This document shows, one piece after another, positions 1 to 64,000 of a DNA stretch of 64,000 nt; positions within the stretch are counted from its first letter, which is position 1, and each line of letters begins with the position of its first letter. The notes under the pieces were generated by a model. The model was not told where the DNA came from, made no database searches, and saw nothing but the letters and a program-made list of their open reading frames with translations. This DNA is from an uncultured bacterium. Its GTDB lineage: Bacteria > Elusimicrobiota > Elusimicrobia > Elusimicrobiales > Elusimicrobiaceae. The translations under genes were made by a program, and so were the position numbers. The DNA is taken from NCBI GenBank assembly GCA_949294095.1, contig CASFFZ010000010.1, positions 1-64,000 on the forward strand, in the 5' to 3' direction.

Positions 1-83
1 CCAACTGCTTGGCCTGCGTAGGGACGAGAAAGGCGCAGCGTTGCACGAGTTTGAGCGCAGCGAAAGGCGAGTGCCGCGAGCCC

Positions 84-129
84 GGACTGCAGGCATTTTC
101 CGTCAGGAAAATGACTGGAAGGCGAGTCC
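84..129 (+). other. Nested stem-loop in the leader/trailer region before the first gene
   Basis: An inner perfect stem pairs CATTTTCC (94-101) with GGAAAATG (106-113) across the tetraloop GTCA. An outer GGACT (84-88) pairs with AGTCC (125-129). It precedes the terminator at 149-174, so it probably lies in the 3' untranslated end of a gene entering from the left; one frame stops at 19-21. It could also be part of a small RNA. No family recognised. Confidence 0.35.
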
Positions 130-148
130 TTCTCTCTTGCATGATTTT

Positions 149-174
149 AACCCGGGTGCAAACCCGGGTTTTTT
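149..174 (+). terminator. Rho-independent terminator
   Basis: AACCCGGGT (149-157) pairs with ACCCGGGTT (162-170) around GCAA and is followed by a T-run. It ends a transcript that enters the window from the left. Confidence 0.75.
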
Positions 175-275
175 GTTGCGCCGGCACAAAATAACGCTGG
201 CGTTTGGCCGTTCTTTTTCCGGAACTTCCAAATTGGTATAATTTATTTATCTTTTTACTTCGGAGACCCCCGTTT

Positions 276-1154
276 ATGACTCCTCTTTTGTCCGCCTGGA
301 TTTGCTGGGCCATTGTCGGCCTGTCGCCTATTGCCGGTAAATATGCGGCCGGCGTTATCAGCCCGGCTTTGCTCGTGTTTTTAGGCACGCTGATTGGGGT
401 ATTGTATTTTACCCCTTGGATTACTAAAAACCATAAATGGGGGGAACTTCTTTCTCGGGAAACTTGCTGGAAGTTTTTATTTATCGGCACCTTTGGCACC
501 GCGCTTCCGTTTACCATTTCCCTCATTGCCCTTCATTACACTACGCCGGGAAATGCAGCTATTTTACAGCAATCAGAATTGCTTTATTCCCTTCTTTTTG
601 CCGGTATCTTCTTAAAAGAATTTCCCAGCCGCCAGCAGCTGCTGGGAAGCGCTCTTATCGTGCTGGGAGTGCTGATTATTTTACTCAAAGAACAGTACAC
701 CCCGCGTTGGACGGGGGACTTGCTGATTGTGGGCAGTACGTGGATGTTGCAGGCGGGGTCTACGGTCGCCAAAAAACTGCCCAACCATTTAGACCACCGC
801 GTCATCGCCATGGCGCGCAACCTGTTTGCCTTGCCGGCGCTGATCGTTATTTTGGCGGTAATGGGGGGAATGAAAGAATCCTTTGTGCTTCGGCCCAACC
901 TGCAGATGTTCTCGGTACTGGCGTATACGGGATTTTTAAAGTACGGGCTGGCCATGGTGGTCTGGTACAAGGCGATACGCGCCCTGGATTTAAGCAAAGT
1001 AACGGCTATTTATTTATCTTATCCGGTGCTGTCGCTTATTTTATCGGCCCTGCTGGGGCTTGAAAACATCACTTGGCACCAAGCCGCCGGCCTGCTGCTT
1101 ACGCTGGGCGGAGCCTACTGGGTGAGCCTGACGGTAAAAAAAGAAGGGCATTAA
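276..1154 (+). CDS. EamA/DMT-superfamily transporter (first of a tandem pair)
   Basis: A 292-residue inner-membrane protein of about ten hydrophobic helices, the usual EamA size. It carries the duplicated fold of the drug/metabolite transporter superfamily: glycine-rich helices and the loop FGTALPFTISLIALHYTTPG near residue 75. ATG 276 is preferred over upstream TTG 204 because the protein then opens straight into a membrane helix and CGGAG lies about ten bases upstream; TATAAT at 237-242 is a plausible -10. The next gene is a close paralogue with the same FGTALP motif. Substrate unknown; members export amino acids, sugars or metabolites. Confidence 0.88.
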   Translation: MTPLLSAWICWAIVGLSPIAGKYAAGVISPALLVFLGTLIGVLYFTPWITKNHKWGELLSRETCWKFLFIGTFGTALPFTISLIALHYTTPGNAAILQQSELLYSLLFAGIFLKEFPSRQQLLGSALIVLGVLIILLKEQYTPRWTGDLLIVGSTWMLQAGSTVAKKLPNHLDHRVIAMARNLFALPALIVILAVMGGMKESFVLRPNLQMFSVLAYTGFLKYGLAMVVWYKAIRALDLSKVTAIYLSYPVLSLILSALLGLENITWHQAAGLLLTLGGAYWVSLTVKKEGH

Positions 1155-1201
1155 CCTTTCATACCCGCTAGGAATTAAGTACAATATATCCAGGAGAATT
1201 T

Positions 1202-2095
1202 ATGTTTAACATTGCCCCCGTTATCGCCATTTGGATTGCATGGTTTGCCACCGCCGCCAATTTAGTGATCAGCAAAGCCGCCGTTCCGTACGTAACGTCC
1301 GCCTTGTTTATTTTGCTGGCGTGCGCCGTTGCTTCTGTATGTTTTTTGCCCTATATTCAAAAAACAAACGGCTGGCGCATGTTGCTGGACAAAAAAGTCT
1401 GGCCGCAATGTTTGGCGATGGGCACCTTTGGCACCGCGCTTCCCATGACGATTTTTATGATTGCCCTCAACTACACCACCCCCGTCAACGGAGCCATTTT
1501 AAACCAATTTGAAATTATCTACTCGCTCATTTTATCGGCCATTTTGCTAAAAGAACGCCCCACCCTGCGGCAAATCGGCGGCTCGTTGCTGATTTTGCTG
1601 GGCGTAGGGCTGTTGTTGTGGCAGGCGGGCACCACGGTGCAGTTAAAAGGGGATTTGATGATTATCGGCTGTTTGTGGATGTTCCAGCTGAGCCACATTT
1701 TTGCCAAAAAGCTGCCGGCGCAAATGCCGCCGCAGTTGATTTCCGCGGCGCGGGCGCTGTTTGCCATTCCGGCCTTGGCGGTATTGGTGGCCTGGCTGGC
1801 GGCGTTTCAGGGGCCGCTGCAATTTGAAAGCAACGCCACACTGTGGAGTATGCTGGTGCTGTGCGCCGTAGTAAACTATTTTTTGGGAAATACCTATTGG
1901 TACCAAGCCATCCGTCATATGGATTTAAGCAAGGCAACGGCAATTATTTTGTCGTACCCGGTGATGACGTTTGTGCTGGCCGTCCTGCTGGGGCAGGATC
2001 AGATTACCGCTTATAAAATACTGGGCATGGTGCTCGCCATCGGCGGGGCGTATATCGTAACCGGCCTGGTTAAGAAACAAGGAGAAACAAAATGA
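1202..2095 (+). CDS. EamA/DMT-superfamily transporter (second of a tandem pair)
   Basis: A 297-residue polytopic membrane protein paralogous to the gene before it. Both contain FGTALP near residue 80, a following YTTP motif, and a related second half (WYQAIRHMDLSKATAI here, WYKAIRALDLSKVTAI in the paralogue). AGGAGA lies six bases before the ATG. The stop overlaps the next start as ATGA, so the HAD gene is translationally coupled. The pair arose by tandem duplication and could act as a heterodimer or with diverged substrates; the sequence does not decide this. Confidence 0.88.
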   Translation: MFNIAPVIAIWIAWFATAANLVISKAAVPYVTSALFILLACAVASVCFLPYIQKTNGWRMLLDKKVWPQCLAMGTFGTALPMTIFMIALNYTTPVNGAILNQFEIIYSLILSAILLKERPTLRQIGGSLLILLGVGLLLWQAGTTVQLKGDLMIIGCLWMFQLSHIFAKKLPAQMPPQLISAARALFAIPALAVLVAWLAAFQGPLQFESNATLWSMLVLCAVVNYFLGNTYWYQAIRHMDLSKATAIILSYPVMTFVLAVLLGQDQITAYKILGMVLAIGGAYIVTGLVKKQGETK

Positions 2096-2943
2096 AAAAG
2101 CTCGTTTTATTTGATTTGGACGGAACATTGGTCAACGCGGGAGGCGCCGGACGCACAGCCCTTAAAAAAGCGATGAAAGAACTCTACGGCACCGACCCGG
2201 AATTTGACCATTCCCTCATTTCCGGCCGGACGGATTTGGATAATTTTTCTATCGTTTACTCGTTACTTAAAAAAGGCAAAAAACCCACCGCCGCCGAAAT
2301 GAAAAAAATGAAAGCCAAATACTTAGAGCTCCTGCCCGTAGAAGTGCACGCCGCCGTGCGCTGCAAAAGATACGATTTAATCCCGGGCGTAGAAAAATTT
2401 TTAAAACGGCTTTCCAAAGAAAAAGACCTCATCCTGGGCTTAGGCACGGGCAATTTGGAGGAAGGCGCCAAAATCAAGCTGGCTCCCAGCAAGCTGGGCG
2501 GATACTTTAGCGTGGGGGGCTATGGGGAAGACGGCCACACCCGCGAAGAAATGCTGCAAGCGGCCGTGAAACGCGCGGAGAAAAAATTTAAAACTAAAAT
2601 TGCACCCGAAGACGTCTACGTCATCGGCGACACCCACCGCGACGTTTGCGCCGCCAAAAACTGCGGCTTCCACAGCGCGGTGCTGACCAACGGCTTTGGC
2701 GACGCCCAAAAAATCCAGCGCGCCGCCGCCGAGCTGGAAACGAAAGATTTTACCGATATCACTACTTTCTGCGTCTGGCTGGGAATTAAAACCGACCCCA
2801 AAGGCGTCAAACGCGGCAGCTACATTATGCCCGCCAGCGCCATTGAACACGTGTTTTTCAGCCGCACGGGCATTGACGAAGACCGCCTGAAAATGCTGCG
2901 CATCAAAAAATACTCGGATTTGGAATCCGGAACCATTATGTGA
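2092..2943 (+). CDS. HAD-superfamily hydrolase (phosphatase-like)
   Basis: Residues 6-15 hold the HAD nucleophile motif FDLDGTLV (Asp nucleophile, Asp acid/base). GLGTGNLE near residue 120 is the motif II region and VIGDTHRDV near residue 180 is the motif IV acidic pair. A helical cap lies between, as in phosphoglycolate phosphatase/PGM-like subfamilies. The C-terminal 60 residues (after WLGIKTDPKG) extend past the core and resemble nothing I recognise. The gene is coupled to the upstream EamA gene by a four-base overlap and followed nine bases later by the cyclodeaminase-like gene. Substrate unknown. Confidence 0.85.
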   Translation: MKKLVLFDLDGTLVNAGGAGRTALKKAMKELYGTDPEFDHSLISGRTDLDNFSIVYSLLKKGKKPTAAEMKKMKAKYLELLPVEVHAAVRCKRYDLIPGVEKFLKRLSKEKDLILGLGTGNLEEGAKIKLAPSKLGGYFSVGGYGEDGHTREEMLQAAVKRAEKKFKTKIAPEDVYVIGDTHRDVCAAKNCGFHSAVLTNGFGDAQKIQRAAAELETKDFTDITTFCVWLGIKTDPKGVKRGSYIMPASAIEHVFFSRTGIDEDRLKMLRIKKYSDLESGTIM

Positions 2944-2952
2944 GGTGCCGAA

Positions 2953-3522
2953 ATGGAATGGTACACCGCTGCAGAACGTTTTACGGAAGCGTTAGCCTCC
3001 TCGGAGCCAACCCCGGGGGGCGGGGCCGCGGCCGCCATGGCGGGGGCCATGGGCTGCGCGTTGGCGATTATGGCCGTGGGCACCACGCTTAAACGCAAAG
3101 CCACGCCCGAAGACGCCCGCCCGCGGCTGACGCAAAGTTTAAAAAGGCTGAGCGCTTTTAAAAACGAACTCAAAGGCTACATTCAAAAAGACGGGGAAGC
3201 GTATGCCGCGTATCTGACGGCAAAAAAACTGCCCAAGGAATCCGCCGATCGGGAAAAAGCGGTGCAGGACGCTTTGCTGTTTGCCGCGCGGGTGCCGGCG
3301 GATGCGGCGTCGGCGGCCATGCACTGCCTGCGGGAAGTGGACGCTATTAAAAGCGACGTGGCCGAAATTATCCTGTCGGATATATATTGCGCCAAACACC
3401 TGCTGCAGGCGTGCATCAAAAGCTCGGTGGAAAGCATTCGGGCCAACCTGTCTTTCATTACCAACGAAGACCGGGTTAACGAAATTAACAAGCAGATTGC
3501 CTCGTTTTTAAAGGCCTGCTAA
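2953..3522 (+). CDS. Cyclodeaminase/cyclohydrolase-family protein (FTCD_C-like)
   Basis: A 189-residue helical protein starting with the family signature PTPGGGAAAAMAGAMGCAL (residues 20-38), as in formiminotetrahydrofolate cyclodeaminase and methenyl-THF cyclohydrolase FchA. Stand-alone members of about 200 residues occur in anaerobes, where they interconvert one-carbon folates. DDR-like catalytic residues cannot be assigned by eye. It sits inside a plus-strand operon with a HAD hydrolase upstream and the helical-repeat protein 12 bases downstream. A folate role is family inference only. Confidence 0.8.
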   Translation: MEWYTAAERFTEALASSEPTPGGGAAAAMAGAMGCALAIMAVGTTLKRKATPEDARPRLTQSLKRLSAFKNELKGYIQKDGEAYAAYLTAKKLPKESADREKAVQDALLFAARVPADAASAAMHCLREVDAIKSDVAEIILSDIYCAKHLLQACIKSSVESIRANLSFITNEDRVNEINKQIASFLKAC

Positions 3523-3534
3523 AAGGACAATCTT

Positions 3535-5094
3535 ATGAGCGATAAAGCAAACAAAAGAAGCGGCATGCTGGGCACCATTTACAATATGCTCCCCGGTATT
3601 GACGACGATTACGCCGCCAAACTGGTTTACACCCTAGAAGACAAAAAAACCCTGCCCCAGCTGCAGCAGGATATTGCCAACATCGCCGCCCAGCTGAGCT
3701 CGGACTCGCCGATGACGGACACCATCGTCGCCAAAATTCTGCTGGATGAAATCACCATCCCCGCCGCGCTGCGCCAGCTGCGTATTTACAACAATTCCAC
3801 CTCTATCAGCGAGCTGTGCGCCGCGCTGGAAATTCCGGCCAAAGACACCGCCAAACTGTTGGAAGTCTATTCTTCTTTTTCTTCCCGCAAATACTTTGAC
3901 GAAGAATTTGCCTCCGCCTTAAAAGACGTGCAGGACAGCGATATGGAAGACGCCCAAAAGGCGCTCCACGCCGTAGACGTATTGCTAAAACAAGCCGACG
4001 CGCTCTTGCAAAACGCGCCGAAAATAACCAAGCAAAATAAAAAAGATATTTTTAAAACGGCCGACAAATACCACCTCTCCGTTAAAATTACCGCCGAGCT
4101 GGAGCTGCTCTACACCCAGCCGGCCAGCATTGCCTTCCAGCCGGAGTTTGACAAACTTTTCAAATCCCTTATCGCCCAAAATCCGGACAAGCACCTCTGC
4201 GCTTCCTTGGCGGCCCATGCCATGCTGTGCCAAATTACGCCCAAAGACGCGCAGGATATTGCGCTGCTTTCCAAACTGTTAAACGGGCGCATTTTGGAAG
4301 AAGATTTATTAATTATCGCCTGCCGCTACCTAAAGGTCAAAGCGCCGGCCGATATCGCGGCCACCTTTGAAGCCGTACTCAAAAAACTGCCCCATGTGTC
4401 CGGCCCGGAAGAAAACTTGGGCTTGGCCGTGCGGGTACTTTTGGACGGAACGGCCGAAAGCTTTGAAAAAGCCAGTCAAAAAGCTTCCGTTCTGCGGGAG
4501 CGCGAAGTGCTGCGCAAGGCCTTATCCAAAAAAGACCTCTACAGCGGTTATGAATATGATTTGGCGGAACACTTTGGCGGCAAAAAAACGTTCGTCCAAA
4601 TTGAACGGGAAATGAACGACCTCCTAAACGGCCTGCCTTTTTGCAGCGACCCCAAAGACAACAAAGAGCTGGCCTGCAAAGTGCTGTTGGGCTCACTAAG
4701 CCAGGAAGAAGCCGCCAAACAAGCCCAGTACCTGCGCGATTTAAAAGCCCAAACGCTTACCCAGGGGCTCGCGCCGGAACTGATGAAAAGCTACCTAGGC
4801 ACCAAACCGGCCGAAGAGCTGATTAAATTTTTTGAAGAATCGCTCGTTCCGTATACGTTTTGGAAGTCCGACCGGGAGAAACATATTTTTGCCTTGCGCA
4901 CGCTGGTGGGGGAATTAAACGGCACCTACAACCGCAGAATTTCCCAATTTGTACTGGAAATGCTGGAAAACGGCTCTTCTCTGGACGTAATGACCGATAT
5001 GCTGGAAAACATCCAAAAGAAAAAAACCAGCCAGGAAGAACTGGAAAAACTGTTGGAACGCTACAAACAGGCGCGGGCCGCTTCCAAAGCGTAA
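3535..5094 (+). CDS. Unknown protein of degenerate helical repeats
   Basis: 519 residues, no signal peptide or membrane segment, very rich in helix formers. I see about five copies of one module at residues 41-82, 201-242, 271-313, 352-394 and 426-462. Each has a hydrophobic helix, a short loop, then a pattern like xxAxxxLLxGxxxxxxAxxxA (ACKVLLGSLSQEEAAKQA and AVRVLLDGTAESFEKAS are the clearest). This suggests a solenoid scaffold or binding protein in the cytoplasm. AAAGGA precedes the ATG. It lies 12 bases after the cyclodeaminase-like gene and 92 bases before the GYF protein. No family recognised. Confidence 0.75.
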   Translation: MSDKANKRSGMLGTIYNMLPGIDDDYAAKLVYTLEDKKTLPQLQQDIANIAAQLSSDSPMTDTIVAKILLDEITIPAALRQLRIYNNSTSISELCAALEIPAKDTAKLLEVYSSFSSRKYFDEEFASALKDVQDSDMEDAQKALHAVDVLLKQADALLQNAPKITKQNKKDIFKTADKYHLSVKITAELELLYTQPASIAFQPEFDKLFKSLIAQNPDKHLCASLAAHAMLCQITPKDAQDIALLSKLLNGRILEEDLLIIACRYLKVKAPADIAATFEAVLKKLPHVSGPEENLGLAVRVLLDGTAESFEKASQKASVLREREVLRKALSKKDLYSGYEYDLAEHFGGKKTFVQIEREMNDLLNGLPFCSDPKDNKELACKVLLGSLSQEEAAKQAQYLRDLKAQTLTQGLAPELMKSYLGTKPAEELIKFFEESLVPYTFWKSDREKHIFALRTLVGELNGTYNRRISQFVLEMLENGSSLDVMTDMLENIQKKKTSQEELEKLLERYKQARAASKA

Positions 5095-5186
5095 ACGCAC
5101 CGTAGTAAAAAAATGTTTTAAATTGCGCGATAATTTGCTATGCTTTTATCGTGCCGTGCTATATTTATTTTCAAGGGTGAAAAAGT

Positions 5187-7901
5187 ATGAGATATTGGGT
5201 TTATATCAACGACAAAGTAGACGGGCCTTACGAAGAAGACAAACTGGTAACGCTCCCGGGCTTTACCCCAGACACTTTAATCTGCGCCGAAGAAATCGCC
5301 GCCGGCGGCAGCCAGGAATGGGTAAAAGCTTCCAGCATTTTTGAATTTGACCAAGTGCCCCAGCCGCTTCCGGCCGAAGAAGTGTTCAACACCCAAACGG
5401 CCCACAGCGAGCCTTTAGCCTCGGAACAAACGCTCCGGGTAGATGCCTCGGCCAGCGGCGACGTGAATAAATTGCTGTTGGAAAAAATTGATTTTTTAAC
5501 CCGCGAAATTACCGGTTTGCAGGAAAAACTGGACGATATGAAAAGCAAACTGGACGCGGCTATTTTGTCTTCCCACTACACCCAGCCGGCAGCCGCCCAA
5601 TCCTATTCGGCCCCGCAGGGCAACGATCCGCACACCATCACCCTTACCCGCCACGAATTAAATGAAGAAAACGAAGACGCCCTGATTACCAATACGGAAA
5701 GTCTCGTCTCGCAGGCGGAAAATATCGTTGCCGCGGCCAATCAGGCAGAAAAACCCTTGGATATGCTCGGCCCGGTGGACTTGGGCGATAAGAAGCAAGA
5801 CGCCACCCCGACGGAAGTTTCGTTGGGCTCCAAAGCCGAAGAAGAAGTCGTCTTGCGCTCGGCGCTGGACTCGCTTTATAACGCCAAAACCGTTCAAACC
5901 CAAGAAGAAAAAGAAAGCACCTTCCAGGATTTGCTCACGCCCCAGCAAGCCAAAATTTTGGCCGAACAAGCCAAGCCTGCTCCGGCGGAAGAGGCCCACA
6001 AGCCGACCTTGGATGAAGCGTTAAAAGAAGTGCAGAAGGCGGACGAAGCCTTAACCGCGCACGAAGCCGAAAAAGACGCTTTGCTTAAAGAACTGACCTC
6101 CGAACCCAAAGAAGACGTATTGGATCAGGTCATTAAAGAAAGAGAAGAAGAAAAGAAAGCGCAAACCTTTAAAATGGCGCAGGCAGCCGCCGTGGGCGCC
6201 GCGGCCGGAGCGGCTGCTGCGGCCGCTTTAAACCGGACGGAAGAACCGGAGGAAAAAGCAGAAGTACCCGGCTTGGAAACGGTAGAAGAAGCCGCCGCCG
6301 AACCGGTGGAAGAAAAGAAAACGCTTGATTTTACCGACGAAAAAGCCTCCCCGGCGCTTTCCATTGCGCCCGACCGCGCCGAACCGGAAAAACAGGAAGA
6401 AGTAAAACCCGCTTCCGAAATGCCGGCAGACGTACCGGCCGAACAAAAGCCGGCGCAACCCCAGCCGGAGGACAATATGCCCCATTTATCCGTCCTGCCG
6501 TCCTCGGAAGAAATGCCGGGAAAAGCCGCGGCCGCCGAAGAAGATAAAAAAGAAGAAACCATGCAGGAACTGGTACCCGGCGCAAAAACGGAAAAACCGG
6601 ACGGAGTGATCATTACCGAAGCCGATTTAAATGAAGCATTTGCCGAACGCAACACCGATGCCAACCAAAGCGTAGAACAGTTATTTGGCCTGTCGCCGGA
6701 ACAAGCAGCCGATCAAAAGCAGGAACCTGCTCCCGCCGAACCAGAAGCTGCCCCTGCCGTGCAGGAGCCTGCTCCCGCTGCGCAAACGCTGCCGCAATTT
6801 AGCGACCAAACCGCGGATAAGCCGCTCCCCATGGGCAACCCCAACGACTTGACGGAAATTGAACTCAAAGAAGGTTCCACCTATTTAATTTCCGACTTTG
6901 TACCGCCCGCCCAGGCCAACAGCAACGAACTGCCTAAAGAGATTGCCAAACTGGACGCCAAACCGGCTTCGGAAGCGGCGGCCTCGTCCAAGGGAGAAAA
7001 CGCCCTGGACGTGCAGGAAATGGTGGCGCCGTTAAAACAAACGGAAAAGACCGTAGAAGCCGCGTCCGATACGCCCAAAGATGTAACCGTTTCTCAAATT
7101 ATTTTGGAAAATACCATCAAAACCAAACGCGGAGCCACATTGGATATTAAAACCGTTCCGATGGTACCGGAACCGGCGCAGTCCGAACGGCTGCATTTGG
7201 ATAATATGGACGACGACATCAACACCCAGCACGACTTAAAAGCCGCGGACGTAAAGCCCGCCGGAAAGACTACCAAGTTGGTGGCTGGAACGTTGGTAAC
7301 GGTAGTGTTGGCGGCGTTGATTTATGCGATGCTGGCATTTATGAACTTGATTCCGCCGCAGTTTAACTTGCTCTCTTCCGAGCCGACGGCCCAGGAAGTG
7401 GCGGAACAAAATGCACAGATGGAGGAAATGCTGGGGACGCAGCCGGCCGCCCAACCCGCAGCCCAGCAAGCCCCGGCCGCCAATCCGATGGATACGGTAT
7501 TGGAAGAGGTAAAAAATTATCCGCTGATGAACGGCTATACGCTTAAGCAGTTTATTGAAGCCAAGCATCCGGCGGCGAAAGACTTGATTACCTGGGACAT
7601 TTCCACCGCGGTGGATCCGGACAATTACTCCGTCTTGGTCAAAGTACCGCCGGAGAATCCGCAGAGTTTCAAAATCTCCTACCGCTTTAACTACAATACA
7701 GTTACCAAAGCGTTAGATCCGACCATTTCGGATGCTAAAAATCTGTTGGACTCGGTGGCGCAAGGCACGGCCGCCCTGCCGCAGCTGCCTGCCGCCGCCC
7801 CGCAAGGGCAGCCCGCAGCGGCCCCGATGCAGGGGGGGAATATGACCCCTCAGCCCGCACCGGCACAAGCGGCATCGGTTACTTCAACCGTTCAGTATTG
7901 A
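5187..7901 (+). CDS. Large GYF_2-domain membrane protein with acidic low-complexity linker
   Basis: 904 residues. Residues 1-53 form a GYF_2-type domain (RYWVYINDKVDGPYEEDKL, later SQEWVKASSIF), a fold that binds proline-rich peptides. Residues about 88-125 are a predicted coiled coil. Residues 150-690 are a long Glu/Pro/Ala-rich linker with an alanine run near 335-350. One membrane helix spans about 696-718 (LVAGTLVTVVLAALIYAMLAF). A folded C-terminal domain (about 770-870) is followed by a Pro/Gln/Ala tail. The likely topology puts the GYF domain in the cytoplasm and the C-terminus in the periplasm. GGGTG precedes the ATG and a strong terminator follows. The architecture suggests an envelope adaptor; function unknown. 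Confidence 0.82.
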   Translation: MRYWVYINDKVDGPYEEDKLVTLPGFTPDTLICAEEIAAGGSQEWVKASSIFEFDQVPQPLPAEEVFNTQTAHSEPLASEQTLRVDASASGDVNKLLLEKIDFLTREITGLQEKLDDMKSKLDAAILSSHYTQPAAAQSYSAPQGNDPHTITLTRHELNEENEDALITNTESLVSQAENIVAAANQAEKPLDMLGPVDLGDKKQDATPTEVSLGSKAEEEVVLRSALDSLYNAKTVQTQEEKESTFQDLLTPQQAKILAEQAKPAPAEEAHKPTLDEALKEVQKADEALTAHEAEKDALLKELTSEPKEDVLDQVIKEREEEKKAQTFKMAQAAAVGAAAGAAAAAALNRTEEPEEKAEVPGLETVEEAAAEPVEEKKTLDFTDEKASPALSIAPDRAEPEKQEEVKPASEMPADVPAEQKPAQPQPEDNMPHLSVLPSSEEMPGKAAAAEEDKKEETMQELVPGAKTEKPDGVIITEADLNEAFAERNTDANQSVEQLFGLSPEQAADQKQEPAPAEPEAAPAVQEPAPAAQTLPQFSDQTADKPLPMGNPNDLTEIELKEGSTYLISDFVPPAQANSNELPKEIAKLDAKPASEAAASSKGENALDVQEMVAPLKQTEKTVEAASDTPKDVTVSQIILENTIKTKRGATLDIKTVPMVPEPAQSERLHLDNMDDDINTQHDLKAADVKPAGKTTKLVAGTLVTVVLAALIYAMLAFMNLIPPQFNLLSSEPTAQEVAEQNAQMEEMLGTQPAAQPAAQQAPAANPMDTVLEEVKNYPLMNGYTLKQFIEAKHPAAKDLITWDISTAVDPDNYSVLVKVPPENPQSFKISYRFNYNTVTKALDPTISDAKNLLDSVAQGTAALPQLPAAAPQGQPAAAPMQGGNMTPQPAPAQAASVTSTVQY

Positions 7902-7911
7902 TTTAAACGGC

Positions 7912-7942
7912 AAAAAAGCCCCGCGAAAGCGGGGCTTTTTTT
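7912..7942 (+). terminator. Bidirectional terminator
   Basis: GCCCCGC (7918-7924), GAAA loop, GCGGGGC (7929-7935), flanked by an A-run and a T-run. It ends the GYF-protein operon. Confidence 0.85.
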
Positions 7943-8000
7943 GTGGCACATTTCCCTTTATCCACGAGGTTATAAACAAAATTTAAGGCCTTTTTAGCCA

Positions 8001-8034
8001 AAAGAAACCCGGCCTGCCGCCAGGCAGACCGGGT
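8001..8034 (-). terminator. Terminator of pepT
   Basis: ACCCGG..CCTGCC (8007-8018) pairs with GGCAG..CCGGGT (8023-8034). On the minus strand it is followed by a T-rich run just past the pepT stop. Confidence 0.7.
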
Positions 8035-8050
8035 ATTGGCATAAAGGCCT

Positions 8051-9286
8051 TTATTTGACCGCGTCTTTGACAATGTTTTCCAACACGCGGAACGCTTTTT
8101 CCACCCACGCTAAACTAATCCATTCATACGGCCCGTGGGGGTTTTCGTATCCGGCAAAGATGTTGGGCGTGGGCAGGCCGCGCAAGCTCATTTGGGCGCC
8201 GTCCGTGCCGCCACGGGCCTGCGTTAAGCGGTATTGCACATGGTTTTCCGCCAGCGCTTTTTCCAACAATTGCATGGCCTGCGGACGTTCTTTTAAAATC
8301 TCCCGCATATTGCGGTATTGTTTTTTAAATTCCACTTCAATCTTGGCCGCCGGATATTTTTGGCGTTTTTCTTCCACCAATTTTTCCAGCGTCTTTTTTA
8401 AGTTTTCAAATTTTTCCAAATCGTGCTCGCGCACAATGCCTTTTACAACGGCGGTGTCCAACCCGCCTTCTATATCTTTAAACAAAATAAAGCCTTCTTC
8501 GCCTTCCGTGGTTTCGGGCAGTTTGTCTTCCGGCCAGGAGGAAATAATATCCGCCGCAATCCGCACGGGGTTGGCCATAAAACCTTTGGCCGAACCCGGA
8601 TGGCAGGTTTTGCCGATAATGTGCAGGGTAACCGTATCGGCATTAAAGTTGCCGCAGTCAATATCTCCCAGGGTGGAACCGTCTACGGTATAGGCAAAAT
8701 CCGCCCCGAATTTTTCAAGGTTAAAATAGCCAATGCCGGTGCCGGTTTCTTCGTCAATGGTAAAAGCCGCTTTGATCGGGCCGTGTTTAATTTCGGGGTG
8801 CTGCGTTAAGTGTTCGGCCAGCGTCATAATGGTGGCAATGCCTATTTTATCGTCTCCGGCCAAGAGCGAATGGCCGTCCGCCGTAATAATATCATCTCCG
8901 ATGCACAGGTTCAGGTTGGGAGCCGATTGCGGCGTAAGATACATTTTTTTCTCGGCATTAATCGTGATGGTTCCGCCGTCATAATTGGCGTGCAGCTGCG
9001 GGCGGATGTCCTTGCCGCTGTAGTCGCAAACGGTATCCATATGCGCAAAAAGCCCAATTACAGGCGCTTTTTTATCCGTATTGGCCGGAAGCAGGCCGGT
9101 CACAAAGCCGTATTCGTCTACTTCCACTTCGGTAAAACCGACGGTTTTCATTTCCTGCGCCAGTTGATGGGCAAACGAAATCTGGCTGGGAGTGGTGGGA
9201 ACGGAAGAGCTGGAAGGATCGCTGGTGGTGTCTACGGCAACATAACGGACAAAACGGTCATAAATTTTTTGTTGTAATTGGTTCAT
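8051..9286 (-). CDS. pepT: Peptidase T (tripeptide aminopeptidase)
   Basis: 411 residues, the normal PepT length. This M20 metallopeptidase removes N-terminal residues from tripeptides in the cytoplasm using two zinc ions. Visible family features: VRYVAVDTTSDPSSSSVPTT at the start, the metal-binding FAHMDTVCDYSG near residue 80, LLAGDDKIGIA near 140 and FTIDEETGTG near 175 (catalytic Glu pair). The ATG is at 9286 with GGGAGA upstream. It is monocistronic, divergent from the lipoprotein gene 62 bases away. Confidence 0.95.
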   Translation of the reverse strand: MNQLQQKIYDRFVRYVAVDTTSDPSSSSVPTTPSQISFAHQLAQEMKTVGFTEVEVDEYGFVTGLLPANTDKKAPVIGLFAHMDTVCDYSGKDIRPQLHANYDGGTITINAEKKMYLTPQSAPNLNLCIGDDIITADGHSLLAGDDKIGIATIMTLAEHLTQHPEIKHGPIKAAFTIDEETGTGIGYFNLEKFGADFAYTVDGSTLGDIDCGNFNADTVTLHIIGKTCHPGSAKGFMANPVRIAADIISSWPEDKLPETTEGEEGFILFKDIEGGLDTAVVKGIVREHDLEKFENLKKTLEKLVEEKRQKYPAAKIEVEFKKQYRNMREILKERPQAMQLLEKALAENHVQYRLTQARGGTDGAQMSLRGLPTPNIFAGYENPHGPYEWISLAWVEKAFRVLENIVKDAVK

Positions 9287-9348
9287 ATTTTCTCCCTTAG
9301 ATCTTTATTTTATTATACAATTTATTATTCCAAGACTTAGGAGGTTTC

Positions 9349-9813
9349 ATGAAAAAATTATGGTTGTTGTTGACCGCTGCCGTTTTGCTTACGGCCTGCG
9401 CCTCGGTAAACGAAGCGGAAAATTTGGCCAATTGCAAATTCGCGCTCAGAAGCGTGGAACTGACTAATTACAATTTAACCTCGTTTGATTTTGACGTGAT
9501 TATCGCCATTACCAACATGAACCGCAAAGAGGCGGCGGCTTTGAAACGTTTTGAGGGGGAATTGACCGTCAACGAAAACAAAATGGCGGATGTAACGCTG
9601 GATGAACTGAGAATAGAACCCAACAGCACCAAAAATGCAAAAGCCCAGCTGAACGTGCCCATGACGGCGTTTAACAGCAAACTGCTGGGGCTGATCAGCA
9701 TGGGAAGCGGCACGCTGGATTATCATCTGACGGGAACCATGTATTTTGAAGGGCCCCTGGGAACAGAAATTCCGGTACCGGTAGATATCGGCCGCATCGG
9801 CAGTTACAACTAA
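9349..9813 (+). CDS. LEA14-like (WHy domain) lipoprotein
   Basis: 154 residues. The signal sequence ends in the lipobox LLTAC, so Cys17 is probably lipidated. The rest resembles the LEA14/WHy domain: SVELTNYNLTSFDFDVIIAITNMN, then NSTKNAKAQLNVPM and a beta-rich end. Such lipoproteins sit in the bacterial envelope; their function is unclear, with desiccation/stress proteins as distant relatives. GGAGG lies before the ATG. It is a single gene closed by the terminator at 9826-9857. Confidence 0.8.
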   Translation: MKKLWLLLTAAVLLTACASVNEAENLANCKFALRSVELTNYNLTSFDFDVIIAITNMNRKEAAALKRFEGELTVNENKMADVTLDELRIEPNSTKNAKAQLNVPMTAFNSKLLGLISMGSGTLDYHLTGTMYFEGPLGTEIPVPVDIGRIGSYN

Positions 9814-9825
9814 TTTGCCCTATAC

Positions 9826-9857
9826 AAAAACGCCCCGGCGGAAACCGGGGCGTTTTT
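9826..9857. terminator. Bidirectional terminator between convergent genes
   Basis: AAAAACGCCCCGG (9826-9838) pairs with CCGGGGCGTTTTT (9845-9857). It serves the lipoprotein gene on plus and feoB on minus. Confidence 0.88.
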
Positions 9858-9869
9858 AATTGGTTCGTT

Positions 9870-11810
9870 TTACCCCAAAATCAGCCGCAGCACAAATGCC
9901 GTTAAAAACGCCAGCGAGAGCGTCAACGCAATCACTTTAAGCGTGTCCTTCCAGCCGCTTTCGCGCAGCATCACAAAGAACGTGGCAATACACGGCAGAT
10001 ACATAGCCATAAACACACACGCCACTACCAATTCCGCAGGCGGCAGATTAAACGGCTCCAGCAGCGCAATGGAAATATCTTTGCGCAAAAAACCCAAAAT
10101 CAGCAGCGGCGTCGTTTCCGCCGGCAGCCCCAGCACAAACTCCACCGGATAGCGGGCGATTTTGGCAATCCAATCGGTTAATCCGGAGAATTGCATCAAA
10201 TCCACAAACAGCACGCCAAACAAAATAAGCGGCAGCGCATCAAAAAGGTATTCCCGCATCCGAATCCACAATTTCCGCAGCAGCGGGCGGAGTTGCGGAA
10301 TTTGCCAGGAAGGGATTTCCATAAACAGCTCCGGCGTTTCGCCTTTCATCAGTTTATTCAGCACCGTCCCCGCCAAGATGCCGTTAATAAACAGGGCGAA
10401 AAATACAATCAGCATATACTTCAGCCCGTACGGCGAGAGGATGGAAATAATCATCGCCGTCTGCGAGATACACGGCGCCAGCACCAAAATAAGCGCCAAC
10501 GCAATAATCCGCTCCCGGCGGGTTTCCAAAATGCGAATGCCCATTACCGCCGGCACTTTGCACCCAAAGCCCAGCATAATCGGCAGTGATCCGTAGCCGT
10601 GCAGCCCAATTTTGTGGAGCAGACTGTCCAGCAATACCGCCAACCGCGGCAGGTAGCCCAACTCGCCCAAAAAGCCCAGCAACGCATAAAAGGCCAACAC
10701 GTAAGACATCACTTCAATCAAGGCAATATGCAGGCCGTCGGTCAGGATGCCAAAGTATTTCACGCCGTCGCCCATCAGCAACATCCCTATCGTATTGTCT
10801 TTAATGGGGGCCAACAGGTGCTGCAGGAAAGGAATATAATAATTTTCATACAGCGGGTCTAGCAAGGCAATCAAGTTCTCGCCCACAAAACGCACCAAAA
10901 AGAACGACAGTACCAACACCGCCAGCGCAATCGGCAGGCCGGTTGCGGGCGTAGTCGCCCAGCCCTGCAGCTTTTCCCAAAAAGTGGCGTGTTTGTGTTT
11001 GACCGTCTGCACTTTGTGGATAATATGCCCGATGGCGTGCCACTTGCCTTCCGGGGTGGGGGGAACCATCAGCGGGCTTTCCGGCATTTTGTGCGAAGCA
11101 ATGCGCGAGGCCTGGTAAGCCAATTCCTTTAACCCTTCGCCCGTGGTGGCTACCGCCGCAATAACCGGAATGCCCAATAATTTTTCCAATTGTTTGACAT
11201 CAATTTGAATTCCTTTGCGCTGGGCTTCGTCAAATTTATTAAGAAGCAAAATAACGGGCTTTTTAAGCTGCATAATTTCCAGCAAAAAGTACAAATTGCG
11301 TTCCAGGTGGGAAGCATCCGCCACGCACACGATAAAATCGTATTCCAGCTCTTTAAATAAATTATGTTTGCGCCCTTCAATCACCCACTCTTCTTCCAAG
11401 CGGTAGAGGCCGGGGATGTCTATAATTTCATACGGTTCGCCGCCAAATTGGGTTTGCCCGTAGTTCAGGCCCACCGTCGTACCGGGAAAATTGGAGGAAA
11501 TGATGCCGATCCCCGTTAAACGCGAGAAGATCAGGCTCTTTCCCACATTGGGGTTTCCGGCCAGCAGAAAGGTGTTTTTTTTGGCGTCCACCAAAATTTT
11601 CTTGGCGGTTTCGCGTCCGATGGCCACTTCCGTGCCGGATACGCTTACCACCACCGGGCTGGAGCCGGGTTTGCGGGTAACAAACTGCCCGTGGACAAGC
11701 CCCATCGCCGCCAGCTTGGCGGCCATTTTGGAGTCCGTCTGGATTTCTTTAATTTGGGCCGTTTGGCCCGGTTTTACCTGATAGAGGGAACGAGAATTTT
11801 CTTTTTCCAT
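9870..11810 (-). CDS. feoB: FeoA-FeoB fusion, ferrous iron transporter
   Basis: 646 residues. Residues about 10-75 are a FeoA-like SH3 domain (VKPGQTAQIKEI, MGLVHGQFV, VSGTEVAIGRETA). The FeoB G domain follows with G1 GNPNVGKS, G3 DIPGLY and G4 LNKFD. After residue 290 come the two gate domains with membrane helices, including GFGCKVPAVMGIR and LAPCISQTAMI. The protein imports Fe2+ across the inner membrane, driven or gated by GTP. It is shorter than E. coli FeoB (773) even with the fused FeoA. A ferredoxin gene is divergent 154 bases away. No Fur box identified by eye. Confidence 0.95.
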   Translation of the reverse strand: MEKENSRSLYQVKPGQTAQIKEIQTDSKMAAKLAAMGLVHGQFVTRKPGSSPVVVSVSGTEVAIGRETAKKILVDAKKNTFLLAGNPNVGKSLIFSRLTGIGIISSNFPGTTVGLNYGQTQFGGEPYEIIDIPGLYRLEEEWVIEGRKHNLFKELEYDFIVCVADASHLERNLYFLLEIMQLKKPVILLLNKFDEAQRKGIQIDVKQLEKLLGIPVIAAVATTGEGLKELAYQASRIASHKMPESPLMVPPTPEGKWHAIGHIIHKVQTVKHKHATFWEKLQGWATTPATGLPIALAVLVLSFFLVRFVGENLIALLDPLYENYYIPFLQHLLAPIKDNTIGMLLMGDGVKYFGILTDGLHIALIEVMSYVLAFYALLGFLGELGYLPRLAVLLDSLLHKIGLHGYGSLPIMLGFGCKVPAVMGIRILETRRERIIALALILVLAPCISQTAMIISILSPYGLKYMLIVFFALFINGILAGTVLNKLMKGETPELFMEIPSWQIPQLRPLLRKLWIRMREYLFDALPLILFGVLFVDLMQFSGLTDWIAKIARYPVEFVLGLPAETTPLLILGFLRKDISIALLEPFNLPPAELVVACVFMAMYLPCIATFFVMLRESGWKDTLKVIALTLSLAFLTAFVLRLILG

Positions 11811-11918
11811 AAAAGTTAGTTCTTCCTTACTTTAATATTTTACCACAACCCGCTCTTCTTTACAAGGGGAAAAGCCCGACGGGAAAATCCCTTTTCGGCG
11901 CGGAAAAATTATTTTTTG

Positions 11919-11924
11919 TATAAT
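11919..11924 (+). promoter_or_regulatory. Putative -10 box of the ferredoxin gene
   Basis: TATAAT 41 bases before the ferredoxin ATG, in the divergent region shared with feoB. No convincing -35. Confidence 0.45.
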
Positions 11925-11964
11925 TTTTAGGTACCAATTTTTACCAAACAGGAGATCTCAAATT

Positions 11965-12135
11965 ATGGCTTATAAAGTAAACCCGGACGTCTGCATTAAC
12001 TGCGGTGCTTGCGAATCCGCCTGCCCCGTAACCGCTATCAGCGAAGTGGAAGGAAAAAGAAAAATTGACGAAACCAAATGCATTGAATGCGGCGCCTGCG
12101 CCGGCACCTGCCCGGTCAGCGCGATTGCTCTGTAA
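11965..12135 (+). CDS. 2[4Fe-4S] ferredoxin
   Basis: 56 residues, the classical clostridial-type size. Two full cluster motifs are visible: CINCGACESACP (residues 10-21) and CIECGACAGTCP (residues 39-50). These bind two 4Fe-4S clusters for low-potential electron transfer in anaerobic metabolism, typically with pyruvate:ferredoxin oxidoreductase or hydrogenase; no such partner is in the window. AGGAGA lies 10 bases before the ATG, and a terminator begins 26 bases after the stop. Confidence 0.96.
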   Translation: MAYKVNPDVCINCGACESACPVTAISEVEGKRKIDETKCIECGACAGTCPVSAIAL

Positions 12136-12160
12136 GCAAATTGCATGGGTTTAAATTTAA

Positions 12161-12186
12161 ACCGCCCTTTACCGGGCGGTTTTTTT
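12161..12186 (+). terminator. Terminator of the ferredoxin gene
   Basis: ACCGCCC (12161-12167) pairs with GGGCGGT (12174-12180), followed by seven T. Confidence 0.85.
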
Positions 12187-12240
12187 ACGCCTCCAACACT
12201 GCCCGTGCGGACGCGTGGGCCGCGCAAAACGCCTAGAAAC

Positions 12241-12273
12241 AAAAAGAGCCGGGGGATGTGCCCGGCTCTTTGT
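12241..12273. terminator. Second, bidirectional-looking terminator hairpin
   Basis: AAAGAGCCGGG (12243-12253) pairs with CCCGGCTCTTT (12261-12271) over a seven-base loop. No annotated gene ends here on either strand. Confidence 0.6.
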
Positions 12274-12518
12274 TCAGAACCGTTCGGGGGGTAAATCGAA
12301 AGGTTCTGGGGGATAAAAGAGATGTTTCTGCAATAGAAACGCTATAATTTATCATACAACCTAGCCGAAGAAAATGCAAGCTTTTATACCGAAAAATTAA
12401 GGTTTATTTTTTTATAATCCTTTTACATTACTTATTTTTCAAATTCAATAAAATAAAAAATTTTTTAAAACTTTTCTTTCTTATTGGCTATAATATAGTA
12501 ACTGGAGGGAGAAACCAC

Positions 12519-14240
12519 ATGAAAAAAATAGGACTCGTTTTTGTTTTTGCATTAGCCGTCCTTCCGCTTTGTGCTCAAAACGCGCAAAACACGAACGACA
12601 GCTATACAGGGTATGAAGGCTTGGTACTGGGCGAACGCACGCCGCGCTCCGCTACGGACACCATTGCCAGCCAGGCGGCGCAGGTGCCCGGGGATATTTA
12701 CCGCGGAACCCTGTTCGGCGCCGAACAGAAAAAATATGAAGGGGACACGCTGGGCGCTCGGCCGCGGCCTACGACTAAATTTGTATACGACACTTCTTTG
12801 GTGCGCGCCATTAAAATCAGCGATGCAGACCGCGTACGCACCTTGATGTACGCCAATGTAGACGTTAACGAAAAAAACTATGCCGGCATCACCCCGCTTA
12901 CCATTGCCGCCGAAAAAGGCAATATGGAAATTATTAAAATGCTGGTGGAAGACGGCAATGCATTGGTCAATGACGTTTCCAGCTACGGGGTTACCCCGCT
13001 GATTGCCGCAGCCGCCGCCGGGAATGACGAAGTGGTGGCTTACCTGGTGGGACAAGGCGCCAACGTCAGCGCGAAAGACGACTGGGGCAAAACGGCTTTG
13101 ATTTACGCCGCCAATATGGATAACCCCAAATTGGTTTCCAGCGTTATTAAATTGGATAAAACGGCTGTCAATTTGCCGGATAATTTAGGCAATACCGCTT
13201 TGATTTATGCGGCGCAAAAAGGCTTGTTGGACAATATGAAAATTCTGCTTGCCAACGGCGCCAACGCCAATTACCGCAACCCGGCTACCGGCATATCGGC
13301 CCTTTCCGCCGCGGCGGCCGAGGGCAACAGCGCGGCCATCCGCATGCTGGTGCGGACGGGAAAAGCGGACGTAAATATCTCCGACTTATCCGGCCGAACG
13401 CCGATTTTCTACGCCGTAGAACAAAACCAAGAAGACGCCCTGCGAACGCTGCTTTCTCTGGGAGCGGACGTAAACGCCCAGGATAACAACGGCGTATCGG
13501 TGTTAATGCGCGCCTCGGCCAAAAACCGCCAAGACTGCGTAAACATCTTGCTGCGCCAAAAAGGCATTAACCCCGACTTAAAGGATTTTCAAGACCGCAC
13601 CGCCCTGATCTACAGCGTATACGCCGATGAGCTGGCCCCGACGCAGGCGCTTTTAAAAGCGGGTGCGGATTTAAATGTGCGTGACAGTTTGCAAAATACC
13701 CCGCTGATGAGCGCCATTAAAGCCAAAAACGACCGCGCGGCGCTGTTCTTTATCCAGCAGGGGGCGGAATTAACGGCCGTTAACGCCTCGGGCGAAAACG
13801 CCTTTATGCTGACGGAAGAATATCTGCCCGAATCCATGACGGCCAACGTGCTGAAAGTGAAAAAAGCGGAATCGTATCAGGACGCCCTGCAGCTTCAGGC
13901 CCAAAAATTGGCCGAAGTACGCACCCTGGAGCAGCAACTGGCGCAGGAAGAAGCTTTAGTAAAATCCTTGCAGCAAGAGCAAGCCGCCAAAGCCCAGCAG
14001 GAAGCGCAAGCCAAAGAAGCGGCCCTGCGCGCCCAACTGGAAGCGGAATACCAGGAAAAAGCGGCCCAGGCCATGCAGAACGATCCGGAGCTCATCCGTC
14101 TGCAGCAACAGCTGGACGCCGCCAAAGCCCAGCGCCAAGCGGCCATGCAGGAAGAAATTGACCGCAAGGTGGAAGAACAGCTTAACAAAACGGATGCGCC
14201 GGCGCCTTCTGTCTTGACGGAAAACGCGCCTGCCAAATAA
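12519..14240 (+). CDS. Secreted ankyrin-repeat protein with C-terminal coiled coil
   Basis: 573 residues. Residues 1-19 are a signal peptide (MKKIGLVFVFALAVLPLCAQ). From about 85 to 440 there are roughly ten ankyrin repeats with the usual GxTPLxxAAxxGNxxxVxxLLxxGAxxN pattern (for example TPLIAAAAAGNDEVVAYLVGQGA). Residues about 455-560 are a Glu/Gln/Ala-rich coiled coil (AQKLAEVRTLEQQLAQEEA). It probably acts in the periplasm or on the cell surface through protein contacts. GGAGGGAG precedes the ATG, and TATAAT at 12489-12494 is a fitting -10. Single gene with its own terminator. Partner unknown. Confidence 0.88.
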   Translation: MKKIGLVFVFALAVLPLCAQNAQNTNDSYTGYEGLVLGERTPRSATDTIASQAAQVPGDIYRGTLFGAEQKKYEGDTLGARPRPTTKFVYDTSLVRAIKISDADRVRTLMYANVDVNEKNYAGITPLTIAAEKGNMEIIKMLVEDGNALVNDVSSYGVTPLIAAAAAGNDEVVAYLVGQGANVSAKDDWGKTALIYAANMDNPKLVSSVIKLDKTAVNLPDNLGNTALIYAAQKGLLDNMKILLANGANANYRNPATGISALSAAAAEGNSAAIRMLVRTGKADVNISDLSGRTPIFYAVEQNQEDALRTLLSLGADVNAQDNNGVSVLMRASAKNRQDCVNILLRQKGINPDLKDFQDRTALIYSVYADELAPTQALLKAGADLNVRDSLQNTPLMSAIKAKNDRAALFFIQQGAELTAVNASGENAFMLTEEYLPESMTANVLKVKKAESYQDALQLQAQKLAEVRTLEQQLAQEEALVKSLQQEQAAKAQQEAQAKEAALRAQLEAEYQEKAAQAMQNDPELIRLQQQLDAAKAQRQAAMQEEIDRKVEEQLNKTDAPAPSVLTENAPAK

Positions 14241-14264
14241 TAAACCACCGTATTTTTACACTGC

Positions 14265-14302
14265 AAAAAACACCCGCCCGAAAAGGGCGGGTGTTTTATT
14301 TT
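14265..14302. terminator. Bidirectional terminator
   Basis: CACCCGCCC (14271-14279) pairs with GGGCGGGTG (14285-14293), with an A-run before and a T-run after. It separates the convergent ankyrin and kinase genes. Confidence 0.85.
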
Positions 14303-14313
14303 TCGCCAAAAGC

Positions 14314-15774
14314 TTAGCGGGCCGGATTTTTTTTGCACCAATCCGCAAAATCGTTCCAGTCCCGATACAGCGCCCGTGCTTCTTCCGCAGCCGCCGCCGG
14401 ATATATTTCCCCAGCCGCTTCCGGCCGCCAGGCGCGGGTATCCACCCCGCTTCCGGCCGCCGCCAAACGCGCCGCGCCCAACACGGTGCTTTCTGTTTCC
14501 TGCAAGGGGTTTATTTCCATTTGCAGTAAATCCGCCTGCTGCTGCATCAGCCACCCTATGTGCGAAAGCCCGCCCGAAGCTTTTAGCGGCGGAAGAATTT
14601 TAAATCCGTTTTTTTGCACGTAAGCGGCAATATCCGTCATCAAAAACGCAATGGAACGCACCGCGCCCGCCACCCAATCGGCCTTGCGGGTGCGGGGGGA
14701 TAAGCCCGCCGCCACGGGCGAGAGAGCAAAATCCCAATACGGCGCGCCCAAGCCGCCTAACGCCGGGAAAAACCACACGGGCTTTCGGGCCGTTTGACAT
14801 AAGGCCTCCGTTTCCGCCGCGTCAAAAGAAATTCCCTGGGCCTGCAGCCACTGCAGCACGCTGCCCGCCGCATTGACCGGGCCTTCCAGCAAAAAGTGAA
14901 CGGTTCCGTCCGCAGGCGAAGCGGAAACGGACGTCAGCATTCCGGGCAGCAGCACCGGCTTTTGCACGCCCGTATTGTACAGGAAAAACGCGCCCGTTCC
15001 ATAATTGATGCAGGCTTGTTCGGGCCCGATATCCAAAAAAGCCGCCGAGGCCTGCTGGTCGCCCATACAAGCGCGGATGGGAATGGAAACCCCTTTGTAC
15101 ACATACGCGCCATAATCGGACACGCTGGGTTTTAACTGCGGCAAAATTTCGGGCGGAACGGAAAACGCCCGGCACAGTTTGTCGCTCCAGTTTCGGGTAT
15201 GGATATCCCACAACAGCATCCGCTGGGCTAGCGTAGCATCCGCCGCGAAAATTTTTCCGTTTGTCAGGTGCCAAATCAGATACGACGCCACCGGCGCGGC
15301 CGCCAACATGCCGGCTTGTGCCGCTTGGCCAACAGCCGGTATATTTTGCAGGCACCACGTGATTTTCGGCGCCGAAAAATACGGCGTTTTATACAGCCCC
15401 GTCAGCGTGTGAACTTCTTCCTGCGAAATTTCCGCCCGCTGCGCCTGGGCATAGGCGCGGCCGTCCTCCCACGTCAGTACGGGAGCCAGCGCACGGGCCG
15501 TTTTTTTGTCCCATAATACAACGGTGGAACGCTGGCACGTAACCGCCAGCGCCAGCGCCCGCTGCGGGCCGATTTCATCCAACAAATCGTCCAATACCCG
15601 TTTTTGGGTGCACAGCAGGGTATCGGCTTCATACTCGGAAAGTCCTTCCTGCGGGCGTGCGGGAGCCAGCGCCGCACTGCGCTGGGCCTGCACGGTTCCG
15701 TCCGGCCCCACGGCAAACGCACGCACGCCGGACGTTCCCAAATCAATCGCCACGATAAACCGTTTATTTTCCAT
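14314..15774 (-). CDS. FGGY-family carbohydrate kinase, glycerol kinase-like
   Basis: 486 residues from ATG 15774. An open frame runs further upstream, but ENKRFIVAIDLGTSGVRAFAV is the true FGGY N-terminus (ATPase phosphate-1 loop). Other family marks: MGDQQASAAF and INYGTGAFFLYNTG (glycerol-kinase-like), GGLGAPYWD, and GGLSHIGWLMQQQADLLQ near the C-terminus. It phosphorylates a polyol or sugar in the cytoplasm; glycerol is the best guess. The start lies inside the 3' end of the LtaS-like gene (11-base overlap), so the two are translationally coupled, and glycerol phosphate could connect their functions. That link is inference. Confidence 0.82.
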   Translation of the reverse strand: MENKRFIVAIDLGTSGVRAFAVGPDGTVQAQRSAALAPARPQEGLSEYEADTLLCTQKRVLDDLLDEIGPQRALALAVTCQRSTVVLWDKKTARALAPVLTWEDGRAYAQAQRAEISQEEVHTLTGLYKTPYFSAPKITWCLQNIPAVGQAAQAGMLAAAPVASYLIWHLTNGKIFAADATLAQRMLLWDIHTRNWSDKLCRAFSVPPEILPQLKPSVSDYGAYVYKGVSIPIRACMGDQQASAAFLDIGPEQACINYGTGAFFLYNTGVQKPVLLPGMLTSVSASPADGTVHFLLEGPVNAAGSVLQWLQAQGISFDAAETEALCQTARKPVWFFPALGGLGAPYWDFALSPVAAGLSPRTRKADWVAGAVRSIAFLMTDIAAYVQKNGFKILPPLKASGGLSHIGWLMQQQADLLQMEINPLQETESTVLGAARLAAAGSGVDTRAWRPEAAGEIYPAAAAEEARALYRDWNDFADWCKKNPAR

Positions 15775-17719
15775 TTTGTTGTGTTTCCTTACCGGCCGCC
15801 GCATCAAACGCAGGATTATACCAGCGGTTTTCTGTAAGCAGCGTTTGCGCCGTTTTATCCAGCGCCAGCAGCGTTTCTTCGGCTTGCTGTTCATCAAACC
15901 CGGGCGTATACGCCTGGGACGATAAAATCTTCCCGCCGCCGTGGCGGATTTCGCCTTGCGGAGTAATCAACCCGATATTCACGCCCTCCGACACCAGCGC
16001 CACCCGTTTGTCCGCGTCCGTTTCGTCCAGCATATCCCGCCCAAACGCCGTATAGGCCGGGGTCAGCCCCGTCAGGCGGTAAATGGTGGGAATCAAATCC
16101 GTCTGCGACACGATATAATCAATCTGGCGCGGTTTTAAAATGTTCGGGGCATAAATGACCATCGGAATCCGAAAATGATTTTTAAGGGAATCATCCGCCG
16201 GGCCGCCCGAAGTATGATCCGCCACGAAGACAAAAATGGTGTCGTCAAACCAACCGTCCTGCCGGGCGCGTTTAAGCAGTTCCCCGATTGACCAGTCCGC
16301 AAACGAAAGCGTATTTAAAAAGCCGTGTTCCCACGTATCGTAGGGATATTTGTCAAACTGCGGCAAGGTGGACGTAAACGGCTCGTGGGTAATGCCGGTA
16401 AACAGCATGCCCATAAAATTTTTCTGCTTGCGGTTTTTTATCTTATCGGCGGCAAACATCATGGCGTCGTAATCGTATCCGAACGGCGCTTTTGCTTGGT
16501 AGGCAAGCAGCTGGGGCATATCTTCCCAGCCGTAGCTTTCCTGCGCGCCCAAGTAAGAGGCCAGCGCACACAGCCGGTAGGAACTGCGGCGGGAGGTTTG
16601 GGCAAAAAACGTGTAATAGCCCATCTTGGAAAAATGCTTGGGCATGGGAGACAGCGCCGCCAATTCCAGCCCGTAGCCAAACATCGGCAAGCCCGGCACC
16701 CACGGCAGGCCGGCAAACACGGCGGCAAAGCCGAAAATACTGCGCTGCCCCGCCGCATAGGCATTGGTAAAGGTTACGCCGTCTTTAAGAATTTGGTCAA
16801 ACACCGGCGTAGCCCCAAAATGATTGCCGGACAAACCGTCCACATAATACGGATGCCATCCTTCCAGCAAAACAATCAGGATGTTGTAGTGCTGGTGGTC
16901 TTGCTCATCCGTATGGCGGCGCATCAGCGGATAGGCGGGATCCGGCAGTTCTTCATCGGGGGAGATAAAAAGTTGTTGCGCCGTTTTTACCGCTTGGTCG
17001 GCCGGATAGGGGTTTACCACGTCAATGGTGCCTTTTCGGCCCACTTGATAGGCCGTAAACGCTCCGTTTAAAATAAGGGCCGAACCGGCCGGCGAATCGG
17101 TATAATTGTACACGTCCGCCACGCCCAGCGATTTGCCGCCGCCCCAATGGCCGCGTATGCCCAAGACGCACAACGCAATCAGCAAAAGCAAAAATCCCGC
17201 ATTTTTGGCAATTCCCCAGCGGCGGGGGGCGTAATACTTGTCCGTCAGGCGGCAGATGCCCCACACGATGCCTGCCAGCAGGGTCAACAACAGCACCAGC
17301 GGCAGCCAGGTTTGCGTAAAGATATACGAAACAATAAAGCCCCAATCGTTGGAAAGCTGGATGATTTCTTCGGCGATATGACGGTTTACCTTGGGGAAAT
17401 AAATTAAATCGCCGATTAAAAACCCGGCCAGAAAAATCCACTCTGTTGCCAATACAGAGGCCCATATTTTTACCCAGCGGGGGGATTTCATCGGCCAGTT
17501 TAAAAGAAAAATTACCGGCCCCGCAAACAGGGCAATCATCGCCAGGTCAAACCGGGCGCCGTTTAAAAAAGCGGAAACGATTTCTCCGCTGTCAAGCGTC
17601 GAAAAGAAATCCCGGTTTAACAGCAACAGCGCCAGCCGCGCCGCCATAAACAGCAGCAAAAACGCCGCCGCGCTGCAAACGGAAAGTGTTACACGAAAGT
17701 CTTTTTTCTCGGCTCTCAT
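15764..17719 (-). CDS. LtaS/MdoB-like sulfatase-family membrane enzyme
   Basis: 651 residues. About five membrane helices occupy residues 1-190, then a periplasmic alkaline-phosphatase/sulfatase-fold domain. Metal/active-site marks: IVLLEGWHPYYVDGL, then AGQRSIFGFAAVFAGLP with Ser at the usual Thr/Ser nucleophile position, GITHEPFTS, and FVADHTSGG. The family transfers phosphoglycerol (LtaS, MdoB/OpgB) or phosphoethanolamine onto envelope glycans. ATG 17719 is used rather than TTG 17740, which would overlap the upstream nuclease gene; only four bases then separate the genes. The cells are Gram-negative, so periplasmic glucan or another surface polymer is a likelier acceptor than lipoteichoic acid. 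Confidence 0.85.
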   Translation of the reverse strand: MRAEKKDFRVTLSVCSAAAFLLLFMAARLALLLLNRDFFSTLDSGEIVSAFLNGARFDLAMIALFAGPVIFLLNWPMKSPRWVKIWASVLATEWIFLAGFLIGDLIYFPKVNRHIAEEIIQLSNDWGFIVSYIFTQTWLPLVLLLTLLAGIVWGICRLTDKYYAPRRWGIAKNAGFLLLLIALCVLGIRGHWGGGKSLGVADVYNYTDSPAGSALILNGAFTAYQVGRKGTIDVVNPYPADQAVKTAQQLFISPDEELPDPAYPLMRRHTDEQDHQHYNILIVLLEGWHPYYVDGLSGNHFGATPVFDQILKDGVTFTNAYAAGQRSIFGFAAVFAGLPWVPGLPMFGYGLELAALSPMPKHFSKMGYYTFFAQTSRRSSYRLCALASYLGAQESYGWEDMPQLLAYQAKAPFGYDYDAMMFAADKIKNRKQKNFMGMLFTGITHEPFTSTLPQFDKYPYDTWEHGFLNTLSFADWSIGELLKRARQDGWFDDTIFVFVADHTSGGPADDSLKNHFRIPMVIYAPNILKPRQIDYIVSQTDLIPTIYRLTGLTPAYTAFGRDMLDETDADKRVALVSEGVNIGLITPQGEIRHGGGKILSSQAYTPGFDEQQAEETLLALDKTAQTLLTENRWYNPAFDAAAGKETQQNGK

Positions 17720-17723
17720 CGCG

Positions 17724-18914
17724 TTATTCCGCCTTATCAATGGTCAAATTTTCTTTTTCGGTTTTTGCCGCAAAAGCCTGCAATTTTTCTTTTGCCTGCG
17801 CCGGCACGGAAGCATCCTGCAATAATCCCGCCACCGTGCTTTGCGTGGGCACCAGCACCTTGCCCAGCAGGTTGAGCGTACGCAGCAGTTCCACCACTTT
17901 TTCTTTATCGGTAAATTCCAATTTTTCTATACGGGACAGTTCCGCCTTGTACTGGCGGCCGAAGTGGCGTTCAAAATGATTTTTTTTCATCAGCGCAATA
18001 ATTTCCCGCTGCAGTTGTTTGGCTTCGTCCAACAGGGCGCCGCAGCGGTCTATTTTATCGCTCAGTTCCTCTTGCTCGCTTTTGGCAGGCTCGGCGGGCG
18101 CCGCTTTGACTTCCTGCGCCGAAGCCGGATTGTAATCCTTGCCGGTAAACACCGGGCAGATGTTGCGGTAATCGCACCAGCGGCATTGGTTTTCGCCGGG
18201 GGTCGGGTCAAATTTTCCGGCGCGGATGTTATCGGCCACTTTTAAAACGCCCTGCCAGAACTCAAAAATTTCGCGGTCGGGCGCCCGTTCAAACGTCATC
18301 TCGTGCAGCGTGGGCAAATGATAAAAACTCAGCTGCCCCACCCGCAGTTCCTTTACGCCGGGATCCACTTGCTGCACCAACGCTTTAACGGCGGGGGAAT
18401 TCTCCACCACTTTTTGGTACATATACAGCTGGTCGGGCTCGCGCTGGACGGTTTTGCCCGTTTTGTAATCCAGAATTTTTACCTTCCCGTCGCCCAAATA
18501 ATCAATGCGGTCTAAAATGCTGATTAAATTCAGCCCGTCCATTTCCAGCGTGCTTTTCATTTCCACCGACAGCGGATGAAAAAAATGCGCCGCATTTTGC
18601 GCATAATACGATTCTATAATCCGCCGTCCTTCCGCATAGCCGGCCAGTTCTTTTTCCACGGAAGCATATCCTTTTTGTTCATACGAAGTTTTGTTCCAGT
18701 GCTTCTCAAAAAAATCCAACGCCTGCGCCAGCGTGGGGAAAGCGGCATTGGCCGGATTGTAAATATACTCCATCACCTCGTGCAGGGCCGAGCCGAATGC
18801 AAAATAATACTTGGGTTGCTCCGGCAACATATACACATAGCGGAACTTGTATTTTTGGGGGCATTCTTTATACATCCCCATCTTGGAATAAGAAAACGAT
18901 AAATTTCTGGCCAT
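17724..18914 (-). CDS. PD-(D/E)XK nuclease with Fe-S cluster (RecB/AddB C-terminal type)
   Basis: 396 residues from ATG 18914, where the protein starts MARNLSFSYSKMGMYKECP; the longer frame upstream is not supported. The RecB-like nuclease motifs are present: FGSALHEVMEYIY (helix with His and Glu), a central acidic region, VKILDYKTGK (Asp-x-Lys), and QLYMYQKVV. CRWCDYRNIC plus the N-terminal ECPQK Cys give the four ligands of an AddB/Cas4-type 4Fe-4S cluster. A Lys/Glu-rich tail of about 100 residues follows. No cas genes and no AddA/RecB helicase are nearby. Repair or DNA-end processing is likely. Confidence 0.85.
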   Translation of the reverse strand: MARNLSFSYSKMGMYKECPQKYKFRYVYMLPEQPKYYFAFGSALHEVMEYIYNPANAAFPTLAQALDFFEKHWNKTSYEQKGYASVEKELAGYAEGRRIIESYYAQNAAHFFHPLSVEMKSTLEMDGLNLISILDRIDYLGDGKVKILDYKTGKTVQREPDQLYMYQKVVENSPAVKALVQQVDPGVKELRVGQLSFYHLPTLHEMTFERAPDREIFEFWQGVLKVADNIRAGKFDPTPGENQCRWCDYRNICPVFTGKDYNPASAQEVKAAPAEPAKSEQEELSDKIDRCGALLDEAKQLQREIIALMKKNHFERHFGRQYKAELSRIEKLEFTDKEKVVELLRTLNLLGKVLVPTQSTVAGLLQDASVPAQAKEKLQAFAAKTEKENLTIDKAE

Positions 18915-18980
18915 ATTAAAAAATACTCCGAAAAGAATGATCTTTTTTATTTTACCATTTTGTATTCGTTTCGCCGGACG

Positions 18981-19004
18981 AAAAAAACCCCGCCGAAGCG
19001 GGGT
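18981..19004 (-). terminator. Terminator of the secreted protein gene at 19009
   Basis: Read on minus: ACCCCGC (19004-18998), CTTCG-type loop, GCGGGGT, then a T-run, just after the stop at 19009. Confidence 0.75.
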
Positions 19005-19008
19005 GTTG

Positions 19009-19947
19009 TTACTCAAACCCGTTAAATGTTTTCCCTTTCAAAACGGGCGGTTGTTTGCCTTCCAGATAAAACCCCACCGGACGAGTGAAACTTTCCTTTT
19101 GGACGGGAATGTCAATTTGCTGGCGCAGGTAAGCCGTAAACTCCGTTTGCAAGCCGTTATCAAGCTTGGACGCGAGGAGCGTCAAGGACTCTTTAAACAG
19201 AGAAGGATACAAATTAAGCAGATACACCAAATCCGCCACGCACTGGGCCGATTCTTTAGAGATTTTTAATAAAGCGCGGTTGGATTTAGTCATTTGTTTT
19301 TGATAGTAGCGGTTTGAATTAAAAGGATCCGCCGGGTTCAGCTGCGCTTTTGCCCGCATATACAAACGAATTTCTTTAAACGTATCCGTTTCCAACGCAA
19401 TCAACCGTTTCCGAAGGGCCGAAATCAAGCCGTTTACCTCTTCCGACAAATCTTCATACTCCGGAATCGTAGCCGCCCACTCCCGAAAGAAACGCGGCGT
19501 GATATGTGTTTTCTGCTTGGGATTGGGCGACAGCGCCAAAAGGCCGGGGAGGGACGGATCTTTTTTCGGCAGGAAATTGGGGTTCCGCTCCCGCAGCAAA
19601 GCATCGGCCCATTGGGCATACTCTTTATTCATTTTAGCCGTCAGCGCCGCCAACGAAACGGCCGCCTCTTGCTGCATTTGCTCCACCATGGCTTGTGCTA
19701 CGGCGGTCTCCAGCTCCGTATCCGCAAACACATGGGCCACTTTTTGCAGATGGATTTGCTGAAAGGTTTGCAGGGATTGATTGGTTAAAATATAGTTGGC
19801 CCGCAGCACTTTACTGGATACTTTCGCCGTGTTGGTTACAGGTTGTGCGCAAAGCGCCTTTGCAGCCGCAGGGCCCGCTTTGCTCAGCTGTCCAAACGAC
19901 CCCAGCGGCAAACAAAGCAAAATCAGTACGCCTAATATCTGTTTCAT
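19009..19947 (-). CDS. Secreted helical protein of unknown function
   Basis: 312 residues. Residues 1-19 form a signal peptide (MKQILGVLILLCLPLGSFGQ). The mature part is almost all helical, with Gln/Lys/Leu-rich stretches and no cysteine pattern beyond isolated residues. GGAGC lies before ATG 19947. It resembles the protein at 23333 in plan (signal peptide, short Pro/Ala segment, long helical body), but the sequences do not align convincingly by eye. Single gene. I recognise no domain. Confidence 0.75.
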   Translation of the reverse strand: MKQILGVLILLCLPLGSFGQLSKAGPAAAKALCAQPVTNTAKVSSKVLRANYILTNQSLQTFQQIHLQKVAHVFADTELETAVAQAMVEQMQQEAAVSLAALTAKMNKEYAQWADALLRERNPNFLPKKDPSLPGLLALSPNPKQKTHITPRFFREWAATIPEYEDLSEEVNGLISALRKRLIALETDTFKEIRLYMRAKAQLNPADPFNSNRYYQKQMTKSNRALLKISKESAQCVADLVYLLNLYPSLFKESLTLLASKLDNGLQTEFTAYLRQQIDIPVQKESFTRPVGFYLEGKQPPVLKGKTFNGFE

Positions 19948-20105
19948 AAGCTGGCTCCTTGGGTACTTGGGGTATGTTTTACTATACTATTTTCCGGACA
20001 AAAAAACCAGCCCAAAAAGGCCTGTTTTTCCCGTTCGTTAAACATGCTAGGCAAGGAGGGCTTTTTGAGAAGGCGGTATAAGTGCGCGGGGGGACGAGCG
20101 GGCAT

Positions 20106-20140
20106 AAAAAAAGCTCTTAACGGGCCCGCCCGCTAAAAGC
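20106..20140 (-). terminator. Terminator of the tRNA-Arg transcript
   Basis: On minus a 12-base stem (20140-20129 with 20124-20113, two G-U pairs) over a four-base loop is followed by seven T. It starts 14 bases past the tRNA 3' end. Confidence 0.75.
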
Positions 20141-20153
20141 CGCCATACGAAAA

Positions 20154-20225
20154 TACCCCCAATAGGAATCGAACCTATATCCCCTGCTTAGAAGGCAGAT
20201 GCTCTATCCATTGAGCTATGGGGGC
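20154..20225 (-). tRNA. tRNA-Arg (anticodon UCU)
   Basis: A full cloverleaf reads on minus: acceptor GCCCCCA pairs with TGGGGGT (first pair G-U), D arm GCTC..GAGC, anticodon stem CTGC/GCAG with loop CTTCTAA giving TCT, and T arm ATAGG/CCTAT with TTCGATT loop. The discriminator is A and CCA is not encoded. It decodes AGA. The gene is followed by its own terminator, so it is a single-tRNA unit. Confidence 0.93.
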
Positions 20226-20359
20226 CATACTTTCTTTATATATATTTTACAACAAATTGCCCGAACATTCCAAATTTTCTCTTTTGGCTGCGGCGGCTGC
20301 GCCCCCTACAGAACGGACGCCCGCAAAGTGCTACAATATACCTCAGGCAGATTTCCGCT

Positions 20360-21415
20360 ATGCACATACGCAAAATTATTCATATTGATATGGACGCTTT
20401 TTTTGCCGCCGTAGAACAGCGCGACAATCCCGCCCTGCGCGGCCTTCCGGTAGCCGTCGGGCACGACGGCCCCCGCGGCGTAGTGGCTACCGCCAGCTAC
20501 GAAGCGCGCCGCTTCGGCGTTCATTCGGCGCTGTCTGCCGCCCGGGCCAAAGCGCTGTGCCCGCAGCTTATTTTTATCCCCGGCCGCATGGACGTATACA
20601 AAGCCGTTTCCCGCCAAATCCGCGCCATTTTCCGCCAATATACCGATTTGGTGGAACCGCTTTCCATAGACGAAGCCTTTTTGGACGTTTCGCACCTTCC
20701 CTGCGCCACGCAAGCCGCCCGGGAAATAAAAACCAAAATTTTTCAAACGACCCGCCTGACGGCCTCGGCGGGGGTGTCCGTCAACAAAATGCTGGCCAAA
20801 ATTGCTTCCGACTACCAAAAGCCAAACGGTTTATTTGTCATTAAGCCCAAACAGGTGGAAGCGTTTGTGGCCAAGCTGCCGGTGGAAAAATTTTTTGGAA
20901 TCGGCCGGGTAACCGCCCAAAAAATGCACCGGCTGGGCATTTACACCGGGGCCGACTTGCGCCAAAAATCCGAAGCGGAACTGACGGCCCTGTTCGGCAA
21001 AGCCGGGCACGCCTACTTCGGCTACGCCCGCGGAATAGACGAGCGCCAAGTGGAACCCAACCGAAAACACCTTTCCGTGGGGGCGGAAAACACCTTCGCG
21101 GCCGACACGGCCGATCTTTCTTTTCTGCGGCGCGAACTGGCGCAGCTGGCGCACAAAACCTGGCTGCGCGCCCAACAGATGCATTTTAGCGGCAAAACCG
21201 TAACACTCAAACTCAAATACGCCGATTTTAAACAAATTACCCGCTCCCAAACGTTTGAACAGCCCCTCGCTTCGGAAGCCGATTTTTTACAAGCCGGCGA
21301 AAACCTGCTGCACAAAACCGATCTTTCCCGCCAAAAAGCGCGCCTGTTGGGGCTGACGCTTTCCAACCCGCCCGCACCGCCGCTTCCCGGCCGGCAGCTG
21401 TGGTTTGATTTCTAG
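20360..21415 (+). CDS. dinB: DNA polymerase IV (Y family)
   Basis: 351 residues, the usual DinB length. The catalytic acidic residues sit in HIDMDAFFAAVEQ (residues 8-20) and SIDEAFLDVS (about 103-112). VSVNKMLAKIASDYQKPNGL and the helix-hairpin-helix segment FFGIGRVTAQKMHRLGI match the family, and the little-finger domain fills the C-terminus. It carries out translesion synthesis without proofreading. It has no beta-clamp peptide I would call with certainty; the end is RQLWFDF, which resembles the QLxLF clamp motif. No clear LexA box upstream. Confidence 0.95.
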   Translation: MHIRKIIHIDMDAFFAAVEQRDNPALRGLPVAVGHDGPRGVVATASYEARRFGVHSALSAARAKALCPQLIFIPGRMDVYKAVSRQIRAIFRQYTDLVEPLSIDEAFLDVSHLPCATQAAREIKTKIFQTTRLTASAGVSVNKMLAKIASDYQKPNGLFVIKPKQVEAFVAKLPVEKFFGIGRVTAQKMHRLGIYTGADLRQKSEAELTALFGKAGHAYFGYARGIDERQVEPNRKHLSVGAENTFAADTADLSFLRRELAQLAHKTWLRAQQMHFSGKTVTLKLKYADFKQITRSQTFEQPLASEADFLQAGENLLHKTDLSRQKARLLGLTLSNPPAPPLPGRQLWFDF

Positions 21416-21492
21416 CCCGGCGCTCTCTATGCGTACGAGCGCAATTTGGTATAATAAATAAAAGGATTTTCATTTTTGTACAGGAGATGACA

Positions 21493-23187
21493 ATGTCCAC
21501 TAAACACACTGCGAAATGTGAGTGTTCCCAACTTCAGCGGCACCGCTGCAAATTCCAGCCCGTGCTGCCTGCTATTTTGCAAAAAGGCCCGGCCTTCGTA
21601 AAACCGAAACTCGGCAAGGCCACCAAAAGCGTAGCCGACCAAGCCGCCGTCAAACGGATTTTTCCCAACACCTACGGCTTGCCGGAAATTACCTTTGTAA
21701 AAGGCGCCAACCGTGCCGCAGCCAAAAAAGCGGTGCGCGTGGGGGTGGTGCTCTCCGGCGGGCAGGCCCCGGGCGGGCACAACGTCATCGGCGGGCTGTT
21801 GGACGGCCTCAAAAAAGCCAACCCCAAAAACAAGCTGTTCGGATTCTTGGGCGGGCCCAGCGGCATCGTGGAAAACAAATGGGTGGAAATTACCCCGGCC
21901 CTGATGAAAGATTACCGCAACACCGGCGGGTTTGACTTGATCCAATCCGGCCGCACCAAAATTGAAACGGACGAACAGCTAAAAGCGGCTAAAGACAATT
22001 TAATCGCCAATAAAATGGACGCCTTGGTCGTGGTGGGGGGAGACGACTCCAACACCAACGCCTGCGTGATTGCCGAATACCTCAAACAACAAGGGGTGGA
22101 CATCAGCGTCATCGGCGTACCCAAGACGATTGACGGCGACCTCAAAAACAAACAGATAGAAACCTCTTTCGGTTTTGATACCGCCACCAAAATTTATGCC
22201 GAACTCGTGGGCAACATCTGCCGCGACGTAAACTCCGCGCGCAAATACTGGCACTTTATCCGCCTGATGGGCAGAAGCGCTTCGCACATCACGCTGGAAG
22301 TGGCTTTTAAAACGCACCCCAACGCCGTACTGATCGGCGAAGAAGTGCTGGCCAAAAAAATGACCCTCGGCCAGATTGTAGACAACTTGGCCCAGCTCAT
22401 TGCCAAACGCGCCAAAGCCGGCAAAAACTACGGGGTGGTGCTGGTGCCGGAAGGGCTGATTGAGTTCATCCCGGAAATGAAGGAACTCATCAGCGCGCTG
22501 AACGACTCGCTGGCCGACCACGAAGCCGAACTTTCCAAAATGAACACCGTGGCGGAGAAGAAAGCGTTTATCCTCTCCAAACTGCCGGCCAAATTGGCGG
22601 ATTTGATGAGATCTTTGCCCGAAGGCATTGCCAGCCAGCTGATGCTGGACCGCGATCCGCACGGCAACGTACAGGTTTCCTTGATTGAAACCGAAAAATT
22701 GCTGGTGGAAATGATTCGCACCAAACTGGCCGAAATGAAAAAAGCAGGCAAATACGACGGCAAATTTGCCGCCATTACCCACTTCTTCGGCTACGAAGGC
22801 CGCTGCGGCGTGCCCTCCACCTTTGACGCCAACTACACCTACGCCCTGGGCTACAACGCCGCGGTGCTGGCGCTGAACCGATGCTCCGGCTATCTCTCTT
22901 CCGTGCGCAAACTGACCAAAAAAGCGCAGGATTGGGAATGCGGCGGCATCCCGCTGACGATGATGATGAACATTGAACGCCGCAAAGGCAAAGAAAAACC
23001 CGTCATCAAAAAAGCGTTGGTGGAACTGAAAGGCGAGCCGTTTAAACACTTGACCAAAAACCGCGCCCTCTGGGCGGTGGAAGACTTGTACGTATTCCCC
23101 GGCCCGATTCAGTACTTCGGCCCGGCGGAAATCACGGATATGACCACCTACACCTTGCTCTTGGAACAAGGCAAAAAGGTCAAATAG
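21493..23187 (+). CDS. pfp: Pyrophosphate--fructose 6-phosphate 1-phosphotransferase
   Basis: 564 residues, in the range of long PPi-dependent phosphofructokinases (plant-beta/spirochaete type). Visible motifs: VVLSGGQAPGGHNVIGG at the phosphate-binding site, VGGDDSNTNA with the GGDD signature of PPi specificity (ATP enzymes have GGDG), and PKTIDGDLKN for fructose 6-phosphate catalysis. It makes fructose 1,6-bisphosphate reversibly, saving ATP. Two ATGs lie six bases apart. AGGAG abuts the first, so ATG 21493 with seven-base spacing is preferred. TATAAT at 21450-21455 is a likely -10. Single gene with its own terminator. Confidence 0.93.
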   Translation: MSTKHTAKCECSQLQRHRCKFQPVLPAILQKGPAFVKPKLGKATKSVADQAAVKRIFPNTYGLPEITFVKGANRAAAKKAVRVGVVLSGGQAPGGHNVIGGLLDGLKKANPKNKLFGFLGGPSGIVENKWVEITPALMKDYRNTGGFDLIQSGRTKIETDEQLKAAKDNLIANKMDALVVVGGDDSNTNACVIAEYLKQQGVDISVIGVPKTIDGDLKNKQIETSFGFDTATKIYAELVGNICRDVNSARKYWHFIRLMGRSASHITLEVAFKTHPNAVLIGEEVLAKKMTLGQIVDNLAQLIAKRAKAGKNYGVVLVPEGLIEFIPEMKELISALNDSLADHEAELSKMNTVAEKKAFILSKLPAKLADLMRSLPEGIASQLMLDRDPHGNVQVSLIETEKLLVEMIRTKLAEMKKAGKYDGKFAAITHFFGYEGRCGVPSTFDANYTYALGYNAAVLALNRCSGYLSSVRKLTKKAQDWECGGIPLTMMMNIERRKGKEKPVIKKALVELKGEPFKHLTKNRALWAVEDLYVFPGPIQYFGPAEITDMTTYTLLLEQGKKVK

Positions 23188-23202
23188 TTCTACAGGTTGC
23201 AC

Positions 23203-23230
23203 AAGGCGGGCTTATAAGCCCGCCTTTTTT
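23203..23230. terminator. Terminator of pfp
   Basis: A perfect 24-base palindrome (23203-23226), AAGGCGGGCTTA and its complement, followed by T. Confidence 0.85.
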
Positions 23231-23332
23231 ATTTTAGTATAGGCCCAAAAAACCCGCCGAAATAGGCCCTTTGTCCCATTGAGAAGCGCCTCTTTTTCGT
23301 TTATAATGAAAAGAAAGAGGTGCGCTTACGAT

Positions 23333-24637
23333 ATGAACCAACAAGCCCGATTGCTTACAGCCGTGTTGTTGTGTTTGCTGGGCCTTGCCTTGCAGCCGTT
23401 GCAAGCGCAGGCGCAGACCGTTGCGCCTTGGTTTCGAGGGGGGAAACAACTGTGGGAAGCCCTTCTGAAGCAAAATATGGCCCCCGTAAGCGGAAAAGCG
23501 GCCCTCTCTGTCCCTTTCAGCAATACAGTTACCGGTTTTTCCGTTAAAACCACCCCTTATAACTGGCTGCTGCACCGGGTAAGCCATTCGGGGGTGTTTA
23601 GCCGGATGGAAAAAGAAATTTTACTGCAAAAAAAAGCCAGCGAAAAAGCCGTCTTGGGCAAACTTTCCTATTTTCACGACAGAGATGCACAATTGTTTAA
23701 CGCGCTGTCGCTTCAGCGCACGTCCGCCCAAGCCAATGAACCCGCTTTTTGGAGACATCAAAACTTATTGGCCGATACATTGGCGGAGCTGGAATCCTTT
23801 TTCCGTACCTCCTTGCCGGAACATTTGACCACCTCGCTGTTTAGCCAAGAACGCATCAAACAGCTATTGGCCGATCCGGTGCAGCCTCCGGCCTTTGTGC
23901 TGGGAATAAATGAAATCAACTTTTTTGCTTCCTTATCCTCGCTGGAACAGCAACGCGCCTGGACGCAGGAAGCCATACGGCAAACTTCGGCCGATTTAAA
24001 TGCCTTGCTTGCAAAAGATCCCCAAACGCTTAAAAATTTTGAATTTGAACGGTTTTATCTGCAAAAATTGCGCTTGGAGTATTTTAAAACCCTCCAAAAA
24101 GTCCTCTCCCATGCCACGCGCGCGCGTAATTCCCTTATTATCCGACGCAAGCGCGTACTAAAGCTGGATTTGCCGGGGGCCGAACAGCCGATGACCGACG
24201 CCCAGCGAATGGGATTTTTACACTATCATTTACACAAATCCGCCGCCCGCATTGACCTCACGCAAAAAGGCGATCCGGCCGTTCAAAATTATCTCAATCT
24301 CCAGCATTTAACCCGCCAGCTCTCCCCCGTCTATGAAATTTATGCCGAAGCGGAAGCCTTCGGCGTTCCTTACGAGCAAACCATCCGCCATGGCTCTTTG
24401 TGGCCGGATATCATCCTGGGCCCGGAAAAAGGAAAGGAATTGCGCCACAAAATGGGCAATGTACCGCTTGAAGCCGAGCTGTCTGGCTATATAGAAAAAT
24501 TAAAAAGCCAAATGGCCCTCATGCAAGCCCAAACGCCGGACGGGCTGGATTTTTACGTCCGCTATTATCGGTTAGAACGGACAAAATCCCTCTACGACAC
24601 TTACATCATCCGCGAACGGCTGCGGCGCGGCATATAG
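23333..24637 (+). CDS. Secreted helical protein of unknown function, next to a DNA methylase
   Basis: 434 residues from ATG 23333. Earlier in-frame starts would put charged residues before the signal peptide (ARLLTAVLLCLLGLALQPLQAQA, roughly residues 5-27). The mature protein is long and helical, with many Gln/Leu/Arg heptad-like stretches and no recognised motif. TTATAATG near 23301 is a possible -10. The stop lies one base before the ATG of the methylase, so the two are surely co-transcribed. A periplasmic protein paired with a cytoplasmic methylase is odd; I have no explanation. Confidence 0.75.
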   Translation: MNQQARLLTAVLLCLLGLALQPLQAQAQTVAPWFRGGKQLWEALLKQNMAPVSGKAALSVPFSNTVTGFSVKTTPYNWLLHRVSHSGVFSRMEKEILLQKKASEKAVLGKLSYFHDRDAQLFNALSLQRTSAQANEPAFWRHQNLLADTLAELESFFRTSLPEHLTTSLFSQERIKQLLADPVQPPAFVLGINEINFFASLSSLEQQRAWTQEAIRQTSADLNALLAKDPQTLKNFEFERFYLQKLRLEYFKTLQKVLSHATRARNSLIIRRKRVLKLDLPGAEQPMTDAQRMGFLHYHLHKSAARIDLTQKGDPAVQNYLNLQHLTRQLSPVYEIYAEAEAFGVPYEQTIRHGSLWPDIILGPEKGKELRHKMGNVPLEAELSGYIEKLKSQMALMQAQTPDGLDFYVRYYRLERTKSLYDTYIIRERLRRGI

Positions 24638-24638
24638 C

Positions 24639-26792
24639 ATGGGAATAAGCACGCTGCGCCGTTTAACCCGCCTGTTTGAACAATCCGGCTGGAAAAAACC
24701 GGAAATTTATGCTTTCCTGCGCCAATTTGTCATTCGGCGCCTGGCGGAGCCGCATTTTCCGCTTGCGCCCGAAAACGAAGCTTCTTCGTTTCGAACGCCG
24801 CCCGCCGCGGCGCTCTCTTTTCTGCAATGCCAAACGCCCCGGCCGGAAGGAACCGACGGCGCCTTTCTTACGCCGCAAACGCTCTCCATGCTGTATGAAT
24901 TTTTTCAGCCGCAGCATAAAACGCAAGGCATCTTTTATACTCCCTGGAAGGTGGCCGCTCAAACGGCCCGCGCCGTTTTATCCGAAGTACTAGTGCGCCG
25001 CGCCGGCCTGACGCGGCAAGAAGCCCGCGCTTTGCTGGAGCAAGGCCTTTGCCCGCTGCCGCGCCCGCAGGCCCTTGCGCTGGACGCTTTTTTAAGCCGC
25101 CTTTCCTTTTGCGATCCGGCCGCCGGGGCGGGGGGATTACTGGTGCCGTTTGTGCTGGAATTAACGCACCTTCGCCAAACATTAAATCCCGCATTAAACG
25201 GGCCGCACGTTTTGCTTTCCCTGATACAGCACAACTTATATGCAGGCGACATTTCAGAGCGCGCCCTGGAAGAACTGCGCCTGCGCCTGGCGTTAGTATG
25301 CCGCCAGCAGGGCATGGCCTCTCTTCCCGGCGATTTTTGCCCGCATCTGTTTGCACAAGACGCCCTCGCCTGCTGCGGCGGAAAAAGCATTTGGCGCCGC
25401 CAGGCCCGGGAAATTTTTGACTCGGCCGGCGGCTTTGACGTCATCCTTTCCAATCCTCCTTATTTGGGGCAAAAAAACCATCGTCCGGTGTTTGAAAAAC
25501 TGCGCCAAAACCCGCTTTGGAAACACAGGGCCGCCCCCAAAAGCGATTTGTTGTATTTCTTCTTTTATTTGGCGTTGGATATCCTCAAAGAGGGGGGAAT
25601 CGGCGGGTTTGTAACCACTTCCTACTTTACTTCCGCCGCCGGCGCGTTTTTACTGCGCAAAGAATTAAAAGAAAAAGCCGCTTGGTTGCGCTTGCAGGAC
25701 TTTGAAGACCAACGCCTCTTTGAGCGCGCCGCCGGCCAGCATACGCTGTTTAGCGTGTTTGAAAAAAATAACGCGTCCGAAAAACCGCCCTGCCAAATTG
25801 CAAACCAAATCCTGCCGCAGGCCGCGCTGTACCGCACGTCGGCGTTATGGATTCAAACCCGCGTGCAGCAAACGCCGTTGGAAAGCGCCCTTCTTAAAAT
25901 GGAAACCTGCCCGCATACGCTGCAAGAAATCGCTTGCGTAACCAACGGTCTGATGACCGGGTGTGATAAAATTTCCGCCTCCCACCTCAGGCGTTTTCGC
26001 TTGCCCGGGGTGCAAAAGGGAGAGGGGGTGTTTGTCCTGTCCGAGCAAGAAAAAGAAAATCTGCACCTAACTGCTTACGAAAAACAAAAGCTAAAACCTT
26101 TTTTTAAAAATTCGGATATTTCGCCCTACACCGCCCGCCAAACTCCAAAACGCTGGCTGATTGATTTTTTCTATCCCAACGACCGGGAACTGGATTTTGC
26201 CCGCTACGGGCACCTGCGGGCCCATTTGGCACGGTTTGCCCCCGTGTTGCTGGCCCGAAAACAAAACAACAACGGCATTAATAAACTGCTGGCGCGCGGG
26301 GTGTATTGGTTTGGCTCCGTCCGTCGGAAAATGGATTTTGAAGCGGAAAAAATCGTCGTGCCCCAGCGCTCGCCGCGCAACACGTTTGCATTTGCGGCAG
26401 GGCCTTGGTACGCCAGTTCGGACGTGTATTTTATTTCCAACCCGAAAGACGGTATTTCCTTATGGTATTTGTTGGGCTTGTTTAACTCCGCCCCGTATTT
26501 TGCCTGGCTTTCCTGCCGGGGCAAGCGCAAGGGAAAATTGCTGGAGCTTTACGCCGCCCCGCTTAAAGCCCTGCCCGTGCCCGACGCCGCGCCCGAAATC
26601 AAGCGGTCTGTCGAAACGCTGGCCCAAGAAATCTACCGTCAAAAATCCGCAAATTCTCAGGCGGACATTCACCTACTGCAAGCCCAAATCAATCAGCACG
26701 TGTATCACCTTTTGGGGCTGACGGCACAAGAAGTACAGGCAATGGAAGCGTATCTGCAGGCGCTGCCCGCGCGTGCCGCCGCCCGAAACTAA
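24639..26792 (+). CDS. Eco57I/TaqI-type N6-adenine DNA methyltransferase
   Basis: 717 residues. HKTQGIFYTPWKVAAQTARAVL (about residues 88-110) is the N-terminal signature of this family. SFCDPAAGAGGLLVPFVLEL holds the SAM-binding motif I and DVILSNPPYLGQ the catalytic NPPY motif IV. After residue 420 the segment LQEIACVTNGLMTGCD through the C-terminus resembles the TaqI-like target-recognition domain. I see no PD-(D/E)XK nuclease block in the first 80 residues and no nuclease gene beside it, so it is more likely a solitary methylase than an active type IIG enzyme. Confidence 0.85.
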   Translation: MGISTLRRLTRLFEQSGWKKPEIYAFLRQFVIRRLAEPHFPLAPENEASSFRTPPAAALSFLQCQTPRPEGTDGAFLTPQTLSMLYEFFQPQHKTQGIFYTPWKVAAQTARAVLSEVLVRRAGLTRQEARALLEQGLCPLPRPQALALDAFLSRLSFCDPAAGAGGLLVPFVLELTHLRQTLNPALNGPHVLLSLIQHNLYAGDISERALEELRLRLALVCRQQGMASLPGDFCPHLFAQDALACCGGKSIWRRQAREIFDSAGGFDVILSNPPYLGQKNHRPVFEKLRQNPLWKHRAAPKSDLLYFFFYLALDILKEGGIGGFVTTSYFTSAAGAFLLRKELKEKAAWLRLQDFEDQRLFERAAGQHTLFSVFEKNNASEKPPCQIANQILPQAALYRTSALWIQTRVQQTPLESALLKMETCPHTLQEIACVTNGLMTGCDKISASHLRRFRLPGVQKGEGVFVLSEQEKENLHLTAYEKQKLKPFFKNSDISPYTARQTPKRWLIDFFYPNDRELDFARYGHLRAHLARFAPVLLARKQNNNGINKLLARGVYWFGSVRRKMDFEAEKIVVPQRSPRNTFAFAAGPWYASSDVYFISNPKDGISLWYLLGLFNSAPYFAWLSCRGKRKGKLLELYAAPLKALPVPDAAPEIKRSVETLAQEIYRQKSANSQADIHLLQAQINQHVYHLLGLTAQEVQAMEAYLQALPARAAARN

Positions 26793-26884
26793 CCCGCCTG
26801 CCGACGGGACTGCCAGGTTTTTGGCTTGCAGAAACAACTATTTTATTGTATGCTTTGGAAAGAAGTAAATTACAGGAGGGGTGT

Positions 26885-27235
26885 ATGAAAGCATTTATGA
26901 CGTATTACTGGGACGTGCTTAAAAACCACTATGTGGATTTTAAAGGCCGCGCCACCCGCAAAACGTACTGGTTGTTTGTCTTGTTTAACTCAATTATCTT
27001 TCTCATCTTGAGCGTGATTTTAAGTTTCTTTGGAGACGCAGGCAATATTCTTTATTTTCTGTGTCTCTTTGCCGTGGTGTTGCCTTCGTTGGCTATTTTG
27101 GTGCGCCGCTTGCACGACACAAACCGCTCCGGCTGGTGGGTGCTTATTTCCCTGTTGCCGTTTATCGGTACGTTGATTTTGCTGATTTTCCTCGTGCTGC
27201 CCAGCACCGAAGGCGAAAACCGCTTTGCAAACTAA
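26885..27235 (+). CDS. DUF805 membrane protein
   Basis: 116 residues from ATG 26885 (GGAGGGG upstream). The family signature is clear: WDVLKNHYVDFKGRATRKTYW at the start, then four hydrophobic helices with the conserved VRRLHDTNRSGWWVL and a polar end (PSTEGENRFAN). DUF805 proteins are small inner-membrane proteins of unknown role. It is followed by its own terminator, so it is a single gene. Confidence 0.9.
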   Translation: MKAFMTYYWDVLKNHYVDFKGRATRKTYWLFVLFNSIIFLILSVILSFFGDAGNILYFLCLFAVVLPSLAILVRRLHDTNRSGWWVLISLLPFIGTLILLIFLVLPSTEGENRFAN

Positions 27236-27247
27236 ACGAAAAAGAAG

Positions 27248-27281
27248 TACCGCTCTCTGAGCAGAGGAGCGGTATTTTTTT
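27248..27281 (+). terminator. Terminator of the DUF805 gene
   Basis: TACCGCTC (27248-27255) pairs with GAGCGGTA (27267-27274), followed by seven T. Confidence 0.8.
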
Positions 27282-27302
27282 GCCTTGCCAACTTTACTGA
27301 GT

Positions 27303-28097
27303 ATGAAAAAATCCCGCATTTTCTTATCTGTCTTGTTGCTGGCCGTGGTTGCGTTTGGCGCGTATGCGGCGTTTATGTATGTGTACACCGAATGGAAGTT
27401 CCTGCCGGTGGAGCTGTTGCAGGAACCGAGCTTAGAGGCCCCTCATTCCGAATGGAAAGCGCCCCGGGAACTGCTCTATATTCATAAAGTAAATACGCCC
27501 CGCCGGGCAGAATCCAAAGACGATTGGTTTGAAGGGTATGAGGTGGATTTAATCCCCACTTCAGACGGGAAACTGGCCGTAGCGCACGACCTGGACGAAA
27601 TAGAGGACGGCATACGCCTCTCCGACATTTTTGCCGCCGTGGACGACCCGGCCCAAAAAGCCTATTGGCTGGATCTGAAAAGCGAACTGACGCCGGAACA
27701 GTTAAACCAAATTTTGCTGACCGCCAAAGCCTTTGGCGTGCCTGTGGAAAATTTATTGTTTGAGGCCGTCCCCGGGCCGACCGCCCGGTTGATAAAAGAA
27801 AAAGATTTGGCGCTGTTGCTGCAGCTGCCCGACGAATTTGACAAAGACGGCGGCGACCCGCAAAAACGCAAGCAATTAAACGAACAAGCACTCAAGCAAT
27901 GGCAAGAGTACCGCCCTGCGGCCGTTTCGGCCAGCTTTGGCAAATATCCGTATCTGCGGGCTTACTTTCCCAAAATGCCTAAAGCCATTTATTATTCCGC
28001 CACGGTGCGCCCCAGCTTAAAAAAACCGTTTATGGTAAACAATATAAAAGAAGACCCGTCCGTCAAAATTTTTATGATTGACCAATACACCTTTTAA
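27303..28097 (+). CDS. Membrane-anchored GDPD-like (FAM151/menorin-type) protein
   Basis: 264 residues from ATG 27303; no good ribosome-binding site precedes it. Residues 5-25 form a signal anchor. The body looks like the TIM-barrel phosphodiesterase superfamily: YIHKVNTPRRAESK gives the first His, FEGYEVDLIPTSDGKLAVAHD gives the acidic pair and the His-Asp, and YWLDLKSELT the next acidic strand. The spacing resembles FAM151-like members more than classical glycerophosphodiester phosphodiesterases. Likely a periplasmic phosphodiesterase; substrate unknown. The HD-domain gene follows after 14 bases. Confidence 0.65.
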   Translation: MKKSRIFLSVLLLAVVAFGAYAAFMYVYTEWKFLPVELLQEPSLEAPHSEWKAPRELLYIHKVNTPRRAESKDDWFEGYEVDLIPTSDGKLAVAHDLDEIEDGIRLSDIFAAVDDPAQKAYWLDLKSELTPEQLNQILLTAKAFGVPVENLLFEAVPGPTARLIKEKDLALLLQLPDEFDKDGGDPQKRKQLNEQALKQWQEYRPAAVSASFGKYPYLRAYFPKMPKAIYYSATVRPSLKKPFMVNNIKEDPSVKIFMIDQYTF

Positions 28098-28111
28098 TTT
28101 CAGGAGCCGAT

Positions 28112-28696
28112 ATGAACCCTAATTTTACGCGCGAGCAAGCGTTGGAACTGTTAAAAAAATACAACAAAGAGCCCTTTCATCTTTTGCACGCCTTAACGGT
28201 GGAAGCCGTCATGCGCTGGTATGCTCAAGCGTTGGGATATGCACAGGAAGCGGATTTTTGGGGGCTGTGCGGGCTGTTGCACGATATTGATTTTGAACAA
28301 TTTCCGCAGGAACACTGCCAAAAAGCCCCGCAGCTGCTGGCGGAAATTAACGCCAGCCCCGAGCTGGTGCACGCCGTATGCTCCCACGGCTACGGCTTGG
28401 TAAGCGACGTCAGACCCGAGCACGAAATGGAAAAAGTGCTTTTTGCCGTGGACGAACTGACCGGCCTGATAGGCGCCGCCGCACGGATGCGCCCGTCCAA
28501 AAGCGTGAGCGATATGGAAGTGGCCAGCCTGAAGAAAAAATTTAAAGACAAAAAATTTGCCGCCGGCTGCTCGCGCGACGTAATTACCCAAGGGGCCGCC
28601 CTCTTGGGCTGGCAGCTGGAAACCTTGTTTGAAAAAACCATCGCCGCCATGCGCGCCAGCGAACAATCCGTAAAGCAGGAAGCCGAACAGCTGTAA
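28112..28696 (+). CDS. HD-domain hydrolase
   Basis: 194 residues. HLLHALTVEAVMRWYAQAL supplies the first His and GLCGLLHDIDFEQFP the His-Asp pair of the HD superfamily, with VCSHGYG and AVDELTGLI further on as in YedJ/HDIG-type phosphohydrolases. CAGGAG lies before the ATG. It sits in a two-gene operon behind the GDPD-like gene and ends at a terminator. Probably hydrolyses a small phosphorylated compound or nucleotide. Confidence 0.85.
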   Translation: MNPNFTREQALELLKKYNKEPFHLLHALTVEAVMRWYAQALGYAQEADFWGLCGLLHDIDFEQFPQEHCQKAPQLLAEINASPELVHAVCSHGYGLVSDVRPEHEMEKVLFAVDELTGLIGAAARMRPSKSVSDMEVASLKKKFKDKKFAAGCSRDVITQGAALLGWQLETLFEKTIAAMRASEQSVKQEAEQL

Positions 28697-28714
28697 AACT
28701 TGTTTACACTACAT

Positions 28715-28742
28715 AAAAAACCCGCCCGCAGGCGGGGTTTTT
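28715..28742. terminator. Bidirectional terminator
   Basis: AAACCCGCC, CGCA loop, GGCGGGGTTT with one bulged G, between the convergent HD and sirtuin genes. Confidence 0.8.
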
Positions 28743-28755
28743 GCAAAACACAGAT

Positions 28756-29493
28756 TTATAATTTTAATTCTTTTTCCAGTTGGGCAAAAAAGTCGCCCGC
28801 TTTTTGCGCAAAATACAAATCGGTAATGGTGCCCGTAAAGGAGGAGGCCTGCGGGTTTACTTCAATAATTTTTGCCCCAAACTGCTTGGCCACCAGCGGC
28901 AAACTGCACGCCGGCATTACCTGCCCCGCCGTTCCCACAATAAGCATCACGTCGGCATTTTGCGCCATTTCCAACGATTTTTCATATGCGCGGGGGGGAA
29001 TGCCTTCGCCATAAAAAACAAAATCCGGCTTTAGCACGCCGCCGCAAAAACAATGCGGGGGTTCTTCCTCCAGGGTTACGTCTTCCAGCTTGTATTTCCG
29101 CCCGCAGCGAACGCACGAAAGCGTGTGAATGGTGCCGTGGAATTCCTGTACGTTCTTAGACCCCGCCCGCTGGTGCAGGCCGTCTATATTTTGGGTAATG
29201 ACGCCTTTTACATATCCTTTTTCTTCCAACTTGGCAATCACTTCGTGCGCCTTGTTGGGGGAGGCTTCGTCCATATCCGTAAAAAAAATCTTTTTCATCT
29301 CCCGCCAAGACTCGGCCGGATGCATTTGGAAAAAATTAATTTCAATATACTTGGGGTCGTACTGGTTCCACAGCCCGCCCTGTCCGGTAAACGGCGCAAT
29401 GCCGCTTTCCACGCTTACGCCGGCCCCCGTAAAAACTACGCCGTAAGAGGCGTTTTTAATCCATTTGGCAGCTTCTTTAAGTTCACTGTTCAT
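28756..29493 (-). CDS. Sir2-family NAD-dependent protein deacylase
   Basis: 245 residues. NAD-binding motif VVFTGAGVSVESGIAPF (about residues 19-35), VITQNIDGLHQRAGS, the catalytic His in EFHGTIHTLSC, a zinc site from CVRCGRKY plus CFCGG, and LIVGTAGQVMPA near residue 185. It removes acyl groups from lysines and releases nicotinamide in the cytoplasm. The canonical GIPDFRS is here GIAPFTGQGG, a variant of the cofactor loop. Single gene, divergent from the channel gene. Confidence 0.93.
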   Translation of the reverse strand: MNSELKEAAKWIKNASYGVVFTGAGVSVESGIAPFTGQGGLWNQYDPKYIEINFFQMHPAESWREMKKIFFTDMDEASPNKAHEVIAKLEEKGYVKGVITQNIDGLHQRAGSKNVQEFHGTIHTLSCVRCGRKYKLEDVTLEEEPPHCFCGGVLKPDFVFYGEGIPPRAYEKSLEMAQNADVMLIVGTAGQVMPACSLPLVAKQFGAKIIEVNPQASSFTGTITDLYFAQKAGDFFAQLEKELKL

Positions 29494-29575
29494 AGGGGTA
29501 TTGTATAATATTCTAACCTAAAAAATATCTTGCCCCGCGCATCCCGCTTTGCTAAAGTAACTAAGGGAGACTTTT

Positions 29576-30343
29576 ATGACCAAAACCATACCTGCCGCCA
29601 AACGTTACCTGTACGATATCCTGCAATTTAACAACCGCAGCAAAGTAACCACCGCGCTCAACGCGCTTATTATTACGCTTATTTTACTCAGCGTTCCCGT
29701 AGACGTGCTGGAAAGCGTGCAGGACGTAAGCCCCGCGGTAAAACGCATCATCTACCACGTGGACTTGGTCATGAGCCTGATTTTTGCCCTAGAATACGCC
29801 CTTAGGCTGATTACCTGCACCGAAGACCCCCGCTTCAGCCGCCCCATTGTAGGCCGGCTGAAATACATGTGCACGCCTTTAATGCTGATAGACTTGTTTG
29901 CCATTTCGCCTTTCTTTATTTTGGGCACGGGCATGGTGCGCATGCTGCGCGTATTTCGCATTTTAATGCTGATGCGCTACACCAACGCCATTCAGCTGGT
30001 AAACAATGTCGTCAGCGAGAAAAAAAGCGAACTATCCATTTGCGGGGCATTTTTGCTGATGCTGTGGGTGTGGAGCGCGTTTATGATTTTCCGGGTGGAG
30101 CACGCCGCCCAGCCGGAAGTGTTCCGCAATATGCTGGATGCCATGTGGTGGTCGGCCGAAACTTTTACCACGCTGGGCTACGGCGACATTGTGCCCATTA
30201 CGCTTTTCGGACGGATCATCACCGTCATTACGGTAGCCATGGGGCTGGTGCTCTTTGCCATTACCACGGCCGTGCTGACGGCGGGCATTGTGCAGGAAAT
30301 CCAAAAATTTGAACACAAAAAACAACAACCGCCGCAAGTGTAA
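29576..30343 (+). CDS. Voltage-gated-type potassium channel subunit
   Basis: 255 residues with six hydrophobic helices. S4 carries spaced arginines (MVRMLRVFRILMLMRY, about residues 122-137). The pore loop WWSAETFTTLGYGDIVPIT (about 193-211) holds the K+ selectivity filter TLGYGD. A short hydrophilic tail follows S6, with no RCK domain. It would form a tetrameric K+ channel in the inner membrane. GGGAGA precedes the ATG. Confidence 0.93.
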   Translation: MTKTIPAAKRYLYDILQFNNRSKVTTALNALIITLILLSVPVDVLESVQDVSPAVKRIIYHVDLVMSLIFALEYALRLITCTEDPRFSRPIVGRLKYMCTPLMLIDLFAISPFFILGTGMVRMLRVFRILMLMRYTNAIQLVNNVVSEKKSELSICGAFLLMLWVWSAFMIFRVEHAAQPEVFRNMLDAMWWSAETFTTLGYGDIVPITLFGRIITVITVAMGLVLFAITTAVLTAGIVQEIQKFEHKKQQPPQV

Positions 30344-30366
30344 ACTTATGCCAACTTTTGTCCAAA

Positions 30367-30405
30367 CAAAAACCGCCCGCACTTTTTACCGTGCGGGCGG
30401 TTTTA
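30367..30405. terminator. Bidirectional terminator
   Basis: AACCGCCCGCAC (30371-30382) pairs with GTGCGGGCGGTT (30391-30402). Confidence 0.85.
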
Positions 30406-30415
30406 TAAAATGGGC

Positions 30416-31987
30416 TTAGAACAAAAATCCAATCATCAGCGACACAGCGGCAGAATCCGGCACGCTGGTACCGTCAACATCGGTGGTACCGTCACTGACA
30501 GCGCCGGCTAACTCAATATGAAAGCGCATCATATTCAGCCCCAGCCCAGCCGTATAGTAAGGCGCCACGGCAGAACTGGCCAGATTTTTGTTATATCCCA
30601 GCCGCAGCGGGATATTAAACGAAGGGCGGTTTAACAGATTAATTTCCATACCCACCGCCAGCTGACGGGATTGCACGCCGTCTAGCAAAGTATCGTTTTC
30701 CGTTAAATCCAAATCGGCGGCCAGCGTCATAAACGAGAACGGATTTACCGCCGCACCCATACGCACCTGCGGGCGGAGCTGGTATTTGTCCGTATTCCAA
30801 TGGGCGATAATGGCCGGATCTAAATCGGCGGGAGCGGCCGGACGGTCAAATTTCGGGCCGTTGATGTTGCGAACCGTCAGCCCCAGCTGCGGGTTGAGCA
30901 AAATGTCGCGGTCCAACACGCGGGAAAGATTCAACTGGGCTCCCAAATCAATACCCAAGTTCACGCTGTTTTTCTTATTATCGTAGGCCTTTTCAAAAAT
31001 ATCTGAAATATCTTGATTGTCGCTCAAAATCATCACGCCGCTCTGAGCGGTATAGCCGTCAATCACTTTTAAGTTGGCCCCCAGTTTAAGCCCTGGGATT
31101 ACCTGCGCACCATACCCCAAGGACACTTCGGCAAAAGTGGCCGCATCGGCCATAGCAAGCGTTTGGTTTTGGGCATACGAACCCGAGGCAGACGCCGCTT
31201 GATTAATGATATTTGCCGCACCGCCCATGCTGGACACGGCCGTCTGCACCGCTTCGGCAATTTGCTGGGCGCTGCCGCCTGCCGCCGCCGCGGCATTGAT
31301 AAAGGCGTTGGCTAATTCCTGGCTGTTTGCATATCCGCCGCCTAACAGTTGGTTTAAGGAATCAAACACCCCGTTTTGGTTAATGGCCTGGGCCAACGCA
31401 TCAGCCGACGACTGGTTGCTCCCGGCGGAACCGGTAGATCCCAGCTCAAGCCCGGTCCCGGTACCGGCCAAACCAATATTTTTCGTATCCACCACCGGCA
31501 AAATGGACATACTGCCCAGCGCCCGGGCGGTAACGGCGAAATTCTTCATTTTGAATCCGATTCCGGCGTCCGCGTCCACCAGCGCCCCCATATCTTTGCC
31601 GACCAATTTGGAAATATCGTCCAATCCTTCAAAGATTGTGCTTAAATTTTCCGCACTGACGGTCTGCCGGTTGTCTATGGCTGAAGCCAAATTTTTATAC
31701 CGGTCCGCCATATCCGTCAAATCACTCACGCTTTCCAGCACATTTTCCGTCGCCTGGAACGAAGCCCCGGCGTTGATGGCAAACCCGCTGTCGTTTAATT
31801 CGTTTTCATCTTGAGCCAGCCCGGCCGGGTTCCAGTACTGGGCATCTACGCCGTAGGCCGTAGCCACGCCGGCGCCGCCCATACCCATCGCGCGCGTACC
31901 CACCAGCTGCCAAGATTGTGCGTCCGCCTGAAATGCGGCCAAAAACGCTGCAAGACATAACGCCATTGCAACAACTTGTTTCTTCAT
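30416..31987 (-). CDS. PorV/TraF_2-like outer-membrane beta-barrel protein
   Basis: 523 residues. Signal peptide to about residue 23 (AAFLAAFQADAQ). The mature N-terminus WQLVGTRAMGMGGAGVATAYGVDAQYWNPAGLA is the signature of the FadL-related UPF0164/PorV/TraF_2 barrels. An inserted Ala/Ser-rich helical part (about 75-290) interrupts the barrel, whose strands resume afterwards (GLTVRNI, AAVNPFSFMTLAADLDL) and end in the aromatic terminus IGFLF. It is exported to the outer membrane; role unknown. GGGGGA lies before the ATG. Confidence 0.8.
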   Translation of the reverse strand: MKKQVVAMALCLAAFLAAFQADAQSWQLVGTRAMGMGGAGVATAYGVDAQYWNPAGLAQDENELNDSGFAINAGASFQATENVLESVSDLTDMADRYKNLASAIDNRQTVSAENLSTIFEGLDDISKLVGKDMGALVDADAGIGFKMKNFAVTARALGSMSILPVVDTKNIGLAGTGTGLELGSTGSAGSNQSSADALAQAINQNGVFDSLNQLLGGGYANSQELANAFINAAAAAGGSAQQIAEAVQTAVSSMGGAANIINQAASASGSYAQNQTLAMADAATFAEVSLGYGAQVIPGLKLGANLKVIDGYTAQSGVMILSDNQDISDIFEKAYDNKKNSVNLGIDLGAQLNLSRVLDRDILLNPQLGLTVRNINGPKFDRPAAPADLDPAIIAHWNTDKYQLRPQVRMGAAVNPFSFMTLAADLDLTENDTLLDGVQSRQLAVGMEINLLNRPSFNIPLRLGYNKNLASSAVAPYYTAGLGLNMMRFHIELAGAVSDGTTDVDGTSVPDSAAVSLMIGFLF

Positions 31988-32069
31988 GTATTCCCCCTAA
32001 AATAAAATTTTTTTTTATTTTGCCAAATACCCTACTCTTTGTCAATCTGAAAAAGTGATAAAAATAAAT

Positions 32070-32094
32070 ATCCCCCGGCGTAGCCGGGGGTTTT
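32070..32094. terminator. Hairpin with T-run downstream of the arginine cassette
   Basis: CCCCCGGC (32072-32079), GTA loop, GCCGGGGG (32083-32090), TTTT. It is a second hairpin in tandem with the next one. Confidence 0.65.
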
Positions 32095-32104
32095 CACAAC
32101 ACAC

Positions 32105-32134
32105 AAAAACCCCGCCTTAAAAGCGGGGTTTTTC
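32105..32134 (-). terminator. Terminator of the aaxABC-like operon
   Basis: On minus ACCCCGC..GCGGGGT followed by TTTTT, starting 14 bases beyond the antiporter stop. Confidence 0.8.
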
Positions 32135-32147
32135 CGGTTGGATTCTC

Positions 32148-33602
32148 TTAAATACTTACCAACCCGCGGGAGAAGACGTAAACAGCCGCCAACGCAAACA
32201 CGATAAGCAGCGTAACCACCGCCACTTCTCCTTCGCGAAAAACGGGCTTTCCGTCTTTTTGCTGGCGGCGCGCCCACACAAATACCGGTATTCCAAGCGC
32301 CAGAAAAATAACCGCCAAGAACAAGTATTTAAGCCCCGCCGCATACACCAGCCAGCACCCGTACAGCGTGCCCATGACCGACGTAAACAACGCCGCCGCG
32401 CGGCCCGTGGAAGAGATTTTGGAAAACTCGCCGTCTTCGGTCATCTTCCACAAATACGCCGTGCTGGCAATATACGCCGGCAATACCATCACCCCCGTAA
32501 TGGAAAGCATGGTGTTCCACGCGTTGTTGGAAAAATACACCATAAAAATCGCCAGCTGCATAATGATACTCGTTACCCACAGCGATACGGACGGAGCGCC
32601 GTTTTTATTTTGAATGGCAAACTGCTTGGGGAAAGTGCCGTTTTCGGCCGCGGCGGCCGGAATTTCGGCGGCGATCATCGTCCAGGCCAGCCACGAGGAA
32701 AGCACCGCAATCAACAGGCCGATGTTCATTATCCACGCGCCCCACGGGCCGACGACTTTTTCCAACACGCCCGCCGTAGACGGATTGGCCACGGCGGCGA
32801 TTTCTTCCTGCGTCAGAAACCCAAACGGCAGGACAGACAAGCCGATATAAATGACCAAACACCCCAAAAAGCCCAGGAACGTGGCTTTGCTGACCGCCGC
32901 CTGGCTTTTGGCCCGGGCCGACAGCACTACCGCCCCTTCTATGCCGATAAACGCCCACAGCGTAACGAGCATGGTGCTTTTTAACTGCTCGGGCAAAGAG
33001 CCCAGTGTTTTGCCGCCTTCCGCCATATGACCCCAAAAATTAAAGTCAAATTTATCCATATGGAAGCTAAACAGCAAAATCAAAATAAACAGCAACAGCG
33101 GCACCAATTTGCCGATCGTGCCGATGATATTTAACACCGCCGCCTGCTTTACGCCGCGCAGCACCACAAAGTTAAACACCCAAATCAGCACCGAGCCGCA
33201 TACGATAGACAGCAAGTTATTTCCGCCCGCAAAATACGGGGGGAAAAAGTAATTCAGCGCGTCCATCGTAATAACTGCAAAGCCCACATTGCCGAAAATC
33301 TGGCACAGCCAATACCCCCAGCCGATGGTAAAGCCCACATACGGGCCAAACCCCTGCCGTGCATACATATAGATGCCGGAAGTTAAATCCGGCTTTACGC
33401 GCGACAGAATGCTAAATGTATTGGCGATAAAATACATCCCAATCCCGGTAACCACCCACGCCAACAGCACGGCTCCCGCGCTGGCGCCGGCGGCCATATT
33501 TTGGGGGAGGGAAAACACGCCTCCCCCAACCATAGAACTAATGACGATACTGGCCAGGCCGATTACGCCCAGCTTTGTTGCCGTATTGTTTTTATCTCCC
33601 AT
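32148..33602 (-). CDS. aaxC: Arginine/agmatine (or arginine/ornithine) antiporter, AaxC-like
   Basis: 484 residues, about 12 to 13 membrane helices, APC superfamily. Signature near the N-terminus: GLASIVISSMVGGGVFSLP, the unwound TM1 that binds the amino-acid backbone. FWGHMAEGGKTLGSLPEQLKSTM and LWAFIGIEGAVVLSARAK match basic amino-acid antiporters of the ArcD/AaxC type. It is the third gene behind the porin and decarboxylase, so exchange of external arginine for internal agmatine is the natural reading. GGGGGATCT forms the ribosome-binding site. Confidence 0.82.
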   Translation of the reverse strand: MGDKNNTATKLGVIGLASIVISSMVGGGVFSLPQNMAAGASAGAVLLAWVVTGIGMYFIANTFSILSRVKPDLTSGIYMYARQGFGPYVGFTIGWGYWLCQIFGNVGFAVITMDALNYFFPPYFAGGNNLLSIVCGSVLIWVFNFVVLRGVKQAAVLNIIGTIGKLVPLLLFILILLFSFHMDKFDFNFWGHMAEGGKTLGSLPEQLKSTMLVTLWAFIGIEGAVVLSARAKSQAAVSKATFLGFLGCLVIYIGLSVLPFGFLTQEEIAAVANPSTAGVLEKVVGPWGAWIMNIGLLIAVLSSWLAWTMIAAEIPAAAAENGTFPKQFAIQNKNGAPSVSLWVTSIIMQLAIFMVYFSNNAWNTMLSITGVMVLPAYIASTAYLWKMTEDGEFSKISSTGRAAALFTSVMGTLYGCWLVYAAGLKYLFLAVIFLALGIPVFVWARRQQKDGKPVFREGEVAVVTLLIVFALAAVYVFSRGLVSI

Positions 33603-33634
33603 AGATCCCCCGAACGATTCTGAACAAAAAACGC

Positions 33635-34246
33635 CTAATCCAGCGCTTTCTGATGCGGCACGGCAACCGGCGCGAACTTAAAGTTCAAAAATCCCATTAC
33701 CGTCAGGCAGTATGCAAACGGCTGGGTAATGTTGATATAGTTGTGCCAAATCTGAAATTCGCTGTGTTTTTCCACCCCACGGATTTCCAGCTCGTGGTTC
33801 AACGATTTATTCAGCCACATATGCGCATGGCCGGAGGCGATTTCGTCATCAATGGGCGTATCAAAATACTCCACGTATTCCGCCGCCCAACCGCCAATGA
33901 GATTTCCTTTTTTATCCTTGCCCCAGCACACGCCTACCCCCGTGGCGATGGCTTTATGGTCTTCAATGCGCGCCCCGTTGCCCGCCATAATTACTTCCAG
34001 CACGGCCCCGTGGGTAAACTGGTCGGCCACGGCGTCCACCGGATAGATGTTTCTATACAGGTCTTTGGGCAAAACAGACGTATACGGAATGACGTTAAAA
34101 TCCTGAATTTTGGCCTGCTGCAAGGCCGAATCGTAGCAAAACGTTTCAAACGGCTGCGGCGGGATGCCGTCGGCCGCTTGGCCGGCGCCGCCCGAAATAA
34201 AGGCCAACGTCGGATATCTGGTGCCTAACACTAATTCTTTTTCCAT
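33635..34246 (-). CDS. aaxB: Pyruvoyl-dependent arginine decarboxylase, AaxB-like
   Basis: 203 residues. The family self-cleaves at a Ser to make a pyruvoyl cofactor; [14 protein letters not shown] (residues 51-64) carries the expected Thr56-Ser57 site, as Thr-Ser in chlamydial Aax[33 protein letters not shown] and the Gly-rich start [15 protein letters not shown] also fit PvlArgDC. It converts arginine to agmatine and CO2, consuming a proton. It lies between an OprB-type porin and an amino-acid antiporter in the chlamydial order aaxA-B-C. Spacing to the antiporter is 32 bases. Confidence 0.9.
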
Positions 34247-34280
34247 ATGCTATTTCTCCTTATGTATGGAACTACCCCAC

Positions 34281-35519
34281 TTACAACATCACTGTTGTAC
34301 GCAGCCCGGCCACAGTTGTTACCCCCTGATCCGGGCTGAAACCGGCTCTCGGATAGAATTGCACATCCGGAGTAACCGTTACAAATTTGCCAATGCCCCA
34401 CACCCATTGCAGCTCAACAACCGTCTCGCCGCTGCGAAGGAAGGGGGGATATCCCGCCCCGGCAGGGCTCAGGCGGTTGTACGCCGCGCCCAAGGTTATC
34501 ACATCCTGCGGGTTGCGCCCCAGCGGGTTTAGCAGTGAAACACCCAAAACGTACGAATTTTTAATCGGCACCGCCCCGCCCGTAGAGCCGTTGGCGCGGC
34601 CAAAGAGCGCCCACTTGCGGCCGATGTTCTGCTGCATATTAAACGACCAGCCGTTTACGTTTTCATCCTGCTGGGCCACGGCCGGTTGATAATAATACAA
34701 AAAGCTGTACTGCCCGTCGCCCCATTTAAAAGAGGGCGTCCAGGCAAAAGAGCCAAAACCGGTGTACTTGCCGTCAAAAGCGGTTTTGCCGTGGATTTCG
34801 GCCCCGGTAATGTTGGTAGCGTCCTGATAGCCGGCGGCAAACGTAAAGCGGCTGTTTTGCGCCTGCACATACGCCCCCAGCGAGGCCAACGGATACGCCG
34901 ATGAGGCATTTTGCGACAGGGCGTAATTCATCAGCCCCGTTTGCTGGTTGTCCACATATTCCGTACCGTCAAAGTTATAAAGCGGAAACTGCCCCGCGGT
35001 AACGGACAGCCAGTCCCACTTTCCCGGCAGGGTATGGGTGTAGGTAAATTGGGAAAAGAAGTACTGGTTGGCGTCGTAATCGTTTATGTCCGAAACGAGG
35101 TTGGCGCGGTCTTGCAGCACCGAAGCCTGCTGCCCCCAATAGTGGATATAATTATAGTTCACATTCAAGGCGCCTGACCCCCACGCCCGGTCTTGGAACA
35201 TCGTCCACGTAACGTACGGGTAATAAATGCCTTGTATGGCGGTTTGTTTGCCGCCGGGCGCCACGCGCTGGGCCGTGTAGGAAATGTCCAGCCCAACCTG
35301 CAGGCCCAAGTTGTCGGTTAACAATTTTTTGGCTTCTATATATTCGTTTCCAAAGTCCGAAAACGAATGATCTTCCACCCGCTGGCGAGAAAGCCGGCGC
35401 TGTTCGTGCTTGGCAGATGTTTGTGCCGAAGTGGCGGCGCGGGCCTCGCCTGCAAAACAGATGGCCGCACATATTCCCATAAGGGCCAAAATGGCGCCCC
35501 ATTTTTTAAACTTGTTCAT
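34281..35519 (-). CDS. aaxA: OprB-family outer-membrane porin, AaxA-like
   Basis: 412 residues. Signal peptide to about residue 28 (ALMGICAAICFAGEARAA). The remainder is a beta-barrel of the carbohydrate-selective OprB family: LLTDNLGLQVGLDISYTAQ, IYYPYVTWTMFQDRAWGSGALNVNY, NFDGTEYVDNQQTGLMNYALSQN, and FLRSGETVVELQW near the end. In Chlamydia the OprB-like AaxA lets arginine through the outer membrane. The gene is 34 bases ahead of the decarboxylase gene. Annotated from family and position; a sugar porin cannot be excluded by sequence alone. Confidence 0.82.
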   Translation of the reverse strand: MNKFKKWGAILALMGICAAICFAGEARAATSAQTSAKHEQRRLSRQRVEDHSFSDFGNEYIEAKKLLTDNLGLQVGLDISYTAQRVAPGGKQTAIQGIYYPYVTWTMFQDRAWGSGALNVNYNYIHYWGQQASVLQDRANLVSDINDYDANQYFFSQFTYTHTLPGKWDWLSVTAGQFPLYNFDGTEYVDNQQTGLMNYALSQNASSAYPLASLGAYVQAQNSRFTFAAGYQDATNITGAEIHGKTAFDGKYTGFGSFAWTPSFKWGDGQYSFLYYYQPAVAQQDENVNGWSFNMQQNIGRKWALFGRANGSTGGAVPIKNSYVLGVSLLNPLGRNPQDVITLGAAYNRLSPAGAGYPPFLRSGETVVELQWVWGIGKFVTVTPDVQFYPRAGFSPDQGVTTVAGLRTTVML

Positions 35520-35608
35520 AAAAACTCCCTGATATGAAAAATTGGCACACCGAAATGCGTGCTTTTACGTTTTTACCTTAACACGCTGACCAGGTTTTGT
35601 ACAACCGC

Positions 35609-35689
35609 AAAAAAGGATTAGTTTGAAAAACGCCTGCCGTTTCTCCGATGAAGAGTCTTTTTAAACTTGTGCAAAACTAACCCTTTTTT
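35609..35689. repeat. Interrupted inverted repeat between the aaxA-like gene and the D12 methylase gene
   Basis: A 16-base arm at 35609-35624 (AAAAAAGGATTAGTTT) matches the complement of 35674-35689 with one mismatch, 49 bases apart. It lies between divergent genes and could be an operator or an element end. No regulator recognised. Confidence 0.5.
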
Positions 35690-35708
35690 CAGGCTTGCAA
35701 ACGGCGTT

Positions 35709-35738
35709 TTTACATCTTTTTTGTTTTTGGGTTACAAT
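35709..35738 (+). promoter_or_regulatory. Promoter of the D12 methylase, predicting a leaderless mRNA
   Basis: TTTACA (35709-35714), 18-base spacer, TACAAT (35733-35738). The expected start point falls on or next to the ATG at 35745, and no ribosome-binding site is present. Confidence 0.6.
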
Positions 35739-35744
35739 ATAGAT

Positions 35745-36833
35745 ATGCAACACACGTCCGATGGTTTGTCCACGCAAGGCATTAAATACGCCGGCTCCAA
35801 AAAGAAACTGCTTCCTTATCTGCTGGCCCTCGCGGCCGAACTGCCCGGCGTGCAAACCGTGCTGGACGGTTTTAGCGGCACCACGCGCGTGGCCCAGGCC
35901 TTGGCTCGGCAAGGCTACACCGTTACCGCCAACGACACGGCCGACTGGAGCGAAGTGTTGGCCACGTGTTATTTGTTATCCTCCCGGCCGGATTCCTTTT
36001 ACGCTCCGCTGTTAGAACATCTTAATTCACTTCCGGGCCAAAACGGCTGGTTTACCCGCCACTACGGGGGGAAAGAAACAGACACCAAGAAGCCCTTCCG
36101 CCTAAAGAACATGCAAAAGCTCGACGCCATACGCGCCGAAATAGACCGGATGCCTCTTGCCTGGCCGGACAAGTGCGTCCTTCTTAGCAGCCTGATGTTG
36201 GCCTTGGACAAAGTGGACAGCACCCTGGGGCATTTTTGTTCTTATCTTTCCCGCTGGTCTGCCCGAAGCGCGGGCGATGTAACCCTCCGCCTGCCCCGGC
36301 GTTTTGCACACGCGGGCGGGCACCAGGTATGGAAACAGGATATTTTGAAAGCGGCGGCGCGGCAAAACTGGGATTTGGCCTATTTTGACCCGCCTTACGG
36401 TTCAAATAATGTCAAAATGCCCTCCAGCCGTGTCCGTTATGCATCGTATTACCATTTCTGGACGACGCTCATCCGCAACGACCGCCCGGAACTGTTTGGC
36501 GCGGCCGCCCGCCGCACGGACTCGCGCGACCCGCTGGCCGGCTCCGTTTTCGAAGATTTCCGCCGCGCGCCAGACGGGCATTTATGGGCCTTGCACGCCT
36601 TGCAAAAGCTGCTTGCGCAAACCCAAGCTCGCTACATTATGCTTTCGTACAGTTCCGCCGGCAGTATTGCCAAAAAAGATGTATTGGACGTCCTGCGCCA
36701 AAACGGCAAATTGTTAAAATTTGTACAGATCGATTATAAAAAAAATATAATGTCGGAAATGAGCTGGACGGGAGACTGGATCCGTCCCGGAAAGCATTAC
36801 GAATATCTTTTTGTCTTGGGGAAAAACCAATGA
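35745..36833 (+). CDS. D12-class N6-adenine DNA methyltransferase
   Basis: 362 residues from ATG 35745. GIKYAGSKKKLLPYL is the family N-terminus and VLDGFSGTTRVAQALA the SAM-binding motif I (FxG variant). LAYFDPPYGSNN holds the catalytic DPPY. The order fits the alpha group (Dam/DpnIIA-like). It methylates adenine at an unknown site. No restriction enzyme gene is adjacent. It overlaps the next gene by ATGA, so the HEAGH membrane protein is translationally coupled to it. Confidence 0.9.
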   Translation: MQHTSDGLSTQGIKYAGSKKKLLPYLLALAAELPGVQTVLDGFSGTTRVAQALARQGYTVTANDTADWSEVLATCYLLSSRPDSFYAPLLEHLNSLPGQNGWFTRHYGGKETDTKKPFRLKNMQKLDAIRAEIDRMPLAWPDKCVLLSSLMLALDKVDSTLGHFCSYLSRWSARSAGDVTLRLPRRFAHAGGHQVWKQDILKAAARQNWDLAYFDPPYGSNNVKMPSSRVRYASYYHFWTTLIRNDRPELFGAAARRTDSRDPLAGSVFEDFRRAPDGHLWALHALQKLLAQTQARYIMLSYSSAGSIAKKDVLDVLRQNGKLLKFVQIDYKKNIMSEMSWTGDWIRPGKHYEYLFVLGKNQ

Positions 36834-37468
36834 TCCGGCTGTGGAATTCTGTTTGGGATCTGTTAGATCCGCATCGCAAAGGCCCGTTATTCTGGCATTA
36901 CGGCTGGAAAGGAATCCTGTTCATTGTTGCCGGAAGCGCCTTGATGTACGGTTGGTATGTGGGGCCGCATCACTGTCCGTTAGCCGGCGTTTTATGGTTG
37001 CTTACAATTGGCGTGCATGAAGCAGGCCATCCTATTTTTCAGTTCATAAGCGGCGGCAATTTTATGCTGACCATTTGGGGCGGAACGTTGACGGAATTGG
37101 GAGCGCCTTTGTTGGCCTTTTTCTATTTTCTGCGAAAAGGCAAAGAAATACAGGCAGACGTTTGTTTGCTGCTGCTGGCAATTGCCTGTTACAGCGTGGG
37201 ACAATATTCCGGGTGCAGTCTGGATCCGGTCATTACTTTGTTAAACGCCGGGCCTGAAACTTTACCCGATTGGGACTATATGCACAAGTGGCTGGGTACG
37301 GAAGGATATGAGTGGCATTTCCGGCATACTTTTTATGCGATCAGCGCCTTTTTAAGCGCTTTGGGAACCTACTTGTTGGCCGCCCATTTTTGGAGTTGGA
37401 ATAACCCGGACGGACACAATTATAACAACGATGACGACGGCCATGACCGTTTTTTCACGCGAGGATAA
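36830..37468 (+). CDS. Membrane protein with HEAGH motif (putative zinc peptidase-like)
   Basis: 212 residues with about five hydrophobic segments. LTIGVHEAGHPIFQFISGG (about residues 59-77) contains HExxH inside a membrane helix, as in intramembrane or M50-like metallopeptidases. A third ligand is not evident; candidates are Asp in CSLDPVITLLNAG or Asp/His later. The tail is rich in Asn, Asp and His (NNPDGHNYNNDDDGHD). It overlaps the methylase gene and abuts the GtrA gene. The family is not known to me; peptidase activity is inference from the motif. Confidence 0.6.
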   Translation: MIRLWNSVWDLLDPHRKGPLFWHYGWKGILFIVAGSALMYGWYVGPHHCPLAGVLWLLTIGVHEAGHPIFQFISGGNFMLTIWGGTLTELGAPLLAFFYFLRKGKEIQADVCLLLLAIACYSVGQYSGCSLDPVITLLNAGPETLPDWDYMHKWLGTEGYEWHFRHTFYAISAFLSALGTYLLAAHFWSWNNPDGHNYNNDDDGHDRFFTRG

Positions 37469-37876
37469 ATGTTTTCTTTACTATGTAAAAATCTAGCTTC
37501 TTTAACGAAGATACCGGAACAACTCATCCGGTTCTTAATTGTGGGAACGCTCAACACGGGCTTTGCATACGGATTATATGCTTTGTTCATTTTTATTGGA
37601 CTGCATTATACGCTGGCCGTATTGCTTTCTACGCTGATAGGAATTTGCTTTAGTTTCAAAACATTTGGGAAATGGGTGTTTTTTAATCCCGATAACCGAC
37701 GCATCTTCCGCTTTGTAGCCGTTTACGGGGGGTGTTACGTGCTAAACGTAGGCATTTTAAAAACACTCACGCTGGCCGGCGTAAGAAACCTGTACTTGGC
37801 CGGGCTGATTAGTTCGTTTTTGGTGGCGATGGTAAGCTTCTTTTTAAACAAATTTTTCGTTTTTAAACGTTTCTAG
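37469..37876 (+). CDS. GtrA-family membrane protein
   Basis: 135 residues, four membrane helices. The family pattern is clear: LIRFLIVGTLNTGFAYGLYALFIFIGLHYTLAVLLSTLIG, then FRFVAVYGGCYVLN and LNKFFVFKRF at the end. GtrA-like proteins move undecaprenyl- or dolichol-linked sugars or aid cell-surface glycosylation. The start immediately follows the stop of the HEAGH protein, so translation is coupled. A terminator follows. Confidence 0.9.
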   Translation: MFSLLCKNLASLTKIPEQLIRFLIVGTLNTGFAYGLYALFIFIGLHYTLAVLLSTLIGICFSFKTFGKWVFFNPDNRRIFRFVAVYGGCYVLNVGILKTLTLAGVRNLYLAGLISSFLVAMVSFFLNKFFVFKRF

Positions 37877-37883
37877 CCCCCAC

Positions 37884-37911
37884 AAAAAAACCCGCCTTAC
37901 GGCGGGTTTTT
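37884..37911. terminator. Bidirectional terminator
   Basis: AAAACCCGCC (37887-37896), TTAC loop, GGCGGGTTTT (37901-37910). Confidence 0.88.
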
Positions 37912-37913
37912 GG

Positions 37914-39236
37914 TTAATCAAACAATCCTTTTTCTTCGGCGGGGGAAATTTCCTTTGTAGCAGTATGGTTTTTGCTTTTGTGCCCGGTGTAGTCGTAATT
38001 CATCCGCTTTAACAGGCGGGCGTTTTCTTTGGTAAGCGGCACTTCGTAAATGTCCACAATGCGCTGGGCCACCGGCAGGAATGCGCCGCGGTTGCCGTCT
38101 ATATGCCCGCGGGCGATTTTAACGGCGTCCGCCGCCGCGGAAACGGCATTTTCCGCCTTGGCAAAATTTACCAAAAAATCGTTAAACTTTTCCAGCAGTT
38201 TTAAAATATCCTCTTTAAAATCCTCCATATACTCGTGCTGCTTGTCTATATCCCACAGCTTAGACACCATTTTAAGCGTGCTCATTAACGATGTGGCTGA
38301 TACGAGAGCGATGTTGTTCTTCCACGCTTCGTTTAAAATATCCGGGTCAGCCTCCACCGCGGCCAATAAGGCGCTTTCGGGGTAGACAAACATCAGCGTG
38401 TAATCCGGCTGGACTTTGTCTCCCTCCGCTTGGAACTTTTTATAGTATTTTTTGGAGCTTAAATCCTTGATGGTTTTTTTCACATCTTTCACGTGCTCGT
38501 TTAAAAAGGTTTCCTTTTCTTTGGGATCCTGCGCGTTAAAGTAGCGGGCGTAGTGGTTAAAAATGGTTTTGGAATCCACCACAATCCACCGGTCTGCGGG
38601 CAGGGCGATTTGCACGTCCACGCGTTTTCCTTCTTCGGAAACCTGCTGATAATAATCCAGTCCTTCTTTCATGCCCGCGGCGTCCAAAATACGCTTTAGC
38701 GTTTCTTCGCCCCAGCTGCCGCGCACGATGGCTTCGCCTTTAATGGCGTTGGTTAAATGCAGGGCGCTTTGGTCAATTTTCTCGGTAGATTTAATCACGT
38801 CCGACAACCCTTTTTCAAGCCGCGCCTGCACGGCCGTATTTTGTCGTTCCATTTCCGCCACTTTTTTGACAAAACTTTCCAAATGCAGCGTCAGCGGGCG
38901 GAGCGCTTCGGAATTTTTGGCTTCCAGCCCTTTTGTTTTATCGTCTAAAATTTTGGAGGCAAGCTGCGCAAACTGCGCCTGATAGGTGCCCGATAATTCT
39001 TTGAAATTTTTCTCAATCAGCGTTTTTTCCCGCTCCAAGGACACTTTTTCCTGCTCCAGCCGCGTTTTATCCACCAGCAGCGCCGCGTTTTCCGCCCGCA
39101 GGCGGTTTAATTCCGGCTCCCAGGCAAGCAGCCTGTTCTGCTCGGCCTTCAGCCATTTTATTTTACCGGCCAGCGCCGCCCACACCGCGCCCGAACCGAC
39201 GGCCATTCCAATCAGTAAAGAAATCATATAGGACAT
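37914..39236 (-). CDS. rmuC: DNA recombination protein RmuC
   Basis: 440 residues. An N-terminal membrane anchor (MISLLIGMAVGSGAVWAALAG) is followed by a long coiled coil to about residue 150. The RmuC core follows: IVRGSWGEETLKRILDAAGM, ALPADRWIVVDSKTIFNHYARY, KVQPDYTLMFVYPESALLAAVEADPDI, with the conserved Asp-Ser-Lys and Glu residues of a restriction-like fold. It is linked to limiting DNA inversions/recombination. Single gene. Confidence 0.93.
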   Translation of the reverse strand: MSYMISLLIGMAVGSGAVWAALAGKIKWLKAEQNRLLAWEPELNRLRAENAALLVDKTRLEQEKVSLEREKTLIEKNFKELSGTYQAQFAQLASKILDDKTKGLEAKNSEALRPLTLHLESFVKKVAEMERQNTAVQARLEKGLSDVIKSTEKIDQSALHLTNAIKGEAIVRGSWGEETLKRILDAAGMKEGLDYYQQVSEEGKRVDVQIALPADRWIVVDSKTIFNHYARYFNAQDPKEKETFLNEHVKDVKKTIKDLSSKKYYKKFQAEGDKVQPDYTLMFVYPESALLAAVEADPDILNEAWKNNIALVSATSLMSTLKMVSKLWDIDKQHEYMEDFKEDILKLLEKFNDFLVNFAKAENAVSAAADAVKIARGHIDGNRGAFLPVAQRIVDIYEVPLTKENARLLKRMNYDYTGHKSKNHTATKEISPAEEKGLFD

Positions 39237-39370
39237 AAAAGCTCTCCTTCTCTTTTTATTTATTGTACAAAGTTTTTTCGGGGCGCTTATGCTGCGGCAG
39301 GCCGGAAAAACCCGTTCATTTTTTTAAAAATATGTTATAGAATATAGGAACTTAAGCTAAGGAGAATGCT

Positions 39371-39679
39371 ATGAAAAAAATGTTGCTTTTTGTGGCCGCT
39401 GCCGTACTGGCCACCGGATGTGCTTCCACCGGTACGGTTTCTTCCACCGGCACCACCCAGCCGATGACGCTGGAACAGGCTCTGCAAAAATCGGCCGAAA
39501 CGCGCCAAAAACTCTTGGACGCCAAACAGTCTTATGAAAACGCCAAGTCCGCCGCCGAAGTAGCCAGCGGCCAGAAAACCGCCGCCGACGTTGCCAAAGA
39601 ACAACTGCAGCAAAAAGTGGACAACGCCAAACAACAAATTCAAGCCGAAAAAGACGCTTGGGCGGAACTGTTAAACTAA
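39371..39679 (+). CDS. Small Lpp-like coiled-coil lipoprotein
   Basis: 102 residues. Signal sequence with lipobox VLATGCAS (Cys17), then a Thr/Ser-rich spacer and a helical heptad-rich body (LEQALQKSAETRQKLLDAKQ). The plan resembles Braun-type or murein lipoproteins. The C-terminus ends LN, with no Lys for peptidoglycan linkage. AAGGAG precedes the ATG. Probably outer-membrane anchored; its own promoter (TATAGAATAT region) and terminator make it a single gene. Confidence 0.82.
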   Translation: MKKMLLFVAAAVLATGCASTGTVSSTGTTQPMTLEQALQKSAETRQKLLDAKQSYENAKSAAEVASGQKTAADVAKEQLQQKVDNAKQQIQAEKDAWAELLN

Positions 39680-39691
39680 AACGCTTTTTGT

Positions 39692-39728
39692 AAAAAACAC
39701 CCGGAGCTTTTGCCCCGGGTGTTTTTTT
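39692..39728 (+). terminator. Terminator of the small lipoprotein gene
   Basis: CACCCGG (39698-39704) pairs with CCGGGTG (39715-39721), flanked by A- and T-runs. Confidence 0.8.
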
Positions 39729-39769
39729 CAGCCAAGAGAGGGGGAAAACAGATATACCCCCCGCCAAAC

Positions 39770-39803
39770 AAAAAAATTCCGGCCCTTTCCAAAGAGCCGG
39801 AAA
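39770..39803 (-). terminator. Terminator of the sigma-factor operon
   Basis: On minus TTCCGGC..GCCGGAA followed by seven T, past the stop at 39817. Confidence 0.75.
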
Positions 39804-39816
39804 AACAGATGTTTTA

Positions 39817-40422
39817 TTATTCCGCCGGAACAGGAGGCTCAGGCAAGGCCGGGCCGCCTGCATGCGGGGCTCTTCCTTCAGGGCCGGGGCCTCTGCGCGG
39901 GCCGGCTTTGGGGCCGGGCATACGCCGCGGGGCGGGGCCGCCGAATAAAACGTCCAAATCACCTTCTTCGGCAATGACGGCGTTGGTCTTTTCTTCCACC
40001 CAGGCTTTTATGTTTTTATCGGATTTTTCTTCATCCAAGTCTTTTTTCATCCGTTCCAACCGTTCCTGGAATTTGGCGAGTTGTTCTTCTTTAAACTTAA
40101 TTTGTTCCTCGCGGATAGACTTTACCATCTTGGCAATTTCTTCTTTTTTGGCGTCTTTCTTTTTGCCCGCTTTGAGCTTGTTGTATTCCTGCACCAACGT
40201 TTCCATTTTTTCTTCGGTGGCTCTCATTTGGGCTTTGTGTTCCCGGCGGGCTTTTCTAAATTCTTCCGCACGGGCGTCTTTCTTATCTTGTTTTGCCTTT
40301 ACCGCTTCGGCGCGCGGGCCTTTGGGCATCGGGCAGTCGTCCCCTTTGCATTTGCGCGGGCCTTCGGCAAAAGCCGGAGCGCACAGCGCCGCCAAGAGAA
40401 CAGCAATCATTATTTTCTTCAT
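39817..40422 (-). CDS. Charged periplasmic helical protein, Spy/CpxP-like in plan
   Basis: 201 residues. Signal peptide MKKIMIAVLLAALCAPAFA, then EGPRKCKGDDCP with two cysteines that could form a disulfide. A long Lys/Glu/Arg-rich helical middle (about 45-155) follows, then a Pro/Gly/Arg-rich tail (about 170-201). The plan recalls Spy, CpxP or zinc-resistance sensor proteins, which are small helical periplasmic proteins tied to envelope stress, but I cannot find the LTxxQ signature. It is the third gene of the ECF sigma / anti-sigma operon, which supports a sensing or effector role. Confidence 0.72.
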   Translation of the reverse strand: MKKIMIAVLLAALCAPAFAEGPRKCKGDDCPMPKGPRAEAVKAKQDKKDARAEEFRKARREHKAQMRATEEKMETLVQEYNKLKAGKKKDAKKEEIAKMVKSIREEQIKFKEEQLAKFQERLERMKKDLDEEKSDKNIKAWVEEKTNAVIAEEGDLDVLFGGPAPRRMPGPKAGPRRGPGPEGRAPHAGGPALPEPPVPAE

Positions 40423-40437
40423 AACCCCTCCTCATGT

Positions 40438-40839
40438 TTAGAATTCCTGTTCAAACAAATCCAAATCGTTTGAAAAACTCAGGTATTCGTCGTCCAAATT
40501 TTCGCTCATATACGCAATTACTTCCGAAGCGTCAAAAGCGGTTTTGTCCGGATACAGGCCGGCCAGCAGCATAAAAATGCCCGCTCCCAACAGCGCAGTG
40601 CCTGCCAACGCCGGTTTCCACCCGGCAAAAAAGGATTTTCGGCGCGTTGTTTTGGAAAACAACTCTTCCACCACCGCCGCGGGAGCCGCCGGCGCGGCCA
40701 GCGCCTCTTCCGTGCGGCGCAGCAACGCCAGTTCCGCCCGGCACGCCGCACACGTTTGCAAATGCTGCTCAAACGCGGCCTTGTTTTGCGCCTCCAATTC
40801 TCCCGATGCATACAGCATCAAATTTTCACAGTCCTTCAT
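40438..40839 (-). CDS. Zinc-finger anti-sigma factor
   Basis: 133 residues. Residues 1-40 hold the ZAS motif (FEQHLQTCAACRAELALL, His-x3-Cys-x2-Cys). A membrane helix lies at about 78-97 (ALAGTALLGAGIFMLLAGLYP), and a short acidic periplasmic tail follows. It would hold the ECF sigma factor at the inner membrane until a signal releases it. Its ATG overlaps the sigma stop (ATGA), the usual sigma/anti-sigma coupling. Confidence 0.88.
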   Translation of the reverse strand: MKDCENLMLYASGELEAQNKAAFEQHLQTCAACRAELALLRRTEEALAAPAAPAAVVEELFSKTTRRKSFFAGWKPALAGTALLGAGIFMLLAGLYPDKTAFDASEVIAYMSENLDDEYLSFSNDLDLFEQEF

Positions 40840-41438
40840 AAGGTTACCTCGCGTGCGGCGGGTTGTTCTTCCGCCAAAATGCGCTGCATTTTTTTAACGG
40901 CCCGGTGGCAATCGGCCAGCACGGTGCCCAGCGGCCTGTCCAACAACTGCGCAATTTCTTTAAAAGACATATACTGCCGCAAGTACAGCATTTCGCGCTG
41001 GCGGGCCGGCAGTTCCAGCGAAGCGCGGCGGATTTCTTCTTCCGTTTCGCGTCCGGTCAGTTCTTCGAGCAACGAAGGCTGTCCGTCCGGCAGGGTATCG
41101 TGCAAAAATGCATTGCCTTCTTCATCCGTTTGATCCAGAGAAGCCAGTTTGTCTCTGTCCCGAAAAAAATTTAACACCCGGTTGCGGGCCGTTAAAAACA
41201 GCCACGATTTAAATTTTCCTCTCGGTTCGTATTTATCCGCGTGTTTAAAAAGAGAGATAAATACTTCCTGGAACAAATCCCCGGCCGCGCCTTCATCCTG
41301 TACCATCGCCATAATGTACTGATAGAGCGAATTTTTATAGCGGTACACCAATTCTTCAAATGCGTCCGACGATCCGGATTTAAAGAGCAGGACGAGTTCG
41401 TCGTCCGTTCTTTCATTTAATTTTGGATCCATATTCAT
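40836..41438 (-). CDS. ECF-type RNA polymerase sigma factor
   Basis: 200 residues. Region 2: AFEELVYRYKNSLYQYIMAMVQDEGAAGDLFQEVFISLFKHADKY and FKSWLFLTARNRVLNFFRD. Region 4: LPARQREMLYLRQYMSFKEIAQLLDRPLGTVLADCHRAVKKMQ, a full helix-turn-helix. A second ATG lies two codons in (41432); either may be used. It leads the operon sigma / anti-sigma / periplasmic protein and so probably autoregulates it. Target genes unknown. Confidence 0.93.
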   Translation of the reverse strand: MNMDPKLNERTDDELVLLFKSGSSDAFEELVYRYKNSLYQYIMAMVQDEGAAGDLFQEVFISLFKHADKYEPRGKFKSWLFLTARNRVLNFFRDRDKLASLDQTDEEGNAFLHDTLPDGQPSLLEELTGRETEEEIRRASLELPARQREMLYLRQYMSFKEIAQLLDRPLGTVLADCHRAVKKMQRILAEEQPAAREVTL

Positions 41439-41535
41439 ATAACCCCGATTTGCTTTTTTTTATTGCAACGGAAATTCTATTATACTGTAGCAAATAAAAA
41501 TACATGACTCCTTTTTAAAAAAGATTATAAAAAGT

Positions 41536-41565
41536 TTTACATCTTTTTTAAAAAACTGATATAAT
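41536..41565 (+). promoter_or_regulatory. Strong sigma-70-like promoter
   Basis: TTTACA (41536-41541), 18-base spacer, TATAAT (41560-41565). Predicted start near 41572. The run GTTTTACATCTTTTTT here resembles the -35 region of the D12 methylase promoter. Confidence 0.65.
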
Positions 41566-41597
41566 AATTCCTGTTGTTTTTAAAAAGGTTTTAAAAA

Positions 41598-41711
41598 ATG
41601 CAATATAACTCTCACTGCTTAAAGCATAACATCCGCCGTTCCATGCTAAATATGACCATTAGCATGGTATCCGTGTTTATGCATGCAGAAGCGGGGAGAG
41701 TTTGTAGATGA
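41598..41711 (+). CDS. Possible 37-residue small protein
   Basis: ATG 41598 to TGA 41709-41711. AAAAGG lies about ten bases upstream, a weak ribosome-binding site. The peptide is MQYNSHCLKHNIRRSML followed by a mildly hydrophobic Met-rich stretch and ends VCR. It has six methionines in 37 residues (16%). The only support is its position inside a well-bounded transcript; it may be chance. Confidence 0.25.
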   Translation: MQYNSHCLKHNIRRSMLNMTISMVSVFMHAEAGRVCR

Positions 41712-41741
41712 TGTAATGTAAGATTTTGGTTGTATCTATAT

Positions 41742-41773
41742 AAACCCGCCCTTTAGAAAGAGCGGGTTTTTTT
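41742..41773 (+). terminator. Terminator before the MFS fusion gene
   Basis: AAACCCGC (41742-41749 region) pairs with GCGGGTTT (41762-41769), with inner CTTT/AAAG pairs and a T-run. Confidence 0.8.
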
Positions 41774-41804
41774 ATGTTTAGAAAAAAGAGGAAACAGAAA
41801 GAGA

Positions 41805-44597
41805 ATGAAACAAGTCATTGCGTCGCTCGTCAGTATCAGCATCCTTACGCTTGGCCCTTTGCCGGCGCCGGCCCAAGTACCGCAGAAAGCGCTGCAGGCG
41901 GTAAAGGCGGTTGCCAAATCCGGCGTTAAAAAAACAATTGTACCTCCGGTAAAACCCAACCTTTCCGTACCGGCCGTTTCTTTGCCAAAAGCGATGCTCG
42001 CTGCCGAAACCGAACGTTTTGCGGTGCCCCATGTTTCTATAGAATTAAAGCCCGAACAGCAACAGCAGTTGGAACGGGGGATTGCCGTAACGGTAAAAAA
42101 AGCGATGGATCCTTCTTCCTTAACCTTGGCGCAAATCCGCGCGCGGATTGCGCAAGGCAATACCGAACGGCTGGCCCAACGCATTGTAACGTATCCCAAC
42201 CCAAGCGTACGGGAGGGGATGCTTCGCAATGAATTTGTGCAAGTGGCGCTGGCCGGCCACGCCACTTCGGAGCAAATAGAGCAAGCGGCCGATTTTTGGC
42301 GCCAGGACATTCAGCGGGCCATAGACGAATTGCCTAGTCTTCCCGCGGGAGATTTGCCCGCGCTGGCTCAAGCCTATGCGCAAAAAAATAAATCCGTCCG
42401 GGCGGTTTCCGACGCTTTAGCCAGCACGGCCGCTTTAGGGTTGTTTGGCACCCAAGAAGACGCCGCCTTACTGGCAGATTTTTCCAAACAGGCTTCGTCC
42501 ACTTCTTTGGCGCCGCTCGTGCAAACTGCCGCCGCCCGCGCCCTGCTGCGCCTGGGCGCTTTTGACGCGCTCCGGCAGGCAGCCCAGACCGCGGCAGATC
42601 CCGATTTGTGGAAAGGGATTTCCGTCCACACGGCCAAACAAGGTTTTTCTCTGTCCATACCCGCTGGCGCTTCCCTCCCGGCCAACGCCCAAGCCTTTAC
42701 GGACGTTTTAGCCGTTTACGGAAAAATCAACCTCTTGGCGGCGGATCCGTCGGCCGAGGCAACGGCTGTCTATATGAACTTAGGGCGCGCCCGCCCCACA
42801 GCGGCCAGATCGGCACAAAATAATCAACCCGCCCCGCTGGCGTACCTGCCGCACTTGCCGCTCGTACAAACAGCCGCCCCGGCCGATATACAGGCAGAAG
42901 CGTTCTCCGTCCCGTCGCAAGCCGCCGCGGCGGTTTCCAGCCCCACCGGATTTTTAGCACAAGCGGCACGCACCGCTCGGGCGGCAAAACCTCATAGCGC
43001 ATCCCCGCGCTCCGTACGCTTTTTTGCCCGCACGCCCCAAGATGCCGCTTCTGACCGGGCCGGCATACTCTATAGCGGGTTCCCGCTTCCGGCGGTGGCG
43101 GCCGGCTTAAAAAAAGCCTGGTCGTACCTTAAAAAACGCTTCACACCCGCTCCCGCCGCCTTGCGCCCGGAACCGACGATCGCCCAAGGGGGATTAACAG
43201 GCGTTTTTCAGCGGGCCAGCCTTTATTTGGCGTCGTTTGTGATGGGGCTTGAAGTGGCCACCCCGGTGATTGCCAACTTCGGCAGCAGTTTCGGGCTTTC
43301 GTTAAGCGACAACATTTTAGTAGCCGTGGCCACTTATTTGCCGTACTCGCTGGGGGCCTTCTTATCCAATTGGCTGAAGCAAAAAATCGGCCGCAAAGCT
43401 TCTATGAATTTAGGACTTGCGTTGATGGGAGGGGGGTTTACCGCCGGCGTAACATTGTTTGGGCTGAACGGCACTTTCGTGCCGCAGGCCGACGCGTTAT
43501 CCCACTTCTATAACATTTTGGGCTGCATTACCCTGGCCAGCACGGGCGGCGTGTTTGTGCACAATGCCGTCGGGCCGATGATGACGGATTTAAGCGCAGG
43601 CGCCAGCGAACTGGCCCTGCAAAAACGCAACGCCAATACGGAGCTGAGCCGGGCTTTGGGAATGGCGGCCTCGTTTGCGTTTCCGTTCCTTTCTACCAAA
43701 GTACTGGGGATGGACTGGAGCTTGACGTTTGCCCTGCCCATTCCGCTGGTGGCGGCGGCGGCCTTAGGCATTAATTTAGCCCGTATTCCCAACACAAAAC
43801 CCGTGGTGGAAGCCAAGCCGCAGCCCCTGCCGGCCCAAGCCGCGGCCCAAGGCATTAAAAGCAGGCGGGCTTATACGCTGACGTCTTCGCTTTTAAATAA
43901 CGGATATATCCGCTTATTAAAAGAGGAAAAAGGCGTGTTGGCGCTTTTAACCGGACTGCTGACGATGAACGCGGTGGAAATGTCGTTTAACAACGGGTTT
44001 CTGTTTCTGCTTCCGGGGCTGACAACGGATCCTTCTTCCCAATACTTATTTGGATTAGTCCAATTTGCCGCGCCGTTTTTAATCGGGCGGTATCTGGCCC
44101 GAGGGTTTTTAAAATGGTTTCCGAAACGCAATATGAGCGTAGCCACCTTGGGGGCGGCGCTGGGCGGGCTGGCGGCCCTGCCGGTGGCAGACAATGTGTA
44201 CGCGCTGACGGCGGCTTTGTTTGCGGCCGAGGTGGGCATTTCCACCACCTTCACGCTGGCGTTTGCCCGCTCCGCCAAGAACATCCGCACGCAAGACCGT
44301 ATCGTGTCGCTGATTGTAGCCAGTGCGGTTTCCTGCGCGTTTGGCCCCATGCTGCTGACGAACTTGGCGGAAATGTTTATGAGCACCGGCCTGTTTGGAT
44401 CGGCCGGCGCCACCGCGGCTGCGATGATTGGCGTGCCGTCCGCCCTGGCGTTACTCTCAGCCGGTCTTTTTAAACGGGTGGAACGCGTGCAGGCCGCGCC
44501 GGAAAATGCTTTGAACACTGATCCGCAGAAAAACCCGCAACAACGCTTAAGCTGGCTCAAAAAACTGCTTAGCCGCATCAGCGGCAAACGCCCCTGA
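41805..44597 (+). CDS. Secreted N-terminal domain fused to an MFS-like transporter
   Basis: 930 residues. A signal-like segment (MKQVIASLVSISILTLGPLPAPAQ) leads into about 400 mostly helical Ala/Gln-rich residues with HEAT-like stretches (TLAQIRARIAQGNTERLAQRIV; ALLADFSKQASS). After about residue 460 comes an MFS-type membrane domain of about 12 helices: VMGLEVATPVIANFG, YLPYSLGAFLSNWLKQKIGRKASMNLGLALMGGG (loop 2-3 motif with GRK), and GASELALQKRNANTELSRALGMAASFAFPF. The large soluble domain in front of an MFS core is unusual and would be periplasmic. AGAGGAAAC lies upstream. Substrate unknown. Single gene with a terminator. Confidence 0.78.
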   Translation: MKQVIASLVSISILTLGPLPAPAQVPQKALQAVKAVAKSGVKKTIVPPVKPNLSVPAVSLPKAMLAAETERFAVPHVSIELKPEQQQQLERGIAVTVKKAMDPSSLTLAQIRARIAQGNTERLAQRIVTYPNPSVREGMLRNEFVQVALAGHATSEQIEQAADFWRQDIQRAIDELPSLPAGDLPALAQAYAQKNKSVRAVSDALASTAALGLFGTQEDAALLADFSKQASSTSLAPLVQTAAARALLRLGAFDALRQAAQTAADPDLWKGISVHTAKQGFSLSIPAGASLPANAQAFTDVLAVYGKINLLAADPSAEATAVYMNLGRARPTAARSAQNNQPAPLAYLPHLPLVQTAAPADIQAEAFSVPSQAAAAVSSPTGFLAQAARTARAAKPHSASPRSVRFFARTPQDAASDRAGILYSGFPLPAVAAGLKKAWSYLKKRFTPAPAALRPEPTIAQGGLTGVFQRASLYLASFVMGLEVATPVIANFGSSFGLSLSDNILVAVATYLPYSLGAFLSNWLKQKIGRKASMNLGLALMGGGFTAGVTLFGLNGTFVPQADALSHFYNILGCITLASTGGVFVHNAVGPMMTDLSAGASELALQKRNANTELSRALGMAASFAFPFLSTKVLGMDWSLTFALPIPLVAAAALGINLARIPNTKPVVEAKPQPLPAQAAAQGIKSRRAYTLTSSLLNNGYIRLLKEEKGVLALLTGLLTMNAVEMSFNNGFLFLLPGLTTDPSSQYLFGLVQFAAPFLIGRYLARGFLKWFPKRNMSVATLGAALGGLAALPVADNVYALTAALFAAEVGISTTFTLAFARSAKNIRTQDRIVSLIVASAVSCAFGPMLLTNLAEMFMSTGLFGSAGATAAAMIGVPSALALLSAGLFKRVERVQAAPENALNTDPQKNPQQRLSWLKKLLSRISGKRP

Positions 44598-44640
44598 CGG
44601 CCGACAGCTTTTCTCAAACCGGTTGCCAAATACACAAAAA

Positions 44641-44668
44641 AGCCGCCCTGCCCAAAGGCAGGACGGCT
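44641..44668. terminator. Bidirectional terminator
   Basis: AGCCGCCCTGCC pairs with GGCAGGACGGCT with one mismatch, CAAA loop. T-rich on the minus side for the efflux operon. Confidence 0.8.
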
Positions 44669-44687
44669 AATTTACCCCCGAACGGAC

Positions 44688-45914
44688 TTATTCGTAGCGC
44701 AGCGCGTCAATGGGTGTTAATTTAGACGCCTTATACGCCGGATAAAACCCGAAGAAAATACCCGTTGCCGCCGAAAACCCAACCGACAGCAAAATGGCCG
44801 ACAGGCTCAGCTCGGCCGGAATGGTGGAATGCGCCGCCACCAACAGCGTGATAATCACCCCTAGAATAATCCCTATCAGCCCGCCGATACAGGAGAGGGT
44901 AACCGATTCCACCAAAAACTGCAGGCGGATATCCCAGCTGGTAGCGCCGATGGCCATACGGATGCCGATTTCACGCGTGCGTTCGGTTACGGACACCAAC
45001 ATAATGTTCATCACTCCGATACCGCCCACAATCAGCGATACCGCCCCAATGGCGCCCAACAGAAGGCTCATCGTTTTGCCCATGGTTTTGGCCTGCTCAA
45101 TAAACGAGGCAAAGTCGTCCAGCTGGAAATCGTCCTTCCCCAGCGGATGAATGCGGTGGGTGTTGCGAACGGCATTTTGAATGTCCACCTTAGTGTTTTC
45201 AATGGTATTAAAATCAGCCACTTTAATGACCACGCGGTCTAGGGCGCGGCGGTCGGACTTATTCCAGCCCGCGTTCATTTTTACTTTTCCGGTGGTATAG
45301 GGGATTAAGGCCCCTTCGTCCATATCAAACCCCATACCGCTCTGGCCGGTTTTTTTGATGACGCCCACCACTTTAAAAGGGATATTATCCAACACCACGG
45401 TTTTATTGAGCGGATCCACGTCGCTGAAAATCGTCTGCGCAGCGGACGCGCCCAATACAATCACCTGGGCGTAATCGTTCACTTCGCGCTGGGTAAATTT
45501 CCGGCCGCTTTCAATGGGCCAGTCGTAGGTTAAAAAGATATCCGGATCGGTTGCCAGCACGCTAAGCGCCACGCTGGTGTTGGAATACTTGACGTCAAAG
45601 CTGGTGGTAATATACGGGGCGGCCGCGGCCACGCCGTCGAGCTCGCGGATGGCGTAAACATCGTCCATCGTTACGTCTTTGGGGGAGGAAATGCTTTCAT
45701 CCAAATCCCACGGCTGGCGCAGAAACAAAATGTTGGTGCCAAAGCGGGCCACGCTGTCGGTAACGCTTTTTTGCGCGCCGGAACCGACCGCCAACATGGT
45801 AATAACCGCCGACACGCCGATTACAATACCCAAACTGGTTAAAGCGGCGCGCATTTTGTTGGCAAAAATGGCTTTGAGCGAAATTTTAAAAATAGCGTAA
45901 AAAGAATCCCACAT
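44688..45914 (-). CDS. MacB-type ABC transporter permease
   Basis: 408 residues from ATG 45914, preceded by GAGG at nine bases; an ATG at 45929 would overlap the ATPase gene more. One helix near the N-terminus (MRAALTSLGIVIGVSAVITMLAVGSG), a periplasmic MacB-PCD domain (about 45-270), then three helices from SLLLGAIGAVSLIVGGIGVMNIMLVSVTERTREIGIRMA onward. It couples ATP hydrolysis to extrusion through MacA and TolC. Here ATPase and permease are separate, unlike E. coli MacB. Last gene of the four-gene operon. Confidence 0.92.
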   Translation of the reverse strand: MWDSFYAIFKISLKAIFANKMRAALTSLGIVIGVSAVITMLAVGSGAQKSVTDSVARFGTNILFLRQPWDLDESISSPKDVTMDDVYAIRELDGVAAAAPYITTSFDVKYSNTSVALSVLATDPDIFLTYDWPIESGRKFTQREVNDYAQVIVLGASAAQTIFSDVDPLNKTVVLDNIPFKVVGVIKKTGQSGMGFDMDEGALIPYTTGKVKMNAGWNKSDRRALDRVVIKVADFNTIENTKVDIQNAVRNTHRIHPLGKDDFQLDDFASFIEQAKTMGKTMSLLLGAIGAVSLIVGGIGVMNIMLVSVTERTREIGIRMAIGATSWDIRLQFLVESVTLSCIGGLIGIILGVIITLLVAAHSTIPAELSLSAILLSVGFSAATGIFFGFYPAYKASKLTPIDALRYE

Positions 45915-45915
45915 A

Positions 45916-46599
45916 TTATTTAACCTCATCGCTTATTTTTTCGCCGTCTTTAAATTTAATGAGCCGCGACGCATATTCCGCAATGTCCGGCTCGTGCGTA
46001 ATCAGGATAATGGTTTTGCCCATTTCTTTATTTAACCGCGTGAATAAATCCATTACTTCAATACTCATTTTCGTATCCAAGTTGCCGGTCGGCTCGTCGG
46101 CAAAGATAATGGGCGCATCGCACACCAGCGAGCGGGCAATCGCCACGCGCTGCTGCTGGCCGCCCGAAAGCTGGTTGGGCAGGTGAAAAGCGCGCTTTTC
46201 AAGCCCGACGGCCGTCAGCGCCGCCATGGCTTTTTCCCGGCGCAAATGCGCGGGGGTGTGGTTGTAAATCATCGGCAGTTCCACATTTTCCACCGCCGTG
46301 GTGCGCTTAATGAGGTTAAACCCCTGAAACACAAATCCGATTTTGCGGTTGCGCACGCCCGCCAGTTCCGACAAATCCGTAGCCGTTACGTCAATGCCGT
46401 CCAAAATATATTTGCCCCGGGTGGGTTTATCCAGGCAGCCCAAAATGTTCATAAAAGTGGACTTGCCCGAACCGGAAGGCCCCATCACGGCCACGAATTC
46501 GCCTTTTTCAATAGACACGCTGACGCCGTTTAAAGCTTTTACTTCCACGTCGCCAAGCGTATAGATTTTGTACAAATCCCGCGTATCAATCAGCGCCAT
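45916..46599 (-). CDS. MacB/LolD-type ABC transporter ATPase
   Basis: 227 residues. Walker A MGPSGSGKST, Q loop FVFQGFNL, signature LSGGQQQRVAIARSL, Walker B IIFADEPTGNLD and the switch His in LITHEPD. MacB/LolD/FtsE class. It powers the permease encoded next. Stands 9 bases after the MacA-like gene. Confidence 0.94.
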   Translation of the reverse strand: MALIDTRDLYKIYTLGDVEVKALNGVSVSIEKGEFVAVMGPSGSGKSTFMNILGCLDKPTRGKYILDGIDVTATDLSELAGVRNRKIGFVFQGFNLIKRTTAVENVELPMIYNHTPAHLRREKAMAALTAVGLEKRAFHLPNQLSGGQQQRVAIARSLVCDAPIIFADEPTGNLDTKMSIEVMDLFTRLNKEMGKTIILITHEPDIAEYASRLIKFKDGEKISDEVK

Positions 46600-46608
46600 A
46601 GCCGCCTC

Positions 46609-47850
46609 CTAGCGCCGTCTGCCCGGCCGCGGCGGGCCCATTTGGGTGCTGGTGCTGGCTTGGAGGTTGTTTTCGCCCACAATTACCATATCGCCTTCCT
46701 GCACGTCCCCGCCGGTAATTTCCGTTTGTTTGGTGGCAATAATGCCAATCGTTACGTCCACCCGGTGGGGCTGCTGCATGCCCGGATCCATCTTCCACAC
46801 GCCGGTATTTTCGTACTTGTTGGCATTGGTGGAGGGGGAGAAGCGCAGCGCCTCGTTGGGTACCAGCAGGACGTCTTTTTTATCCTGCGTGCGGATGGTT
46901 AACGTGGCGGTCATGCCGGGTTTTAAGCGCAAATCCGCGTTATCCACGTCAATAATAACGGTATAGGTGGTGCTGCTGGAGGAGGTGGTGGTAGAGTCGG
47001 ACGTGTCCACATAATTCGTGCGGACTTGGCGCACCACCCCTTTAAATTTTTCGCCTACATAGCCGTCCAAGGTAAAATCGGCCTCCTGACCGGGCTGGAT
47101 TTTGACGATATCCGCCTCGGATACTTTGGCCTCCACCTGCATTTTGGTCAAATCCTGCGCCACGACAAAAAGCTCCGGCGTAGAAAATCCGGCCGTAATG
47201 GTTTGCCCTTCGCTTACTTTGCGGGTTAACACCACGCCGTCAATGGGGGAGACGATCTTGGTGTTGGACAAATCTTTTTCCGCCGTATCCAGGTTGGACT
47301 GCGCCTGCACCACGTTGGCCTGCGCCGAGTTTAAACTGCTTTTTGCATTCACATAAGCCAGCTCGTATTCTTCCAAATTGACTTTGGACACATAGTCTTT
47401 TTCATACAGGGCCTGGTAGCGTTCGTAGTTCTTTTTGGCCAGGCGGTAGGAAACGTCGGCCGAGGCCAAGCTTTCTTTGGCCGAAGAGAGGCGCGCCTTG
47501 GCTTCTTCCAGCGAAGCCAAAATTTGCGTTTGGTCAATAATGGCCATTAAGTCGCCTTTTTTGACTTCGGTGTTATAGTCCACATAAATTTTTAAAATTT
47601 CGCCGGAAACCAACGCGCCCACTTCCGTGGTGTTTACCGGATTAATCGGGCCGGAGGCTTCTACAATATCCACAATGTCGCCCCGTTTCACGCGCGCCAG
47701 CTTAAACTGCGGCACGGGCGGCGCCGAAAAAAAGGCCGCTTTCACGCCCCATGCCGCCGCCAACAGCAGCAGCACAATCAGCGTTTTTTTCCACCACGCC
47801 ATTTTCCAAAACCGTTTAAACATACGTTTAAATATATTTTCCTTTTTCAT
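46609..47850 (-). CDS. MacA-like periplasmic adaptor (HlyD/RND family)
   Basis: 413 residues. An N-terminal anchor helix (TLIVLLLLAAAWGVKAAFF) precedes the family domains. RVKRGDIVDIVEASGPINPV starts the lipoyl/beta-barrel part; a coiled-coil hairpin covers about 105-190 (ARLSSAKESLASADVSYRLAKKNYERY); VDGVVLTRKVSEGQTI-like text closes the lipoyl half. The C-terminus carries a Pro/Arg-rich tail. It bridges the MacB permease and the TolC-like channel. One base separates it from the TolC gene. Confidence 0.92.
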   Translation of the reverse strand: MKKENIFKRMFKRFWKMAWWKKTLIVLLLLAAAWGVKAAFFSAPPVPQFKLARVKRGDIVDIVEASGPINPVNTTEVGALVSGEILKIYVDYNTEVKKGDLMAIIDQTQILASLEEAKARLSSAKESLASADVSYRLAKKNYERYQALYEKDYVSKVNLEEYELAYVNAKSSLNSAQANVVQAQSNLDTAEKDLSNTKIVSPIDGVVLTRKVSEGQTITAGFSTPELFVVAQDLTKMQVEAKVSEADIVKIQPGQEADFTLDGYVGEKFKGVVRQVRTNYVDTSDSTTTSSSSTTYTVIIDVDNADLRLKPGMTATLTIRTQDKKDVLLVPNEALRFSPSTNANKYENTGVWKMDPGMQQPHRVDVTIGIIATKQTEITGGDVQEGDMVIVGENNLQASTSTQMGPPRPGRRR

Positions 47851-47851
47851 A

Positions 47852-49297
47852 TTAATTCGTCCCCATTGCTTGTTTCAAATCCGCCACGGCGGAAGCATAG
47901 TCATACCGCGCCGTCAATAAACTCAGTTCCGCATCCGTATAGGCCACTTCGGCGTCTTTGAGTTCAATAATATCTCCGATTCCCTCGTTATAGCGCCCGC
48001 GGGAAAGATCCAAATTTTCTTTGGCCTTTTCCACATTCAGCTCTGCAATCGGGATGCTTTCGGCCGCTTCCTGCATTTTGATATAGGCGCTTTGCACTTC
48101 CAAAAATACGTTGTTAAGCAAGCTGCGGCTGGTGTTGAGGGTGTTCTCCAACGAAATTTTAGCCTGCTTGACGCCGTTATACGTCTTAAGCGCATTAAAA
48201 ATCGGAATTTCTACCGAAGCCATCAGCCGGGCTTCTTCGTTATCCAGCGAAAAATCGTCCCCGTATTTGGAAAACCCCGCCGAAAAAGAGAACGTGGGGA
48301 AAAAGCCCGCTTTGGCCTGATTGAGCTTCAGCCGGCTGATGCGCACATCCGTATGCGCCGAAAGCACATCCGGGCGGTTGGCATAGGCGGTTTGAACGGC
48401 CTGGTCAAAGGGCATGTCAAATTTTTCAAACGTAAGAATTTCTTCTATCTCCAAGGTTTTGGGGGTGGTTACGCCCATGCTGTTGGCCAGCTCGGCCGAG
48501 GCCGTTTTGACCAAGTTCTTGGCGCGGATGAGGCTGAGTTCCTCGTTGTTTAAATTGACTTCCGCCGTCGTTACGTCCACTTTCGGGCGCAGCCCCAAGC
48601 GGTAATACTCGGCGGCGCGTTCGTACTGGTCTTGGTACAAATCGCGCGATTGGGTGCGAATGGCCACCGCGCGCACTGCCGAAATTAAGGCATAATAGTT
48701 TTTCTTAACGGTGCGGATCAAATCGTTTTTGACGCTGTCCACATTCAGTTCCGCCTGCTCCAGCGCCAGCTGCTGGGTTTTTACGTTGCGGGCAATATCC
48801 GTAATGCCGCTGATTGAAAGCTGGGCCTGGGCGTATACGTCCGACGAGCCGTGATCCGTGCGGGAGGAACCGTCCATTTTGCTGTTGGTATAATTCTGCG
48901 AGGCGCCCGCGGTAACCGTAGGCAAAAACTCGGATTTGGCCAGATTTAAATTGACGTGCGCATTCTGCAAATTAAGCTGCGCGCTGACGGCCTGCGGGCT
49001 GTTGGCCAGCGCAATGCGGATGCAGTCCTCCAGCGTCAGCTTGCCGTTGATATCCGGCAGCGGTTGGCCGTCTGCATCCCGCAGCACCATGGCCGGATTT
49101 TCGTTTTTGGCCGGGTGGACGGGTTTGGTGTCCGATTCCTGCCCCGCGCCGCCCGCGGGGGGAACCACCGCATCCTTTGCCGCTTGGGCCGCGGCGGAAG
49201 AGGGTTCGGCCGAAGGCGCAGGGGCAACCTCCTCGCTCCAGGAGCAGAGGGCGGTGCAAAGAAAAACGGTACTTAGAAAAAGTTTAAAATGTTTCAT
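47852..49297 (-). CDS. TolC-family outer-membrane efflux channel
   Basis: 481 residues from ATG 49297 (the longer frame lacks a signal peptide at its end). Signal peptide MKHFKLFLSTVFLCTALCSWS, then an Ala/Pro-rich stretch to about 75. Two OEP repeats of long helices follow (LTLEDCIRIALANSPQAVSAQLNLQNA; RYNEGIGDIIELKDAEVAYTDAEL). TATAAT lies six bases before the ATG on minus, so the message may have almost no leader. First gene of the efflux operon. Confidence 0.92.
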   Translation of the reverse strand: MKHFKLFLSTVFLCTALCSWSEEVAPAPSAEPSSAAAQAAKDAVVPPAGGAGQESDTKPVHPAKNENPAMVLRDADGQPLPDINGKLTLEDCIRIALANSPQAVSAQLNLQNAHVNLNLAKSEFLPTVTAGASQNYTNSKMDGSSRTDHGSSDVYAQAQLSISGITDIARNVKTQQLALEQAELNVDSVKNDLIRTVKKNYYALISAVRAVAIRTQSRDLYQDQYERAAEYYRLGLRPKVDVTTAEVNLNNEELSLIRAKNLVKTASAELANSMGVTTPKTLEIEEILTFEKFDMPFDQAVQTAYANRPDVLSAHTDVRISRLKLNQAKAGFFPTFSFSAGFSKYGDDFSLDNEEARLMASVEIPIFNALKTYNGVKQAKISLENTLNTSRSLLNNVFLEVQSAYIKMQEAAESIPIAELNVEKAKENLDLSRGRYNEGIGDIIELKDAEVAYTDAELSLLTARYDYASAVADLKQAMGTN

Positions 49298-49491
49298 AGA
49301 GATATTATATAAATTTGTTATGTTTTTCAGACGAAAGTGCACGGCGTTTGCGCCGCGCCGCCTTTATTTAAACACAAAACCTGCCCCAATTATTGCATTC
49401 GGCGGCTCCCACATACAACCGGCCCTTCCCAACCGCCGCTTGCAACGGCCGCAGCAAGGGCCCGAAAAGAGCGAAGAAACAAAAAGAATTA

Positions 49492-49497
49492 TATAAT
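49492..49497 (+). promoter_or_regulatory. -10 box implying a near-leaderless mRNA for the DUF486 gene
   Basis: TATAAT ten bases before the ATG at 49507; the start point would be about three bases upstream of the ATG. No clear -35 and no ribosome-binding site. Confidence 0.45.
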
Positions 49498-49506
49498 ATT
49501 AGTATT

Positions 49507-49839
49507 ATGTGGAAAACCGTCGCGCTTCTGTGCGCTTCTAACCTATTTATGACGGTGGCTTGGTATGGCCATCTTAAATTTAAAAACCGTGCCCTGTGGC
49601 TGGTGATTTTAGCCAGCTGGGGCATTGCTTTTTTTGAATACTGTCTGCAAGTGCCGGCGAACCGAATCGGCAGTGATTACTTTTCCGTTACCCAGCTCAA
49701 GGTAATGCAGGAAGTTATTACACTGGCGGTGTTTGCCGGTTTTTCGGCGCTTTATTTTAAAGAAAGTTTTAAATGGAATCACTTGGTAGGGTTTGCCTGT
49801 TTGGTGGCGGCCGTATTTTTTGTATTCAAAAAATGGTAA
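49507..49839 (+). CDS. DUF486 small membrane protein (DMT superfamily)
   Basis: 110 residues, four helices. Signature: TVALLCASNLFMTVAWYGHLKF at the start, ILASWGIAFFEYCLQVPANRIG, and LKVMQEVITLAVFAGFSALYF. DUF486 belongs to the drug/metabolite transporter clan; role unknown. The next gene starts nine bases after the stop. Confidence 0.9.
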   Translation: MWKTVALLCASNLFMTVAWYGHLKFKNRALWLVILASWGIAFFEYCLQVPANRIGSDYFSVTQLKVMQEVITLAVFAGFSALYFKESFKWNHLVGFACLVAAVFFVFKKW

Positions 49840-49848
49840 AAAGAATAT

Positions 49849-50361
49849 ATGAAAAACAAACACCGCCTGTTTATTAAAATGGCAGAATTGGTGGCGGAAC
49901 AGTCCACCTGCTGCCGGCTGCAAGTGGGGGCCGTATTGGTAAAAGACAACCGCGTCATCAGCATGGGGTTTAACGGCACGCCTACGGGCCAGCTGCACTG
50001 CGAAGACAATTTTAAAACCATTTACGAGCAATCGTACCGCGACAAATTCCCTACGTATGCGGATTTTGTCGCCAGCCGCACGTTTTACGACCTGCACGGG
50101 AAATGGTCGGTAGAAAACGAACTGCACGCCGAACAAAACGCCATCTCCTTTGCCGCCAAAAACGGCATTGCCACGCAAGGAGCGTCGGTATATGTTACGT
50201 GGTCGCCGTGCGTGCACTGTGCCAAAGTCATTGTAAGCGCCGGAATTAAAAAGGTGTTTTACAAAAATATGTACGACCGCAGCCAAGACGGCATTATTTT
50301 TCTGGCCCGCAACGGCATTGAATGCCGCCAGCTGACCGAAAAAGACATCGCCGCCAACTAA
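49849..50361 (+). CDS. dCMP/cytidine deaminase-family protein
   Basis: 170 residues. Zinc site ENELHAEQNAI (His and catalytic Glu) and WSPCVHCAKVI (two Cys). AEQSTCCRLQVGAVLVKDNRVISMGFNGTP is typical of dCMP deaminases, and the inserted stretch before HAE fits that family. It would turn dCMP into dUMP for thymidylate synthesis. Nine bases after the DUF486 gene, before a TPR gene. Confidence 0.9.
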   Translation: MKNKHRLFIKMAELVAEQSTCCRLQVGAVLVKDNRVISMGFNGTPTGQLHCEDNFKTIYEQSYRDKFPTYADFVASRTFYDLHGKWSVENELHAEQNAISFAAKNGIATQGASVYVTWSPCVHCAKVIVSAGIKKVFYKNMYDRSQDGIIFLARNGIECRQLTEKDIAAN

Positions 50362-50392
50362 ACCCGCTCATATTTTACTATAATGGAGTTAT

Positions 50393-51052
50393 ATGACTAA
50401 ACAAAATACCTCTTCCGTAGAACAAAAAGACTTTCTCGTGTCGTTTTTATCCGGCATTATTGGCTTTTGCAAAAAGAATAAAAAAGGCGTCCTAACCGCC
50501 TTGGTTATTTTGGTGCTGGCGGCCGCCATCGGCGGCGGGTATGCGGCCCATGTAAAAAAAGTAACGCAAAACTCTTGGGCGGCCTATTACTCGGCGCAAG
50601 TGGCGCTGTTAAGCGGCCAGGAACAAGAAGGCTTTGCGCTGGTGGATCAGCTGGCCAAAGATTACCCCGGCTCCGATGCTTCGCAATATGCCCTGCTGAT
50701 GAAAGCGGATCTGCTCTACAGCACCGAAAATTACGCCCAAGCGGCAGACGTATATAAAGAACTGCTTGTTTCCAATAATCCTACGGTTTCCGCGGTAGCC
50801 GCGCTTTCTTTGGCGGCGGCGCAGCAAGCTGTAAAAGATTACAAATCCGCTGCAGAAGGGATGACCCGGTTTATTTCCAATAATCCCAAACACTTCGCTT
50901 TGCCGCAAGCCTATTTAACCTTGGCTATGAGCCAAGAACTCGCCGGCAACAAAACCGAAGCGCTAAACGCCTACCAACATTTGGCCGATGCCTACGCCCA
51001 AACGTATTTTGGGGAGCTTGCCAAACAAAAGTTGGCGGAACTGCAAAAATAA
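50393..51052 (+). CDS. YfgM-like membrane-anchored TPR protein
   Basis: 219 residues. Cytoplasmic N-terminus of about 35 residues, one helix at about 36-55 (GVLTALVILVLAAAIGGGYAA), then tetratricopeptide-like helical repeats (YPGSDASQYALLMKADLLYSTENYAQAADVYKELL). The plan matches YfgM/TPR_21 proteins that work with periplasmic chaperones near the Sec translocon. GGAG precedes the ATG. Confidence 0.82.
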   Translation: MTKQNTSSVEQKDFLVSFLSGIIGFCKKNKKGVLTALVILVLAAAIGGGYAAHVKKVTQNSWAAYYSAQVALLSGQEQEGFALVDQLAKDYPGSDASQYALLMKADLLYSTENYAQAADVYKELLVSNNPTVSAVAALSLAAAQQAVKDYKSAAEGMTRFISNNPKHFALPQAYLTLAMSQELAGNKTEALNAYQHLADAYAQTYFGELAKQKLAELQK

Positions 51053-51132
51053 TTTGATGTATATCCCGTCCGGTTCTTCCGGGCGGAATTTTGTTTAACC
51101 CCAAACTAAAATCACAAAAACAGAGGAACTGC

Positions 51133-52377
51133 ATGTATAAAAAACTAACAGCCGTACTGCTTTTGTCCGTCCTGCTGGCCGATTTTTCCCACGGTGCGGG
51201 CTTTGCCTTGTACGAATACAGCGGCCGCGCCACCGCCATGGGCGGCGCCGTAATGGCCAACAAAGCCGAACCCGCTTCTTTGGCTACCAACCCTGCCTTA
51301 ATTACCGAATTGGAAGGAACGCAGGCCCAGGTGGGAGTAACCGTCGTAACCGCCGATGCAAAGACCACGGTGGGCGGCGATTCCCGCACGTTAAAAAACG
51401 ATGTTTGGTATCTGCCGAACTTCTATATCACCCAAAAATGGAGCGACCAAGTATCCGTTGGATTGGGCGGATTTTCCCGTTATGGGCTGGGGGGCGAATA
51501 TCAGGATCCCGTGCAGACCTGGCCGGGAAGCAACTTGGCTTATAAAGTAAAGTTGGAAACTTTTTCTTTTACGCCTACCATCGCCGTAAAAGCCAATGAC
51601 GAGTTCTCTATTGCAATGGGATTAGAGGCCATGATTATCGGCTTTTCCCAAAGCTCCTATTTTAATGCAGACCCCAGAAACCCGGGCAACTTTGAAATCA
51701 GCGGTTCGGGCGTCAGCTGGGGGGGAAATTTCTCTTTCGTCTACAAACCGCAATGGGCCGAAAAATGGGCCTTGGGCGCGATGTATCGCAGCAAGGTAAA
51801 ACAAAACTTAAACGGCCGCATTGACGCGGGCGACAAGACCTTCCCGGCCATCAACATCCACAGCGCAGACGCCGAAGGCGCCATTTCCCTGCCGGACAGC
51901 CTCTCTGCGGGCATTTCTTTCCGCCCCACGGACGCCTGGACGTTGGAAGCCGGCATCGTGGGCACCTTCTGGAGCGCGTACGACCAGATTTTGATTCAAT
52001 ATAAAGACAGCGAAACCAGCCCGGTCATCCGCAACAAGAAAAAATATAATGACGTCTACCGTTTAAACTTCGGTACGGAATATATGCTTACGCCCAACTG
52101 GGCCCTCCGGGCGGGATATGTATTTGACAAATCCCCCATCAACCAAAACGAAATGGATACGCTCGTGCCGGTGGATGACCGCCACATCGCCAGCGTGGGG
52201 GTGGGCTATCAAACCGAAAAATGGAGCGTGGACTTTGCTTATGCCCATGTGTTCGCGCGCGACTTAAGCGGCCACTCCGAGCAATTGGTCAATCCGTTAA
52301 CCGGCCAGCCGATGCCGATGGAATACTCCGACGGGAAAAGCGATATGTTTGCGCTGACCTTCGGATATAAGTTTTAA
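51133..52377 (+). CDS. FadL/OmpP1-family outer-membrane transporter
   Basis: 414 residues from ATG 51133 (GAGGAA upstream). Signal peptide MYKKLTAVLLLSVLLADFSHG, then AGFALYEYSGRATAMGGAVMANKAEPASLATNPALI, the FadL hatch/NPA motif. Beta-strands follow to a terminal LTFGYKF with C-terminal Phe. It lets hydrophobic compounds cross the outer membrane. Ends at a strong terminator. Confidence 0.93.
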   Translation: MYKKLTAVLLLSVLLADFSHGAGFALYEYSGRATAMGGAVMANKAEPASLATNPALITELEGTQAQVGVTVVTADAKTTVGGDSRTLKNDVWYLPNFYITQKWSDQVSVGLGGFSRYGLGGEYQDPVQTWPGSNLAYKVKLETFSFTPTIAVKANDEFSIAMGLEAMIIGFSQSSYFNADPRNPGNFEISGSGVSWGGNFSFVYKPQWAEKWALGAMYRSKVKQNLNGRIDAGDKTFPAINIHSADAEGAISLPDSLSAGISFRPTDAWTLEAGIVGTFWSAYDQILIQYKDSETSPVIRNKKKYNDVYRLNFGTEYMLTPNWALRAGYVFDKSPINQNEMDTLVPVDDRHIASVGVGYQTEKWSVDFAYAHVFARDLSGHSEQLVNPLTGQPMPMEYSDGKSDMFALTFGYKF

Positions 52378-52390
52378 AATAAGCAAATAC

Positions 52391-52428
52391 AAAAGCCGCT
52401 TTTTCTAAATGGGAAAGCGGCTTTTTTT
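52391..52428. terminator. Bidirectional terminator
   Basis: AAAAGCCGCTTTTTC pairs with GGGAAAGCGGCTTTT over TAAAT. Confidence 0.85.
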
Positions 52429-52469
52429 ACAGACGCTCTTAGTAGAATCTTACCGTTTTTTGCTTCACT

Positions 52470-53498
52470 TTACCCTTCGGCCTTCTCCAACAGTTTTTGC
52501 ACCAAGCGCGAAACGGCATATTGGTGGATTTCCTTCGCGGCAACGCACAAAAAACCTTCCGCAACCGGGCAAGAAGGGGGAAGAACCACTTCGGATAAAT
52601 CCGCATAAATAACCCGGTGGGAAAGTACGTGCTTTACGGGGGGCACTTTCAGCACCGCTTGGCGGCGGCCGAATAACCGTTTATAGGCGGCGCCGGCAAG
52701 CCAATTTTCTTCCGGCGTTTGGCTTTCCACCAGCGGCGGCTCATACAAGTTCTGCCATACGTCGCCCGGCCCGCGCTTATGAAGCCACGTGTTGTTCCCC
52801 TGCCGTACATATATATAATGAAAATAGCGGGATGAAATTTTTGTTTTTTGCATTTTTACCGGCAGTTCTTCCATCCGCTTTTCTTGGCGGGCCTTGCAGC
52901 GCTTGGCCAGCGGGCAAGCGGCGCACTGGGGGGAAACCGGCGTGCAGACCATCGCGCCAAAATCCATAATGGCCTGGTTATAATCCCCCGGATGTTGTTC
53001 ATCCAGCAACTGCCGGGCTTTTTGCATAAAAAGCTTTTTCCCTTCCGGCGAGTCAATGGCCAGCTCTATCCCAAACACCCGCGCCAACACGCGGTAAACG
53101 TTTCCGTCCACCACCGCATAAGGCATTTGATAGGCAATCGAACAAATGGCCGCGGCGGTATAATCGCCCACGCCCTTTAATGCCCGTACGCCTTCGTAGG
53201 TGCGGGGGAAAACACCGCCCATACTTTTGGCGGCCGCATGCAAATTGCGCGCACGGGAATAATAGCCAAGCCCCTGCCAGTATTTCAACACTTCATCTTC
53301 CGACGCTTCCGCCAGAGAAAGGGGGGTGGGAAACCGCTTGGAAAAACGCAGATAATACGCCATCCCCTGCGCCACACGGGTTTGCTGCAAAATAATTTCC
53401 GACAGCCATATTAAATACGGATCTTGCGTATGCCGCCAAGGCAAATCCCGTTTATGTTGATCATACCAATCCAATAAAATGGAAGAAAAGCTTTTCAT
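52470..53498 (-). CDS. mutY: A/G-specific adenine glycosylase MutY
   Basis: 342 residues. Catalytic Glu region LSEIILQQTRVAQGMAYYLRF, helix-hairpin-helix GVGDYTAAAICSIAY with its Asp, and a 4Fe-4S loop CTPVSPQCAACPLAKRC with exact C-x6-C-x2-C-x5-C spacing. The C-terminal third (from about 225) is the MutT-like domain that reads 8-oxoG. It removes A mispaired with 8-oxoG. Single gene. Confidence 0.95.
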   Translation of the reverse strand: MKSFSSILLDWYDQHKRDLPWRHTQDPYLIWLSEIILQQTRVAQGMAYYLRFSKRFPTPLSLAEASEDEVLKYWQGLGYYSRARNLHAAAKSMGGVFPRTYEGVRALKGVGDYTAAAICSIAYQMPYAVVDGNVYRVLARVFGIELAIDSPEGKKLFMQKARQLLDEQHPGDYNQAIMDFGAMVCTPVSPQCAACPLAKRCKARQEKRMEELPVKMQKTKISSRYFHYIYVRQGNNTWLHKRGPGDVWQNLYEPPLVESQTPEENWLAGAAYKRLFGRRQAVLKVPPVKHVLSHRVIYADLSEVVLPPSCPVAEGFLCVAAKEIHQYAVSRLVQKLLEKAEG

Positions 53499-53964
53499 AA
53501 GATACTTTATTTTACCAATTTACAACCCTGCCACCTACTTTTTTGTGTGCCGCCTTTGGCAACAGCGTTTTGGGAAGGGGTTCCCCGCAGATCCCAAAAT
53601 GCAACAGGGGGAGGGTGAAATACCCTTAAACTTAAAATGAAGCGAGTTTACAAAGCCTTTTCCAAAATGCAAAATTAGCCTCGATTTTTAAATTTTGTCT
53701 TTTTGCAAAATCGCCTTTAATTTTGCTTTATTTATTTTCCGATTTTTTCCAAATCTTAATGGCCGGTTTTGCGGCGTTTTTTGGACAAGTCTTTGTTGTG
53801 TGGTTTTTGAACCATTTTTTATAACTTTAATTTTGGCCCGTTTTTTGTTTTTTGCGTTCCGGTTTTGCTGCAGTATTTGCGGCCTCGCTGCAACCAAAAT
53901 CTAACCGGAAGACATATATTAGATTTTTTCAAGTCTCCAAGGGATGATTTTCTAACAAACCCAC

Positions 53965-54080
53965 TGACATTTTTATGTTGTTTATCGTCGGAGAACGGCC
54001 CTTATCAACACAAAATGACATATAATGACATTAAATAGAAAAGTATTGACATATGTCAGCTAATAATCTATTATATGTCA
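53965..54080 (+). promoter_or_regulatory. Array of TGACAT/ATGTCA operator half-sites
   Basis: Half-sites start at 53965, 54016, 54026, 54047, 54053 (inverted) and 54075 (inverted). 54047-54058 is a perfect palindrome, TGACATATGTCA. Successive distances of 10, 21 and 22 bases between several sites are near whole helical turns. The palindrome covers the -35 box, so binding would repress. The likeliest binder is the product of the next gene. Confidence 0.65.
54046..54074 (+). promoter_or_regulatory. Near-consensus promoter overlapping the operator
   Basis: TTGACA (54046-54051), 17-base spacer, TATTAT (54069-54074); predicted start near 54081, leader of about 50 bases with AGGGG before the ATG. 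Confidence 0.7.
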
Positions 54081-54129
54081 TATACGGCGGACAACTCCGG
54101 TGGATAACTTTTTATACAGGGGAATTATT

Positions 54130-54813
54130 ATGGCGGAAGAATCTTTCAAAATACGTCTTCGCTTCCCGAGCGGCGAAGAGTTTGAAGCGCAAGGCAACCA
54201 GCAATTTGTAGAGCAGCAGCGTAATTATTTTTTAACGCTGATTGGCAAGCAAAAAGGGCGCACCTCTACCCTGTCAGCCGAGCCGGCCCTTTCCCGCACG
54301 CCGGCCTTTACGGAGGCGTCTGTTTCTCCCACTGCGCCGTCTCTTTCCCCGCTTTCCGATCCGGGCAAGCGCCTTCCGCCCCTCTCTATCCTTCCGCCCG
54401 CCGAAAGGGAAGCGGCCCCCGCAGAAAGCCCCACAGCACCTGCCGGGCTGGAATCTTCCGGCGCATTTCCCGCTTTACGGCTTTGGGAACGGCTTTTAAA
54501 AGAAGACGGGGAAATTGTCCTGCTGCGCAAAAAAATGCGCCTCAGCGCCCAAGAAGCGGCCTTCCTCTTGCTGGCCGGAGCGCGTGTACTGCTTAAAAAA
54601 CCCTCCTACACCGCCTTGGACTTGGCCAGATCCCTCAAACAATCAGGTTTTTCCGCCGGGAGATTAGACCGTTTGCTGGCACCGGAAATCCGCAGCGGGC
54701 ACTTGTCTTGCGAAGGATCCAAAAGGGGGAGAACCTATCGACTGAGCAACGAAGGCTTTGCCAAAGCCTTTGTTCTGGCAGAAAAATTAGGCCAAGACAA
54801 TAATCTGTTGTAA
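54130..54813 (+). CDS. Unknown protein with Pro-rich linker and probable winged-helix C-terminus
   Basis: 227 residues from ATG 54130. Residues 1-42 form a small domain (FKIRLRFPSGEEFEAQGNQQ, then FVEQQRNYFLTLIG). Residues about 50-115 are a Pro/Ser/Ala-rich linker. Residues about 130-222 look like a winged helix: helices around SAQEAAFLLLAGARVLL, then YTALDLARSLKQSG, a recognition-like helix AGRLDRLLAPEIRSGHL, and a wing KRGRTYRLSNEG. No family recognised. It is a single gene flanked by large non-coding stretches, with its promoter covered by palindromic operators, so an autoregulated DNA-binding protein is likely. A terminator is not obvious. Confidence 0.7.
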   Translation: MAEESFKIRLRFPSGEEFEAQGNQQFVEQQRNYFLTLIGKQKGRTSTLSAEPALSRTPAFTEASVSPTAPSLSPLSDPGKRLPPLSILPPAEREAAPAESPTAPAGLESSGAFPALRLWERLLKEDGEIVLLRKKMRLSAQEAAFLLLAGARVLLKKPSYTALDLARSLKQSGFSAGRLDRLLAPEIRSGHLSCEGSKRGRTYRLSNEGFAKAFVLAEKLGQDNNLL

Positions 54814-54832
54814 ATCCAGCCAACCCCTGGCC

Positions 54833-54889
54833 TTAGCCCTTAGCCCTTAGCCCTTAGCCCTTAGCCCTTAGCCCTTAGCCCTTAGCCTT
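54833..54889 (+). repeat. Tandem heptanucleotide array (TTAGCCC)n
   Basis: TTAG recurs at 54833, 54840, 54847, 54854, 54861, 54868, 54875 and 54882, exactly seven bases apart, then one six-base unit. A degenerate tail rich in CTAG continues to about 54938. Confidence 0.93.
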
Positions 54890-55154
54890 AGCCCTAGTCC
54901 CCTAGCGCCTGCCTAGCCCCTAGCTCTAGTCCTTAGAGCCCCGCGGCCATCCGGCCCTTTCTCCGCTGCTGTTCCGAAAACTACCCTATTAAACCGGCCT
55001 TGCAAGCAATGGGGGAAAACCTTCGCGGGGGAGCATATCCTTCCACCGCGTTACGTAAATAAGACGCTTTCCAGAAAAATATTGGAATTTTATTTAATAA
55101 GATAAAAAAAGAATATTTTTATCATATTTTTAAAAGTTATTAAAAAATAAGAAC

Positions 55155-55178
55155 TTTTATTTTTAAATAAAAATAAAA
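55155..55178. repeat. Perfect 10-base A/T inverted repeat
   Basis: TTTTATTTTT (55155-55164), AAAT, AAAAATAAAA (55169-55178), inside the AT-rich stretch. It could melt easily or form a weak hairpin; chance is possible in such composition. Confidence 0.5.
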
Positions 55179-56182
55179 AAATAAAGTTTCGTAAAACACC
55201 AAAACTCAATTTAAGTAAAGAAAAACCGCACTACCAACAGCTAACTAACGAAGACGGCATATAATTAGTACTCATTTTTGAAAAAGGGGGTTTTTTGGCT
55301 GGCTTACATAACTAATGATAATTTTTATTATGTTAATTAAAAGAGCAATAGAAAGCAAAAAACAATATCTATTATAACTATTAGTTTTATTTTGTTTTTT
55401 ATTAATTTAAAAGATTTTTTATATCTAAATTAATAAAATTTATAGTTTTTTATTTTCAGCAATTTCCGCTTGATGTGCTACGCTCAAAATTTTATCTTTT
55501 TTTGCTTGGATTCGCCTTGAATTTGCGCGACATAACAATAGTTCAGAAAAACAAAATTTAGATTATTTTTAGATTGATATTTATAAAATTAACTTCTTTT
55601 TTGATGTTTCAAACTTACATCTTTTTTGAAATTCAAAACAAAGCACTCCTCCCCCTCTTTTTTAAATAATTTAGTTGTAAAAATTTTTTTGCTTATTTTT
55701 TAATACAAATTTAAAATGAATGTAAAATTGCTAAAAATGCCCTAAAACGAATTGGGGGTACCTGGGATATGGGTTAAATCGAATTTGGGGCGATCTTAAT
55801 AAGCTCTTAAAAGAGGCCAAAACAAAAAATGGCCTTATCTTGGATTAAGGGTTTGTACACACAAGCCGGAAAACGCTTTCTGACCATATCCTTGGTAATA
55901 CAGGAGGAAGAAAGGGGGTGGTATCTTGTCCGCCGCGTGCAGGGTGGGAATGTGCCGAGAAGTTCCTGCAGGCGGCATGCTGGCCTACAGGCGTATAGGG
56001 GTGGGCGTTCATTTTAAAAGAAAGGAAGAAAGCCGAAAAGGAGCAGCCCCGTTTTCTTTTCCGGGGCATTACACGACAGAAGATATAACAATGGGGGAAG
56101 CTTACGTACAAACTTGGGCGTACGGCCACCAAAAGCGCCAAAGAAGCTCTGGCCTAAACCGGTACAAATAAAATGCGGTATG

Positions 56183-56212
56183 AATTAAGTAAAGTACCAA
56201 TTAAGTAAGGTA
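56183..56212 (+). repeat. Short direct repeat
   Basis: AATTAAGTAAAGTA (56183-56196) and AATTAAGTAAGGTA (56199-56212), one mismatch, 16-base period. A similar AATTTAAGTAAAG occurs near 55208. Confidence 0.6.
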
Positions 56213-56330
56213 GGAATTGGGCCGGCAGCTCCCGGAATTTCGCCAAACATCCGGGCCAAGGAATACAGCTATACTATCTAAGAAATAGCTTCATTCTTAC
56301 CTGTGCCGAAGAGGGGAAAACTTCTCCCAA

Positions 56331-56366
56331 CAAAACCCCCTTCTCACAAGGACGAAGGGGGTTTTA
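56331..56366. terminator. Bidirectional terminator
   Basis: AAACCCCCTTC pairs with GAAGGGGGTTTT. It ends the RPxT-repeat gene on minus. Confidence 0.8.
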
Positions 56367-56387
56367 TATAGGTTCGTTAAGCGCGTG

Positions 56388-57017
56388 TTATTTAGATCGG
56401 CCGGCCGCTTTTTCTTTAAGCAAATTTAATAAGGATTGCCCCCCCGTTGACGCCCCGCCGGAAGACATAACGGACTGGGCAGACACCGCACTGGGATCTT
56501 TTGCTTTAGTAGCTTGGAAAGCCGCCGCGGCGGCATCTTTTTCCGCCTGATTGGTTTTATTCCCCAAACCGGCCTCGCCCCCTCCCAAAGCAGAAGTTGC
56601 CGTCGGGGCTTTAAAATCCTTTGCTTGCGGCGGTTTATAATCGCTCATAGACGTCTGTGCCTGAGCGGAAGAGGAAGCCCCTTGTTTGCCTCCAGCGGAG
56701 GCCGCCGAAGAAGCGGACGCGCCCGTCGTACTCGATGGGCGGGATGTAAAAATTACCGTAGCCGGCCTATACACCCCCCGCGGCGTAACAGGGCGCGAAA
56801 CCGTTACCGCGGTTGTAGGCCGCGCAACCGTTACCGTTGTATTCGGCCGCCCCACCCGCACCGCGGTAGCGGGGCGCACCACACGGACAGCAGTCTCCGG
56901 GCGGGAAACCGTTACTGTCGTTGTAGGTCTTCCCACCGATACCTGCGTAACAGGCCGCTGCCCCCAAGCGGGGCTTACCAGCGCAAAAAAAGCACATACA
57001 CCCAAAAAAAGTTTCAT
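56388..57017 (-). CDS. Secreted protein of nine-residue RPxT repeats
   Basis: 209 residues from ATG 57017; the longer frame lacks a reason. Signal peptide MKLFLGVCAFFALVSPAWG. Residues about 25-80 are six near-perfect nine-residue units, each with alternating Val and RPxT: TVTVSRPET, AVRVVRPAT, AVRVGRPNT, TVTVARPTT, AVTVSRPVT. Ser/Ala/Gly-rich low complexity follows, and the last 20 residues are helical (SLLNLLKEKAAGRSK). Alternating hydrophobics suggest stacked short beta-strands. It follows, 97 bases behind, another secreted low-complexity gene on the same strand. No family recognised. Confidence 0.75.
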   Translation of the reverse strand: MKLFLGVCAFFALVSPAWGQRPVTQVSVGRPTTTVTVSRPETAVRVVRPATAVRVGRPNTTVTVARPTTAVTVSRPVTPRGVYRPATVIFTSRPSSTTGASASSAASAGGKQGASSSAQAQTSMSDYKPPQAKDFKAPTATSALGGGEAGLGNKTNQAEKDAAAAAFQATKAKDPSAVSAQSVMSSGGASTGGQSLLNLLKEKAAGRSK

Positions 57018-57063
57018 AAATACCCCTTCATGCATATAGTATACGTTCTCTTTGCAAGAAATC

Positions 57064-57103
57064 AAGAAAAAATCCCCCTTCTGCCGGGAGAGCAGAAAAG
57101 GGA
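57064..57103 (-). terminator. Terminator between the two secreted-protein genes
   Basis: On minus AATCCCTTTTCTGC pairs with GCAGAAGGGGGATT (one bulge), followed by T. Confidence 0.7.
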
Positions 57104-57114
57104 TTGAAAAGCGT

Positions 57115-57774
57115 TTATTTTTGGCCGGGTTGTTGGCCGGCAGAAGCCGCATTTAGTAACGAAGACATATCCGGCATACCGGGCACATTCATCCCCGCCG
57201 GCAGGCTGGGCATATTGCCGGCAGGCAGTCCTCCCGCCGCGCCGCCGGAACCCGAGGAAGCCCCCGGCATCGCCGCACCGCCCATCATATTGCCTAAGCC
57301 CTGCATCATACTTTGCATTTGTTGCATCATGGCCGCCGGATCCGCCATGCCCGCAGCCGCAGCCGCTGCAGGCGCCGCCGCATTGGAAGCGTTGGCCGGC
57401 TGCTGTCCAGCTGCATTCGCGGGGGCCGCCCCTTTTGCCGCCGGGGCCGCTTGTGCGCCGCTACCGGTTTGCAAGGCTTTTACGGCTTGAGCCGCTTGTT
57501 CGGCCGAGGTATCTTTAAATTCTTTGCTTCCCGCCGTATCGGTTTGAACCGTTTGGGTTCGCACTCCTTTGCTCCAATTGCGCTGTTGGGAGCTGTAATT
57601 GCTGAAAGTGCGCGTTTTAATACTGGAATTGGCACCGGGCACGGATGATTCTTCCGCCTCTTCTTGAGTGGCACGCGACCCGAAACTGGGGCGGGAAGTT
57701 CCCCCCGCACGGTACATTTGGGCATCCGCCGTCACGAACGCCCCCAACAACACGATAATCATCCAAAATTTCAT
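57115..57774 (-). CDS. Secreted Ala/Gly/Met-rich low-complexity protein
   Basis: 219 residues. Signal peptide MKFWMIIVLLGAFVTADAQ. Residues 20-90 are polar (GGTSRPSFGSRATQEEAEES), 95-150 Ala/Pro/Gln-rich, and 150-219 rich in Met, Gly, Pro (MMQQMQSMMQGLGNMMGG). GGGAGG lies before the ATG. It may form a surface or periplasmic matrix with the repeat protein next to it; this is only suggested by position and composition. Confidence 0.72.
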   Translation of the reverse strand: MKFWMIIVLLGAFVTADAQMYRAGGTSRPSFGSRATQEEAEESSVPGANSSIKTRTFSNYSSQQRNWSKGVRTQTVQTDTAGSKEFKDTSAEQAAQAVKALQTGSGAQAAPAAKGAAPANAAGQQPANASNAAAPAAAAAAGMADPAAMMQQMQSMMQGLGNMMGGAAMPGASSGSGGAAGGLPAGNMPSLPAGMNVPGMPDMSSLLNAASAGQQPGQK

Positions 57775-57885
57775 ATTTTCCCTCCCGCTAAGACATACTT
57801 ATTAATAGTATGATACATCCGACGGTCAATGTCAAGGTGTATCAGGCTCTTTTGACAAGGGCTTTTTTTTGCTAAACTGTAGACA

Positions 57886-59112
57886 ATGAACCTTCCTATT
57901 TATGATGTAATTATCATCGGTGCCGGTGCCAGCGGGCTGGTTTGCGCGCTGGAATGCGCCCGCCGCGGCCAAAAAACCCTGCTTTTGGAAAAAGACGCCC
58001 AGCCCGCGCGCAAAATTTTAGTCAGCGGCAACGGACGCTGCAATTTGACCAATGCGCACGTAAGCCCTTCTTTTTACCACGCAGACAAAACCCTTATTGT
58101 CCAAACGCTAAGCCAATTTTCTTTTCAAGACTGCTTAGATTTTTTTGCCCGGTTAGGGGTGTTAACCGTGGAAGAAAATCTGGGGCGGGTCTTCCCGGCT
58201 ACGGGGAAATCCACCGCCGTGGCCGAACCCCTAAAGCTGGCCGTCAGCGAGGCCGGGGCCGAAATCAAAACGTCCTGCGAAGCCGTGCGCCTAAAACGCG
58301 GCAAAATGTTTACCGTCTCCTGCCGCGGCGGCCAAGTTTTTCAATCCCGCCGTTTGGTGCTGGCTTGCGGTTCGTGCGCCTACCCGCAGCTGACGGGCAC
58401 CCCAAGCGGCTATGAGTTGGCCCGCTCGCTGGGGCACACCCTTATTTCCCCCAAACCGGCTTTAAGCGCCCTGTGCCTAAAGGAAACCGCCGTAGCCCGC
58501 TTGAACGGGATTCGCAGCCAAGTGCGCCTGCGGGCCATGCAAAACAACCGCCTGCTGGATCAGGCCGAAGGGGAAGTACTGTTTACAAATTACGGAATCA
58601 ACGGGCCGGCGGTACTCAATATCAGTTCGTCCGTTTCCCGTGCGCTGAAAGACGGAAATGTGGCGCTGGAACTGAATTTTTTCCCGCAGTTAAAAGACCC
58701 GCAGGATTTTTTGCGCCAGCGTTTGGGCGCGTTTTCCGCCCGAAGGCCGAAAGATTTTTTTGCCGGTATTTTGCACGAAAGCATTGCCAATCTGTTAATT
58801 GATTTTATCGGTCTTCGCAAAAACATTCCCGTCGGGCAGCAAACGCCAAATGCCCTGCAGCGCCTGGTGCAAACCCCGTGCGCCTGGCCGCTGACGGCCA
58901 CCGGCGTGCGCCCGTGGAACGAGGCCATGGCGGCGACGGGGGGTGTAAATACGCGAGAAATAAACTATAATACATTTGAGTCGCTTAAATGTCCGGGCCT
59001 GTATATTACGGGCGAATTATTGGATGTGGACGGCAAAAGCGGCGGATTTAATTTGCACTTTGCCTGGGCTTCGGGAACCATCGCGGCGCGGGCCTTGTCG
59101 GAGGAACAGTAA
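57886..59112 (+). CDS. HI0933/YhiN-family FAD-dependent oxidoreductase
   Basis: 408 residues. FAD-binding DVIIIGAGASGLVCALECARRG at the start, the family signature KILVSGNGRCNLTNAHV, and GGVNTREINYNTFESLKCPGLYITGELLDVDGKSGGFNLHFAWASG at the end. Members are cytoplasmic flavoproteins with unproven roles, some annotated as aminoacetone oxidases. Followed three bases later by the MORN gene. Confidence 0.93.
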   Translation: MNLPIYDVIIIGAGASGLVCALECARRGQKTLLLEKDAQPARKILVSGNGRCNLTNAHVSPSFYHADKTLIVQTLSQFSFQDCLDFFARLGVLTVEENLGRVFPATGKSTAVAEPLKLAVSEAGAEIKTSCEAVRLKRGKMFTVSCRGGQVFQSRRLVLACGSCAYPQLTGTPSGYELARSLGHTLISPKPALSALCLKETAVARLNGIRSQVRLRAMQNNRLLDQAEGEVLFTNYGINGPAVLNISSSVSRALKDGNVALELNFFPQLKDPQDFLRQRLGAFSARRPKDFFAGILHESIANLLIDFIGLRKNIPVGQQTPNALQRLVQTPCAWPLTATGVRPWNEAMAATGGVNTREINYNTFESLKCPGLYITGELLDVDGKSGGFNLHFAWASGTIAARALSEEQ

Positions 59113-59115
59113 CGT

Positions 59116-59787
59116 ATGGTAGACATCGTCAGAAAAACAACCAGCTTAAACGATCCCCTCCATGTGGGATTTGTCCGTACCTATTATGTAGACGGCAAAG
59201 AAGTGTACAGCGAAACGTTGGACAAAAACTTGGACATTGAAAAACATTCCGGTACAATGCCGGACGGCACCGTAAAAGAATTTTTTGAAAACGGGAAACT
59301 GTATTTTGAATGCGAGTTTAAAAACGGCCAACGCAACGGCGCCTGCAAAATTTATTTTGACAACGGCAAAGTAAGCATTGAAAAGTTTTATGAAAACGGC
59401 ATGCTGCAGGGCAAGGCGCGCGTCTTCCACCCGACGGGAAGACTGTATAAAGAATTTTCATACGTAGACGATATCCAAGACGGCAAACAGGTAAAATACT
59501 ATCCGGACGGCAAAGTCTTGGAAACGGCGGAATACAAAAAAGGCTATTTAAACGGCGGCTGCAAAGTGTATACGCCCGACGGGGATCTGCGCTCCGAATG
59601 TACGTATAAGAACGATAAAATCGTGGGAGATAAAATCATCTACCACCCCAACGGCACCATTGCTTTAATCTCCCCCCACAAGGACGGCAAACCCCATGGG
59701 GTAACCAAAAAATTCAGCGAAACGGGAGAACTGATTGAAGAGTGGTTTTTTGAAGACGGTATTCTGACGCTCAAAAAAGTTCACTGA
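59116..59787 (+). CDS. MORN-repeat protein
   Basis: 223 residues built of about seven MORN_2-type repeats, for example GTVKEFFENGKLYFECEFKNG and GKQVKYYPDGKVLETAEYKKG. No signal peptide. MORN_2 repeats form beta-sheets that bind proteins or lipids; some members act as YwqK-type antitoxins, but no toxin is adjacent. The gene starts three bases after the flavoprotein stop and ends at a terminator. Confidence 0.88.
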   Translation: MVDIVRKTTSLNDPLHVGFVRTYYVDGKEVYSETLDKNLDIEKHSGTMPDGTVKEFFENGKLYFECEFKNGQRNGACKIYFDNGKVSIEKFYENGMLQGKARVFHPTGRLYKEFSYVDDIQDGKQVKYYPDGKVLETAEYKKGYLNGGCKVYTPDGDLRSECTYKNDKIVGDKIIYHPNGTIALISPHKDGKPHGVTKKFSETGELIEEWFFEDGILTLKKVH

Positions 59788-59809
59788 CGTTTCTTTTTCT
59801 GACGATTAC

Positions 59810-59839
59810 TCCCGGCGGATAACCCGCCGGGAATTTTTT
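59810..59839 (+). terminator. Terminator of the flavoprotein/MORN operon
   Basis: TCCCGGCGG (59810-59818) pairs with CCGCCGGGA (59824-59832), followed by six T. Confidence 0.85.
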
Positions 59840-59888
59840 ATTTCGCTTTCTTTTTTCCCGATTTGGTAAAATATAAGAAACAGACACT

Positions 59889-59917
59889 ATAGGCCGCCGG
59901 CCGGACGGGCGGCCTAT
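59889..59917 (+). promoter_or_regulatory. Strong leader hairpin before the MATE gene
   Basis: ATAGGCCGCC (59889-59898) pairs perfectly with GGCGGCCTAT (59908-59917) over a nine-base loop with ACG(G). No T-run follows, so it is not a terminator; it ends 16 bases before the start codon and could control translation. Confidence 0.55.
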
Positions 59918-59933
59918 CTTGTCGGAAGGTTTC

Positions 59934-61330
59934 ATGGCACAAGCCGTATCTATACAAACGCACAATCCGTTTAAAGCGCGTACGATTTCCCAACTGCTGA
60001 TTAAATTTTCCGCCCCGGCCGTGGCGGGCATGCTCGTCAACGCCATTTACAACATTATCTCCCGCATTTACGTAGGCCAGGATGTAGGGGCAAACGGCCT
60101 GGCCGGGATTACCATTTTGTTTCCGCTGGGCATGATCTATATGGGTTTCAGCGCCCTGATCGGCGTGGGGGCCAACGCCCTGTTTTCCATCCGCCTGGGC
60201 GAAAAGAAAGAAGAAGAAGCCCAAATGATTTTGGCAATGCTTTTGTACTGCTTGCCTTGATTTCCGGCATTATTACGCTAGGCAGTTATTTCTTTTTGGA
60301 TTCTTTTTTGGGCTTTCTGGGGGCAGACAGCGAAGTCTTGCCCTATGCGCGCGATTATGCCAAGGTCGTACTGCCGGGCTATTTTTTATTTGCCATCAGC
60401 GTGGGATTAAACAACTTTATCCGATCTTCCGGCCACCCCAAAACCGCCATGGCCACGCAGTTTATCGGTGCGCTGATTAACATTGTGCTCGGCCCCATTT
60501 ACATTTTTGTATTTGACTGGGGCATCCAAGGGGCGGCGGCTACCGTCAGCGGGCAGGCGGTATCGTTTATCTGGGTAATTTTATTTTTTACCGGTCAGCG
60601 CAGTTTTTACAAACTGCATTGGAAATTTTTCCGTTTAAAAGCGTACATTGCGCTGGACAGTATGGCTATTGGTTTTTCACAGTTTGCTTTCCAGCTGGCT
60701 TCCAGCACTTTAAACGTGATTCTAAACCACTCGCTCCTTAAATACGGCGGCAATTTGGCCATCTCCGCCGCGGGGATTGCCGTCAGCGTCAATACGCTGG
60801 TGATGATGCCGCTGATCGGCCTTTCGCAAGGGGCTCAGCCTTTAATCGGCTACAACTACGGCGCCCGCAAGTATGCCACATCCATTCAAACCCTAAAAAT
60901 GGCCATGCGCTGGGGAATGGGCATTACGACCGCCGGGTTTATTCTGTTGGAAATTTTTGCCCGTCCCATTGCGGCCGTCTTCAATTCCGACAATACGGCT
61001 TTGGCAGATTTGTCCGCTCAGGTCATCCGGCTGTTTAACCTGCTGCTGCCCATTGTGCCGCTGCAAGTGCTGACCACCAGCTTCTTCCAAGCCATTAATA
61101 AGCCTTTAAAAGCGGCGTTTTTAAGTTTGTCGCGCCAAGTATTGTTGGTAATTCCGCTGGTGCTTATTTTACCGCTTTTCTGGGGATTAACGGGTGTATT
61201 TTTGGCGCCGGTGTTTGCAGACGCTATTTCCGTTACGATGTCCGTCATTATGATTAAGAACTTCTTTGACAAACACGGGCAGAATTTCTTTTTTAGCAAA
61301 AAGCATTCCCCCGCCCGCAGGAAGGCTTAG
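59934..61330 (+). pseudogene. MATE-family efflux transporter split by a one-base frameshift
   Basis: The first frame (from ATG 59934, GGAAGG upstream) gives about 108 residues of a MATE N-terminus (ISQLLIKFSAPAVAGMLVNAIYNIISRIYVGQ) and stops at 60260. The second frame, from about 60242, carries the remaining ten helices (ISGIITLGSYFFLDSFLGF to FFDKHGQNFFFSKK). Joining them at the T-run 60241-60244, with one T added, restores a normal 465-residue protein. So there is one missing T: a recent mutation, a phase-variable tract or a sequencing error. MATE proteins export drugs or metabolites with Na+ or H+. Confidence 0.9.
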
Positions 61331-61352
61331 TTTGAACCAGCAATTAGATGAA

Positions 61353-61384
61353 CAATTCCCGGCAGGCCTGCCGGGAATTTTTGT
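61353..61384. terminator. Bidirectional terminator
   Basis: A perfect 26-base palindrome (61354-61379), AATTCCCGGCAGG and its complement, followed by T. Confidence 0.88.
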
Positions 61385-63490
61385 TTACGGAAGCACTTCA
61401 AAATCGGCCGCGGCCGCTTCCGAGGCGCAGGATACTTTCAGCATGTGTTTGCCGGGCTTTAGCGGCCACCACGTTTGGCAGGAAGTGCCGGGCAATTTTT
61501 CCCCGTCCAGCGTCCAGCGGCAGCTCTTTTCGGCGCAGGCCGCCTCCAGCCGAAGCGCCTGCGCGGCGCGCGGAATGGAGGGATCTATTTTAAAAACGTC
61601 CCCGTTCGCAGGCGACGTGATGGAAAGCGCGGAGACGGCCGCCTGATGCCGCCCGCTGCACACCGCAGGCAAATGCCGGGCGGAAAAAACTTCTTCTTTG
61701 GTATGCGTGCAGGAAGGGCCGGCCAGCAGGCCGCTTTGCGTGCAGACTAAAGCGCGGGTAATTCCCTCTGGGGTTTCAAACGGCTCGGCAGGATATTTTT
61801 TCTGCAAGTAGACAGCCAAATCGTGCATAATGGGGCCGGCGCCGGTAACGCCGGACACTTTTTGCATGGGCGTAGCGTCAAAATTACCCACCCATACGCC
61901 AATCGTCCAGCGGGGCGTGTAGGCCAATGTAAAATTGTCTTTATAATCTTTGGAAGTGCCCGTCTTGGCGGCCAGCGCAAACGGCACCGAGAGCGCAGAA
62001 TTAAGCCCAAACGCAGGCGCACGGGCGTTATTGTCGGCCAGAATGTCCGTTATCAAATAGGCGGTCTGCTCGTCAAAAATACGGGTTTCCCGCCCCGGCA
62101 GGTAAATGGCCGGCTGTTGGCCCACGCGAAGCGGCTTATAAACGCCCCCCCGCGCCAAAGCGGCGTAGGCGTTGGTCAAATCCAGCAGGCGCACTTCTCC
62201 GTTTCCCAAGGCAATGCCCAAGCCATAGAAATCGGCCGGTTTTTCCAGGCTCGTCAGCCCCGCCCGGCGCAACAGCGCCAAAATGTTGGAAGCGCCCGTT
62301 TTTTCGGCCGCTTTGACCGCCGGGATATTGTACGAACACGCCAGCGCCGTACGCACCGGCACGGGCCCGTGGTAACTTTCATCGTAATTGCGGGGGCGGA
62401 AACCGCCTTCAAAAAAGGTATCTTTATCGTCCAGCAGGGAGGCCGGCGTCAGCAGGCCTTGCTCAAAAGTCAGCCCGTATACAAACGGTTTTAAGGCAGA
62501 TCCCGGCTGGCGAAGCGCGCGGGCACCGTCCACCTGCCCGTTGTGGGCTTGGTCATAAAAATCGGCAGATCCCACATAAGCCAGCACCCCGCCTGTAGCG
62601 TTTTCCACCACCACTACGGCGGCGTTGGTTACGTTGTCTTCTGTTAATTGGGAGATGTAATTTTTGACCAATTCTTCGGCATACAACTGCAAGTCCCGGT
62701 CTATCGTTGCGTACACGTCCTGCGTCTGCGGCGGAAGCAGCGGGTATAAAAAGCGCGTAAAATGCGGCGCGTCAAACGGGCGGGAAGAGGCCTTTAATTC
62801 CAACTTTTCGGCCACCGCCATTTGGTACATTTCTTCATCAATAAATTCGTTTTCCAGCATTCGCTTCAGCACCCAATCGCGCCGTTTGATCGCCCGCGCG
62901 AAATGCTTAAGCGGATTGTAGTAGGTGGGAGATTTAATCAGCCCCGCCAAAAACGCCGCCTGGGAGAGCGACAGTTCCGAAGCCGATACATTGAAATAGA
63001 ACCGGCTGGCGGCCTCGACCCCTTGGGTCAGGTTGCCCAGTTCCAAGAGGTTGAAATACTCCTCCAAAATTTCCTCTTTGGTCATTTTCCGTTCAAGGAG
63101 CAAGGCGTTATAAGCCTCTTTGGCTTTGCCCCACAAAGTCCGCGGGCGGGGCTCCAAGGCACGGGCCAGCTGCTGGGTAATGGTGGACGCGCCGGAGACG
63201 ATTTCCCCCTCCGTGGCGTTCTGCCACGCCGCGCGCAATATGGCTTTTACATCCACCCCCGGGTGCGAGAAAAAGCGTTTGTCTTCCGCCGCCAGCGCGG
63301 CCGCAATCAGCCAAGGGGAAATTTCCGTCAGCGGTACCGGCAGATAGTAGGTATTATTTTCCGACAGAAACCCCCGCATCGGCGCGCCATAGCGGTCGTA
63401 GATTTGTTTGGAAGGCGATAAAAAAGCTTCTTCCCCCCAAACCAGGCAGGGAAGAAGCAATAGGAAAAATACCTTCCAAACGCGGCGCAT
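61385..63490 (-). CDS. pbpC: Penicillin-binding protein 1C
   Basis: 701 residues. Signal/anchor MRRVWKVFFLLLLPCLVWG. Transglycosylase motifs: AAEDKRFFSHPGVD, GASTITQQLAR, RKMTKEEILEEYFN. Transpeptidase motifs: SALKPFVYG (Ser-x-x-Lys), ACSYNIPAVKA (Ser-x-Asn) and AAKTGTSKDYKD (Lys-Thr-Gly). Residues about 600-695 form the BiPBP_C domain typical of PBP1C. It polymerises and cross-links peptidoglycan. It starts two bases after the stop of the alpha-2-macroglobulin gene, the same pairing as in E. coli (yfhM-pbpC). Confidence 0.95.
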   Translation of the reverse strand: MRRVWKVFFLLLLPCLVWGEEAFLSPSKQIYDRYGAPMRGFLSENNTYYLPVPLTEISPWLIAAALAAEDKRFFSHPGVDVKAILRAAWQNATEGEIVSGASTITQQLARALEPRPRTLWGKAKEAYNALLLERKMTKEEILEEYFNLLELGNLTQGVEAASRFYFNVSASELSLSQAAFLAGLIKSPTYYNPLKHFARAIKRRDWVLKRMLENEFIDEEMYQMAVAEKLELKASSRPFDAPHFTRFLYPLLPPQTQDVYATIDRDLQLYAEELVKNYISQLTEDNVTNAAVVVVENATGGVLAYVGSADFYDQAHNGQVDGARALRQPGSALKPFVYGLTFEQGLLTPASLLDDKDTFFEGGFRPRNYDESYHGPVPVRTALACSYNIPAVKAAEKTGASNILALLRRAGLTSLEKPADFYGLGIALGNGEVRLLDLTNAYAALARGGVYKPLRVGQQPAIYLPGRETRIFDEQTAYLITDILADNNARAPAFGLNSALSVPFALAAKTGTSKDYKDNFTLAYTPRWTIGVWVGNFDATPMQKVSGVTGAGPIMHDLAVYLQKKYPAEPFETPEGITRALVCTQSGLLAGPSCTHTKEEVFSARHLPAVCSGRHQAAVSALSITSPANGDVFKIDPSIPRAAQALRLEAACAEKSCRWTLDGEKLPGTSCQTWWPLKPGKHMLKVSCASEAAAADFEVLP

Positions 63491-63492
63491 GC

Positions 63493-64000
63493 TTACTCAA
63501 TAACAATCGTTTCGGTGGCGTTGCGCCCGAACACCGCCGGCTCGTACATTTGGCTGGCCCACAGGCTGGGATAGGCAAACGTGCCCGCCACGGAAGCCGT
63601 TACCAAGTACGAATACGCGTGCGTACCGGCGGGCAGATAGTCGGCAAAGGCGGCGATGCGGTCGTCGTATTTTTCGTCGCGCTCAAAGCCGTTCCACTGC
63701 GGCGTGTCCAGCGCGGCCGCCTGCTCCTGCGATTCGGTGGCCAGCGAGGTGTTGATGATTTCAAACCCGGCCGGGATGAAATCTTCCACCACCACAAAAT
63801 GCCGCGAGGCCGCATTTTTCACGTGCAACGTAATTTTATAGCGTTCGCCCGCTACAATGTTGGAAACGGGTTTTCCGTCCAGCGTCGTAATCTCGCGCGA
63901 GACCGTAAACCCGGCATCCACCGGCGTTTGGTACGAAAGCGGTTCGTACTCCTGCCCCAGCGTATAATACAGCGTGCCGGCCCCGTTCTTGGCAAACGTC
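63493..64000 (-). CDS. Bacterial alpha-2-macroglobulin, C-terminal end (partial)
   Basis: Only the last 169 residues are in the window; the frame is open to the edge. GAGTLYYTLGQEYEPL, DAGFTVSREI, RYKITLHVKNAASRHFVVVEDFIPAGFE and YLVTASVAGTFAYPSLWASQMYEPAVFGRN match the C-terminal receptor-like domains of bacterial alpha-2-macroglobulins. These periplasmic proteins trap attacking proteases and work with PBP1C, encoded directly after it. The thioester region lies outside the window. Confidence 0.92.
   Translation of the reverse strand, partial: TFAKNGAGTLYYTLGQEYEPLSYQTPVDAGFTVSREITTLDGKPVSNIVAGERYKITLHVKNAASRHFVVVEDFIPAGFEIINTSLATESQEQAAALDTPQWNGFERDEKYDDRIAAFADYLPAGTHAYSYLVTASVAGTFAYPSLWASQMYEPAVFGRNATETIVIE

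What the first reader, a model, noticed from the sequence alone, without database searches (positions are those of the whole stretch)
41805..44597. MFS-like transporter with a 400-residue secreted helical domain in front
MFS proteins rarely carry such a large N-terminal extracytoplasmic part behind a signal-like sequence. The soluble part is Ala/Gln-rich and HEAT-like. It might be a built-in substrate receptor or an envelope tether.
Basis: partly seen in the sequence, partly recalled or inferred. Interest (0 to 1): 0.52.

Follow-up and report, generated by a model that had tools for sequence, protein, structure and literature searches.

The report
Drug-pump-like transporter with helical front domain
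A gut bacterium makes a pump-like membrane transporter fused behind a signal sequence and a helical scaffold domain, apparently switched on through a tiny leader peptide, and its built-in sorting signals disagree about which side of the membrane the front domain is on.

Summary
The ORF is real (930 aa, 41805-44597 +): a Sec-type signal peptide (1-23), an ARM/HEAT-like helical domain (about 100-328; AF2 pLDDT 89 alone), a ~135-residue low-confidence linker, and a true 12-TM MFS (PF07690, E 5e-12). So the "400-residue domain" is about 230 folded residues plus linker. The fusion is genus-wide (Elusimicrobiota, UBA1436-like) and syntenic; one genome (G030) has an in-frame stop between the halves. 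Three paralogues in the same genome carry the same front module on other backs.

(1) Topology conflict: the front says "exported", but MFS loop charges (573 K/R in inside-type loops, 14 in outside-type, 16 sequences) put its N-terminus in the cytoplasm, and no convincing crossing lies between in 15 of 15 orthologues; giant relatives have one in 7 of 7. (2) The gene follows a conserved leader: a translated 35-39-codon uORF plus terminator and antiterminator-like stem, as in ribosome-mediated attenuation of pumps such as mef(E). Best reading: a proton-coupled exporter induced by translation stress, with a tethered solenoid outside. The receptor/tether idea is untested. Substrate, side of the domain and induction need experiments.

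The parts
41536..41565 (+). sigma-70-like promoter (TTTACA, 18 nt, TATAAT) of the leader
   Evidence: consensus scan, 11 of 12 matches; TATAAT in 8 of 9 aligned sequences, TACAAT in the other
41598..41711 (+). leader peptide ORF, 37 codons + stop (upstream ORF)
   Evidence: ORF of 35-39 codons in 19 of 21 orthologues; no in-frame stop in 12 close sequences, while every one of 500 column shuffles has one in at least one sequence; 14 of 14 gaps are multiples of 3 versus 9 of 25 just downstream
41700..41708 (+). right arm of the long leader stem; alternative partner of 41737-41745 (antiterminator-like)
41737..41745 (+). antiterminator-like right arm, overlapping the terminator's 5' arm
   Evidence: stem present in 9 of 9 sequences with at most two mismatched pairs, but almost no covariation
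41742..41773 (+). intrinsic terminator between leader ORF and start codon
   Evidence: 15 of 21 orthologues by script
41805..44597 (+). fusion gene, 930 aa
41805..41873 (+). Sec-type signal peptide, residues 1-23, site APA|Q
   Evidence: identical in the closest relative
41874..41939 (+). cationic, acid-poor stretch after the signal peptide, residues 24-45
   Evidence: net charge +2.9 in 20 residues in 48 family members versus +0.7 in 62 other signal-peptide-like proteins
42102..42788 (+). helical ARM/HEAT-like solenoid, residues 100-328
42789..43199 (+). variable low-complexity linker, residues 329-465
   Evidence: pLDDT below 50; length-variable; dN/dS 0.49 for 331-465
43059..43139 (+). motif AGILYSGFP plus basic amphipathic helix, residues 419-445
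   Evidence: motif in 11 of 16 MFS-type and 18 of 42 family proteins
43200..44594 (+). 12-TM MFS half, TMs between 471 and 889, motif-A-like GRK loop between TM2 and TM3
   Evidence: E483, E725, E809 invariant in 16 sequences
39817..41438 (-). conserved divergent neighbours: Spy/Metal_resist-like, zf-HC2 anti-sigma-like, ECF sigma factor
44688..49342 (-). conserved convergent neighbours: MacB-type permease, ABC ATPase, HlyD, TolC-like

Best explanation
A lineage-specific MFS exporter. Shown: one polypeptide made of a signal peptide, an ARM/HEAT-like helical domain, a long variable linker and a 12-TM MFS; conserved synteny; a conserved leader with a translated 35-39-codon uORF and a terminator just before the gene. 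Inferred: (a) the MFS is proton-coupled and exports a small amphipathic or drug-like compound; (b) a ribosome slowed in the uORF (by a ribosome-binding drug or other translation stress) lets 41700-41708 pair with 41737-41745, which breaks the terminator and turns the gene on; (c) the front domain is exported by the Sec signal and stays tethered by the linker as a binding or scaffold module on the outer face of the inner membrane. Step (c) needs a membrane crossing that the sequence does not show, so it is the weakest step.
For: MFS; invariant acidic residues in TM1 (E483), TM7 (E725) and TM10 (E809) in 16 of 16 sequences, read as coupling residues by analogy (established knowledge of MFS antiporters, not tested). 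Solenoid. Signal peptide: AQ cleavage-like site in 32 of 42 family proteins, and 32 of 42 have a Pro within seven residues before such a site; a paralogue family of 921-989 aa (5 members looked at) has the signal but no convincing TM segment behind it, so the module is probably exported there. Leader: coding test, structure with 8 of 42 pairs changed on both sides; covariance model finds it at the same place in 10 loci not used to build it, E 2e-33 to 7e-6, and in the window's genome only this gene stands out (next match E 0.002). Precedents: mef(E), an MFS macrolide pump under leader-peptide transcription attenuation (PMC4335068, passages read), and bmrCD/BmrB (PMC4191407, abstract read). Neighbourhood of a MacAB-TolC-type pump and an ECF sigma/anti-sigma/Spy-like set in nearly all of 15 loci.
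Against: MFS loop charges put TM1's N-side in the cytoplasm (573 K/R in even loops, 14 in odd loops, 16 sequences) and no segment between residue 30 and TM1 looks like a constant crossing (best predicted dG 1.9-3.9, usually in a solenoid helix, in 15 of 15), against an exported front domain. The residues after the signal peptide are unusually positive. Leader pN/pS is only 0.61 (0.81 in the other frames), the antiterminator has little covariation, and I recognise no known stalling motif in the leader peptide. 2 of 21 orthologues (L090, L070) lack the uORF and have no leader match. There is no substrate evidence at all.
Confidence: 0.4

Rival explanations
1. The front domain is cytoplasmic. The signal-like segment is kept as an uncleaved N-out/C-in anchor, with the cationic stretch after it holding the chain inside; the MFS then has its usual topology and the solenoid is a cytosolic regulator.
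For: Positive-inside pattern of the MFS and lack of a convincing crossing; net charge +2.9 versus +0.7 after the hydrophobic segment, with few acidic residues; giant relatives that do have a crossing at about 540 (dG -0.3 to 1.0 in 7 of 7) resolve the same conflict.
Against: Short h-region, Pro in the c-region and conserved A|Q site are typical of cleaved signal peptides (established knowledge); the N-tail MKK is positive; paralogues without further TMs share it.
Confidence: 0.28
2. The precursor is cut: the module is exported and released, and the MFS inserts on its own. The AGILYSGFP motif and linker would be the processing zone.
For: The module also occurs in front of a protein without further TMs; in G030 an in-frame TAA separates the two halves; two giant relatives carry trypsin-like peptidase domains.
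Against: No protease or cut site identified for this protein; the motif is absent in 4 of the 15 MFS-type sequences that have a front part; the fusion is kept in every other complete copy.
Confidence: 0.17
3. Built-in substrate receptor: the solenoid binds the substrate and hands it to the MFS.
For: Solenoids bind ligands and peptides (established knowledge); the domain is fused to a transporter.
Against: Same module on non-transporter backs; long poorly predicted linker; the module evolves much faster than the MFS.
Confidence: 0.1
4. The leader is only a terminator or a small RNA of its own, not a uORF-controlled attenuator.
For: The region has its own promoter-like site and terminator; covariation is modest.
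Against: Frame-preserving gaps, no stops, conserved start and stop; it directly precedes the RBS in 18 of 20 MFS-type loci scanned.
Confidence: 0.2

Closest known systems
MFS_1 transporters (PF07690)
   Same: 12 TMs, motif-A-like loop, fold matches to SPNS2, FLVCR1, NorA/NorC, OCT/OAT
   Different: signal peptide plus about 440 residues in front; no sequence match to any solved chain
mef(E)/mel macrolide pump with leader Mef(E)L (PMC4335068)
   Same: MFS gene after a leader peptide and an intrinsic terminator; transcription attenuation
   Different: leader of 8 codons there, 35-39 here, with no sequence likeness seen; drug and stalling untested here
bmrB-bmrCD (PMC4191407)
   Same: translated leader ORF with alternative stem-loops before a drug pump
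   Different: ABC pump, Bacillus
Armadillo/HEAT-repeat proteins
   Same: helical solenoid, VIA Z 7-9
   Different: no significant sequence or Foldseek match
Giant signal-peptide proteins of Elusimicrobiaceae (L123, L170, L171 and others, found here)
   Same: signal peptide, large helical-looking front; in L123 two MFS-like regions, one of which matches the window's MFS (E 2e-17)
   Different: open frames of 1300-5600 residues; a TM at about 540; front not demonstrably homologous

Membership tests
Major facilitator superfamily | significant match to a family profile | tested here: met
   PF07690 45.7 bits over cut-off 33.4
Major facilitator superfamily | 12 TM segments, two six-helix halves, cytoplasmic N- and C-termini | tested here: inconclusive
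   12 TMs and charge pattern met; the N-terminal side conflicts with the signal peptide
Major facilitator superfamily | transport activity | not testable with these tools
   needs an assay
Sec-exported protein | cleavable signal peptide | tested here: inconclusive
   sequence features met, cleavage not shown; unusual positive mature end
ARM/HEAT-repeat domain | profile match to repeat families | tested here: not met
   no match at the curated cut-off in 15 members; one weak HEAT_2 hit, E 0.27
ARM/HEAT-repeat domain | solenoid fold | tested here: inconclusive
   VIA Z 7-9, in the range the tool warns about; Foldseek E 0.86
Leader-peptide (ribosome-mediated) attenuator | translated leader ORF | tested here: met
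   frame-preserving evolution; translation itself not measured
Leader-peptide (ribosome-mediated) attenuator | terminator with mutually exclusive antiterminator | tested here: inconclusive
   both stems present; switching not shown
Leader-peptide (ribosome-mediated) attenuator | induction by stalling | not testable with these tools
   needs a reporter assay

The most novel reading that the evidence does not exclude
This is the compact member of a family, peculiar to Elusimicrobiaceae, of signal-peptide-led membrane polyproteins in which an exchangeable helical front cassette is swapped and homogenised by recombination between genes with different transporter or enzyme backs, and in which a Sec-exported front and a normally oriented MFS coexist in one chain through an undescribed topology or by processing.
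Probability: 0.25. Interest if true: 0.8.

Novelty: new variant of a known kind. Interest (0 to 1): 0.55.

Why it matters
MFS topology is textbook; a genus-wide family whose targeting signal and positive-inside pattern disagree gives a clean natural test of how topology is decided. The gene-specific leader peptide offers a cheap way to find the inducer, and hence perhaps the substrate, of an exporter from an almost uncultured gut phylum. The shared, recombining front cassette points to an undescribed family of very large envelope proteins.

Tried and rejected
Separate genes or mis-called start: rejected, one frame throughout; the other complete copies in the genus are fused, the rest are cut by contig ends apart from G030 and the weak match G031. 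Homology of the window's front module with the giants' front: not established (hhalign E 0.28 with A4; with A3 only the signal peptide aligned). The ART-like look of the C-end of L123 was by eye only; Pfam finds nothing there. Rfam match for the leader: none at gathering, chance-level hits only. Search of viral contigs with A4: not possible. PDB by sequence: none convincing. The VIA list for the front domain does not exclude other folds. Literature: searches gave listings only, with no paper seen on this protein; nothing found there does not mean nothing printed. The script's terminator finder missed L079, L089, L092 and L136, whose terminators I saw by eye.

Full report
OBSERVATION. The ORF at 41805..44597 (+) codes for 930 aa. 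Pfam finds one family, MFS_1, at 477-848, E 5.4e-12, 45.7 bits over a cut-off of 33.4; NCBIfam and PDB sequences give nothing useful. A hydropathy scan gives a hydrophobic segment at 4-22 and twelve in 471-889. AF2 on the whole protein (16 sequences) has a confident helical block at about 103-328, low confidence at 329-516 and moderate confidence over part of the MFS; overall pTM is only 0.36. Residues 80-330 alone give pLDDT 89, pTM 0.84, all-helical. The best structural neighbours of that part are armadillo/HEAT-type and designed repeat solenoids at Z 7-9, a level that the tool warns may mean only a common arrangement, and Foldseek itself finds nothing significant.

SPREAD OF THE FUSION. In the window's own genome (1.48 Mb) the front module occurs four times: here, and in three other large ORFs of 1265, 1456 and about 963 aa. 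The 1265-aa one also ends in an MFS (PF07690, 33.7 bits, barely over the cut-off) after an extra middle part; the 1456-aa one has several TM segments but no convincing Pfam match; the 963-aa one has no TM beyond the signal peptide. With a single front sequence, 20 of 61 related genomes match, all in the genus; with a profile, 62 of 294 genomes of the phylum match, 57 of them in the genus and 5 elsewhere with marginal E-values of 1e-5 to 6e-4; many of the weaker matches cover only the signal peptide or the linker motif. The GTDB records include UBA1436. The MFS part matches in 35 of 149 genomes of the order: 31 in the genus, 4 elsewhere in the family. Of these 4, G091, G092 and G099 match inside large frames (2748, 1334 and 3667 aa), and G111 is a short match with stops. 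In the genus the MFS part lies in complete frames of about 790-1000 aa or in frames cut by contig ends; the exceptions are G030, where the two halves are in one frame but separated by a TAA, and G031, a weak match (24%) in an 859-aa frame. Between the window and its closest relative (G065) dN/dS is 0.38 in the solenoid, 0.49 in the linker and 0.08 in the MFS, and the signal peptide is identical.

NEIGHBOURHOOD. In the 15 loci the same genes flank it in most: ECF sigma factor, zf-HC2 protein and a Spy/Metal_resist-like protein upstream on the other strand (14 of 15; L088's contig starts inside the gene), and a MacB-type permease and ATPase, with HlyD and TolC-like proteins where the contig reaches, downstream on the other strand (14 of 15; not seen in the 2.8 kb that L089 has there). 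The fusion gene stands alone on its strand.

TOPOLOGY CONFLICT. Counting K+R in the loops defined by the window's TMs over 16 aligned sequences gives 573 in even (inside-type) loops and 14 in odd ones. This is the usual MFS orientation with the N-terminus inside. A signal peptide followed directly by this MFS would need one crossing in between. I computed apparent insertion energies with a published scale whose parameters I recalled: the best segment between residue 30 and TM1 lies at 1.9-3.9 in 15 of 15 sequences with a front part, usually in a solenoid helix; the MFS TMs lie between -0.6 and 4.1. The overlap with the weakest MFS helices means that the scale alone does not exclude a poor crossing, but the segment is not at a constant place. 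The most hydrophobic linker segment, around AGILYSGFPLPAVAAGL, is comparable in the window (3.3) but worse in relatives (4.2-5.9 where the motif is kept), and the motif is missing in 5 of 16, one of these being a fragment. In giant relatives a clear TM follows the front domain at about 520-560 (dG -0.3 to 1.0) in 7 of 7, so there the same logic works. Against this, the N-terminal segment looks like a normal signal peptide, and a paralogue family without further TMs carries it too. The stretch after it is unusual: net +2.9 over 20 residues in 48 family members versus +0.7 in 62 other signal-peptide-like proteins, p 1e-9, with the caveat that members of both sets are related and that the 62 include some integral membrane proteins.

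LEADER. Upstream lies a promoter-like site, a structured leader of about 200 nt (z -3.7) and an intrinsic terminator that ends about 30 nt before the start codon (the scan did not list it, the fold and one search do). The leader holds an ORF of 35-39 codons in 19 of 21 orthologues. In 12 close sequences there is no in-frame stop, while in every one of 500 column shuffles at least one sequence has one; all 14 gaps within the ORF columns (9 aligned sequences) are multiples of three, against 9 of 25 just downstream; pN/pS is 0.61 against 0.81 in the two other frames. The RNA consensus has 42 pairs, 8 with a double change. A covariance model built on 9 sequences finds the leader at the same place in 18 of the 20 MFS-type loci scanned, 10 of them not in the model (E 2e-33 to 7e-6), and not in L090 or L070. 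In the window's genome the next match after the true one is E 0.002. The right arm of the long stem can instead pair with the segment that begins the terminator. This is the layout of ribosome-mediated transcription attenuation, known for the MFS macrolide pump gene mef(E) (PMC4335068, passages) and for bmrCD (PMC4191407, abstract). That the inducer is a ribosome-binding drug is inference. Terminators of another sequence precede 7 paralogues, mostly of the longer type, and an unrelated one precedes L074, together 8 of 31 paralogues scanned.

SHARED FRONT CASSETTE. In several genomes contigs end inside genes of this family. In five genomes two such contig ends are identical for exactly 141, 141, 141, 99 or 55 bases and then diverge (13 same-genome pairs compared among 28 ends in 17 genomes; the other 8 pairs share 0-1 bases). 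Such lengths are typical of assembler word sizes (recalled), so these are probably exact repeats shared by paralogues. One pair is the window gene's orthologue in G036 with a longer paralogue, sharing the end of the linker. In the single-contig genome G091 three giant genes share 2994-3095 bp at 100% identity with different signal peptides and C-parts. In the window's own genome the front modules of the three paralogues are only 27-34% identical to this one, so no such homogenisation is seen there.

VERDICT. A genuine, conserved, lineage-specific MFS fusion, best read as an inducible exporter with a tethered solenoid. What is shown is anatomy, conservation, a leader that evolves as a coding sequence, and the topology conflict; what is inferred is the direction and substrate of transport, the inducer and the side of the domain.

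Noticed in passing
41536-41773: Conserved leader with a 35-39-codon ORF, long stem and terminator upstream of the fusion gene; no Rfam family at gathering score.
   Followed up: yes
L123:4795-13017, L170:1370-8968, L171:1756-13659 (genome G091): Three giant ORFs (2533-3968 aa frames) share about 3 kb at 100% DNA identity with different signal peptides and C-parts; L123 has two MFS-like regions, L171 has trypsin-like peptidase matches (PF13365) in its last third.
   Followed up: partly
L174 (genome G096): A 5570-aa open frame that runs off the contig, weakly matching the giants' front part.
   Followed up: no
L131/L159, L157/L158, L178/L179, L181/L182, L150/L151: Pairs of contig ends in one genome share exactly 141, 99, 141, 141 and 55 bases inside genes of this family: probably exact repeats between paralogues that broke the assemblies.
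   Followed up: partly
upstream of the paralogues in L045, L051, L052, L053, L055, L063, L077: A different terminator-like hairpin (AGGGCCAAAAG...CTTTTGGCCCT) sits before longer paralogues, so attenuation may be common in the family.
   Followed up: partly
L070, near 3888 (genome G030): In-frame TAA between front module and MFS in an otherwise intact orthologue: decay, split gene or sequencing error not distinguished.
   Followed up: partly
39817-41438: ECF sigma factor, zf-HC2 anti-sigma-like protein and Spy/Metal_resist-like protein on the minus strand, syntenic across the genus, next to a MacAB-TolC-type set.
   Followed up: partly

What the first reader, a model, noticed from the sequence alone, without database searches (positions are those of the whole stretch)
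53965..54813. Promoter wrapped in TGACAT half-sites before an unrecognised winged-helix-like gene
Six half-sites lie within 116 bases, including a perfect palindrome TGACATATGTCA on the -35 box of a near-consensus promoter; several spacings are near 10, 21 and 22 bases. The gene behind it encodes an unfamiliar small domain, a Pro-rich linker and a winged-helix-like end. This looks like an autoregulated DNA-binding protein, with enough sites to nucleate a larger complex.
Basis: partly seen in the sequence, partly recalled or inferred. Interest (0 to 1): 0.68.

Follow-up and report, generated by a model that had tools for sequence, protein, structure and literature searches.

The report
DnaA-linked autoregulated winged-helix gene
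A bacterial phylum called Elusimicrobiota carries one copy of an undescribed DNA-binding protein whose gene is switched from a promoter packed with repeated recognition sites next to binding sites for the replication starter DnaA; the whole layout has been kept across the class, which points to a self-controlling, possibly cell-cycle-linked regulator.

Summary
Six TGACAT half-sites lie in 116 bp (53965-54080), five of them in a conserved core over a 17-bp-spaced promoter; 200 simulated windows never held more than two. The palindrome occurs once in the genome, even with one mismatch allowed. The array is confined to this gene: in 61 related genomes 33 of 36 tandem-site matches, and 24 of 24 matches to the promoter pattern, are at this promoter.

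First, DnaA boxes flank the array (TTATCAACA 54002-54010; GTGGATAAC 54100-54108) and are conserved in a divergent family of the order (34/38 loci) and in deeper families (14/17), against almost none in control windows. Second, the protein is a single-copy, Elusimicrobiota-only family: a small beta-beta-alpha domain, a linker and a confidently modelled winged helix, matching no known family.

The locus is not oriC: GC skew does not switch there, and in a single-contig relative it lies 905 kb from dnaA. Best explanation: the protein binds the helically phased array cooperatively and represses its own promoter, with DnaA coupling expression to replication. Autoregulation and DnaA coupling are inferred, not shown. 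What the protein does besides is open.

The parts
54002..54010 (+). DnaA-box-like TTATCAACA just upstream of the array
   Evidence: Same position in relatives: f2 consensus GTTATCCACAGGTTATCAACA; TTATCAACA N2-7 TGACAT occurs once in the genome, here
54016..54021 (+). half-site 1 of the conserved core (TGACAT)
54026..54031 (+). half-site 2, 10 bp after the first
54047..54058 (.). half-sites 3 and 4: perfect palindrome TGACATATGTCA over the -35 box
   Evidence: unique in the genome at up to one mismatch; conserved in the genus
54046..54051 (+). -35 box TTGACA
   Evidence: sequence; nearly invariant in the f1 alignment
54069..54074 (+). -10 box TATTAT, 17-bp spacer
   Evidence: sequence; conserved in f1; TAGAAT/TATAAT at the same spacing in f2
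54075..54080 (-). half-site 5 (ATGTCA) directly after the -10 box
54100..54108 (-). second DnaA-box-like sequence, GTGGATAAC (GTTATCCAC on the other strand), in the 5' leader
   Evidence: most columns at least 80% conserved in 29 same-genus loci
53965..53970 (+). outlying TGACAT, not conserved in relatives
54130..54813 (+). gene of the 227-aa DNA-binding protein
   Evidence: ORF; single-copy relatives in 53 of 61 near relatives and 117 of 248 genomes of the phylum
54145..54252 (+). N-terminal beta-beta-alpha domain (residues 6-41), suspected interaction or oligomerisation domain
   Evidence: AlphaFold2 pLDDT about 82-91; invariant G15, E17, E19, A20, G22, F34
54253..54468 (+). variable, low-confidence linker (residues 42-113)
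   Evidence: pLDDT 50-64
54469..54804 (+). winged-helix domain (residues 114-225); recognition helix about 54664-54696, wing about 54703-54744
   Evidence: pLDDT 94-98 over most of it; invariant R178, D180, R181, G196, R199

Best explanation
The locus is a self-contained control unit. The gene product, a winged-helix protein whose N-terminal domain probably dimerises or oligomerises it, binds the array of TGACATA repeats placed about one helical turn apart. Because the central palindrome covers the -35 box and a further half-site abuts the -10 box, filling the array shuts the gene's own promoter, so the protein sets its own level. DnaA bound at the flanking boxes activates or relieves this promoter and thereby ties expression to replication or the cell cycle. 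Shown: the sites, their clustering, confinement to this promoter, conservation and the modelled fold. Inferred: that this protein binds them, that binding represses, and that DnaA takes part.
For: Clustering far beyond chance. Palindrome unique in the genome. In 61 genomes, 33 of 36 tandem-site matches fall at this promoter (3 elsewhere, 3 in the reversed-pattern control); 24 of 24 matches to the palindrome/-10 pattern are here and none in same-genus genomes without the gene. All 29 same-genus and 38 f2-type upstream regions carry sites: 3.9 and 2.8 exact TGACAT per 230 bp against 0.03-0.08 in control windows. The f2 consensus keeps 11-11-10-bp phasing, the -35/-10 boxes and a site at about +1. 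DnaA boxes: 34/38 f2 loci against 0.004 per control window, 14/17 deeper loci against 0 of 378 control windows. The protein has a high-confidence winged helix with invariant residues in recognition helix and wing. A protein with one dedicated target array in front of its own gene is most simply its own regulator.
Against: No binding data. A promoter is lost along with its gene, so co-occurrence alone does not prove that this protein binds the sites. In f7/f8-type families the exact half-site is often replaced by variants, so the operator is not fixed. In the window's own genus exact DnaA boxes are found in only 13 of 29 upstream regions and the rest are degenerate. Repression rests only on the overlap with the core promoter; activation is possible.
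Confidence: 0.62

Rival explanations
1. The array plus DnaA boxes is a chromosomal replication-control element in its own right, in the manner of crtS, datA or DARS, or an iteron-type secondary origin: DnaA and the winged-helix protein assemble there to modulate DnaA or initiation, and promoter control is secondary.
For: Layout closely resembles V. cholerae ori2 (head-to-tail iterons every 10-11 bp, a DnaA site, an initiator operator over its own promoter; PMC6090056). No other arrays in the genome. DnaA boxes are conserved over the class.
Against: GC skew does not switch at the locus; in G090 it is 905 kb from dnaA and about 95 kb past the skew switch. The protein is small and has one winged helix, unlike the multi-HTH initiators. 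There are few boxes per locus compared with the six or seven of the separate cluster at G000:C10:83.8-84.1 kb.
Confidence: 0.2
2. Another transcription factor, encoded elsewhere, binds the TGACATA array and regulates this gene; the protein itself acts on other DNA or on other molecules.
For: Nothing here shows which protein binds; the array is confined to this promoter whoever binds it.
Against: A separate factor with a single target kept over a class is less economical; no second promoter in 61 genomes carries the array.
Confidence: 0.12
3. A nucleoprotein or centromere-like nucleation site in the manner of AspA of pNOB8, a winged-helix protein that binds a palindrome before its own gene and spreads for over 200 bp (PMC5120986).
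For: AspA structures are among the fold matches (4rs8 TM 0.68-0.72 of the target); palindrome and single site per genome fit; no canonical parS within two mismatches in the genome.
Against: A chromosomal ParB gene lies about 7 kb from dnaA, no partition genes adjoin this locus, and many winged helices match as well as AspA.
Confidence: 0.06

Closest known systems
V. cholerae ori2 / RctB and iteron replicons (PMC6090056)
   Same: Head-to-tail repeats 10-11 bp apart, DnaA box beside them, an operator over the promoter of the adjacent binding-protein gene
   Different: Not at a replication origin by GC skew; small single winged-helix protein without sequence relation to any library family; one chromosome
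DnaA-controlled promoters, e.g. E. coli uvrB (PMC6015884, abstract only)
   Same: DnaA boxes in the promoter region together with sites of another regulator
   Different: Here the second set of sites is specific to this one gene, and the combination is conserved across a class
AspA, archaeal plasmid centromere-binding winged helix (PMC5120986)
   Same: Winged helix; palindrome in front of its own gene; possible spreading
   Different: No ParB/ParA partners adjoining; extra N-terminal domain and linker; phased direct repeats and DnaA boxes
PadR/LmrR, MarR, Sso10a and RTP winged-helix proteins
   Same: Fold of the C-terminal domain by model
   Different: No significant Foldseek E-value (none at 1e-3 or below in the PDB); no Pfam or NCBIfam family reached for the window protein

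Membership tests
Autoregulated transcription factor | Operator-like sites in its own promoter | tested here: met
   Sites overlap -35 and abut -10; array confined to this promoter
Autoregulated transcription factor | The product binds these sites and changes transcription | not testable with these tools
   Needs a gel shift or reporter
DnaA-regulated promoter | DnaA boxes in the promoter region, conserved | tested here: met
   34/38 f2 and 14/17 f7/f8 loci; weaker in the window's genus, 13/29 exact
DnaA-regulated promoter | DnaA binds and alters expression | not testable with these tools
   Needs DnaA footprinting and a reporter
Chromosomal replication origin (oriC) | GC-skew minimum and dnaA proximity | tested here: not met
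   No skew switch at the locus; 905 kb from dnaA in G090
Iteron replicon | Phased direct repeats with an adjacent DnaA box | tested here: met
   11-11-10-bp phasing after tandem DnaA boxes in the f2 consensus
Iteron replicon | Rep initiator protein or plasmid-borne relatives | tested here: not met
   No Pfam or PHROG initiator match, no plasmid, phage or viral-contig relative
AspA/ParB-type centromere system | Adjacent partition partners | tested here: not met
   Conserved neighbours are TPR and outer-membrane beta-barrel-type genes or mutY
PadR/MarR families | Profile match above cut-off | tested here: not met
   No match for the window protein; weak PadR hits in 3 of 80 relatives, best E 0.0019
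Winged-helix fold | H1-H2-H3-wing topology | tested here: met
   AlphaFold2, pLDDT 94-98 over residues 121-220

The most novel reading that the evidence does not exclude
A phylum-specific replication or cell-cycle control module: DnaA and a previously undescribed winged-helix protein assemble together on a unique chromosomal array far from oriC, so that the array is both the promoter switch and a sensor or titrator of DnaA or of its own replication, comparable in role but unrelated in parts to crtS, datA or DARS.
Probability: 0.25. Interest if true: 0.85.

Novelty: new variant of a known kind. Interest (0 to 1): 0.6.

Why it matters
My paper searches turned up nothing on cell-cycle control in Elusimicrobiota, and this single-copy family with a class-wide conserved, DnaA-linked promoter is a concrete handle on it. 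The promoter is so strongly conserved (about 90 bp readable as a consensus over 38 loci) that predicted operators, DnaA boxes and their spacing can be tested directly with purified proteins. If DnaA and the protein act together, it adds an independently evolved example of coupling gene expression, or replication timing, to DnaA.

Tried and rejected
oriC: rejected by GC skew in G000:C10 and G034:C1 and by position in G090; skew in the complete genome G259 was too weak to use. Terminus-specific site: the locus is about 95 kb from the skew switch in G090 and about 190 kb in G034, so no fixed place. Substitute helicase loader: Elusimicrobia are reported among the phyla that have dciA (PMC5109545), so none is missing. 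Mobile or plasmid origin: no relatives in plasmids, phages or viral contigs. Structured RNA: no Rfam match in 53500-55900. Second regulon member: no other array in 61 genomes beyond the chance level. Known family: Pfam, NCBIfam, PHROGs and PDB sequences gave none. The profile search of 12 gene-less genomes was empty but had no positive control within that call.

Full report
What is in the sequence. The two at 54047-54058 form the palindrome TGACATATGTCA, which overlaps the -35 box TTGACA (54046-54051); TATTAT follows after 17 bp, and the next half-site starts directly behind it. In 200 windows simulated with the same dinucleotide make-up no 116-bp stretch held more than two. The palindrome, with up to one mismatch, is found once in the 1.48-Mb genome.

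Conservation in the genus. Twenty-nine same-genus upstream regions align from about 54000 to the start codon. The repeats, the -35 and -10 boxes with their spacing and the half-site behind the -10 box are shared; the site at 53965 is not. Two further elements are shared: TTNTNNACA just before the array (TTATCAACA at 54002-54010 in the window) and GTGGATAAC in the leader (54100-54108). Both read as DnaA boxes, the first degenerate in many genomes: an exact TTATN[AC]ACA is present in only 13 of 29.

Conservation beyond the genus. Relatives of the protein are single-copy in 53 of 61 near relatives and in 117 of 248 genomes of the phylum. A scan of 84,980 species' genomes returned 80 loci, whose record titles name Elusimicrobiota or give no phylum. 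I call the two other groups of loci f2 and f7/f8 after the family labels; the assignment of the named records to them is by a sequence motif in the protein. In 38 f2-type loci the promoter can be written as one consensus: GTTATCCACAGGTTATCAACA NN TGTTGACATATG N CTGCCATATG N TTGCCATATATTGACATATAA (N) TTATANGCTAGAATAATGACATAT, with repeats 11, 11 and 10 bp apart, TTGACA-17-TAGAAT as core promoter and a last site at about +1. DnaA boxes TTATN[AC]ACA are present in 34 of 38, against 0.004 per control window of the same loci. In f7/f8-type loci TATC[AC]ACA stands in 14 of 17 upstream regions and in none of 378 control windows; exact TGACAT is rarer there (absent from 7 of 17), but related variants are enriched (3.9 per region against 0.08).

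Specificity. In 61 genomes, TGACAT N4-5 TGACAT matches 36 times, 33 of them at this promoter; the reversed control pattern matches 3 times. The palindrome-to--10 pattern matches 24 times, always here, and in none of the seven same-genus genomes where the gene was not found. That absence is weak evidence, since a promoter is lost with its gene and some of these genomes are incomplete. TTATCAACA N2-7 TGACAT is unique in the window's genome and falls here in 9 of 12 matches among the 61.

The protein. No Pfam match for the window protein at E up to 1, no NCBIfam or PHROG match at E up to 0.1, and no PDB sequence match for the profile. AlphaFold2 on an 80-row alignment gives a beta-beta-alpha domain (6-41), a low-confidence linker and a winged helix (114-225, pLDDT mostly 94-98); an f2-type relative gives the same plan. 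Foldseek finds many winged helices, none at E of 0.001 or below in the PDB: LmrR, F93, RTP, Sso10a, RosR, AspA; the viral library gave one unnamed match at 7e-4. Invariant residues lie in the recognition helix and wing (R178, D180, R181, G196, R199) and in the N-terminal domain (G15, E17, E19, A20, G22, F34). DNA binding is therefore likely; the role of the N-terminal domain is a guess.

Where it lies. GC skew keeps its sign across the locus in 221 kb of the window's contig and in 546 kb of a relative's, whose sign change is about 190 kb away. In G090, one contig of 1,643,562 bp with dnaA at its start, the gene is at 905 kb and the skew changes between 800 and 820 kb. It is not oriC. In the window's genome dnaA-dnaN-gyrB lie on another contig, with a ParB gene about 7 kb away. 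The neighbourhood is conserved in part: a TPR gene and outer-membrane beta-barrel-type genes upstream on the same strand, with mutY in between in the window's genus.

Mechanism. The simplest reading is an autoregulated DNA-binding protein: its only array in the genome covers its own core promoter. Phased repeats argue for cooperative binding on one face of the helix. DnaA boxes kept from the order to deeper families of the class argue that DnaA takes part. V. cholerae ori2 offers a near parallel in layout: iterons every 10-11 bp, a DnaA site and an operator over the initiator's promoter (PMC6090056). AspA offers one for a winged helix that nucleates on a palindrome before its gene (PMC5120986). 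Neither is a relation by descent that I could test. Binding, the direction of regulation and DnaA's part remain to be shown.

Limits. All evidence is comparative. Several loci fetched by two routes are the same genomes (for example L005 and L168), so the sets overlap and related genomes are not independent. Organism names come from record titles; G handles carry none. That G090 is Elusimicrobium minutum rests on its length and my memory, not on a test.

Noticed in passing
G000:C10:83791-84127 (outside the window); G034:C1:188228-188563: A cluster of six to seven DnaA boxes, nearly all perfect TTATCCACA, within about 330 bp, some 30 kb from the gene in both genomes and not at a skew switch; datA- or DARS-like by appearance.
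   Followed up: partly
53896-53929: AAAATCTAA ... TATATTAGATTTTTT inverted repeat, conserved in most same-genus loci upstream of the array.
   Followed up: no
53983-53995: TATCGTCGGAGAA, in relatives a near-palindrome TTCTCGTCGGAGAA, conserved between the inverted repeat and the DnaA box.
   Followed up: no
54831-54895: 9.4 copies of the heptamer CCTTAGC directly behind the gene.
   Followed up: no
55060-55750: Strikingly A+T-rich stretch without a listed ORF of 80 aa or more.
   Followed up: no
G000 (whole genome): No canonical parS (TGTTTCACGTGAAACA, up to two mismatches), although a ParB gene lies near dnaA; the parS of this lineage may differ, or lie in a gap.
   Followed up: partly

What the first reader, a model, noticed from the sequence alone, without database searches (positions are those of the whole stretch)
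56388..57774. Nine-residue RPxT repeat protein beside another secreted low-complexity protein
Six units of about nine residues alternate Val with a strict RPxT, giving 27-base DNA repeats. It suggests a short beta-solenoid or fibre, with a Met/Gly/Pro-rich partner gene upstream on the same strand. I know of no family with this repeat.
Basis: seen in the sequence. Interest (0 to 1): 0.5.

Follow-up and report, generated by a model that had tools for sequence, protein, structure and literature searches.

The report
Genus-wide exported nine-residue repeat protein
A small exported protein made largely of a nine-amino-acid repeat turns out to be kept across a whole genus of gut-type Elusimicrobiota, often beside a second exported protein, and it matches no described family; what it does in the cell is still unknown.

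Summary
The gene (56388-57017, minus strand, 209 aa; the likely start lies 45 codons inside the longest ORF) has a signal peptide, nine nonapeptides (not six) of pattern x-[RHK]-P-x-T-x-V-x-V from about the mature N-terminus, a Ser/Ala linker and a conserved C-terminal module. 51 of 66 genomes of the genus carry it and 5 more carry a related single-gene form; all 37 genomes at least 90% complete have one of the two. No convincing relative was found elsewhere in a phylum sample, nor in Pfam, NCBIfam, PHROGs or PDB. Selection acts on the protein: Pro, Thr and Arg use several codons, motif sites change slowly, and 267 of 282 motif intervals are multiples of nine, while Arg, His and Lys interchange. 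The Met/Gly/Pro-rich neighbour is a second conserved family, directly upstream in 30 of the 34 genomes with both. A beta-solenoid was not confirmed: AlphaFold on a two-sequence alignment gave no strands (pLDDT about 40). My best reading is a register-locked extended arm on an envelope protein, docked by its C-terminal module. That mechanism is inferred, and a flexible multivalent string is about as likely. Sortase and YkuD attachment look unlikely.

The parts
56388..57017 (-). RPxT gene: 209-aa exported protein with nine nonapeptide repeats (stop codon included)
   Evidence: 51 of 66 genus genomes have it
56961..57017 (-). signal-like peptide (residues 1-19, MKLFLGVCAFFALVSPAWG); no lipobox Cys at the expected cleavage site
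   Evidence: read from sequence; a hydrophobic stretch lies within the first 32 residues in all 51 members; AF2 helix 3-14; no signal-peptide predictor was run
56718..56960 (-). repeat array, residues 20-100: nine units x-R-P-x-T-x-V-x-V
56652..56717 (-). Ser/Ala/Gly-rich linker, residues 101-122
   Evidence: gaps 44.7 per 1000 aa against 13.6 in the array
56391..56651 (-). conserved C-terminal module (SMSDYKPPQAKDFKA...LGGGEAGLGNKTNQAEKDAAAA..., helical end, C-terminal Lys), residues 123-209
57115..57774 (-). partner gene 'GMP': 219-aa exported protein with a conserved N-terminal block (invariant F31, Y60, G70, V71), Ala/Pro/Gln linker, GMPD end (D202 invariant), C-terminal Lys
57071..57105 (-). 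intrinsic terminator-like hairpin between GMP and RPxT
   Evidence: 15 pairs, T tail; 7 terminator-like sites found in the scanned stretch against 3.4 expected, so weak
57038..57065 (-). promoter-like site in front of RPxT
   Evidence: 9 of 12; 3 promoter-like sites found against 1.5 expected, so weak
57807..57835 (-). promoter-like site in front of GMP (TTGACA-17-CATACT)
   Evidence: 10 of 12; pattern match only
56332..56365 (-). 12-bp perfect inverted repeat, loop 10, arms ending in TTTT, just after RPxT: possible terminator
   Evidence: I5; not listed, whose loop limit is 8

Best explanation
Shown: a gene kept across one genus, coding for a small protein with a signal-like peptide, whose nonapeptide array and C-terminal module are under purifying selection at the protein level, with a second such gene (GMP) directly upstream in most genomes that have both. 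Inferred: after export the protein has no membrane anchor and works in the periplasm or at the outer surface. The array, starting at about the mature N-terminus, is an extended arm held in register every nine residues: T5, V7 and V9 tend to face one way and polar residues the other, and basic-Pro marks the bend between short strand-like stretches. Such an arm would act by multivalent contact, either side by side with other copies (forming a sheet or fibre only on assembly) or along a repetitive envelope surface; unit number (3 to 10 in register) sets reach. The conserved C-terminal module and helices dock it to an envelope partner; the GMP product is the first candidate where it exists.
For: A hydrophobic N-terminus in 51 of 51 members read (the start of L034 was reset by hand). 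RPxT or the hybrid form in 37 of 37 genomes at least 90% complete. Motif spacing exactly nine in 246 of 282 intervals, a multiple of nine in 267. Gaps are rarer in the array (13.6 per 1000 aa) than in the linker (44.7) or C-terminus (27.0) over 45 pairs at least 50% identical. Without selecting on Thr, P+2 is T in 84% and S in 4% of 429 in-register prolines, P-1 is R/H/K in 85%, and V is 70% at P-3 and 68% at P+6. Mean hydropathy alternates: positions 7 and 9 are 2.21 and 3.32, positions 6 and 8 are -1.20 and -0.36. dN/dS at [RHK]P.T is 0 to 0.17 in the 6 of 9 pairs with a value, against 0.15-0.40 for the whole array (7 of 9) and 0.07-0.29 for the C-terminal module (7 of 9). GMP directly upstream in 30 of 34 genomes holding both.
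Against: AlphaFold2 gives pLDDT about 40 and no secondary structure for the array, which fits disorder as well as a missing partner or a shallow alignment. No lag-2 pattern among units. 15 of 282 intervals are not multiples of nine, nine of them 10, 19 or 20. The five hybrid proteins space their RP motifs by 12, then 10, 20 or 30, not nine, so nine itself is not indispensable if they do the same job. The array's net charge is not conserved (+11 in the window, -5 in L053). The C-terminal module is not always the slowest part: it evolves as fast as or faster than the array in G014/G040 and G005/G026. 17 of 51 RPxT genomes have no GMP match. Nothing shows location, assembly or binding.
Confidence: 0.35

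Rival explanations
1. The array is intrinsically disordered and flexible: a multivalent string of short linear motifs or a carrier of modification (for example O-glycosylation on the strongly preferred Thr), bound one motif at a time by a partner.
For: AF2 gives no structure. Thr is kept as T 84% / S 4% at P+2, with V only 2%, which suggests the hydroxyl matters. Unit number varies between species, and the hybrids use another spacing.
Against: Spacing is stricter than a flexible linker needs, and gaps are rarer than in the linker.
Confidence: 0.35
2. Intramolecular beta-solenoid or RTX-like beta-roll (two nonapeptides per coil).
For: Nine-residue unit, alternating hydrophobic positions, turn-forming Pro.
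Against: No GGxGxDxUx signature in the unit profile; no strands in AF2; no odd/even pattern; as few as three in-register units in some members.
Confidence: 0.1
3. Murein-lipoprotein-like wall protein attached to peptidoglycan through its C-terminal lysine.
For: C-terminal Lys in 44 of 50 complete RPxT proteins and 27 of 27 aligned GMP proteins, against 23% of 313 other ORFs in the same loci and 12 of 57 signal-peptide-like ORFs; 4 of 5 hybrids.
Against: YkuD transpeptidases: none in the window's genome and matches in only 8 of 66 genus genomes; no lipobox in the window's protein; background Lys is high and related sequences are not independent; the GMP of G003, outside the alignment, ends in Ile. 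A basic end may simply protect against tail-specific proteases.
Confidence: 0.08
4. Sortase-like substrate: RPxT read as an LPxT(G)-type motif, giving covalent polymers.
For: Superficial likeness of the motif only.
Against: Sortase (PF04203) matches in 1 of 66 genus genomes and not in the window's; no Gly after Thr in the window's units; no C-terminal membrane segment seen in the window's protein.
Confidence: 0.02
5. A functionless low-complexity tandem repeat produced by slippage.
For: Low-complexity composition and a tandem arrangement.
Against: All 37 near-complete genomes keep RPxT or the hybrid; conserved residues use several codons and units are about 49% identical in DNA; low dN/dS at the motif in the 6 of 9 pairs with a value.
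Confidence: 0.02

Closest known systems
RTX nonapeptide repeats (GGxGxDxUx, calcium beta-roll)
   Same: nine-residue tandem units in an exported bacterial protein; turn residues followed by hydrophobic strand residues
   Different: no Gly/Asp calcium motif; array at the N-terminus behind a signal-like peptide instead of before a C-terminal type I secretion signal; no lag-2 pattern; no beta-roll predicted. RTX description from the abstract start of PMC6891781 in the listing; signature recalled
Proline-rich periplasm-spanning arms (TonB-type Glu-Pro/Lys-Pro segment, recalled)
   Same: basic-Pro segment that could serve as a reach element in the envelope
   Different: signal peptide followed at once by the array, and no TonB domain (no Pfam match); strict nine-residue unit with Thr/Val
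Murein (Braun) lipoprotein (recalled; abstract starts on it seen)
   Same: small exported protein, helical C-terminus, C-terminal Lys
   Different: no lipobox Cys in the window's protein, not one continuous helix in the low-confidence model, and YkuD enzymes are missing from most genomes of the genus
Sortase substrates (LPxTG, recalled)
   Same: x-P-x-T core
   Different: motif repeated in tandem at the N-terminus, no Gly, sortase in 1 of 66 genomes

Membership tests
RTX repeat proteins | GGxGxDxUx nonapeptides | tested here: not met
   unit profile is x-[RHK]-P-x-T-x-V-x-V over 370 units; no Pfam match
RTX repeat proteins | two units per parallel beta-roll coil | tested here: inconclusive
   no strands in a low-confidence AF2 model, no lag-2 similarity
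Any curated Pfam / NCBIfam / PHROGs family | profile match above the curated score or with a convincing E-value | tested here: not met
   RPxT of the window: none in Pfam or PHROGs. Of 51 members, Pfam and NCBIfam gave only single-member hits, best 0.026 and 0.0037. GMP: Pfam best 0.054, below its cut-off, PHROGs 0.77, NCBIfam none
Proteins of solved structure | sequence match in the PDB | tested here: not met
   RPxT single sequence: only recA fusion constructs at E 0.008-0.019 through a Ser/Thr-rich linker; profile: best E 2.1. GMP was not searched
Murein lipoprotein type wall anchor | C-terminal Lys | tested here: met
   44 of 50 complete RPxT members, 27 of 27 aligned GMP
Murein lipoprotein type wall anchor | YkuD L,D-transpeptidase in the genome | tested here: not met
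   none in G000; 8 of 66 genus genomes match
Sortase substrates | sortase in the genome | tested here: not met
   1 of 66, not in G000
TonB-like spacer | TonB C-terminal domain | tested here: not met
   no Pfam domain in the window's protein or, above chance, in 51 members
Beta-solenoid fibre | stacked beta-coils in a structure | not testable with these tools

The most novel reading that the evidence does not exclude
A new structural repeat class: a register-locked basic-Pro-x-Thr nonapeptide arm that assembles or docks only in the envelope, together with a second lineage-specific exported protein, as an essential or near-essential envelope element of one genus of Elusimicrobiota. A single-gene hybrid form with a ten-residue register in five genomes records how the two-gene pair arose or merged.
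Probability: 0.2. Interest if true: 0.6.

Novelty: new variant of a known kind. Interest (0 to 1): 0.4.

Why it matters
In the genomes examined, a genus of Elusimicrobiota with genomes of about 1.5 Mb keeps an uncharacterised exported repeat protein (or its hybrid form) in every near-complete genome, with strong selection on a nine-residue motif that no searched library describes. Lineage-wide orphan envelope proteins of this sort are candidates for what makes such bacteria different at the cell surface, and this one is small enough to express and test directly. It is also a natural test of whether strict repeat spacing with no predicted fold means hidden structure or motif counting.

Tried and rejected
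No fold search was run on these models because they are too poor. RTX-like two-unit coil: no lag-2 signal. Sortase and YkuD were looked for and are absent from the window's genome and most of the genus. Homology of GMP and RPxT: the profile comparison aligned only the signal peptides and the start of the mature parts, so it is not claimed. Mobile origin: no match in 50,697 phage or 72,556 plasmid records (the low-complexity filter was on, which may hide repeats). Second copies: the own genome gave one RPxT match, and the C-terminal module occurs once in each of the 50 genomes that match it (that profile misses three RPxT genomes, G017, G018 and G045). Two weak hits outside the genus rejected: G145 is an 81-residue frame with near-identical tandem GRPATTASA units between other genes; G137 has six stops in the match and was not read. 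Basic residue and composition: the R share rises with locus GC (rho 0.46) and H falls (-0.49), not corrected for kinship. Rfam found nothing at 54700-58000.

Rows dropped: A3 holds 27 of the 35 GMP genes. G003, G052, G060 and G063 were left out because my text pattern missed or mispicked them, though they were seen; G005, G026 and G065 have GMP on other contigs and G058 has no RPxT locus, so these four were not read. A5 holds 44 of 51 RPxT members: six that the module pattern did not find, and the cut row L080, were left out. The dN/dS list is nine chosen pairs; values that could not be computed were saturated at synonymous sites or, for the motif in G054/G031, had amino-acid change and no synonymous change.

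What the check changed: the C-terminal module is no longer called the most conserved part; its dN/dS count is 7 of 9, not 6 of 9; the hybrid spacing and the HydF identity were added.

Full report
What is there. The window's minus strand holds two genes for proteins with signal-like starts. RPxT runs 56388-57017 (209 aa). The longest ORF starts further upstream (57152) and overlaps the partner gene, but the ATG at 57017 starts a signal-like peptide and agrees with the homologues. GMP (57115-57774, 219 aa) has its own signal-like start. In the window a terminator-like hairpin (57105-57071) lies between them and each gene has a promoter-like site. A 12-bp inverted repeat whose arms end in TTTT follows RPxT (56332-56365). 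These are pattern matches, only modestly above the shuffled expectation (7 against 3.4 terminator-like, 3 against 1.5 promoter-like). In 20 of the 30 adjacent pairs the distance is only 4-26 nt, and in the other 10, the window among them, 39-106 nt (counted from the last sense codon), so many pairs look like one operon.

The repeat. Residues 20-100 are nine units of x-R-P-x-T-x-V-x-V; the last is RPSS. In 200,000 shuffles of the mature protein the longest in-register run was 2, against 9 observed. The DNA units share 49% identity on average; the nine Pro use four codons, the nine Arg four, and the eight Thr four. The amino-acid pattern, not the DNA, is being kept.

Distribution. The single-protein search matched 54 of 66 genus genomes at E 0.1 or better, some of them chance. 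The 51-member profile A1 gave 53 of 66: 51 RPxT genes plus two members (G002, G041) of a related form. That form, searched for itself, is present in five genomes: G002, G041, G047, G053, G064 (four further hits at E 4.5e-4 or weaker not counted). In the two loci I read around it (L094, L095) it lies next to an ORF that reads like the HI0933-like gene (by eye). It has a GMP-like start (AYTVGG..RPTF in most) and an RPxT-like end, and its RP motifs are spaced 12, 10, 10, 20, 20 (12, 10, 30, 20 in G053), so its register is ten, not nine. The GMP profile hits three of the five (E 1.2e-5, 5.2e-4, 0.0058), and the C-terminal profile hits G053 and G047 (8.3e-4, 0.0043). I call it hybrid; whether it is ancestral, fused or convergent is not settled. 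RPxT or hybrid is in 56 of 66 genomes and in all 37 that are at least 90% complete; the ten without either are 66-88% complete. None of 24 genomes of other genera in the family match RPxT or GMP. In a phylum sample of 294 genomes (at most ten candidates scored per genome) only two weak outside hits appeared, and both look spurious. The C-terminal module alone was found in 50 of 340 phylum genomes, all in the genus, once each; it misses three RPxT genomes and three hybrids. A scan of GTDB contigs found one relative, L031, apparently the same contig as that of G048 (same length, same protein). Candidatus Avelusimicrobium is a possible identity, a guess from recall; of PMC8035907 I saw only the passages on that name.

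Family anatomy. Across 370 units the profile is S/T/V-rich, R49/H33/K9, P, variable, T, variable, V51, variable, V78 (that count required P and T/S/N). Counted without choosing on Thr, 429 in-register prolines have T 84% and S 4% two residues on and R/H/K 85% just before. Spacing between [RHK]PxT motifs is nine in 246 of 282 intervals and a multiple of nine in 267. In-register units per protein run from 3 to 10 and are the same or nearly so between close relatives (9 and 9 in G000/G007, 8 and 8 in G054/G031, 7 and 8 in G014/G040), so this does not look like a rapidly varying array. Array gaps are 13.6 per 1000 aa against 44.7 in the linker and 27.0 in the C-terminus (gap placement inside repeats is partly arbitrary). 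dN/dS at the motif is 0, 0.028, 0.028, 0.051, 0.071 and 0.17 in the six pairs with a value, of nine tried.

The partner. GMP has invariant F31, Y60, G70, V71 and D202 and near-invariant Y21, G24, R55, F57, R63, W67, T73, V76 and T78 (27 rows). It is in 35 of 66 genomes (not counting the three weak hits to hybrids); 34 also have RPxT, and in 30 of those it is directly upstream on the same strand. In G036 one long ORF lies between them, and in G005, G026 and G065 they lie on different contigs. The one GMP genome without RPxT, G058, has GMP 171 bases from the contig end on its downstream side, so RPxT would lie beyond it. Seventeen genomes have RPxT without a GMP match. In 16 of these the nearest upstream ORF I listed is one large conserved protein 45-86 nt away; in G006 a pilin-like ORF comes first. 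The one of these tested (L064) is HydF, the [FeFe]-hydrogenase maturation GTPase (TIGR03918 E 3e-123); the rest look alike by eye. So the pairing with GMP is usual, not obligatory. Profile comparison does not show GMP and RPxT to be homologous.

How it may work. AlphaFold2 models from two-sequence alignments are poor for both proteins. For RPxT the array has pLDDT about 40 and no secondary structure, with helices of four or more residues only in the signal peptide and the last 60 residues. The evidence therefore splits. Spacing, a low gap rate and alternating Val favour an arm in register, perhaps only on assembly; missing predicted structure, the kept hydroxyl at P+2, the exchange of R/H/K and the ten-residue register of the hybrids favour a flexible multivalent string. 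I give these equal odds and put the register-locked arm first because constraint on spacing is what a flexible string explains least. The C-terminal module is a likely docking part: in the window's own pair G000/G007 its dN/dS is 0.096 against 0.25 for the array, although in G014/G040 (0.154 against 0.147) and G005/G026 (0.293 against 0.248) it is no slower.

C-terminal lysine. 44 of 50 complete RPxT proteins and 27 of 27 aligned GMP proteins end in Lys, against 23% of 313 other ORFs from the same loci and 12 of 57 with signal-peptide-like starts, a crude set that still contains three GMP proteins and some enzymes and pilins. Four of five hybrids end in Lys; the GMP of G003 ends in Ile. This suggested wall attachment as in murein lipoprotein, but YkuD enzymes are absent from the window's genome and match in only 8 of 66 genus genomes. 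It stays unexplained.

Known or not. No convincing match in Pfam, NCBIfam, PHROGs or the PDB (RPxT only). Paper searches for Elusimicrobiota surface repeats, Elusimicrobium minutum pili or outer membrane, nonapeptide repeats with beta-solenoids, Elusimicrobiota with peptidoglycan and gut, the name Avelusimicrobium, and nine-residue repeats listed nothing whose title or abstract start describes this repeat; apart from passages of PMC8035907 I saw listings and abstract starts only, and the library lacks most subscription papers. Verdict: a real, lineage-restricted, selected protein family of unknown function; new as a family, of a familiar broad kind (exported tandem-repeat envelope protein).

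Noticed in passing
window 55000-55750: An AT-rich island (GC 23-25%) inside a 1.57-kb stretch without a convincing gene between the 54100-54813 ORF and RPxT; no Rfam match. The matching gap in relatives varies from about 0.9 to 2.9 kb.
   Followed up: partly
window 54831-54895: A 7-base tandem repeat (CCTTAGC, 9.4 copies, 96% matches), just after the 237-aa ORF.
   Followed up: no
window 54100-54813: A 237-aa ORF without a Pfam match, kept next to the RPxT gene in many of the loci read: another possible lineage-specific gene.
   Followed up: no
L096-L100 (also L094, L095): Single-gene hybrid form with a GMP-like start, an RPxT-like end and RP motifs in a ten-residue register, in five of 66 genomes.
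   Followed up: partly
window 56391 and 57118 (C-terminal codons): Conserved C-terminal lysine in both families without a YkuD enzyme to explain it.
   Followed up: partly
L064 3821-4945 and like ORFs in 15 more loci: In the genomes with RPxT but no GMP, RPxT sits just downstream of a HydF-type gene (L064 tested; others by eye).
   Followed up: partly
G031:C33:1348-1698: A sortase gene in one genus genome of about 410 contigs; possibly contamination.
   Followed up: no
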